From positions 1 to 28,724 of the IMG/VR virus record IMGVR_UViG_3300029624_000238: a DNA stretch of 28,724 nucleotides. One strand, given 5' to 3'. The DNA is from a virus. Positions 1-28,724 of this stretch are shown here, piece by piece. Under the pieces are notes generated by a model that saw only the letters and a program-made list of their open reading frames with translations, ran no database searches and was not told the origin of the DNA. Both the position numbers and the translations under genes were made by a program. Numbering within the stretch: the first letter of the stretch is position 1; each line of letters begins with the position of its first letter.

Positions 1-2823
1 CTACACGCTCCCCGCTTCCCCGATGGGATAAACAAACGCTTTGGTCAACCAGTAGAACCGCGTGAAGGTGACGTTGGTGTCGTTTTGAACTCGATACTGC
101 CCCGATGCGTTGGTAACGATTTCGACATGCGGAGGCAACAAAAAGCTGGCCCCGAACTGGGCGAAGTCGCAGCGGTTCGTTCCATCGCCGTCGTAGAAGC
201 TCGTGGTGCCAGCCGATGAACCATTGTCCAACCGGCCGCGAACCTTGATCAGGCAGCGGATCGGCGGACACCAGGCCCGCACCGTATGGGCGGTGGTTCC
301 GGGGCTCGAGTTGTCGTAATCGGGACTGAAGATCGTGTTGTTGTCGCGAAAGAATTGATCCTTGAACTGGAACATGTCTTCCGTCTCGCCGCTGCCGGTG
401 GCGTTGGTCCGCCACGCCCCGATCATCTGCCAGTCGTCCCAGCCGCTTGGCTTGGCCAGCGTGGTCGAAAGAGCCGCAACCACGTTGCCGGTGGAAGTCT
501 CGGTGCCGATCAGGACGTGATACCAAGTATTGGTCGCCCGGCTGGAACTGTTGACGAAATCGCCGCTGTCGGTCAGGTCCAGCGTGATGGCGGACGATAC
601 TTCCAAGTAGGCGGAACAATCATGGTTGTGAATGAAGCCCGTGGCGACTTCCAGTTCGGTGGTCGAGGTTCTGGAAATCTGCAGGCCAGTGTGCCCCACC
701 GACACGCCGCCCCCGGCTCCCTGCGTGAAGTCCGTGATCACCCCATCTTCGATGGTGATCTCGTCGCCGCCGGCGGTCACGTAGGTATCGTCCGCAATGG
801 CTCCAATAAAGATCGCCGCCACGCCCGTGACGAAATTGTTGACATCGGTTCCAGAGAGGGTCAGGGTGCCTTCGATTATCGCATTCCGCGAGAGCCGCAA
901 ATCCCGTGGCCTGGCCGATGCCAACCCAATGTCATAGGTGGCGTCGACCTTGGGTTCAAGATGCCCGTTCGGGTGCTCTTCCCAGAAGCGATGCACGCCC
1001 AGCACCCATTCGGTCGTGCCGTCACCGTTTGTCTTCAGCAGGTAATTGTTCGTCCCGTTGGTAGAAGGCATCTGGGTCGGCCCCTGGGTGAAGCCCGTCA
1101 GTACCCCATCGGCAAAGGTCAACTGGTCGCGCGAGGCCAACACGTAGGTATCGTCCGCAATCGCCGCCGCGAAGATCGCCTCCGTGGTCGCCTGGAAGGT
1201 TTCCAGGTCGTCAATGTCGCTCGCATTGGCCGAAATCGAAGCCGTGGCGGTGGTTTGGAATGACTCCAAGTCATCAATATCACTGGCGTTGGTGGCGATC
1301 GCGGTGGTGTGGGTCGAAATGTTCGACGCGTTGGTGGCGATGTCGCTTGTGTTCGTAGAAATCGCTGACGCATTGGAAGCGATCGAAGCCGCGGCCGACG
1401 CCTCGAAGGTTTCCAGGTCGGTGATCCGTGTCTCGTGGCCAGCCACGTCCGTCTCGACTGCCGCGATATCACTGGCGTTGGTGCTGATCGCCGACGCGTT
1501 CGTACTGATACCGCTCGCGTTGGTCGCGATGTCTGTCGTATGCGAGGCGATCGTGACCCCTTGGCTGCTGACCGTCGTTTCCAGCGTGCCGACATCGCTT
1601 TCCAGGGTGTTAATATCAGACTCTGCCGTCGTCACGCGGTTGGTCAGGGCGGTCACTTCCTCGCTGCTGGCACCGTCGCCGCTGGAGCTTCCGCCCGAGG
1701 ACTCTGATGAACTTGAAGACGACGAACCGCCACCGCTGCCAGCCCCCGACAGCAGCACCAGCGTCCCCGATACGCCGGAGACCTCGATCTCGTAGCTGGT
1801 CGGGTTGTAGATGAACAACAACTCCCCTTCGGTCATATCGAGCACGGTCGACCCGCTGACCGTCTGCCAGTGGCGGTGCTTCTCGGTGACTTCCCCTTCC
1901 ACCAAGTTCGTGTCCGCCGGTTGATCTTCCGCCCGGACCTGCAGCTTGTGGAAGATGGTGTCGGACGTCTCTTCCAGGTCGCCGGCGGCCGTCAGCGATT
2001 CGACCTGGTCAGCCGTCTGGAACTCGCTGGAATTGCCCACGCGGTTGGTCCGGCAGATCAGTTTCAAGGTACCGGCCACCTGCTCATTGATCGCCGAGTC
2101 GGTCGACCGAATCCGGGCGGTGAAGTTGAAGAGATACTTGCCGGTGGTGCTGACTCGATGAAACCCACGGGCCTGCAAGCTATCCGTTTCGCTCGAATAG
2201 TCCAGCGAAGCACTCAGGCCAAACAGAGCGATCGACGGATTGTCGCGGCCATCGCAAGGGAGAATGCCGCCGGGGGAGAGCGATGCCAACGTCTCCCCGT
2301 CTTTGATGATCACCCCGTCCAGTACCGTGCTAGAGGACGCCGGGACAATCCAGCCGACTTTGAACTTGTAGCCCGTTCGCTGGCTGTCCTTGAACGTCGT
2401 CTTGGGGCACCCGTCGAAATCAATGAACTTGTACGCCCCGCTGCCCGGCACCAGGTAGAACGGCACTTTCGTCTGCGAGGTATCGATCGACAGGCCGTCA
2501 CCCCAGGCCGGCGGGCTGTTCTCTTCGTAGCCAATGAGAGCCTGCATCATGCCGGTTTGGGTGCAGCGGCCGAGTGTCTTCGGTGAGATCACTTGCGATC
2601 CGTTGACGTAGAACAACGCCGCGTCTCGCTGCTGCCGCGCATCGGCGTGGGGACGTCCCAGCCGCAGGGCGAAGTCGAGGGGCTCGCTCGTCTCGATGGC
2701 GTCGTATTTCTCTTCACGATCGGTTTGGGGTCCCAGGATCGCATAAGGGGGAATGCGTTCGCTGCCCACGTTTTTGAATCGCAGCCATCGCTGCGCGTCG
2801 CTCGGCCGACTAGGGCTGTCCAT
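1..2823 (-). CDS. Tail fibre protein with Ser/Gly linker and long coiled coil
   Basis: A complete 940-residue protein ending with TAG at base 1. Its start overlaps the preceding gene by 14 bases and has an AAGGGGAG ribosome site about 6 bases upstream. Residues 1-360 look globular. A Ser/Gly-rich linker (about 360-388) leads into a long heptad region (about 389-552) built from repeats of the type TNASDI, as in trimeric phage fibres. A near-duplicate block (IADDTYV, then DGV and FTQG) occurs at about 549-581 and 670-702. Between them, about 628-659, lies a stretch of the form YDIGLASARPRDLRLS, typical of phage tail-fibre shafts. The C-terminal part is beta-rich and probably the receptor-binding tip. 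It is the last gene of the tail module. The fibre role is inferred from architecture and position; the host receptor is unknown. Confidence 0.75.
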   Translation of the reverse strand: MDSPSRPSDAQRWLRFKNVGSERIPPYAILGPQTDREEKYDAIETSEPLDFALRLGRPHADARQQRDAALFYVNGSQVISPKTLGRCTQTGMMQALIGYEENSPPAWGDGLSIDTSQTKVPFYLVPGSGAYKFIDFDGCPKTTFKDSQRTGYKFKVGWIVPASSSTVLDGVIIKDGETLASLSPGGILPCDGRDNPSIALFGLSASLDYSSETDSLQARGFHRVSTTGKYLFNFTARIRSTDSAINEQVAGTLKLICRTNRVGNSSEFQTADQVESLTAAGDLEETSDTIFHKLQVRAEDQPADTNLVEGEVTEKHRHWQTVSGSTVLDMTEGELLFIYNPTSYEIEVSGVSGTLVLLSGAGSGGGSSSSSSSESSGGSSSGDGASSEEVTALTNRVTTAESDINTLESDVGTLETTVSSQGVTIASHTTDIATNASGISTNASAISTNASDIAAVETDVAGHETRITDLETFEASAAASIASNASAISTNTSDIATNASNISTHTTAIATNASDIDDLESFQTTATASISANASDIDDLETFQATTEAIFAAAIADDTYVLASRDQLTFADGVLTGFTQGPTQMPSTNGTNNYLLKTNGDGTTEWVLGVHRFWEEHPNGHLEPKVDATYDIGLASARPRDLRLSRNAIIEGTLTLSGTDVNNFVTGVAAIFIGAIADDTYVTAGGDEITIEDGVITDFTQGAGGGVSVGHTGLQISRTSTTELEVATGFIHNHDCSAYLEVSSAITLDLTDSGDFVNSSSRATNTWYHVLIGTETSTGNVVAALSTTLAKPSGWDDWQMIGAWRTNATGSGETEDMFQFKDQFFRDNNTIFSPDYDNSSPGTTAHTVRAWCPPIRCLIKVRGRLDNGSSAGTTSFYDGDGTNRCDFAQFGASFLLPPHVEIVTNASGQYRVQNDTNVTFTRFYWLTKAFVYPIGEAGSV

Positions 2824-4471
2824 GGTGTACTCCCCTTGCCTGTTGGTTTTGTTGTTGCTGCTGAAGATTTTGGCGAAGCTTCTCGATCAGCCGCTTCTCT
2901 TCGAAACTGGCATCGAGCAGAAGCTGTTCGCAGTTGAGCGAAGCGGTCGTCTTCGAGGCCAGCGGACCGTCCGTTTCGATCCGCCACGAGACTTGCCGAA
3001 TGGCCCCATCCGGCTCGATCGGTTGCAGGCCAACGTACTGGGCGCTGGAGATCGATTGAGGACGCAGCTGCGCGATCGCCTGGTCTAAATAGAAGCGGGC
3101 CTGCCGCGAGAGTTGTTCCTGGTTGTCTTGCACCCGCGAAGTCGCGTCGTCGCGTTTCACTTCGAGCGCGATGTCGCTGCGATGAAGGACCAGCGGCTGA
3201 TCGCTTGCCGATTTCCGACCACGCCGCATGCTCCAATGCTCGAGTGCCCGGTTGCCGTGCCGCCGCCAGTGCACCGCGACCCGCAGCCGCAGATCCGCGG
3301 CCCGGCGAAGCTGCCGCGTCCCGTTGTCGATGTAGTCGAACACCGGCTCCGCGAAGCGGACGATCCCGCGGCGCTGGTCGACGGTGAACGCGCGCTCGTA
3401 ACGCTGCTCTGGATACTGTTCCAGGTTGCGGCTGGGGGGCTGGGTGGTTGAATGCCGCGCGGCGACTTCCCCCTTGGCGAACCGGCCGTAAACCCACGCC
3501 GGTCGGCGTTTGCGGGTTCGGTCCGGCAGCAGGTCGTCGTCGATTTGATGCGATAACAGCGGCAGGACCTCGTCCAGCTGCCGCAAACGGTTGCCGTACG
3601 TCTTGGGTACGCCTGGCAAGTAATCCGGCAGCTTGATGCGGTACATCTTGAAGATCGACTGCTGCGAAAGCTCTTGGTGGCGCGGGTCGACATTGTCGGT
3701 CCATGGACCTTCAAACGCCCATCCCTGCTTCGGCTTGTAACTAAGCGCGTCGATCGGTTTGATCTCGCCGTCGATGTCTTCGCCGACCGCTTCGAGCTCG
3801 AAGTCGACCTGGTACGTCGTCGGTCCGGCAACCAGTTCGACCCCCAGGGGAAGCTCCGGCGGGTCGTACGTTTCGCCGGCCTGTAGTAGAAAACCATTGA
3901 CAGGCAGCCGGCGGCCGCGTCCGACCGGCTCGAGCGACACGCGGCCGTTGGTCTTCAGCACCACGCTGCAGCCGACCGTTTCGGCCAGACTTGCCAGCGC
4001 GGCGGCCGGGCTGGTGACGTCCCAGTCGATGTACGGCCGGGCATCGTTCGGCAGGCGGGAAAGATCGGCCCGGCGAATGCCCAGCGCCGCCAGGCACAGC
4101 TGCGCCAGTTCGCGGGGCGACTTTTCCGTGCCGGGAACGATTTGGGCTGGGTCTTCGGTGCGCAGGTTGTACTGCCCACAGATTTGCCCCAGCCGCCATC
4201 GCCACCGCTGGTCGAGGATATCGAAACGGTCCACCTGCTCGCCGCGGGAGGTCAGTTCGAGGTGGGCCGCATCGACCCGGCAGTCGGGCAGCGTGACGGT
4301 CACGCCGGTCGTCGGATCGAACAGCCGGGCCGTTCCCTGGGCGGCAGGCGCTGCGGTGCCTAACGCGCAGCGGACCTGCAATCTGCCCGGCTGCGTACCG
4401 TGCGACAGCGTGTAGCTGGCCGAAAGGTAATCGCGGATGCCGGGATAGGCAAAAATGGGTTGGGTTGCCAT
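2810..4471 (-). CDS. Putative tail hub/baseplate protein
   Basis: A 553-residue protein starting one base after the upstream stop (TAA C ATG), with GAGGT about 5 bases before the ATG inside the end of the upstream gene, so the two are probably translationally coupled. The N-terminal 120 residues look beta-rich. A helical segment follows (about 115-165), then more beta structure. The last 60 residues form a Gln-rich probable coiled coil. I recognise no exact family. Its size and its place between two fibre-like genes and downstream of a tail protein fit a hub protein, which sits at the tail tip and nucleates fibre attachment. It could instead be another adhesin-carrier protein. Confidence 0.5.
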   Translation of the reverse strand: MATQPIFAYPGIRDYLSASYTLSHGTQPGRLQVRCALGTAAPAAQGTARLFDPTTGVTVTLPDCRVDAAHLELTSRGEQVDRFDILDQRWRWRLGQICGQYNLRTEDPAQIVPGTEKSPRELAQLCLAALGIRRADLSRLPNDARPYIDWDVTSPAAALASLAETVGCSVVLKTNGRVSLEPVGRGRRLPVNGFLLQAGETYDPPELPLGVELVAGPTTYQVDFELEAVGEDIDGEIKPIDALSYKPKQGWAFEGPWTDNVDPRHQELSQQSIFKMYRIKLPDYLPGVPKTYGNRLRQLDEVLPLLSHQIDDDLLPDRTRKRRPAWVYGRFAKGEVAARHSTTQPPSRNLEQYPEQRYERAFTVDQRRGIVRFAEPVFDYIDNGTRQLRRAADLRLRVAVHWRRHGNRALEHWSMRRGRKSASDQPLVLHRSDIALEVKRDDATSRVQDNQEQLSRQARFYLDQAIAQLRPQSISSAQYVGLQPIEPDGAIRQVSWRIETDGPLASKTTASLNCEQLLLDASFEEKRLIEKLRQNLQQQQQNQQARGVHHGQP

Positions 4472-4472
4472 G

Positions 4473-7025
4473 TTACGACCTCGCTGCGGTGAAGTTGGTT
4501 CCCAGTTCCGGGAAGCGGGACGTCGACTGGTACTGCACCGTCAGGTCCGCCACGACCCCTTGCGGATCGATCACGTTGGCCGCGTCGCCGCGACAGGTGA
4601 TCGCGTTGGTGACCGTCTTTTCGCGCAGGTCTCCTTCAAAGCTCAGCGTGCCGGTACCCCCGACGAGCGTGTTCCCGCCGAGCGTCCCGGTCGTGCGATA
4701 GAAGACGCTTCCTCCTTCGACATCGAGCTGCGAGAGGCCATCGGTGCCGCCGAGCGTCACGTTACCGGCGGTCACCAACAGCGACGTGATCGGGCTGCCG
4801 GTGCCGGCGTAGCTAACGACTTCGCCCCCATGCACGGCGATGTCCCCCACCGCCGCGTCTTCCCCCAGCAGAAGCTGCACGTCGCCGGCTGGATCGTCCT
4901 CGAAACCGACTTGAACGCTACTCCAGACCGAGGACTCCCCGGCGTATTGGGCGGATGAAACGCTGCCTCGCACGACGCGAAGCACATTGGAAGCATGCGT
5001 GCCCAGTAATTCGACGGCGTACTCCCCCAGCCCGGCCGGCGACGCGGTGTTGGCGACCATGACGCTACTTTCAACGGAGCCTAGATCGAGCCGGATGCGT
5101 TCGCTGCCGCTGCCGCTCCCTTCGCCGATCTGGACGCTGGTCGCCCCGATCTTCAGATGCGTGTCGCGGTATTCGAGATAACCGGCCGCGTTCACCGAGG
5201 GAAGGCCGATCGAACCGACGAAACTGCCGCGAACGATCAATGCGTCGAGCGTCACCGACGATTGATCCAGCCCATAAAGCACCGGCCGATCACTCGCTTC
5301 CAAGACGACCGTGTCGCCATCTTCCGGCACGCTGCTGGTCGACCAGTTGTTGGCGTTGTCCCAATGGCCAGGCCCGGTAGGCGCGGTCAGCGAATCGATG
5401 CCGATCGACTGCGTCCCGGCACCCACCAGATTCGTACCGTTGGTCGTGATGGCTGTAACGTTCTGGCCGGCAAGGGTTCCCCGGAACTCGACCAGCCAGG
5501 GGCCGCCGGCCGGGCCGCTGACGTTGATGTCGCCGCTGTCGATACTGCTGGTGGCTTCCAGCGCCGTCTGAACGCTGGAGGATGTCGCGTTGTAGGCGAT
5601 ACCGCTCGACTCGCTGCCGTCGTAAGTCAGGGTGAACGACCCGCTGGTGACGTTGGTCGAGAGGGTCAACAGCACCTGCTCGTTCCGCGGGGAAGTAGCG
5701 GCTTGCACGGTGCTGACGGTCACCGTGCCGCCGGTCAAGTTCGCCCCGCTGGCGGTCAGCTGCGCGACGTCCGTTCCGGCCAGCACGCCGGTGAACTCGA
5801 TCGTCCAGGGGCCGCCGTCGTCGCCACCGGCCGAGACATTCCCGCTGCCGATGTTCACCAGCGCCGCGAGGGCCGATTCCACCTCGGCGGCCGACGCGTC
5901 GTAGGCCACGTTGCCGGTTGTTTGTCCTTGGAAGGTCAGCGTGAAGGACCCGCCCGATGGGTTGCCAGGCAGCGTGACGACCTGCACTTCGTTGGCTGAA
6001 TTGCCCCCGGTACTGAGCACCGTGGTTTCGATGACGGCGTTCTCGTCGTAGTCTGTATTGGTCGAACGCGTGACCGACGGAGCGAGAACCGCCTGACCCG
6101 CCTTCTCGGCGATGATCTCGACTTCGATGGTGAACGTCCGGGTGGTCGCCGTGGTGGACGTGGTGCGAAGCATCGTCAGCGAACTACTGCTGGAAAGCCC
6201 GTACACATGCCCCAGCAAGTTCTGCCACAGGGCGTCTGACTGGTTAGAAAGAATCGTCCCTGCGGCCGTGGCATCAGGTTCGCTGGGCACGATCGTAAAG
6301 GCGATCGCCGCCGTTTCGCTGAGGGCCTGGGTGCCGGTGATGACGAAGCGGTGGTTGTCGCCCGGCTGGCCGGCGGTGGAGGTCGAGACGCTGACCGATT
6401 GTCCGGAGAGGTTCGCTCCGTTGCCGGTCAAGAGTGTCTGCGAAGCGGCGGCCAGCGTGCCAGTGAACTCGACCAGCCACGGCCCGCTGTCAGGCCCACT
6501 GACAGCGACGTCGCTGCTGCCGATGTTGGACAGGCCTTTCAAGGCGGACTCGATGTCGGCGGCCGAGTCATCGATGGCCAAGTTGCCGGTCGTTTGCCCT
6601 TCGAAGCCAAGGGTGAAGGTCCCCCCGGTCAGGCCCGACGGGAGGCTGATCTGCTGGATCATGTTGACCCCGTTGCCGCCTGATTGAATCACGTCGACGT
6701 CGACTCCGGCATTGCCGCCGTTGGTGGTCGAGCCGCTCACCGTGAACGGCGTCCCGTCGGCCGGACCGGTCAGGCGCAAGTAGGCCGCCGCTCCGGCAGC
6801 GGCAGCTACCGGCGCCGCCGTGGGGAACTCCGCGATCGCCGCAGAAGTGATCGCCGCGGACAACCCTTGGTAGACGTTCATGGGGGTGCCGGAGGTGGCC
6901 TCGTAGGTCACCGTTTTTCGATTGATGGTTAAGGTGAACAGGTCGCCGACTTCGACGTTGTCGACGGTGACCTGGTCCACCTGGGCTACGCCCTGCGCGT
7001 CTCCGCGCCAAATACAAAGTGCCAT
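4473..7025 (-). CDS. Tail fibre/adhesin with three Ig-like repeats
   Basis: I place the start at the ATG at 7025 (protein begins MALCIWRG) because AGGAA lies about 6 bases upstream, giving 850 residues. Residues 1-115 are a beta domain with a GDLFTLTIN motif. Three diverged Ig-like units follow at about 122-218, 346-440 and 448-545. Each has a GG(T/S)FTL strand, an acidic helix of the type ESAL, and a GPW(L/T)(V/I)EF(T/R)G strand, then a GANL or GTNL turn. The region after 550 is rich in short beta strands (GHWDNANNW, then many V/I-x-V turns) and resembles a beta-helix. Such repeats are common in phage tail and bacterial surface proteins. The likely role is an exposed tail or baseplate appendage. 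No catalytic motif is visible. Confidence 0.65.
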   Translation of the reverse strand: MALCIWRGDAQGVAQVDQVTVDNVEVGDLFTLTINRKTVTYEATSGTPMNVYQGLSAAITSAAIAEFPTAAPVAAAAGAAAYLRLTGPADGTPFTVSGSTTNGGNAGVDVDVIQSGGNGVNMIQQISLPSGLTGGTFTLGFEGQTTGNLAIDDSAADIESALKGLSNIGSSDVAVSGPDSGPWLVEFTGTLAAASQTLLTGNGANLSGQSVSVSTSTAGQPGDNHRFVITGTQALSETAAIAFTIVPSEPDATAAGTILSNQSDALWQNLLGHVYGLSSSSSLTMLRTTSTTATTRTFTIEVEIIAEKAGQAVLAPSVTRSTNTDYDENAVIETTVLSTGGNSANEVQVVTLPGNPSGGSFTLTFQGQTTGNVAYDASAAEVESALAALVNIGSGNVSAGGDDGGPWTIEFTGVLAGTDVAQLTASGANLTGGTVTVSTVQAATSPRNEQVLLTLSTNVTSGSFTLTYDGSESSGIAYNATSSSVQTALEATSSIDSGDINVSGPAGGPWLVEFRGTLAGQNVTAITTNGTNLVGAGTQSIGIDSLTAPTGPGHWDNANNWSTSSVPEDGDTVVLEASDRPVLYGLDQSSVTLDALIVRGSFVGSIGLPSVNAAGYLEYRDTHLKIGATSVQIGEGSGSGSERIRLDLGSVESSVMVANTASPAGLGEYAVELLGTHASNVLRVVRGSVSSAQYAGESSVWSSVQVGFEDDPAGDVQLLLGEDAAVGDIAVHGGEVVSYAGTGSPITSLLVTAGNVTLGGTDGLSQLDVEGGSVFYRTTGTLGGNTLVGGTGTLSFEGDLREKTVTNAITCRGDAANVIDPQGVVADLTVQYQSTSRFPELGTNFTAARS

Positions 7026-7106
7026 GGAATATTCCTGAGTGAGTGGTTGGGATGCAGGTTGAATGAACGAGCGGATCGTGCGGTCGCTCGGCCATGAACG
7101 CGAATG

Positions 7107-7138
7107 TCCCACGAAAGCGCTTCAGTGAGATAGTGCGC
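7107..7138 (-). promoter_or_regulatory. 32 bp conserved leader element, copy 1 (fibre gene)
   Basis: On the minus strand this 32-base block matches the one before the portal gene at 30 of 32 positions. It reads GCGCACTATC, two variable bases, then ACTGAAGCGCTTTCGTGGGA, including the palindrome AAGCGCTT. A short T-run lies just upstream in both copies. It sits about 82 bases before the fibre ATG at 7025. TATC-type bases could be a -10 box and the palindrome an operator. The regulatory role is inference. Confidence 0.45.
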
Positions 7139-7191
7139 GCGGGAAAAATGTTTTAGAGAGAGTCGCCAAGCGGAGTACCGAGGTTTTAGTT

Positions 7192-7226
7192 GGGTAGCCC
7201 ACGGTTGCTTGCAAACTGGGGAGGCT
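7192..7226. repeat. Repeat A, truncated left end
   Basis: This begins with GGGTAGCCC followed by a GTTGCTTGCAAAC hairpin arm and breaks off after GGGGAGGC. It is a fragment of the ~125 bp repeat A, lying directly before the full copy at 7234-7358. Confidence 0.75.
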
Positions 7227-7233
7227 CCTGCAT

Positions 7234-7358
7234 GGGTAGCCCAGTTTGCTCGCAAACTGGGGAGCGCAGCGAATGGAGGTCTTCCGGTAGCGCTACCCGA
7301 ACGCGCGGACCTCGATTCGGCTTCGCCTCCCCAGGTTGCAAGCAACCATGGGCTACCC
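7234..7358. repeat. Repeat A, copy 1 (full)
   Basis: A full 125 bp nested palindrome. The ends are GGGTAGCCC and GGGCTACCC. Each end carries its own small hairpin (CAGTTTGC/GCAAACTG type). The centre is GGTAGCGCTACC, flanked by inverted GAGGTC/GACCTC arms. It lies in the 378 bp gap upstream of the fibre gene; apart from the 32 bp element and the truncated copy I see nothing else there. Confidence 0.9.
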
Positions 7359-7403
7359 GGTGTGCTGCTTTTCAGCCGCGATCTCTCTTCCGATTGGTTC
7401 GCC

Positions 7404-8126
7404 TTACGGCGCGACATGCGGCAAGCCAAACAGCGGTGCCGCCGATTCGAATTGGTATTGCCAATTGACGGTGAAATTCCGCACTTGGTTGCCGACCCAC
7501 TGGGGCGAACGACGGATAACCCGCGGGGCCTGGGCCAGGTTGGCGTCGCCAAACAGCGGCAGCGGCACCTGGGGGTACGCATCGTATCCGGTGGCGGTGC
7601 CCGACTGCGTGGCGACGTAGGTGGTCGCGGTTCGCAGCTGCTGTTTGACCGGAAAGCCGAGCGCCGTTTCCACGTGCGCATAGCGAGGCCCGCCGCCGGC
7701 CGTGCTGACGGTTTCCTGGAAGTTCATCACCGTGGCGATGCTTCCCCGCAGCGGGACTTCCGCCGAGAGCTGCACGGCGAAGGACCGCCGCGTGGCATAC
7801 TCGGGGCCGTCTCCGCGGGGAAAGTCAGGCCCCCGGGTGACGTAGACGCCGCCGCGGGTGTCGCTGACCTTGAGCGTATGCTGCGACTCGGTCACGCCGT
7901 CGGAAAGCAGCAGCACGATATCTTCGTTCTGCCGCGCGTAGGCGGCCGTGAACGCGGCGATCTTGGCATCGAGGTCGGCCTGACCGTTGCCCAGAAGCAT
8001 CCCTTGAATGTTCCACGTAACGGTGTGCGCGATCGGCACACCGCCGCGATCGAAAATCGGCCGCTTGCTGATCGCAATTTGCGGCTCGCCGATGGGGTGC
8101 GTATACTCCCCTTTTCTTAAGTACAT
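7404..8126 (-). CDS. Phage tail protein of unknown family (possible distal tail protein)
   Basis: A 240-residue protein starting at the ATG at 8126, with AAGGTAAG just upstream. It is mostly beta with one helix around residues 50-65 (DLDAKIAAFTAAYA). Its middle (about 80-125) contains strands around VYVTRGPDFP and RRSFAVQLSAEVP, reminiscent of tail tube or distal tail folds. It follows the tape-measure slot and precedes fibre and hub genes, which is where a distal tail protein is expected. Its start is only 28 bases from a divergent plus-strand gene, so its promoter, if it has one, must lie inside that gene. I do not recognise the family by sequence; the assignment is positional. Confidence 0.5.
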   Translation of the reverse strand: MYLRKGEYTHPIGEPQIAISKRPIFDRGGVPIAHTVTWNIQGMLLGNGQADLDAKIAAFTAAYARQNEDIVLLLSDGVTESQHTLKVSDTRGGVYVTRGPDFPRGDGPEYATRRSFAVQLSAEVPLRGSIATVMNFQETVSTAGGGPRYAHVETALGFPVKQQLRTATTYVATQSGTATGYDAYPQVPLPLFGDANLAQAPRVIRRSPQWVGNQVRNFTVNWQYQFESAAPLFGLPHVAP

Positions 8127-8154
8127 GTTCTTACCTTGAGTGAGAAAGTTTGTT

Positions 8155-8538
8155 GTGAAATATTCGGTTCAGCTCACCAGCACCGCGACCGGCGACGTTG
8201 AGGTGGTCGATGTCGAAGCTTCTTCGGAAGCCGAAGCGATGAAAATGTTCGATACGGCAAAGTTCGAGGTATCCGTCCTTAGGCCTGACGAAGTCGAGCA
8301 ATCGAGCCGCAAACGGGCTGCGCGTATGAGAGAACAAGCGAACGAAGTCCATCAATTGATCCAACGGGGGCTCGTGCTTGAGCTCTATTTCGCGATCATC
8401 TTTTTCGCATTGGTCGTTGGGTGTGGCCTGAGTACTTTCCTGGGGTCGCTGTTGCAGCAAGGAGAGCGAGAACCCAATCACTCGGAACCGAGCGATGCGG
8501 AAAAGATGCTTCGCATCGAGGTGCTCCGCGAACGGTAG
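8155..8538 (+). CDS. Small membrane protein, unknown function
   Basis: I choose the GTG at 8155 (protein MKYSVQLTS...; 127 residues) because AGAAAG lies about 6 bases upstream. An in-frame GTG at 8140 is possible but has no ribosome site. The N-terminal 50 residues look like a small alpha/beta domain (strands KYSVQL and DVEVVDV, then the helix SEAEAMKMF). A charged helix follows, then one strongly hydrophobic membrane segment at about residues 75-97 (LELYFAIIFFALVVGCGLSTFL) and a polar tail. It runs opposite to the phage genes and looks like a host gene. Confidence 0.6.
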   Translation: MKYSVQLTSTATGDVEVVDVEASSEAEAMKMFDTAKFEVSVLRPDEVEQSSRKRAARMREQANEVHQLIQRGLVLELYFAIIFFALVVGCGLSTFLGSLLQQGEREPNHSEPSDAEKMLRIEVLRER

Positions 8539-8652
8539 TTGCTTGCAGCCTGGGCTGCCGGCGGATCGACGATGCGGTCCCTCTCCTTGCTGCTGTTTGG
8601 TACGTGCGTTCTCCTGATACAGGGGTGATGGTAAATTTTAGGTTCGCGGTGG

Positions 8653-9210
8653 TTGTGTCTCATTTCGGTTGGGCTGTTGCTTTGCGGCTGTTCTTCGGGG
8701 AATAACCCGGACGATGTTCAGCCGGAGGTGTTGCCCGATGGCACGCATGTCATGTCGTTTTATGGCAAGCGGTTCTACTACCCGCCGCGGCTTGAGTTTC
8801 AGGAACTGGCTTGGAAACGAGAATCGCCCATTTGGACCGGCGACCGGTTTCACGGGTATGAGTACAGTCATCCCGAGCGTTCGGACCACATTCGCTTCAT
8901 GGCAACGACCGGTGGCGAGGATGGCGGATGGTCGATTCAGGAAGGACACCGAGGTGACCAGGGTTGGGTTGCCGACGGCAAGGAACGAATGCGCCTGGAA
9001 GATGGTGCCTTCCAAGAGTTCGTCAACGTCGATGGCGTACATCACGGCCCGTGGCAGACTTGGTCGGCCGATGGTGTCCTACAGGCGAAAGCCACCATGG
9101 TCGACGGCGTCGCCCAGGGAAAAATGACCTACTATCATCCCAATGGACAAGTCCAAGGTGTCGTGCAGCTGAAGGACGGAAAGCCGGTAAGTACTCCTGA
9201 ATCACGGTGA
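8653..9210 (+). CDS. Small lipoprotein with MORN-like repeats; N-terminus uncertain
   Basis: In this frame the only usable start is TTG at 8653, giving 185 residues with a hydrophobic leader and a lipobox (LLLCGC) at about residues 8-13, so the protein is probably membrane-anchored. The C-terminal 60 residues contain MORN/YwqK-like units such as GPWQTWSADGVLQ and GKMTYYHPNGQVQG. A better start (ATG at 8628, with the positively charged N-terminus MVNFRF and AGGGG upstream) lies in the neighbouring frame and would join this frame after one extra base near 8645-8655. The gene may therefore carry a frameshift. It forms a pair with the gene ending at 8538 and converges on the minus-strand gene ending at 9252. 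Confidence 0.6.
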   Translation: MCLISVGLLLCGCSSGNNPDDVQPEVLPDGTHVMSFYGKRFYYPPRLEFQELAWKRESPIWTGDRFHGYEYSHPERSDHIRFMATTGGEDGGWSIQEGHRGDQGWVADGKERMRLEDGAFQEFVNVDGVHHGPWQTWSADGVLQAKATMVDGVAQGKMTYYHPNGQVQGVVQLKDGKPVSTPESR

Positions 9211-9251
9211 TCGCAAAAACTGGCTTGGTTGCCCGCCAGAGCCCACCGCGT

Positions 9252-9806
9252 TCATGAAAATGCCCCTTGGTGTTGCCTCAGCCGCTGCTCGATGGCCTGC
9301 ATGACGCGCTGGTAAATCTGCTCGTCCCGCTGCTGCACGATCGCCACCGTTTGGTCGGCGAGTTGGGCGACCAGTGCTTCATCGCGTGAGGCGTCTTCTT
9401 CCAGCGTGAGTTTGAATTCGCGCTGGTCACGAAGCTGCAGCGTCGCGCTGGCTGCCTGTTGGACGCGCTGGGCCAGATCCGCGGGCCGCGTATCGCGCAG
9501 GTTATGGAAGCTGCTCGCCTGTGCCGCGATCGGAAAGCTGGCCAGCGGCTGGATCGCCTGGTTGGGGAACGATGGTGAATCATCTTCTTGCGATCGTTGC
9601 TCGCTTTCGCTTTCTGACGAAGTCGCAGGGAACGCGAGATCCGCTTCTTCCTCGTCACGTTCATTTCGATCGAAGGATGTTTGGGGGCTGCGAAGCATCT
9701 CCGTTACCATCGGCGCCGCTTCATTCGGCGCGTGTGGGAAGGTGTCGGGTGAAAGTTGGGTCAGCGCTTGAAGCGCTTTGAGTCGCTGTGGGTCATCGTG
9801 TTTCAT
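9252..9806 (-). CDS. Helical protein in the tape-measure position
   Basis: A 184-residue protein whose ATG at 9806 overlaps the TGA of the chaperone extension (ATGA), so it is translationally coupled to it. The middle (about 35-85) is acidic and Ser-rich and probably disordered. Residues 105-184 are helical with regular hydrophobic spacing (LAQRVQQAASATLQL, then QIYQRVMQAIEQRLRQ). In siphophages the gene after the tail chaperones is the tape measure, usually 600 residues or more, so this protein is far too short for a normal one. Gene transfer agents such as that of Rhodobacter use tape measures of only a couple of hundred residues. It could be a short tape measure, or an unrelated helical protein beside a lost one. 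Confidence 0.55.
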   Translation of the reverse strand: MKHDDPQRLKALQALTQLSPDTFPHAPNEAAPMVTEMLRSPQTSFDRNERDEEEADLAFPATSSESESEQRSQEDDSPSFPNQAIQPLASFPIAAQASSFHNLRDTRPADLAQRVQQAASATLQLRDQREFKLTLEEDASRDEALVAQLADQTVAIVQQRDEQIYQRVMQAIEQRLRQHQGAFS

Positions 9807-10219
9807 AGTGAGTGTCCTTCCGTAAATCGCCGCCGCGACGGCAGCTGCCGTAGTGGTTCGACCTGCCGAGCCACCTCGTCCAACTGGGCGAAGTTGCGGG
9901 CCAGGAACGGGTCGCGTCTGAGGTGCTCGGGGACGCAGTGGAAGTGCGTGGCCTGGGCGTATCGCCACAGCTGAAAGGTCTTCCGGTTCTTGGGCGAAAG
10001 CCGCAGACGCTGGGCCTGGTCGGGATTTTGTTTAGGGCACGCCGCGCAGGGAGTCGGTACGCCGGCGGGACGTGGCTGGGGGATTTCGCGGCGATGGGGA
10101 CCGACGCGAACCGTCTGCCGCTGGCCGGTCTCCAGGTCGTAGATCCATTTCGCGCACAAGTCGCAGTCAATCGAAGCGGGGCCGGGGTGCAGCAGCAAAA
10201 GCGCTACACCCTCGATCAG
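9803..10219 (-). CDS. Tail assembly chaperone, frameshifted extension (gpT-like)
   Basis: This frame is open from the slippery site at 10219-10225 to the TGA at 9803-9805 and has no ATG or GTG start near its beginning (only TTG at 10198). Reading it by a -1 shift adds 138 residues to the 123 of the upstream frame, making a fusion of 261, as in lambda gpG/gpGT. The extension holds two CxxC pairs (fusion residues 142/145 in CDLC and 181/184 in CAAC) that could bind a metal. It is rich in Arg and Pro. It ends in an ATGA overlap with the next gene. The chaperone role rests on the frameshift signal and the position between tail tube and tape-measure slot. Confidence 0.75.
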   Translation of the reverse strand: MIEGVALLLLHPGPASIDCDLCAKWIYDLETGQRQTVRVGPHRREIPQPRPAGVPTPCAACPKQNPDQAQRLRLSPKNRKTFQLWRYAQATHFHCVPEHLRRDPFLARNFAQLDEVARQVEPLRQLPSRRRFTEGHSL

Positions 10220-10225
10220 TTTTTT
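10185..10225 (-). promoter_or_regulatory. Programmed -1 ribosomal frameshift signal
   Basis: The minus strand reads A AAA AAC in the correct phase (CTA AAA AAC TGA) at 10225-10219, ending right at the zero-frame stop. After a 7-base spacer (10218-10212), GGGTGTAGC (10211-10203) can pair with GCTGCACCC (10193-10185) across a 9-base loop. This makes a 9-bp stem with one G-U pair. The slippery heptamer, spacer length and stem are all canonical. Confidence 0.85.
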
Positions 10226-10587
10226 AGGTCGGCCCCTTCGTCGTAGGCAATCGGTACGAGACCGCTTCCCGGCAGCGGATCGGAAGGCCGCGTGCCGGCG
10301 AGGATCGCGTATAGTTTGTCGAACAGGTCCGGCACCAACTGGCCGATCGCGTCGGCCGAGATGTCATGCGGCAAGGTCCAGGTCGTCAAGTGCGCGGCGA
10401 TCGTCTCGGCCAGCAGTTTCGTCGCCGAGGTGCTGTTGGTCTGCTGCCTGGTGGCCTCGGCAACCAGGGCGCGTTCTTCGCGGATCAGCGGCCGGTAGGT
10501 GAAAACTAGTTCGGCATGCACACCAGGCGCTTCCGCCACACAGGCCTCGTGCGTGTAGCCATCGTCCAGCAAAAGGTAGTTGGTCAT
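10216..10587 (-). CDS. Tail assembly chaperone, zero-frame product (gpG-like)
   Basis: I start at the ATG at 10587 (MTNYLLLDD); codons further upstream in this frame lie in a repeat A copy. The product has 123 residues and ends at TGA 10218-10216, directly after a slippery heptamer. Residues 45-95 are helical (LVAEATRQQ, then TKLLAETIAAHLTTW). The N-terminus looks like a small beta element. Size, place after the tail tube gene and the frameshift exit match the short form of siphophage tail assembly chaperones, which bind the tape measure during tail building. The ribosome site is weak. Confidence 0.75.
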   Translation of the reverse strand: MTNYLLLDDGYTHEACVAEAPGVHAELVFTYRPLIREERALVAEATRQQTNSTSATKLLAETIAAHLTTWTLPHDISADAIGQLVPDLFDKLYAILAGTRPSDPLPGSGLVPIAYDEGADLKN

Positions 10588-10646
10588 AGGGTTGGTCTTT
10601 GTGTTGGGGTTATGTTGTCTCGGCTTCAACTCAAGCGCTGAAGAAT

Positions 10647-10770
10647 GGGTAGCCCAGTTTGCTTGCAAGCTGGGGAGGCGAAGCCGAATAGAGGTCCGCC
10701 CGTTCGGGTAGCGCTACCGGAAGACCTCCATTCGCTGCGCTCCCCAGGTTGCAAGCAACCTGGGCTACCC
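10647..10770. repeat. Repeat A, copy 2 (full)
   Basis: A full copy in the orientation with GGCGAAGCC in the left arm. It fills most of the 239 bp gap between the tail tube stop and the chaperone start, ending about 60 bases before that ATG. Confidence 0.9.
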
Positions 10771-10826
10771 GGGAAAGAGCAAGTACGAGCCGGGAAATGG
10801 GAAATGCGACCCAGGCACGAACCCGC

Positions 10827-11729
10827 TTACGCTCCATTGGTATTGGTGAAACGGATCATCGGCCGGGCGTTGGCTTCGTCTTCGTATGCTTGCAGGGTGA
10901 CCTCAGGGCGGATCGACTTTTTGCCGCGGATGTCGACCGGGGTCTCCGGTTTCTGCAGCCGGCCGAAGTCGATCGTCAGGCTATCGGTGCCGTTGTCGAA
11001 GGCCAGCTCGGCCCCGCTTACGCCGGTCGCGGCGATCTCGCGCACGTGATCACCAAAGTCGGCATTGTGCAGGGTGGTGAAGGCCAGCGTGATGGTCGGT
11101 TCCCCTTCCGGCAGACTGGTCCGCGTTTGGCTGTTGTGGAAGTGATCCAACTCCAGCTGGTGGTCGATCGTCAGCACCAGGTCGTCGATGGGGATTGCCG
11201 TTTCGTCGAAGGTCCAGCTGGCGTGATGATGCACGTACGGCAGCTTTTCCGAAAGCGTTCCACCGATGGCCGGGAAGGTACCGGCAGCGGCCGATGTGTC
11301 TTTCGTCTTCCCTTCCAGCAGCAGTTCCAACGTCAGCGGTTGTCCTTGCTTGCTGCGGAAGATGGCCTGGGCGACCTTCAAACCGCGGTAGGTCTCGACG
11401 AGCAGGTCCTTGTCGACGGTGGCGACCAGCTCCGGCAGTGTCTCGGCCAGATCGAAGACGTCGGACGCTTCCGCCCCGCCCAATAGGTACGGCAGCAGGA
11501 AGTCGAGGTCATCGGGCCGCGGCAGGAGCATGATATTGCCACTCACCGACGAGGTGCCTGTCTGGGCGAAGTCACCGATCGGGGCCCGCTTTCCGCGGAT
11601 GCCGCCGGGGCGAATGAGGTTCTCGCGGCGGTTGAGCGTGCACGCCTGAAATTCAAACTGCCGCGTCGCCAGGCTGGTCGCGTGCTGCGGTCCCAAGCCC
11701 AGCTGGGTGGCGTATCCCATGGTTACCAT
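10827..11729 (-). CDS. Major tail tube protein
   Basis: A 300-residue protein starting at the ATG at 11729, with AAGGAAA just upstream. A second ATG three codons later is possible. It begins with a strand-rich N-terminus (QFEFQACTLNRRENLI), has a region naming two beta sheets (GNIMLLPRPDDLDFLLPYLLGG; PLTLELLLEGK), and ends with long strands (PTITLAFTTLHN; SLTIDFGRLQKPE; RPEVTLQAY). This is the pattern of siphophage tail tube proteins that stack as hexamers to make the tail lumen. It follows the tail-terminator-like gene by 10 bases and precedes the chaperones, the standard order. Confidence 0.75.
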   Translation of the reverse strand: MVTMGYATQLGLGPQHATSLATRQFEFQACTLNRRENLIRPGGIRGKRAPIGDFAQTGTSSVSGNIMLLPRPDDLDFLLPYLLGGAEASDVFDLAETLPELVATVDKDLLVETYRGLKVAQAIFRSKQGQPLTLELLLEGKTKDTSAAAGTFPAIGGTLSEKLPYVHHHASWTFDETAIPIDDLVLTIDHQLELDHFHNSQTRTSLPEGEPTITLAFTTLHNADFGDHVREIAATGVSGAELAFDNGTDSLTIDFGRLQKPETPVDIRGKKSIRPEVTLQAYEDEANARPMIRFTNTNGA

Positions 11730-11739
11730 GTTCGTTTCC

Positions 11740-12180
11740 TTATTCCAAAACCCAGCACCGAACGATCAGTGCCGAGGCGTCCAATTGATGTTTCCAGGCC
11801 TCCGGCAAAACGACCGGGGCCGGTTCGACCGTGCAGCGGTAACAGCCGTGCGCGGTCAAGGGAGATTGATGTTGAAAGTGCCGGCGGATCGCTTCCCGCC
11901 ACGGCAGCAACGTCTGCTGGGCCGTTTTGCCGAGGGCCGAGTTACTGACCTTCAGCAGCGTGATTTGAAAGCCGTAGCCGATGTCGCTCGATTGGTTCGT
12001 GCCGTGGTCCCCTTCGCTTTCGGTCACCGGCGAGACAATCGCCCCGCTGGTCAGCTCGTCGGCGGACGGATTGAAGGGGACCGGCTGCTGGCGGATATTC
12101 GCCGCGGCGAGGCCCTCCAGTTCGAGGCCGCCGATCTGACTCACCACGGCATCCCACAGGGTTTCCCAGGTGGCTGGCAT
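11740..12180 (-). CDS. Putative tail terminator/head-tail joining protein
   Basis: I choose the ATG at 12180 (MPATWETLWD; 146 residues) because AGGAG lies about 6 bases upstream. An earlier in-frame ATG at 12222 would overlap the previous gene. The opening helix (TWETLWDAVVSQI), the following LELEG strand and the YGFQITLLKVS strand resemble small tail-completion proteins that cap the tail tube and join it to the head. It lies 10 bases from the tail tube gene. The family match is by layout, not by a motif I can name. Confidence 0.5.
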   Translation of the reverse strand: MPATWETLWDAVVSQIGGLELEGLAAANIRQQPVPFNPSADELTSGAIVSPVTESEGDHGTNQSSDIGYGFQITLLKVSNSALGKTAQQTLLPWREAIRRHFQHQSPLTAHGCYRCTVEPAPVVLPEAWKHQLDASALIVRCWVLE

Positions 12181-12191
12181 GCGCGCTCCTT

Positions 12192-12527
12192 TTACTTGTC
12201 GCGGCGGCATAGGCACCGCCACTGGGTTTCAAAATGCTCCTGCCGCAGTCGGACGATCGTCCACACCCCGCCGCCTGACCAGGTGATCTTGCCGCCTGAC
12301 TTGGGGATAGCGCCGCCGAGGGAAATATCCCACAGCACGAACGTGGCGAGCGTCGTTTGCAGCGCAACGTGCGAACCGGCGGACGAGAGTTCGTCTTCCC
12401 GCAATACGCACTTGCGAGCTTTGACGCCAGTCACGGTTTCGGACGCGTCGTGGTAGGTCGCCTCGCCGATGTCGGCGAACGCCGTGAAACTGTTCTTGTA
12501 CAGCTCGTACATCGAAGTGAAGGTCAT
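12192..12527 (-). CDS. Putative head-closure (connector) protein
   Basis: A 111-residue protein whose ATG overlaps the TGA of the previous gene (ATGA), so the two are translationally coupled. The start MTFTSMYELY gives a short helix followed by a beta-rich body (VLREDELS, LATFVLWDISL, KITWSGGGVWTIVRL). Its size, strand content and place between capsid and tail terminator fit a head-closure protein, which plugs the portal after packaging. I see no diagnostic motif. Confidence 0.5.
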   Translation of the reverse strand: MTFTSMYELYKNSFTAFADIGEATYHDASETVTGVKARKCVLREDELSSAGSHVALQTTLATFVLWDISLGGAIPKSGGKITWSGGGVWTIVRLRQEHFETQWRCLCRRDK

Positions 12528-12766
12528 GTCAGCCGGCCTCGCGAAATCGATTCCTGCGGGCCGGCGATCCGCTCGAGCATCTCGTCGATCTCGGCCAGTT
12601 CCTGGTAAAGACTCTGCCGCAGGCCGACATGGTCGACGTGATCGCCGGTGCCGGAAGTATTGGGCAGTCCGCCGACGCTCGTCGAACCGAGGCCGGCCAA
12701 CTGCGTGAGCACGGCATCCCGGCGGGTGAGCAGGTCGGCGATGACTTGGGTTTGTGTTTTCGTCAT
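12524..12766 (-). CDS. Small helical protein, possible connector component
   Basis: An 80-residue protein with an N-terminal helix (TQVIADLLTRRDAVLTQLAGL) and a second helix (LRQSLYQELAEIDEMLERIAG) separated by a Gly/Ser loop, so it may form a helical hairpin. It starts at the ATG at 12766, about 35 bases after a repeat A copy. Small two-helix proteins at this place in phage clusters are often head-tail connectors, but I cannot name this one. Confidence 0.5.
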   Translation of the reverse strand: MTKTQTQVIADLLTRRDAVLTQLAGLGSTSVGGLPNTSGTGDHVDHVGLRQSLYQELAEIDEMLERIAGPQESISRGRLT

Positions 12767-12800
12767 GGATATGCTTTCTGTTGTCGTTTCCCGCGCCCCT

Positions 12801-12925
12801 GGGTAGCCCAGTTTGCTTGCAAACTGGGGAGCGCAGCGAATGGAGGTCTTCCGGTAACGCTACCCAAACGCGCGGACCTCTATTCGGCTTCGCCTCCCCA
12901 GGTTGCAAGCAACCATGGGCTACCC
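12801..12925. repeat. Repeat A, copy 3 (full)
   Basis: A full copy with the GCGCAGCGAAT arm on the left, the opposite orientation to copy 2. It fills the 209 bp gap between the genes starting at 12766 and ending at 12976. Confidence 0.9.
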
Positions 12926-12975
12926 AGGCGCGGTCGGTTCACGTGGGTGGTTTGTTCTCGCTCGCTTCCAACGTG

Positions 12976-13434
12976 CTACACGCGCACGACAATCGCGTTG
13001 AACCCTTCGGTCTGCTTGGCGATGCCGGCTTGCTGGTAGGCTTGCCGCCGGGCATCCGCCTGGTCGACGGCGGAAAGCTGGAACGACTGATCGGTGGTGT
13101 TCTTCTTCTTGAGGGTGACGTGAAAATCTTTCCGCGGCGTGCGGCCGGGGTAATGCGTGCGGAGCCACTGGCCGTAGGCCTTGCGCTGCTCGGGCGCGGC
13201 CTCGGGGGCCCTACCCTGCCGGGCTTCTTCATCGGCGGTCGAAAGATCGAGATCCGCTTCGGCCAGGCCGACCGTGGGCGTGGGCGTCGAAGGTGCGACT
13301 TGGGATGCCGCTTCCTGGGCTTGCAGCGCTCTTTCGCGCCGCGCCACCTCCGCTTCCCGCTGGGCGAGTTCGGCGTGGAGGGCTTCCATGTCAGGGTCGG
13401 TGGTATTGGGTGTTTTGGGTTTGGTCATGGTCAT
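12976..13434 (-). CDS. Coiled-coil protein following the capsid gene, unknown
   Basis: A 152-residue protein. A coiled coil (about 15-45: MEALHAELAQREAEVARRERALQ) is followed by a Pro/Thr linker and an acidic stretch. A basic C-terminal domain (about 85-152) contains WLRTHYPGRTPRKDFHV. Two ATGs, at 13434 and 13428, are both possible; neither has a good ribosome site. The position right after the capsid gene could mean a minor head protein or a connector. No family recognised. Confidence 0.55.
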   Translation of the reverse strand: MTMTKPKTPNTTDPDMEALHAELAQREAEVARRERALQAQEAASQVAPSTPTPTVGLAEADLDLSTADEEARQGRAPEAAPEQRKAYGQWLRTHYPGRTPRKDFHVTLKKKNTTDQSFQLSAVDQADARRQAYQQAGIAKQTEGFNAIVVRV

Positions 13435-13496
13435 TTGGTTCGTATTGAAAAGTAGGCGGTTGTTCTAGTGAGAGGTGGGGTGAATTCGCTTGCGTC

Positions 13497-13589
13497 TTAG
13501 CCCCGGTAGGGGCGGTAGAAAATAGCCAGGGGCGTGAGCCCCTGGAAAGGGAACGAAAATTGGTGTTAGCCCTGAAAGGGCGACAGAAT
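13497..13589 (+). repeat. Repeat B, copy 1
   Basis: The block reads TTAGCCCCGGTAGGGGC, then GCCAGGGGCGTGAGCCCCTGG, then TAGCCCTGAAAGGGCGACAG. It is three short palindromes in a row with a fixed spacing. The same arrangement occurs at 15168-15239, inverted at 15261-15345, and at 27851-27940. Confidence 0.85.
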
Positions 13590-13620
13590 GGGTGTCAACG
13601 CAGACGTTATGTCGCAGAAC

Positions 13621-13702
13621 GGAGGTCTTGCGAATTTGGGTGACTCCACCTGAAGACCTCTATTCGCTCCGCTTCCCAGTTTGTAAGCAAACTGGGCTAC
13701 CC
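13621..13702. repeat. Repeat A, copy 4 (degenerate, left end lost)
   Basis: The GAGGTC centre is altered, but the right arm (GAAGACCTC, TATTCGCTCCGC, CCAGTTTGTAAGCAAACTGGGCTACCC) is intact. With repeat B copy 1 it fills the 330 bp gap after the capsid gene. I see no gene there. Confidence 0.75.
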
Positions 13703-13764
13703 GCTGTCGCTCTTATCGGGGTTAGGAATTGCTTGCCGTTCGCCGACTAATTCCCGATCATTGA

Positions 13765-15000
13765 CTACGTTGCCGTGTTCTTCTGCACGCAGCGCGGTTC
13801 AACGACGGCGACCTGGCCCATTTCGCTGCTCTTCGCTTTGAAGGCAATGTCGCGTTCGAAGTCGTCTTCGTTGCCGGCCGGGGCGGTGACCGTTTCGGGG
13901 GCCCAGTTCTGCATGTACTTGAAGGCCTTCTGGAAGTCGCCGTAGAACCAGCTGCTGCTGGACGAAGTGCGAGCCTTCACGTAAGGGCTGGTGATCGGCG
14001 CGAGCATCCCGCGGTACGGGTTGTCGTAGCTTCGCCCGGCCTGGTAACCGACGTCCGCGGTCGCCTGGGTGTACTGCTCGACCTGGGTCGCGTTGACGAT
14101 CGACAGGGCCGTGTGATACAGCGCCCCCGGCACCACCAGTTGCCGCTTGCCGACGATGATCGGTTCGCCCGTGTCGGGATCGACCATCTCTTCAAACAGC
14201 AGGTCGGCCGCTTCGATCGACTCGTAGTCGACCAGCGGGTTGACCTGCAGGTTGTCCCAGTTGTGGTCGCCGGCGTTGTTACCGTAGGTGGCTTGAATGC
14301 CGCGGCCTTTGCGGTGATAGCGGTCGACCAGCCCGAAGACCGTGTCGAGGATGCGCTTCTCCCAGTTGACGGCCAGCCACTCGCTGCCGCGATCGGCCAT
14401 GCGGAGGACTTCGCCGGTCTTGTCGAAGAAGATCGCCTCTTTGGTGACCTCGACGACGAAGCCCCGCTTCTCGGTCGGCTGGGTTTCGATCCAGTCTTCG
14501 CTCAAGCTGACGCGGGGGTAGGTGTCCCCTTCGTGAACCTGCTGGGCGCCGTCCCCCAGCTGACCGACGCCCGGCAGGCGTTCCCACTTATCGCCGGTCG
14601 GTTCGGTCGTCACCAGGTACCGGGCAATCATTTCCGGTCGGGTGAAGTGATCCATCAGCTTCTTGTGCAGAAAGGTCTGATTGATGTTGGCGAACGCGGC
14701 CGTGTTGATGCTTTCCCGCACCAGGTTCACGCCGGTGGGCCGGCCTGCCATCGAGCCGTCCCAGCTATGAACGATCTCGCGGCCATCGGGCACGCAGGCA
14801 CAAAAGGCCCGGCGAATCGAGTACTGCGACTCGGTGACCTCCCCGTTGAGGATCGCCGAGCACAAGTCGCGCTCGGCCAGGTTGGGGGCCTGCGATTCGT
14901 GCACCCCTTGGCGGCGTGCGTTCCGCTTTCGGTCACGCTCGGCCGCCGAGTATTCGCGACCGAATGCCTGCCAGTTGAGAAGTCCGTTGAGTGATACCAT
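13765..15000 (-). CDS. Major capsid protein (HK97 fold)
   Basis: I place the start at the ATG at 15000 (MVSLNGLLNWQAF; 411 residues), preceded by AGGA. Codons further upstream run into a repeat A copy. The N-terminal 60 residues are charged and helical, consistent with a scaffold or delta region. The central part includes WLAVNWEKRILDTVFG and the loop EPIIVGKRQLVVP. The C-terminal part (NEDDFERDIAFKAKSSEMGQVAVVEPR) is the typical ending of phage major capsid proteins. It follows the portal, the protease and a probable decoration gene. It would assemble the icosahedral shell, probably with processing by the upstream protease. Confidence 0.85.
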   Translation of the reverse strand: MVSLNGLLNWQAFGREYSAAERDRKRNARRQGVHESQAPNLAERDLCSAILNGEVTESQYSIRRAFCACVPDGREIVHSWDGSMAGRPTGVNLVRESINTAAFANINQTFLHKKLMDHFTRPEMIARYLVTTEPTGDKWERLPGVGQLGDGAQQVHEGDTYPRVSLSEDWIETQPTEKRGFVVEVTKEAIFFDKTGEVLRMADRGSEWLAVNWEKRILDTVFGLVDRYHRKGRGIQATYGNNAGDHNWDNLQVNPLVDYESIEAADLLFEEMVDPDTGEPIIVGKRQLVVPGALYHTALSIVNATQVEQYTQATADVGYQAGRSYDNPYRGMLAPITSPYVKARTSSSSSWFYGDFQKAFKYMQNWAPETVTAPAGNEDDFERDIAFKAKSSEMGQVAVVEPRCVQKNTAT

Positions 15001-15061
15001 GTGTGTTGTCCTGATAAAGTGTTGAGAATGTGTTCGTAAAAGGTGGGTAATGTGATGAAGT

Positions 15062-15160
15062 GGGTAGCCCATGGTTGCTTGCAACCTGGGGAGGCGAAGC
15101 CGAATCGAGGTCCGCGCGTTCGGGTAGCGCTACCGAAAGACCTCTATTCGCCGCGGTTCC
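15062..15160. repeat. Repeat A, copy 5 (right end missing)
   Basis: The left end and centre are intact (GGGTAGCCC..., CGGGTAGCGCTACC), but the copy stops after CTATTCGCCGCGGTTCC. Repeat B copy 2 begins a few bases later, at 15168. Confidence 0.85.
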
Positions 15161-15167
15161 CTTTGTC

Positions 15168-15239
15168 CTAGCCCCGCGAGGGGCGTAAGCCCCTGGATCG
15201 GGTCGCGATGATGGGTGAGCCCCAACGGGGCGACAGAAC
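15168..15239 (+). repeat. Repeat B, copy 2
   Basis: It carries CTAGCCCCGCGAGGGGCGTAAGCCCCTGG and GAGCCCCAACGGGGCGACAG. The middle hairpin is shorter than in copy 1. Confidence 0.8.
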
Positions 15240-15260
15240 ATTTCAAATGATCTTCTTCGG

Positions 15261-15345
15261 CCACCCTTACAGGGCTAAGTTCTTTTCTGACCTCTACCAG
15301 GGGCTTACGCCCCTGGCTATTTTCTATCGCCCTTTCAGGGCTAAG
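15261..15345 (-). repeat. Repeat B, copy 3 (inverted)
   Basis: On the minus strand it reads AGCCCTGAAAGGGCGATAG, AAAATAGCCAGGGGCGTAAG and CCCCTGG, then AGCCCTGTAAGGG. It lies head-to-head with copy 2 in the 460 bp gap between the capsid and decoration genes. I see no gene in that gap. Confidence 0.8.
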
Positions 15346-15380
15346 AGGCTATGCCACTGTTGTCTCCCGAGAACCTCGGA

Positions 15381-15418
15381 AAGATGGCTATCGCCTCGGA
15401 AGGCGTAGCCATCCTACG
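15381..15418. repeat. Repeat C, copy 1
   Basis: A 38 bp hairpin: AAGATGGCTATCGCC, CTCGGA, then GGCGTAGCCATCCTACG. The same element occurs at 26159-26196. Confidence 0.8.
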
Positions 15419-15460
15419 TCCGGTGGTCACGGCCATGAGGCTTCGCCGGCGCTGTCCTCG

Positions 15461-16204
15461 TTAGTTCGACAAACCGATTGCGAAACCGAACGCGTTGATG
15501 TCGACGACCAGCTCCGACGCGGCGCCCGTCTTGTGACCGACGAGGGCCTTCATCTCGGTGGCATCGGTCAGGCTGAACTCGGGCACGAACACTTCGCGGG
15601 CAAAGGTTCCGGGACGTCGGACGATCTCGCCGTCGATGCGGAAGACGACCTGTCCGTAGTTGCTGCCAGCTTCCGACGGGATGTACTCGATCTCGAAGGT
15701 GGTCTCGCTGCCGTCGGCAGGGATCTCGGTGTCGAGCGTTTGCTGTGTGCCGCCGTAACTGACTTCGCACAGCCAGGTGGTTCCGCCGTCAACCTTGTAA
15801 ATGCCGGCGCCCCAGTAGTCGGCCCGCGGACCGGCACCGTCGTCGGCCAGGAAGTTGTCTTCGGTCGGGGCATTCTGCACGCCGATGGCCAGGACGTTGT
15901 CCGTGTTGCCGCCGCTGGGAGTGAACTTCAGTTGCGACCGCAGGGTGAAACCGTGCTGGGCGTCGAACTTGAAGATCTCACCTTGCGTGGCCAGGAAGAC
16001 GCCGTTGTTGTCGGCCGGTGAACTGCTGCCGGTCGTCAGCCGTCCGTACCCGCCCCCGGCCGCATCGGCGATGGTCAGCGCGGCGCTGGCATTGGTTTTG
16101 GTGACTTCCAATTCACCTGGAAGCCCGAGGAAATGGGTGAAGAACTCGGCAACGTGCCGCCAGCTTTTCAGGGCGGAGTTGGCCGGGGTGGTGGAAATGG
16201 TCAT
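15461..16204 (-). CDS. Probable head-decoration or capsid-associated protein
   Basis: A 247-residue, Gly/Thr-rich beta protein. Strands include GFTLRSQLKFTP, NVLAIGVQNA, TWLCEVSYGGTQQ, TTFEIEYIP and QVVFRIDGEIV. This order resembles jelly-roll/lectin-like sandwiches used by phage decoration proteins. It ends with VVDINAFGFAIGLSN. It lies directly before the capsid gene and after the protease gene, the usual site for decoration proteins. The name is inference from position and beta content. Confidence 0.5.
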   Translation of the reverse strand: MTISTTPANSALKSWRHVAEFFTHFLGLPGELEVTKTNASAALTIADAAGGGYGRLTTGSSSPADNNGVFLATQGEIFKFDAQHGFTLRSQLKFTPSGGNTDNVLAIGVQNAPTEDNFLADDGAGPRADYWGAGIYKVDGGTTWLCEVSYGGTQQTLDTEIPADGSETTFEIEYIPSEAGSNYGQVVFRIDGEIVRRPGTFAREVFVPEFSLTDATEMKALVGHKTGAASELVVDINAFGFAIGLSN

Positions 16205-16271
16205 GTGTTTCTCGCTTGGGTGAAAGAATGGGTTTGGTTTTCAGTTTTCGGTTTTCAGTTAAATCTTGTCC

Positions 16272-16292
16272 CCTCTCCCTCGCAGGGAGAGG
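16272..16292. repeat. Short perfect hairpin
   Basis: CCTCTCCCT, CGC, AGGGAGAGG: a 9-bp stem with a 3-base loop in the leader of the decoration-like gene. There is no T-run, so it is not a standard terminator. Confidence 0.6.
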
Positions 16293-16344
16293 AGTAGGGT
16301 GAGGGTTTCTTGAATGGCGTTTGAGGATGCGTACCGATCCGATT

Positions 16345-16469
16345 GGGTAGCCCGGTTTGCTTGCAAACTGGGGAGCGCAGCGAATGGAGGTCTTCTGTTC
16401 GTGTTACCGAAACGCGGGGACCTCTATTCGGCTTCGCCTCCCCAGGTTGCAAGCAACCATGGGCTACCC
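16345..16469. repeat. Repeat A, copy 6 (full)
   Basis: A full copy in the GCGCAGCGAAT orientation. It is preceded by CCGATCCGATT, as is copy 7. It lies in the gap between the protease stop and the start of the decoration-like gene. Confidence 0.9.
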
Positions 16470-16504
16470 GGTAACGGCCATCCCGGGGGTCGGTGGGCTT
16501 TGCC

Positions 16505-17572
16505 TTAGCCTGGCAGGCGCAACCGGGCGAGGAAGTCGCGCTTGTCTTTGGGCGGTTCGTACTCGTTCGCTTCGTCGTGGGCGGCGGCGTGGATGGGGTA
16601 GGTCGCGCTTTCCAGCACGCCGGCCATTTCGCCTCCGTCGAGGTACTCGAGCATTGCTTCGCGCCGCTCGAATGGTCGCAGCATGCGGCGTAGCGAATCG
16701 CTGGGCGTGATCCGCAGTTCGCGGCAGACCGAGTCGATCAGCTGATCGTGCGCGGAAGGGGACGGATTGCCGTACGATTCGGTGAGCGATTGGTCTGGCT
16801 CGCTCGGCAGCGGCTGGTCGAGCAAGGCCTTTTGTTGCCGAACGATTCGTTCCAGCTCATCCAGCATTGCCGGAAGTTCCAGCTTCGGATCGTCCAGCGC
16901 GGCGGTCACCATTTGCCGCAAGGCATCCTTAACCGCGGCCGTTTCGTCGGAGGAAGACTCGCGGGCATCGATCTCGCGATCCAACAACGGGTCGCCCGCG
17001 CGTTCGGCCGCTTCCAGCACACGAAACTTGCCGGGGAACCGGGCCAGCGGCAGGTCGCTCAGCAAGCGGCGATAGGTTTGCCGGCGTGACGTGTGCGTAC
17101 TCGCTTGCTGCTCGAACAGTCCCTGGTTGGTTGCCGGCCGCGTGACCAGGTCGACGCTGTTGACCGCCGTGATCCGCTGCACCTGTTGGAACTCGCCGCT
17201 GGGGACCGCTTCGACTTCGGCATCGTGCGAGAGGCCAAAGTTACGCGGAAACTTCTGGGCGCGTTCCACAATCGAAGCCGCCAACGGGTGCGACGTCACG
17301 TAGTGCAGGTCGGCGAACAGTTCCCCGTTCTGCGTCCGCACGTTCTGCAGGTTGCCGAAGTGCACGTCGATCTCGCGCTCGTCGCCTGGCACCAGGCCAT
17401 GGTTGAGGTAGACGGTCACCCCTTCGTACAGCGGAGCCGCCGCGGCGAGGACCTCCGGCGGGTAAATACGTCCGTTCTTCGATCGATTGCCGCAGATCTT
17501 CACGTCGTGAATCACGCCGGTGTCGGTATCGACATGCAGCGTGGGCGGTGGGGGAGTGGTTGTTTGGGTCAT
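16505..17572 (-). CDS. Prohead protease with scaffold-like C-terminal part
   Basis: A 355-residue protein starting at the ATG at 17572, with AAGGA about 8 bases upstream. The N-terminal 150 residues carry protease marks: KNGRIYPPEVL (about 31-41), VYLNHGL with a likely catalytic His (about 57), and FGLSHDA with the likely catalytic Ser, then VDLVTRPAT. This fits the T4 gp21/HK97-type prohead proteases that cut scaffold and capsid subunits during head assembly. The remaining 200 residues are charged and helical (for example PAMLDELERIVRQQKALLDQ) and probably act as scaffold, as in fused protease-scaffold proteins. No separate scaffold gene is seen. It lies between portal and capsid genes, the standard place. 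Confidence 0.8.
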   Translation of the reverse strand: MTQTTTPPPPTLHVDTDTGVIHDVKICGNRSKNGRIYPPEVLAAAAPLYEGVTVYLNHGLVPGDEREIDVHFGNLQNVRTQNGELFADLHYVTSHPLAASIVERAQKFPRNFGLSHDAEVEAVPSGEFQQVQRITAVNSVDLVTRPATNQGLFEQQASTHTSRRQTYRRLLSDLPLARFPGKFRVLEAAERAGDPLLDREIDARESSSDETAAVKDALRQMVTAALDDPKLELPAMLDELERIVRQQKALLDQPLPSEPDQSLTESYGNPSPSAHDQLIDSVCRELRITPSDSLRRMLRPFERREAMLEYLDGGEMAGVLESATYPIHAAAHDEANEYEPPKDKRDFLARLRLPG

Positions 17573-17590
17573 GTGAAAGTCCTTGAATTG

Positions 17591-17625
17591 TTTTCAGTTT
17601 TCGGTTTTCAGTTTTCAGTTTTGAG
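17591..17625. repeat. TTTTCAG-type short tandem repeat
   Basis: TTTTCAGTTTTCGGTTTTCAG and further TTTTCAG units form a 7-base tandem. A shorter copy (16238-16260) sits in the leader of the decoration-like gene. Both are followed by GGTGAGGGTTT and then by a repeat A copy. Confidence 0.75.
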
Positions 17626-17655
17626 CGGGGTGAGGGTTTGCAATCCGATCCGATT

Positions 17656-17780
17656 GGGTAGCCCAGTTTGCTTGCAAACTGGGGAGGCGAAGCCGAATAG
17701 AGGTCCCCGCGTACGGGTAGCGCTACCGAAAGATCTCCATTCGCTGCGCTCCCCAGGTTGCAAGCAACGCTGGGCTACCC
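17656..17780. repeat. Repeat A, copy 7 (full)
   Basis: A full copy in the GGCGAAGCC orientation. It lies in the 226 bp gap between the portal stop and the protease start. Confidence 0.9.
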
Positions 17781-17798
17781 GGTGGATGGGTTGGACCC

Positions 17799-19376
17799 TT
17801 ATTGGCTATCAGCTTCCGCCTTCCGCCGGTCGCGTTTTTCGCGTTCTTCTTCCGGGTCGAGGTCGTACTTGGCGGCGAGGGTGTCGGCCGACATGAGGCC
17901 GCGGTCGTACAACTGGGCGTCGACCTCGAACGACTCGCGGCGCTGGCCGATCGCGGGGCTGGTGCCGGTGACGATCAGGTTCACGCATTGCCGCAGGTCG
18001 TTCCACGAAAGGCCGTAGCGGCGAAGGTTCAAGCGGCCCATCTCGAAGGTGATTCGCAGCACGCTCCACAGCATCCGCTCGTAGGCCTTGCACAGCTTTT
18101 CCTGCTCGGCCTCAATCCGGCAGACGAACGGACTGCCGGCCTCCAGGATCGAGGCGTAGTTGTTGTTGGACGCATCGCCGGAGATCAAATGCTCGGGCAT
18201 GTTCCAGCGAACGCCGACCGAACGCAGCCCGGCCTGGAGGACTTTGACGAAGCCATCGGACTGGGCACCGCCCATCGGGCCGGCTTGAAACTTCTTCCCC
18301 TTGGTGTCGATGATCATCCCTTCGTGCCAATCGCTGCGGCGTTCGCTGGCGTAGCGGCCGTCGGAGGTGACCCGCCCGCCGCCAGCCCCTTTCGGGCGAG
18401 CCAGGCTGGCGCCGATGTGGGTCGGGTCGCCAATTCCCAGGCCGCCGCCGGTGCCGCTTGCGGCTTCGATGATCATGGCAATCGATGCCTGAATCGCGGC
18501 CCCTTTGCTCATCCGGTGGTTGAGGGCCACCGCGTCGGCCAGTTCGGTGACGACCGGGTAAAAGTCGGTCAGGCCGCGCTTCACATGCCGCGGCGTGTTG
18601 CTTTTGATATGTGTCACGCGGGCCGGCGAGTAGCACCGCCACGCGCTGGGGTCGGCATTCCATTGCAGGAAATAGCCGCGCACCCGCGAGGCATCGTGCG
18701 GATCGGTGGCGATGCCGTACTTCCAGTTCAAGGGCCCCGCGGCGGCCATTCGCCGCTGCAGGTAAGCCGGGTCGGCAGGCTCGGTCAGCCAGGCCGGTTC
18801 GGCCCGCCGCACGCGAACTTGGCCGGCGTCTTCTTCCAGGGCGAGAATGATCTCGCCGTCGACGTGCAGTGCGTCGCACAGTTGCTGCTCGAAATCGAGT
18901 TGCCACTGGTTGTCGTCCAGGAATCCCCGGACGATCCGCTGCACCTCGGCCACCAGCTGCTGCGGCGCCGACTGGCCGCGCACGGCCGTGGCTTGGTAGT
19001 CGAAACCGGTCCGCACGATGTAGCTGGTCAGCCCGCTGACAATGCCGGTGCCGTACGAGGTATGGGCCAGGTGCCGCGCGGCCCCGCGGAGTTCGGCCAG
19101 GTGCCACTCGGTACTGAAGACCGGCCGCAAATCGCCGTCGGCCCGATCGGACGCCACGTCCGGCAGCACCGGCCCGGCTTGCCCAAAGGGAAGCTCGGCG
19201 AACCCTTGCCGCACGGGCGCGGGATCATGAAACGACTCGTGAATGACGCGCGGCGGAACGTCGGAGGACTGCTCGACCAGCGCTAATTCCTGACGCAAAA
19301 AGTGCGTCTCCAAGCGTGCCCGAAGCTGGTTGGCCTCGTGCACGTAATCGGTTGTGGGTTGGCTTGTGTTTGTCAT
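17799..19376 (-). CDS. Phage portal protein
   Basis: I choose the ATG at 19376 (MTNTSQPTTD; 525 residues). GGGAAAG lies about 9 bases upstream, inside the 32 bp leader element. Portal features are a helical N-terminus, the wing segment ending in PVVTELADAVALNHRMSKGAAIQASI, and the strongly typical WNMPEHLISGDASNNNYASILEAGSPF near residue 390. Helices around CKAYERMLWSVLRITFE follow. Portals form the dodecameric channel for DNA packaging and bind the terminase. It runs opposite to the CHAT gene and is separated from it by 383 bases. The length is typical of HK97/lambda-type portals. Confidence 0.9.
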   Translation of the reverse strand: MTNTSQPTTDYVHEANQLRARLETHFLRQELALVEQSSDVPPRVIHESFHDPAPVRQGFAELPFGQAGPVLPDVASDRADGDLRPVFSTEWHLAELRGAARHLAHTSYGTGIVSGLTSYIVRTGFDYQATAVRGQSAPQQLVAEVQRIVRGFLDDNQWQLDFEQQLCDALHVDGEIILALEEDAGQVRVRRAEPAWLTEPADPAYLQRRMAAAGPLNWKYGIATDPHDASRVRGYFLQWNADPSAWRCYSPARVTHIKSNTPRHVKRGLTDFYPVVTELADAVALNHRMSKGAAIQASIAMIIEAASGTGGGLGIGDPTHIGASLARPKGAGGGRVTSDGRYASERRSDWHEGMIIDTKGKKFQAGPMGGAQSDGFVKVLQAGLRSVGVRWNMPEHLISGDASNNNYASILEAGSPFVCRIEAEQEKLCKAYERMLWSVLRITFEMGRLNLRRYGLSWNDLRQCVNLIVTGTSPAIGQRRESFEVDAQLYDRGLMSADTLAAKYDLDPEEEREKRDRRKAEADSQ

Positions 19377-19387
19377 ACGAGCAACTT

Positions 19388-19419
19388 TCCCACGAAAGCG
19401 CTTCAGTATGATAGTGCGC
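19388..19419 (-). promoter_or_regulatory. 32 bp conserved leader element, copy 2 (portal gene)
   Basis: It matches the element at 7107-7138 at 30 of 32 bases. It ends 12 bases before the portal ATG, and its last bases (GGGA) contribute to the ribosome site. A TATCAT (19413-19408) would allow a leader of about 25 bases. The palindrome AAGCGCTT lies just after it. A promoter/operator role is inferred from conservation. Confidence 0.45.
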
Positions 19420-19497
19420 CCCGAAAAAAAATTGGGAGGGTCGAATATGGGCCGCGAAGAGGCTGTCAATCAGCGAGAAAAGAAGGGAGAAAGCGAC

Positions 19498-19527
19498 CAC
19501 GGATGGGCACGGATCAGCACGGATCCA
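19498..19527. repeat. Three tandem CACGGAT units
   Basis: CACGGAT is repeated three times with 10-base spacing. It lies in the 383 bp gap between the divergent portal and CHAT genes. Apart from this and the 32 bp element I see no gene or clear promoter in that gap. Confidence 0.75.
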
Positions 19528-19759
19528 ATGGCATCAACTTCGGCGAAATCTATTCTTGAATGGGGACTTAGAATCACTTAGTAGATGACTAGACTTTCGA
19601 TGTTCGGTGTTTTCTTCTCCGCATTGACCAACGAACACGACTTTTTCCCTGTTTTCGGTGGAAGATGCGTCGGACTTGTGCGTTGATAGAGGAGAGAGAC
19701 TCGCTCGGTTGGACGCTGGGCTGGGCATATCTGTGAAGCTTCGACCAGAGGAGAATCCT

Positions 19760-22700
19760 GTGCGTGGATCGACCTTACTCGCGGTTGCTGCGGCCGTGTT
19801 GCTATTTCTTTCGTCGGCCTCGGCGCAAACGACACCACCTGGCGGCGGCACGCGAACCTTCACGCCGGGGGAGCAGCAGCAGTTGAACCAGGCCCAGGAG
19901 CTTTTCGATCGCGGCAGCGAGTTGTCGAAGAAGAAGGAGTCGCAAGGAAAAGCGACTCGCCTGGTGAAACAGTCGCTCGCGATCCGGGAGCGGATACTGG
20001 GGAAAGAGCATGCCCAAACAATGATGACCGCCAACGCGGTTGGGCAATCGTTGACCGCCCAAGGCCAGTATGCCACGGCCCAGCCATACTTCGAACGCGT
20101 GTTGAAGGTCTACAAGCGGTTTCTGGGGGACCACCCGCTGACCGCGACCTTGCATGGCAATCTTGCGTTTGTCTTGGAGGAACAGGAAAAGCTCGACCAG
20201 GCGCAACAAAACTACGAGCAAGCGCTAAGGATTCTGAAGGAGAAACGGGGTAGAGAGCACGTCAGCACGATAAATGTCGTCAATCGGCTGGCCGTCCTGC
20301 ATGCCAGCCAAGGCGAATACGACGCCGCGATCCCGTACCAAGAGTGGGCGGTCGAGGTCTATTCCAAGGCGTTCGGGGAATCGGCGGAAAGCGCGGGGTC
20401 GATGATGATTCTGGGCCGCCTGCACAAGCGGGCCAGAAACTACCCCGAGGCGGTGTCCCAATTCCAAAAGGCCCTCGAGATCCGCAAGAAGATCCTCGGA
20501 GAGAAGGACCCGGCGACCGCACTTTCCCTTCATGAAATTGGTGTGTTGCAATCGATTCAGCAAGACTATCAAGCCGCCAGGCGTTCGCTGGAAGAGGCCG
20601 TGGCAATTCGGAAGGAGGTGCTCGGGGAAGAGGACTTCAGTACGGCGATGTCTCTGAGTGATCTGGGAATCGTTCATTCATCCCTCGGTGACTACGAGGC
20701 GGCTCGAGCTTGTCACGAAGAGGCGCTTGCCATCCGATCGAAACTTTTCCCGCAGGGACATCCGTTTGTGGCCGATTCTCATCGCAACCTGGGTAACGTG
20801 CTAGGAAATCAGGGGGATTACCCCGCCGCGCGTGCTCACTTCGAGCAGGCCCTGGCCATGCAGAAAAAGACGCTCGGCAACGAGCATCCCGTGCTCGTTG
20901 CTACCCTGACGACGTTCGCCACATTATTAGTTCGGCAAGGACACTATGCGACGGCCCGTCCTCTGAACGAACAGGCCCTGGCAATCAGCCAAACGGCGTA
21001 CGGGAAAGAGCATCCGCAGACCGCCTCGGCGCTGAGCGGGTTGGGCAGCACGCTGAGTTATTTAGGGGAAAATAGCGCTGCTCGCCGCTACCACGAACAG
21101 GCCTTGGCGATCCGAAGAAAAGTGCTCGGCGAGAAGCACTCGGACACGGCCGTTTCATTCTACCTGTTAGGGAATTTATATCTCCGGCAAGGGGACTATG
21201 GCCCGGCGTTTGATTACCTGCAAAGGGCCGTGAATATCAGCAAACAGGTCAACGGTGCGCAGCACCCCCAAACCGCAAAATACACCGCCAGTTTGGCGAG
21301 CTTCCTGGGCAACGTCGGCAAGTACCGCGAGGCGTTACCGTTGCATGAAGAGGCCCTTGCCGTCCGGCAGAAGCTGCTTGGTGAAGAGCATCCAACGACG
21401 GTGGATTCGATTCATCGCCTGGGTATCACGCACACGGGATTGGGAAACTATGACACCGCGGCCTCCTATTTGGAACAGGCATTGAAGCTGCGCAGGAAGA
21501 TTTTCGGCGACGAGCATCACGCCGTGGCCGACCTTCTGATTGCGCTGGCAAGATTGTCTCGCCTGCGAGGTGAGTTTTCTACCTCCCAAGCTTATTACGA
21601 AGAGGCGCTCGCCATCCATCGAAAGATATACGGCCCGCAGCACCCCAACACTGTCTTTAACTTGATGAATCTAGCGAGTGTCCACCAAGCGCAAGGCAAC
21701 TGGGAACTTGCCGTCCAGAATGCCGACCAGGCGCGGCGTCAGTCGCTCGAGTCGACAACTCGCGTGTTGCGGTCGCTGGACCCTCGCGCCCAGGCAAAAT
21801 TCCTGAGCACCCAGCAAGTGCAAGTTTATGGAGCATTGTCTCTGGCGTACGCGAATCGCTCTGAACCTCAGGCCGTAGCCGGCGGGGCCGCCTGGCTGAT
21901 CAACAGCAAGGGGCTGGCTAGTGAAGCGTTGGCCCAACGTCAACTGCTCGAGCGGGACTCGGACCATCCGCAAGTGCAATCGAGCGTGGAAGAACTTCAA
22001 GAGGTACGCCGAAAGCTGGCGGCCCAGGTGATGTCGACTCCGCAGCCGGGACAAACGGCAGCTCGCAGCAGCGCGATCTTTGAACTGACCCAGCAAGAAC
22101 AAAAGTTGACGCGGGAGATTGCCCAGATTGTGGGAAGCTCTGTCGAGACCGCAAAGTGGATCGAGTTGGAAGAAGTTCGTGGCAAGATCGACTCAGAGGA
22201 TGTACTGGTGAGCTTTGCCCGCACTGGTCATCGCGATTTCCAGGCCACCGGACAAGACCCGGCCTGGAAGGAGGAACGCTACCTGGCCTGGCTGATTCCG
22301 GCAGCCGACGGAGGAGATGTTCAAGTGCTCGACCTGGGAGTGGCCAGTGAGATCGATGACCAGTTGAAGCATGTTCGCGAATTGGTGAGCAATCCTGGGT
22401 CGAGCGAACAGCTAACTAAAGCGTTTCAGCAGCTAGCCGAGCAAGTCTGGCAACCGATCGCGCGAAAGCTCCCTGAAGGGACGAGTGATCTTATTCTGAG
22501 CCCCGACGGTGCGTTGTGGCTATTGCCGTGGAGTGCCCTGCCGGTGGGTGACGATCGCTTTCTGATTGAAGACTACAGCCTGCGGTATGTGGTCAGCGGT
22601 CGCGAACTAGTTCAGTCCGCTGGTAACATCAGCAATGCCAGGCCGCTGCTGTTTGCTGATCCGACCTTTGATTTGAGTCCCGACCAAACCCGCACCGCGG

Positions 22701-23461
22701 TCGAGGCGATCTTCCGCGGCGAGACGTTCAACTGGGATGCCCGGCGGGGGATGGTCTCGCAGACGGCGTTGGGCAAGGTTAGCCCCCTGCCGAACACGCG
22801 GCTGGAAGCGGCGGCGATCGCCCCGAGTTTGGAAACGATCAGCGAGCAGGAGCCGGTTTCGTACTTGGGCCAGTATGCGTTGGAAACGGTGGTCAAGCGA
22901 ATCAAGCGGCCCCGGATGCTGGTCCTGAGCACGCATGGGTTTTTCCTGCCGGATCAACAGGTCGCGTCCGACCAGGGGGCAGCCAGTTCCGACGATGATT
23001 CGCGTTCTTCCGATCTACTGACGGTCTATGGCCAGCCGATCGAGAACCCCCTGCTCCGCTGCGGGATGCTGTTTGCCGGTTGCAATCAACCGGCGGCCGG
23101 TGCCGACGACGGCGTGCTGACCGGGATGGAGATCGTCGGCATGGATCTCCGCGGGACGGAACTGGTGGTGTTGAGCGCGTGCGAGACCGGCCTGGGGGAT
23201 GTGCGGAATGGCGAAGGGGTGGCCGGCCTGCGTCAGGCGTTTCGGCTCGCCGGCGCCGAAGGCGTTGTCTCCACGCTATGGAGCGTTCCGGACCGCGACT
23301 CGGCAATCATCATGAAGGACTTCTTCACCAATCTGGCCGAGGGGCAAAGCAAAGCGGAAGCCCTGCGAAGTGCTCAGCTCCAACGAATCGAAAGCCGCCG
23401 CGAGCGCTACGGGACGGCCCATCCGTTCTACTGGGCCGCCTGGACAATGACCGGCCGGTAG
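19760..23461 (+). CDS. Secreted TPR-CHAT protein (caspase-like peptidase domain)
   Basis: I choose the GTG at 19760 because GAGGAG lies about 7 bases upstream and it gives a clean signal peptide (VRGSTLLAVAAAVLLFLSSASA, cut before QTT). An earlier ATG at 19658 is in frame but places this leader inside the protein. Of 1233 residues, about 75-690 are some 14 tandem 42-residue TPR units of the kinesin-light-chain type (consensus Y-x-A-A, EQALAIR, LGxEHP). The C-terminal 350 residues are a CHAT domain with His1059 (LSTHGF) and Cys1141 (SACETG), the caspase-like dyad, and the ending HPFYWAAWT. CHAT proteases cut protein targets. The target and partner are unknown, and the signal peptide puts it outside the cytoplasm. 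It is read against the phage genes. Confidence 0.9.
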   Translation: MRGSTLLAVAAAVLLFLSSASAQTTPPGGGTRTFTPGEQQQLNQAQELFDRGSELSKKKESQGKATRLVKQSLAIRERILGKEHAQTMMTANAVGQSLTAQGQYATAQPYFERVLKVYKRFLGDHPLTATLHGNLAFVLEEQEKLDQAQQNYEQALRILKEKRGREHVSTINVVNRLAVLHASQGEYDAAIPYQEWAVEVYSKAFGESAESAGSMMILGRLHKRARNYPEAVSQFQKALEIRKKILGEKDPATALSLHEIGVLQSIQQDYQAARRSLEEAVAIRKEVLGEEDFSTAMSLSDLGIVHSSLGDYEAARACHEEALAIRSKLFPQGHPFVADSHRNLGNVLGNQGDYPAARAHFEQALAMQKKTLGNEHPVLVATLTTFATLLVRQGHYATARPLNEQALAISQTAYGKEHPQTASALSGLGSTLSYLGENSAARRYHEQALAIRRKVLGEKHSDTAVSFYLLGNLYLRQGDYGPAFDYLQRAVNISKQVNGAQHPQTAKYTASLASFLGNVGKYREALPLHEEALAVRQKLLGEEHPTTVDSIHRLGITHTGLGNYDTAASYLEQALKLRRKIFGDEHHAVADLLIALARLSRLRGEFSTSQAYYEEALAIHRKIYGPQHPNTVFNLMNLASVHQAQGNWELAVQNADQARRQSLESTTRVLRSLDPRAQAKFLSTQQVQVYGALSLAYANRSEPQAVAGGAAWLINSKGLASEALAQRQLLERDSDHPQVQSSVEELQEVRRKLAAQVMSTPQPGQTAARSSAIFELTQQEQKLTREIAQIVGSSVETAKWIELEEVRGKIDSEDVLVSFARTGHRDFQATGQDPAWKEERYLAWLIPAADGGDVQVLDLGVASEIDDQLKHVRELVSNPGSSEQLTKAFQQLAEQVWQPIARKLPEGTSDLILSPDGALWLLPWSALPVGDDRFLIEDYSLRYVVSGRELVQSAGNISNARPLLFADPTFDLSPDQTRTAVEAIFRGETFNWDARRGMVSQTALGKVSPLPNTRLEAAAIAPSLETISEQEPVSYLGQYALETVVKRIKRPRMLVLSTHGFFLPDQQVASDQGAASSDDDSRSSDLLTVYGQPIENPLLRCGMLFAGCNQPAAGADDGVLTGMEIVGMDLRGTELVVLSACETGLGDVRNGEGVAGLRQAFRLAGAEGVVSTLWSVPDRDSAIIMKDFFTNLAEGQSKAEALRSAQLQRIESRRERYGTAHPFYWAAWTMTGR

Positions 23462-23480
23462 TGCGCCCGCCACACCGATC

Positions 23481-23605
23481 GGGTATCCCGTGGTTGCTTG
23501 CAACCCGGGGAGGCGAAGCCGAATAGAGGTCCGCGCGTTTGGGTAGCTCTACCTAAAGACCTCTATTCGCTGCGCTCCCCAGTTTGCAAGCAAACTGGGC
23601 TACCC
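23481..23605. repeat. Repeat A, copy 8 (full)
   Basis: A full copy starting GGGTATCCC, in the GGCGAAGCC orientation. It lies between the convergent ends of the CHAT gene and the small HTH gene. Confidence 0.9.
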
Positions 23606-23633
23606 AGTACCCAGTACCCGATGTCCTTCGTCG

Positions 23634-23786
23634 CTAATCGCCCTGTTCTTCCAGCAGACGTTTGTAGCGGGCGATCGTATTGAAGCTGGCACCCACGATG
23701 CGGGCAATCCTTCGGAGCGAGAGCCCTTCGCGAAGCAATCGCTCGATGCGGAGGACCTTGGCGTGGTCGAGTGTGCGGGTCGTCAT
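23634..23786 (-). CDS. 50-residue helix-turn-helix protein
   Basis: A small gene whose ATG overlaps the TGA of the terminase gene (ATGA). It encodes MTTRTLDHAKV, then a homeodomain-like three-helix unit: HAKVLRIERLLREG, LSLRRIARIVG, ASFNTIARYKRLLEEQ. It is about the size of a single DNA-binding domain of the Hin/HTH type. It could be a minimal terminase small subunit or a regulator of the cluster. The short overlap means it is made together with the terminase. The coding call rests on the coupled start, the intact frame and the recognisable HTH pattern. Confidence 0.7.
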   Translation of the reverse strand: MTTRTLDHAKVLRIERLLREGLSLRRIARIVGASFNTIARYKRLLEEQGD

Positions 23787-25060
23787 AGCGTGGGGCCTCC
23801 TCCGTTGATGATATGGGAAAGCAACCGCAGCCCCAGTTCCAACGCGTCGGGACCGTCGTCGTGCCGAGCGCAGGGGAATTGCTGCAGCTGCTCGACCAGC
23901 AGCTTCGCGCCGCGGCTGTTGCGTTTGAAATGGAGTTCTCCCCGCGACAGGTACGGCGTCAGGCGGCTGCGGATGCGGGCCGTTTTGTTGGTGAGGTTAT
24001 TGGCCGAGAAGATGTTCAGGTCGATCCCCCGCGCCAGGGCCAGCGGTTCGATCATCAGCACGAGCAGTTCCTGAAACTGGTTCGTTTCAATCACCAGCCC
24101 TTGCGGCAAGCAACACGCCGCGACGTCGACAACCTGTTGCGCGATACGGCTGAGGTCCAGGCGCTCTAACCGGGCGTCGACATAAACATGCCCGTCGTAG
24201 GTCAGGCGGCATTCGACGATCGCGGTGTAGTCCGACTTGTCGGTCTTGCCCTTGGAGGGATCGAGCCCGAGGACGCGTAGGTGCGTTTCGCTTTCCGGCG
24301 GCCAGGCATCGAACCAGAAGTTGGGGAGCGTGAAATAGACGCCGGCAAACTCGGCGCCTTCGGTATCGATAAACTGGGCGAGCATCTCTTGCTGAAATGC
24401 CCGGTCGCCGATGTCGAGCCGTGCCTGCTCCATCTCTTCGGGCGTCATCAGCGGGTTTTGCGAGGAAGGACATTGCCACGAGCGGTAGTGGTTCGGATTG
24501 GTCTTGGCGAGATCGAAGCGATCCTTCACCCAATTGGGTCCGTTGGGCGAAGTGAGAAAGAGCGACCATCCCTTTTTGTCGGCCAGTGCCGGCCGCAAGG
24601 CTTCCTTCCACGATGCCTCGCTGCCGAAGGCCGCCTCGTCGTAGACGATGCCGTCGAGCCCGTCGCCTCGCAAGCTGGCCGGCGAGGCCGCCGTCTTCAG
24701 TGTGATGCTGCCGCCGGTCGAAAGCTCGATCCGGCGAGCCGTTTTGTGGTAGGCGAATCCGGACGTCTGAAAGCATTGCATCAGGTCGCGTTCGATCTTT
24801 TGCGTGATGACAAACGTGGGGGCGACCCACCAGATGTTGCCGCCGTCGAGCGCTCCTTTCAAATGGTGTGGGTGGTGCGGATCGGGGTGTCCGTGTCCCT
24901 TCACGCAAGCGGGCAGCCCGGCCCCGGTCTTGCCCCAGCGCCTGCCGCACACGGCCGTTTTGTGGCGATGCGGATCGCGCAGCAATGGCCGTTGATGGGG
25001 AAGTGGTTTAGGGAGCCGGATCGTCTGGTTCGGCGTGGTGAGTGTTTTGAGTTGGTTCAT
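23783..25060 (-). CDS. Terminase large subunit
   Basis: The start is uncertain. I use the ATG at 25060 (MNQLKTLTT; 425 residues); ATGs at 25069, 25081 and 25087 are also in frame, and none has a clear ribosome site. With this start, Walker A is GRRWGKT (39-45), Walker B is GIVYDE (137-142) and the coupling motif is TSPNG (170-174). The nuclease part has GLDPSKGK with Asp267, and a C-terminal DDGPDALELG acidic cluster. This is the ATPase/nuclease that pumps DNA into the head and cuts it. It overlaps the end of the previous gene by about 53 bases and is followed by the coupled HTH gene. All catalytic motifs look intact. Confidence 0.9.
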   Translation of the reverse strand: MNQLKTLTTPNQTIRLPKPLPHQRPLLRDPHRHKTAVCGRRWGKTGAGLPACVKGHGHPDPHHPHHLKGALDGGNIWWVAPTFVITQKIERDLMQCFQTSGFAYHKTARRIELSTGGSITLKTAASPASLRGDGLDGIVYDEAAFGSEASWKEALRPALADKKGWSLFLTSPNGPNWVKDRFDLAKTNPNHYRSWQCPSSQNPLMTPEEMEQARLDIGDRAFQQEMLAQFIDTEGAEFAGVYFTLPNFWFDAWPPESETHLRVLGLDPSKGKTDKSDYTAIVECRLTYDGHVYVDARLERLDLSRIAQQVVDVAACCLPQGLVIETNQFQELLVLMIEPLALARGIDLNIFSANNLTNKTARIRSRLTPYLSRGELHFKRNSRGAKLLVEQLQQFPCARHDDGPDALELGLRLLSHIINGGGPTL

Positions 25061-25364
25061 CCGCTGCATCAGCTTGGGCATGGGCATCGTTCGCAAAAAA
25101 GGTTTCGTCGTCGTAAACAATCACCTGGTTCGACTTTCCGCTCGACTGGAAGGCCTTCTTCTGGTGGCGGAGTAAATCGTGTTCCAGGGAAGCCTCGATC
25201 GCCTGGCGAATGGCCTGCACGGCATTCAGGCGAATCTTCGCATCGAGTTCCGAATCGCCGGCGATCTCCATCGGAACGGTGACGGCCAGGTCGTAGGCCT
25301 TTTGCGGAATCTGATACCGCGCTATGGGTTTCTTCGGGGAAGGAGGTTTGGCCATACAAATCAT
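25008..25364 (-). CDS. Small protein before the terminase, possible small terminase subunit
   Basis: I choose the ATG at 25364 (MICMAKPPSP; 118 residues) because AGGAA lies about 7 bases upstream. A second ATG nine bases later lacks a site. Residues 10-85 carry helices (KAYDLAVTVPMEIAG, then LDAKIRLNAVQAIRQAIEASLEHDLLRHQKKAF). The C-terminus is acidic and low in complexity. Place and size would suit a terminase small subunit, but no HTH is evident in it. I treat the role as unproven. Confidence 0.55.
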   Translation of the reverse strand: MICMAKPPSPKKPIARYQIPQKAYDLAVTVPMEIAGDSELDAKIRLNAVQAIRQAIEASLEHDLLRHQKKAFQSSGKSNQVIVYDDETFFANDAHAQADAADEPTQNTHHAEPDDPAP

Positions 25365-25420
25365 TGGGGGTTCCTGGGGGGTGAAATAGGAATGGAAACG
25401 AATCGCAAAAGCAATACACC

Positions 25421-25546
25421 GGGTAGCCCAGTTTGCTTGCAAGCTGGGGAGCGCAGCGAATGGAGGTCTTTAGGTAGAGCTACCCAAACGCGCGGACCTC
25501 TATTCGGCTTCGCCTCCCCCGGGTTGCAAGCAACCACGGGCTACCC
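25421..25546. repeat. Repeat A, copy 9 (full)
   Basis: A full copy in the GCGCAGCGAAT orientation. It ends before the stop of the holin-like gene at 25566 and begins about 57 bases upstream of the ATG at 25364. Confidence 0.9.
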
Positions 25547-25565
25547 ATTGATTCGGTTCGACGTT

Positions 25566-25982
25566 CTACGAAGGGCTATCGGCGTGATGCTCGGCAATGC
25601 GGTGGGTGCGGCTCATCTCACGAAACTGTTCGCCTTGGTTCTTGAGTGCCAGGGACATCTCGCTGAGTGAACGGCAGAGCTTGTCGTTCTTTTCCTTGTC
25701 GTTGCTTTCAATGCGATCGATGATCCCTTCGTAGTGCCGCTGCGTGGCAAGGTCCTTGTCGTCTTGCCGCCGGTCGAGCCGAGGGCGTTCGACCTTCACG
25801 TAGTAATAAATCAGCCAGGCCATCAGCCCGCTGGAACCGAGGGACGAGATCAACGTCCCCAGCACGGTGTTGTCGGTCACGGCCAACACGGCCAGTGCCG
25901 CCGAACCAATCGGCGTGGCCAGATAAACCAGCGCGGTCAGTAGGTAGCCGGCGAATTGATCGCCGCAGGAGGATACGGTCAT
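25566..25982 (-). CDS. Holin-like membrane protein with helical tail
   Basis: I start at the ATG at 25982 (MTVSSCGDQF; 138 residues); codons further upstream run through a repeat A copy. Two hydrophobic segments (about 12-33 and 38-60, FAGYLLTALVYLATPIGSAAL and LGTLISSLGSSGLMAWLIYYY) are followed by a highly charged coiled-coil tail (about 65-128). Two membrane helices plus a charged tail fit class II holins, which open the inner membrane for release. A structural or signalling role is equally possible. Confidence 0.5.
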   Translation of the reverse strand: MTVSSCGDQFAGYLLTALVYLATPIGSAALAVLAVTDNTVLGTLISSLGSSGLMAWLIYYYVKVERPRLDRRQDDKDLATQRHYEGIIDRIESNDKEKNDKLCRSLSEMSLALKNQGEQFREMSRTHRIAEHHADSPS

Positions 25983-26029
25983 AGGGTGTGCTCCGTGATT
26001 GGGAGGTTCATGAGTTGGACGTTTACGAT

Positions 26030-26154
26030 GGGTAGCCCGTGGTTGCTTGCAAGCTGGGGAGGCGAAGCCGAATCGAGGTCCGCGCGTGCGGGTAGCTCTA
26101 CCCAAAGACCTCGATTCGCTGCGCTCCCCAGCTTGCAAGCAAACTGGGCTACCC
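26030..26154. repeat. Repeat A, copy 10 (full)
   Basis: A full copy in the GGCGAAGCC orientation. It ends five bases before repeat C copy 2. Confidence 0.9.
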
Positions 26155-26158
26155 GGTG

Positions 26159-26196
26159 AAGATGGCTATCGCTTGAGAAAGCGTAGCCATCCTACG
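26159..26196. repeat. Repeat C, copy 2
   Basis: AAGATGGCTATCGC, TTGAGAAA, GCGTAGCCATCCTACG. It overlaps the last bases of the gene ending at 26192. Confidence 0.8.
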
Positions 26197-26527
26197 ACGA
26201 TGACTCAGGGCGTTCTTGCGTTTGGAACCAATAGTCGACCAGCGCCCATAGGATCGTGCGGATGGCCAGGCCCAGCAGCCACCAGGTGATCGGTCCGAGG
26301 TCGAGCTCACGCCGAAAGCTTGCGTCGTGAAACATTCGATCGACCACCGCGGCTCGCTCGGATCGCGGCAGCTTCTCGGGCCAATGGTTCAGGGCGGCCT
26401 CGACCACGCGGGTGCGGAAGTCGGGCCGATACTGCCAGAACTTGCGGGCCACATGCGCCTTGGCTCCGGCTTTGAACGACTGCCAGCGGTTGGTTGTCTG
26501 CGGAGGTTGAATGCTACTGATAACCAA
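26192..26527 (-). CDS. Small membrane protein, unknown function
   Basis: A 111-residue protein whose start overlaps the end of the thioredoxin-like gene by 14 bases. The first 75 residues are basic and helical (FKAGAKAHVARKFW, then TRVVEAALNHWPEKL). One membrane segment lies at about 78-100 (LGPITWWLLGLAIRTILWALV). The tail is short and polar. It may be an accessory membrane protein of a lysis module. No motif recognised. Confidence 0.5.
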   Translation of the reverse strand: MVISSIQPPQTTNRWQSFKAGAKAHVARKFWQYRPDFRTRVVEAALNHWPEKLPRSERAAVVDRMFHDASFRRELDLGPITWWLLGLAIRTILWALVDYWFQTQERPESSS

Positions 26528-26894
26528 GGATCCGCTCCTTTGTGGTAAGGCCGATCACGCGGCGGACGATCGTCTTCCCGTCGACTACTAGAAAGGTCGG
26601 ATACGCCGACACGCCATACCGGCGAACCAGGTCAGGCCGCGACGGATCGACGACGTAGACGGTGTGTCCTTCGCGGTGCAGCTGATTGGCCAGCTTTCGC
26701 ATGGGCCGGCAATAGACGCAGTCTTCGCGGGTGAAGAAGTAGATAATCGGTTCTCGCCGGGCGGGCGCCGAAGTGGGTGTGCTTGTTTCCGGCAAGGGAA
26801 GCGGTTGATCAGCCGTCGTCTGATCGACATACAGCCAGGTACTGCCGGAAAGGATACAGGCCAATAAGAGGCCGTTGAGGGTAAAGCGATGCAT
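26514..26894 (-). CDS. Membrane-anchored thioredoxin-like protein
   Basis: A 126-residue protein with an N-terminal hydrophobic anchor or signal (FTLNGLLLACILSGSTWLYV, about 4-23) and a Pro/Thr linker to about residue 48. A thioredoxin-fold domain follows. The redox pair is CVYC (Cys59, Cys62), followed by RPM, and the cis-Pro is Pro99 in AYPTF. The domain ends near the stop. It would act outside the cytoplasm on disulfides, perhaps on a neighbour such as the cysteine peptidase. The fold and motif calls are good; the partner is unknown. Confidence 0.75.
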   Translation of the reverse strand: MHRFTLNGLLLACILSGSTWLYVDQTTADQPLPLPETSTPTSAPARREPIIYFFTREDCVYCRPMRKLANQLHREGHTVYVVDPSRPDLVRRYGVSAYPTFLVVDGKTIVRRVIGLTTKERILGYQ

Positions 26895-26934
26895 GAAAAT
26901 GTTTCCTGTTTTGAATGGTGTTGTGAGCTTTCTT

Positions 26935-27002
26935 GTAGGGCCCGCGTGTCGCGGGTCAAACCCCAGGTACCCGCTTCACGAACCGCGACATGCGGGCCCT
27001 AC
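26935..27002. repeat. Imperfect inverted repeat (possible terminator)
   Basis: GTAGGGCCCGCGTGTCGCGGG and its near-inverse CCGCGACATGCGGGCCCTAC are separated by about 25 bases. It lies in the gap after the cysteine peptidase gene and could form a strong hairpin. There is no T-run, so terminator function is only possible. Confidence 0.6.
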
Positions 27003-27022
27003 GACGGTGTCTTCTGTGGGCG

Positions 27023-27790
27023 TTACGCGAGTGCGTCTTCGGGTAGCAGCAGGCTGGCCCGCGGGGCGTAGCAGCCGTAGCTGCGGATCGAGCCGCTGAC
27101 GTAGCTCTCGGTGTCGTAGCCGTAGCCGCCGTCTCCCCAGGTTCCCCAGCTGTTGGCATACTTCAGCACGTACTGGCCGTTGCGCTTCATGGGGCGTACG
27201 GCGTAGATCGCGTGCCCTGCCCGGCCGTAGTAGACCGGCTTCCACTGCAGAAGCGCACTGAAGAGTTCGTCGAACGAACCGATCTCGTTCCACTCGGTGA
27301 AACGAAACCGGGCCGCCGTCTCTTCCCAACCATGCGGGAGGCTGCCGCTCCATTGGTTCTCCGGCCAGACGTGCTCGCCGTACGCCTGACGGTTTTCAGG
27401 TGTATCGAGCGGAAGCACGCCCACCTGGCTGATCTGCCGCATGTTGGCATCGAGCGTCGAGCCTCCATGCCGCGAGCCGACGAACTTGAACACACTCAGC
27501 GGCGAAAGGAGGACGCAGTGGCCAGCCCCGACTGCCTTGTTGCGGAGGTACTCCAGACAACTGGTCGACGAATGGGACGCACACGAACCAAGCGTCTGCC
27601 GCTTGATGCGGGCCACGTATCGCTCGGCCAGCGCGTAGTCGTGCTCGGCCAACAGTTGATCCCACTGACTGCGGGGGATGATGTTCTGGTCGTTCTCGAA
27701 CAGCTCGAACGTCGAGCCGAACGTATTGCCCCGGACTAAGGCATCGCCCCGGCCGGGTTGGTTGATGGAGGGGGAGTTGTATGTCGTCAT
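27023..27790 (-). CDS. Papain-like (C1) cysteine peptidase
   Basis: I choose the ATG at 27790 (MTTYNSPSIN; 255 residues), with GAAAG about 10 bases upstream. Codons before it are a frame extension. Catalytic features in order are LGSCASHS with Cys70 (and Gln65 before it), RAGHAIYAV with His193, and ANSWGTWGDGGYGY with Asn213. The order and the NSWG motif are those of papain-family C1 peptidases. No signal peptide or prodomain is seen, so it is probably made in the cytoplasm or carried in the virion. It lies upstream of holin-like and thioredoxin-like genes; a role in release or host takeover is inference. Confidence 0.85.
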   Translation of the reverse strand: MTTYNSPSINQPGRGDALVRGNTFGSTFELFENDQNIIPRSQWDQLLAEHDYALAERYVARIKRQTLGSCASHSSTSCLEYLRNKAVGAGHCVLLSPLSVFKFVGSRHGGSTLDANMRQISQVGVLPLDTPENRQAYGEHVWPENQWSGSLPHGWEETAARFRFTEWNEIGSFDELFSALLQWKPVYYGRAGHAIYAVRPMKRNGQYVLKYANSWGTWGDGGYGYDTESYVSGSIRSYGCYAPRASLLLPEDALA

Positions 27791-27850
27791 ATGGGTTGTC
27801 TTTCGTCGGTACGTATAGCGTTGAACAACAGAGACTGGACGGGTTCGTCT

Positions 27851-27940
27851 CAGCCCCAAAGGGGCGGCAGAAAATAGCCAGGGGCGTAAGCCCCTGGAAG
27901 GGTTGGCAAGGAAATGGTGAGCCCTGAAAGGGCGACAGAA
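27851..27940 (+). repeat. Repeat B, copy 4
   Basis: CAGCCCCAAAGGGGC, GCCAGGGGCGTAAGCCCCTGG, then GAGCCCTGAAAGGGCGACAG. The spacing is the same as in copy 1. Confidence 0.85.
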
Positions 27941-27962
27941 GTGTTCCGTCGTCCTTGGGGCT

Positions 27963-28013
27963 GAAGACCTCTATTCGCTGCGCTCCCCAGTTTGCAAGCA
28001 AACTGGGCTACCC
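27963..28013. repeat. Repeat A, copy 11 (right half only)
   Basis: GAAGACCTCTATTCGCTGCGC, then CCCAGTTTGCAAGCAAACTGGGCTACCC. The left half is missing, and repeat B copy 4 lies directly before it. Together they hold the 278 bp gap upstream of the peptidase gene; I see no gene there. Confidence 0.85.
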
Positions 28014-28068
28014 ATGTTTGGTGGTCAAACTCTTGGGTGTGTGCCCGGGGGTGGTGAGCGCCTTGCAT

Positions 28069-28470
28069 TCACTTGCCGCCGTGTTGTTGCCATGTGTTGA
28101 TCACTTCTTCTCGCGTGTTGGGAAGCGGACCGCTATAGAGAAGCTGCTTGAGCTTGCCCTCTTCGGTCAGCGTTCCGATGTGTAGGCTATCGCCGGAGTG
28201 AGCCGCCACGAACGACTCGGCAGCGGCGTGATCGGCTTCGTAGGCGCGATAGACCGACCCGCCCCAATCGGTGTCGCTGCGGAGCTGCGCGAGCAATGCG
28301 TCGCGTTTGGGCGTGGCGGTACCACTTTCGGTGACGGTGATCACGGCTCTGGGGCCGTCGGCCGGGCCGAACCAGTTCACCTCGAATGCCGGCAAGCCTT
28401 GCGTGGCGACATGCCAAACGACCAGGGCTACCATCACCAGCGGGACCACGCGGTTGACTACTTCTCGCAT
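28069..28470 (-). CDS. Small secreted or membrane protein, unknown
   Basis: A 133-residue protein with an N-terminal hydrophobic segment (VVPLVMVALVVWHVATQG, about 8-25) and a soluble alpha/beta remainder. Its start overlaps the previous gene by 13 bases. The body has a strand (RAVITVTES), a helix (KRDALLAQLRSD), and later helices around DHAAAESFVAAH. No domain recognised. Confidence 0.5.
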   Translation of the reverse strand: MREVVNRVVPLVMVALVVWHVATQGLPAFEVNWFGPADGPRAVITVTESGTATPKRDALLAQLRSDTDWGGSVYRAYEADHAAAESFVAAHSGDSLHIGTLTEEGKLKQLLYSGPLPNTREEVINTWQQHGGK

Positions 28471-28724
28471 CGCAGGACCTTTCGGGTGATCAGTTCGGTG
28501 AAGACCTGGTCGGTGCGGGCCGCCAGGTCGGCATCGTCAGTGCAGGCATCCCGGGCGACGTGGTACGCTTCGATCAACTCGGCCGGATTGCTGCGGGCTC
28601 GCTTGCTGCCGGCGAAGAGCGATGCACGGGGAAGCCAGCTTTTCAGGCTCGACCAGTTGGCGGCGATCAACAGTGCGCTGCACGTGCCGAGGCCGCCGAG
28701 GGTCAGTGTCGTTTGCAGGTCCAT
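28458..28724 (-). CDS. Small membrane-anchored protein, unknown
   Basis: An 88-residue protein starting with ATG at the last base of the window. It has one hydrophobic segment (about 6-24, TLTLGGLGTCSALLIAANW), then a basic stretch (SKRARSNPAEL) and a helix (IEAYHVARDACTDD). Upstream sequence is outside the window, so the start cannot be checked. No family recognised. Confidence 0.45.
   Translation of the reverse strand: MDLQTTLTLGGLGTCSALLIAANWSSLKSWLPRASLFAGSKRARSNPAELIEAYHVARDACTDDADLAARTDQVFTELITRKVLRCEK

Follow-up and report, generated by a model that had tools for sequence, protein, structure and literature searches.

Known tail chaperone systems and the planctomycete locus

The slippery heptamer by which phage lambda produces the tail assembly proteins gpG and gpGT is GGGAAAG, and the frameshift was reportedly described by Levin in 1993 and by Xu, Hendrix and Duda in 2004. 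It is a programmed -1 frameshift, and in the lambda model G binds the tape measure while T recruits the tube protein (reviewed in PMC5009743). T4-like phages carry one short and one fused chaperone gene (PMC10885494). In the gene transfer agent (GTA) RcGTA the tape measure is about 216 residues long (PMC7296036), and tail chaperones 1 and 2 are listed as two genes, g10 and g10.5 (PMC11409702), unlike the predicted frameshift pair considered here.

We analysed a viral DNA stretch of 28,724 nucleotides (IMG/VR record IMGVR_UViG_3300029624_000238; “the window”), in which a putative pair of overlapping chaperone frames resembles lambda G/GT in lying between the tail tube and tape measure genes, in a predicted -1 slip near the end of G and in the short and long chaperones that would result. 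The planctomycete family represented by this locus differs from lambda in using A AAA AAC or G GGA AAC, usually abutting a stop codon, and in a T extension carrying CxxC...CxxC. No sequence relation of the family to lambda G/T was found.

Slippery site and reading frames in the window

The relevant features are all encoded on the minus strand:

10827-11729 (-), tail tube protein (Phage_tube_2, Pfam E 4.9e-14), upstream neighbour of G
10587-10216 (-), zero-frame ORF G from ATG 10587 to TGA 10216, putative short form of the tail assembly chaperone, 123 aa; 2OB9 is the top match to the predicted fold of the homologous domain
10219-10225 (-), slippery heptamer A AAA AAC, kept in phase among homologues
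10216-10218 (-), zero-frame stop TGA, adjoining the heptamer
10203-10211 (-), 5' arm of the stem, GGGTGTAGC, from folding and comparison with homologues
10185-10193 (-), 3' arm of the stem, GCTGCACCC, from folding and comparison with homologues
9803-10219 (-), -1 frame T, extension of 138 aa with CxxC...CxxC, stop at 9803
9252-9806 (-), short tape-measure protein, 184 aa; the profile of the short proteins matches the ends of long tape measures

The zero-frame codons at the site read CTA AAA AAC TGA, so that a -1 slip would be in phase and join G and T to a product of 261 aa. The two CxxC pairs of T correspond to Cys 142, 145, 181 and 184 of this product, and its predicted junction peptide contains ...DLKNLIEGVALLLL... 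The original prediction had described a heptamer in exact -1 phase touching the stop codon, a 7-base spacer followed by a 9-bp stem, a second frame open for 138 codons with neither ATG nor GTG near its start, and products of 123 and 261 residues. All of these numbers were reproduced, though a TTG is present in the T frame at 10198.

The sequence AAAAAAC occurs once in the window compared with 2.9 occurrences expected by chance. The heptamer alone is thus not rare, and the case depends on its phase, its place and its conservation. As for its place, the gene pair sits between the tail tube and tape measure genes, as is expected of a G/GT frameshift, and the ATG of the tape measure overlaps the stop of T (ATGA). 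The proposed likeness to the gpG/gpGT arrangement agrees with the order tube, G, T, tape measure and, tentatively, with the predicted fold, whose best match is the HK97 chaperone.

Conservation of the heptamer across homologous loci

Homologues were drawn from viral contigs and from whole genomes belonging to the same family and order as a planctomycete MAG, resulting in 24 distinct loci with the window included; A2 was too divergent to serve a degenerate-pattern scan of the viral contigs. One region (G253), which encodes a G-like ORF without heptamer and without T frame, was left out of the 24. A match in L011 (36% over 52 aa) was rejected as a chance match, the true homologue of that genome being located on another contig.

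The heptamer is A AAA AAC in 20 loci, G GGA AAC in two and A AGA AAC in one, and the remaining locus is an in-frame fusion with the same junction. The expectation that heptamer and stem are conserved in homologous clusters therefore held for the heptamer, which is canonical (X XXY YYZ) and in -1 phase in 22/24 loci, and held only moderately for the stem, which is strong in about half. The locus with A AGA AAC is the fixed-site cluster G031a (L039, G031:C2), in which the heptamer has degenerated; the other cluster of that genome has A AAA AAC, together with a tape measure of 708 aa.

Among the loci A AAA AAC and G GGA AAC are swapped as whole units. The residue preceding the heptamer differs (L, E, A, V or R), and the third base preceding it is always A with AAAAAC and always G with GGAAAC. 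This base fits the heptamer although codons ending in A are rare for four of the five preceding residues in the window cluster (Leu 5.5%, Ala 7.9%, Val 3.0%, Arg 10.2%; Glu 52.8%). The codon following AAC is TGA, TAA, TAG or a sense codon with a stop a few codons later. Hence, the stop codon at the site itself is not conserved among the homologues.

The downstream stem

In the window the heptamer and the stem are separated by the 7-nt spacer TGATCGA, and one of the nine base pairs is G-U. A stretch of 66 nt at the site has a folding energy of -25.3 kcal/mol (z -4.1 against dinucleotide shuffles). The stem was further assessed by setting the fold of the downstream 59 nt against recodings synonymous in the -1 frame. 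The native fold was stronger in many loci, with z from -1.1 to -3.2 in 13/23 unfused loci and a mean of about -1.1 over all 23; z was -1.8 in the window and -3.2 in G294, several loci showed no effect, and the effect was absent in the in-frame fusion (+0.3). The stem is weak in G030, G033, G005, G031b, G041b and L020, and its pairing register shifts between groups of loci.

Covariation was tested in two registers, of which the 9-bp register did not exceed its shuffles and the 12-bp register exceeded them slightly. Since it is not convincing in any one register, covariation in the stem is not claimed here. A scan with Rfam detected no frameshift element at the site. The stimulatory stem is thus likely, but less secure than the heptamer.

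A natural fusion of G and T and its predicted fold

In one relative (G041a), located on a single contig of 6,496,182 bases, G and T are fused in frame without heptamer or stem. The junction reads GAC CTC ACC AAT CTG ATC in G041a and GAC CTA AAA AAC TGATC in the window. It is one base longer and contains several substitutions, so that it is not a homopolymer error, and the rest of the cluster is collinear with the window. The fusion shows that G-T is a real protein. Like the fused chaperone gene of T4-like phages it encodes the long form without frameshifting; unlike in these phages, no separate short G gene was found in the G041a cluster. The fusion shows that at least one lineage can do without producing both chaperone forms. 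G041 also carries a divergent second copy, which has a heptamer and a tape measure of 678 aa, lies near an integrase-like gene and looks like an ordinary prophage.

The G041a fusion was modelled with AlphaFold2 using an alignment built from G and T of the remaining loci, where the two are separate (mean pLDDT 89.4). The best structural match of the G domain (model residues 1-99) was the HK97 tail assembly chaperone 2OB9 with 90 aligned residues, 4% identity and a Z of 6.1, which is under the level excluding a chance arrangement; the Foldseek E value was 0.7, and only the G part is covered. The three chains ranking after 2OB9 also seem, partly from their titles, to be small phage or phage-like proteins, and several matches in a viral structure library carry the name tape measure or tail assembly chaperone. 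The T domain, searched within the whole fusion, gave no clear fold match. Pfam and PHROGs searches with single proteins and with all 45 members of A3 assigned no confident family, the G ORF having a weak match to Phage_TAC_4 below the cut-off (E 0.012).

Translation of the T frame and alternative explanations

The protein encoded by the T frame is conserved, its four Cys residues (two CxxC pairs) being invariant in A2, and pN/pS ratios of 0.21-0.37 in four pairs indicate that the -1 frame is under purifying selection. A T frame that is under selection and has no start of its own is what a G/GT frameshift entails.

Alternatively, T might be a gene of its own, translated when ribosomes re-initiate beyond the stop of G, for example from TTG 10198. 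In the window this TTG lies seven codons inside the T frame, and a Shine-Dalgarno-like GAGGG precedes it by about 9 nt. In L009/G034, the closest intact homologue, the first 94 T-frame codons include neither ATG nor GTG nor TTG, which argues against a separate start of T and contradicts the one outcome besides a missing heptamer that the original prediction had named as speaking against it; in L020 no start codon occurs in the first 33. Re-initiation would moreover need no heptamer, yet the heptamer is kept in phase, and one relative has both frames fused. Taken together, re-initiation seems very improbable.

We regard it as just as improbable that the fused product arises from transcriptional slippage on the A run instead of ribosomal frameshifting. 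Although this run comprises six A in the window and is longer in several homologues, six A are short for transcriptional slippage, and two homologues use G GGA AAC with homopolymers no longer than three. A single frame change is also a common form of decay in phage-like remnants, but nothing in this analysis supports the view that the site is a mutation or a sequencing error in a prophage undergoing decay. That view is made exceedingly improbable by the recurrence of the arrangement in 22 loci, in bacterial genomes as well as viral contigs, by the purifying selection on both frames and by the occurrence of all three stop codons at the site.

Based on these comparisons gpG and gpGT are very likely made from one start by programmed -1 ribosomal frameshifting at A AAA AAC, with the hairpin as its probable stimulator. 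Most ribosomes would stop at TGA and release gpG of 123 aa, while a minority would slip back by one base on A AAA AAC and synthesise gpGT of 261 aa, presumably helped by the hairpin starting 7 nt downstream. By analogy with lambda, G would coat the tape measure, the T domain would recruit the tail tube protein and the gpG:gpGT ratio would set tail assembly. What was observed is the sequence, the phase, the conservation, the selection on both frames and the predicted fold of the first domain, which is tentatively chaperone-like; the slippage, its efficiency and the roles of both products are inferred. The assignment of the site to lambda-type G/GT frameshifting is well supported by these comparisons; the family would be new to this class, the kind being already known.

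Tape measure and gene order

The ORF following T encodes 184 aa in the window, 169 in G041a, 180 in G034, 185 in G035, 297 in G037 and 186-210 in G031a, G032 and G030. Tape measures of fixed-site clusters thus comprise 169-297 aa versus 678 and 708 aa in the two prophage-like copies, and in phage or prophage relatives the ORF after T has 347 to 708 aa (at least 347 where its end lies outside the available sequence). A profile built from the short proteins aligns with the N- and C-terminal portions of the 708- and 678-aa tape measures, and the G037 protein aligns to both ends of the long ones with the middle absent. In G272 and G294 genes other than the tape measure occupy this place; within 42 bases of T in G272 (L076) we noticed an ORF that by eye resembles a tRNA-dihydrouridine synthase.

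The canonical heptamer was lost in 2/10 vertically inherited clusters (the window being counted there) versus 0/14 others (p about 0.16). A link between heptamer loss and tape-measure length is only suggestive.

Inheritance of the clusters and likeness to gene transfer agents

In two sets of planctomycete species, of five and four, the whole head-tail cluster is found in collinear form at a fixed chromosomal site (relatives L077-L108). The first set (G041, G034, G037, G035, G036) is linked to pyrF. In G041, G034 and G037 the cluster lies next to pyrF and both flanks are collinear over about 10 kb or more; in G035 and G036 pyrF and the cluster are 2-3 kb apart and their relative orientation is reversed, and in G039 the pyrF site is present with both flanks and the cluster is absent. 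A different site, likewise with collinear flanks, is common to G030, G033, G032 and G031a. The window includes no flanking sequence, and its chromosomal location is therefore deduced from similarity.

Between G041 and G034 or G037 the median dS is 0.82 or 0.73 for the cluster and 1.14 or 0.99 for the flanking genes, and the median dN/dS is 0.15-0.20 versus 0.12-0.15, medians being quoted because a few ORFs in the cluster and flank sets are probably miscalled. These values fit clusters that co-diverge with the flanking host genes as a resident, selected element. Vertical inheritance at a fixed chromosomal site and purifying selection on structural genes, both expected of GTAs, are thus apparent in the relatives. 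Neither the window nor the sequence up to about 14 kb around the clusters gave a Phage_integrase match, as is expected of an element without an integration module of its own.

A vertically inherited head-tail cluster with a short tape measure is shared with RcGTA and other GTAs (PMC7296036, PMC9662315), and in their genes the relatives of the cluster resemble a GTA-like element. A search of a limited collection of papers found no description of a planctomycete GTA. It is conceivable, albeit doubtful, that the window is a piece of such an undescribed planctomycete element, in which the tape measure lost its middle, this shortening relaxed the need for a G:GT ratio and the frameshift is being lost while the chaperone is kept. 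A tape measure without its middle region would predict a very short tail, and the loss of the frameshift would be visible as the fusion in G041a and the degenerate heptamer in G031a.

Other features of the window

Further features were observed in the window:

19658-23461 (+), TPR-CHAT protein of 1267 aa (CHAT E 3e-67), flanked by terminase and portal and encoded on the other strand
8140-8538 (+), small ORF adjoining the tape measure, likewise on the other strand, without Pfam match
27023-27859 (-), 278-aa protein without Pfam match
15297-15342 (+), 13499-13545 (-) and 27852-27897 (-), Acido-Lenti-1 RNA (RF01687), three matches above the gathering score
7232-7360, 10641-10775, 12800-12926, 13652-13703, 15061-15151, 16344-16471, 17655-17782, 23494-23606, 25419-25519, 26043-26156 and 27963-28015, strongly palindromic intergenic element of at most 135 bp, present in eleven copies, complete or partial

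The TPR-CHAT gene has a 52% identical counterpart at the same place in G041a, and none was found in G034. The small ORF is conserved at 31-39% in G041a, G034 and G037, in which the 278-aa protein is about 90% identical and thereby among the most conserved of the cluster. No copy of the palindromic element was detected in the related regions examined.

Implications

Most species retain the frameshift, and one has a fusion in its place. The related clusters may serve as a natural experiment, in which one gene occurs with a frameshift or as a fusion, beside tape measures that differ greatly in length, so that one could test whether tape-measure length is what makes the G:GT ratio matter. The lambda G/GT rule would extend to a planctomycete family that Pfam and PHROGs miss and, if the clusters make particles, Planctomycetota would own a gene transfer agent.
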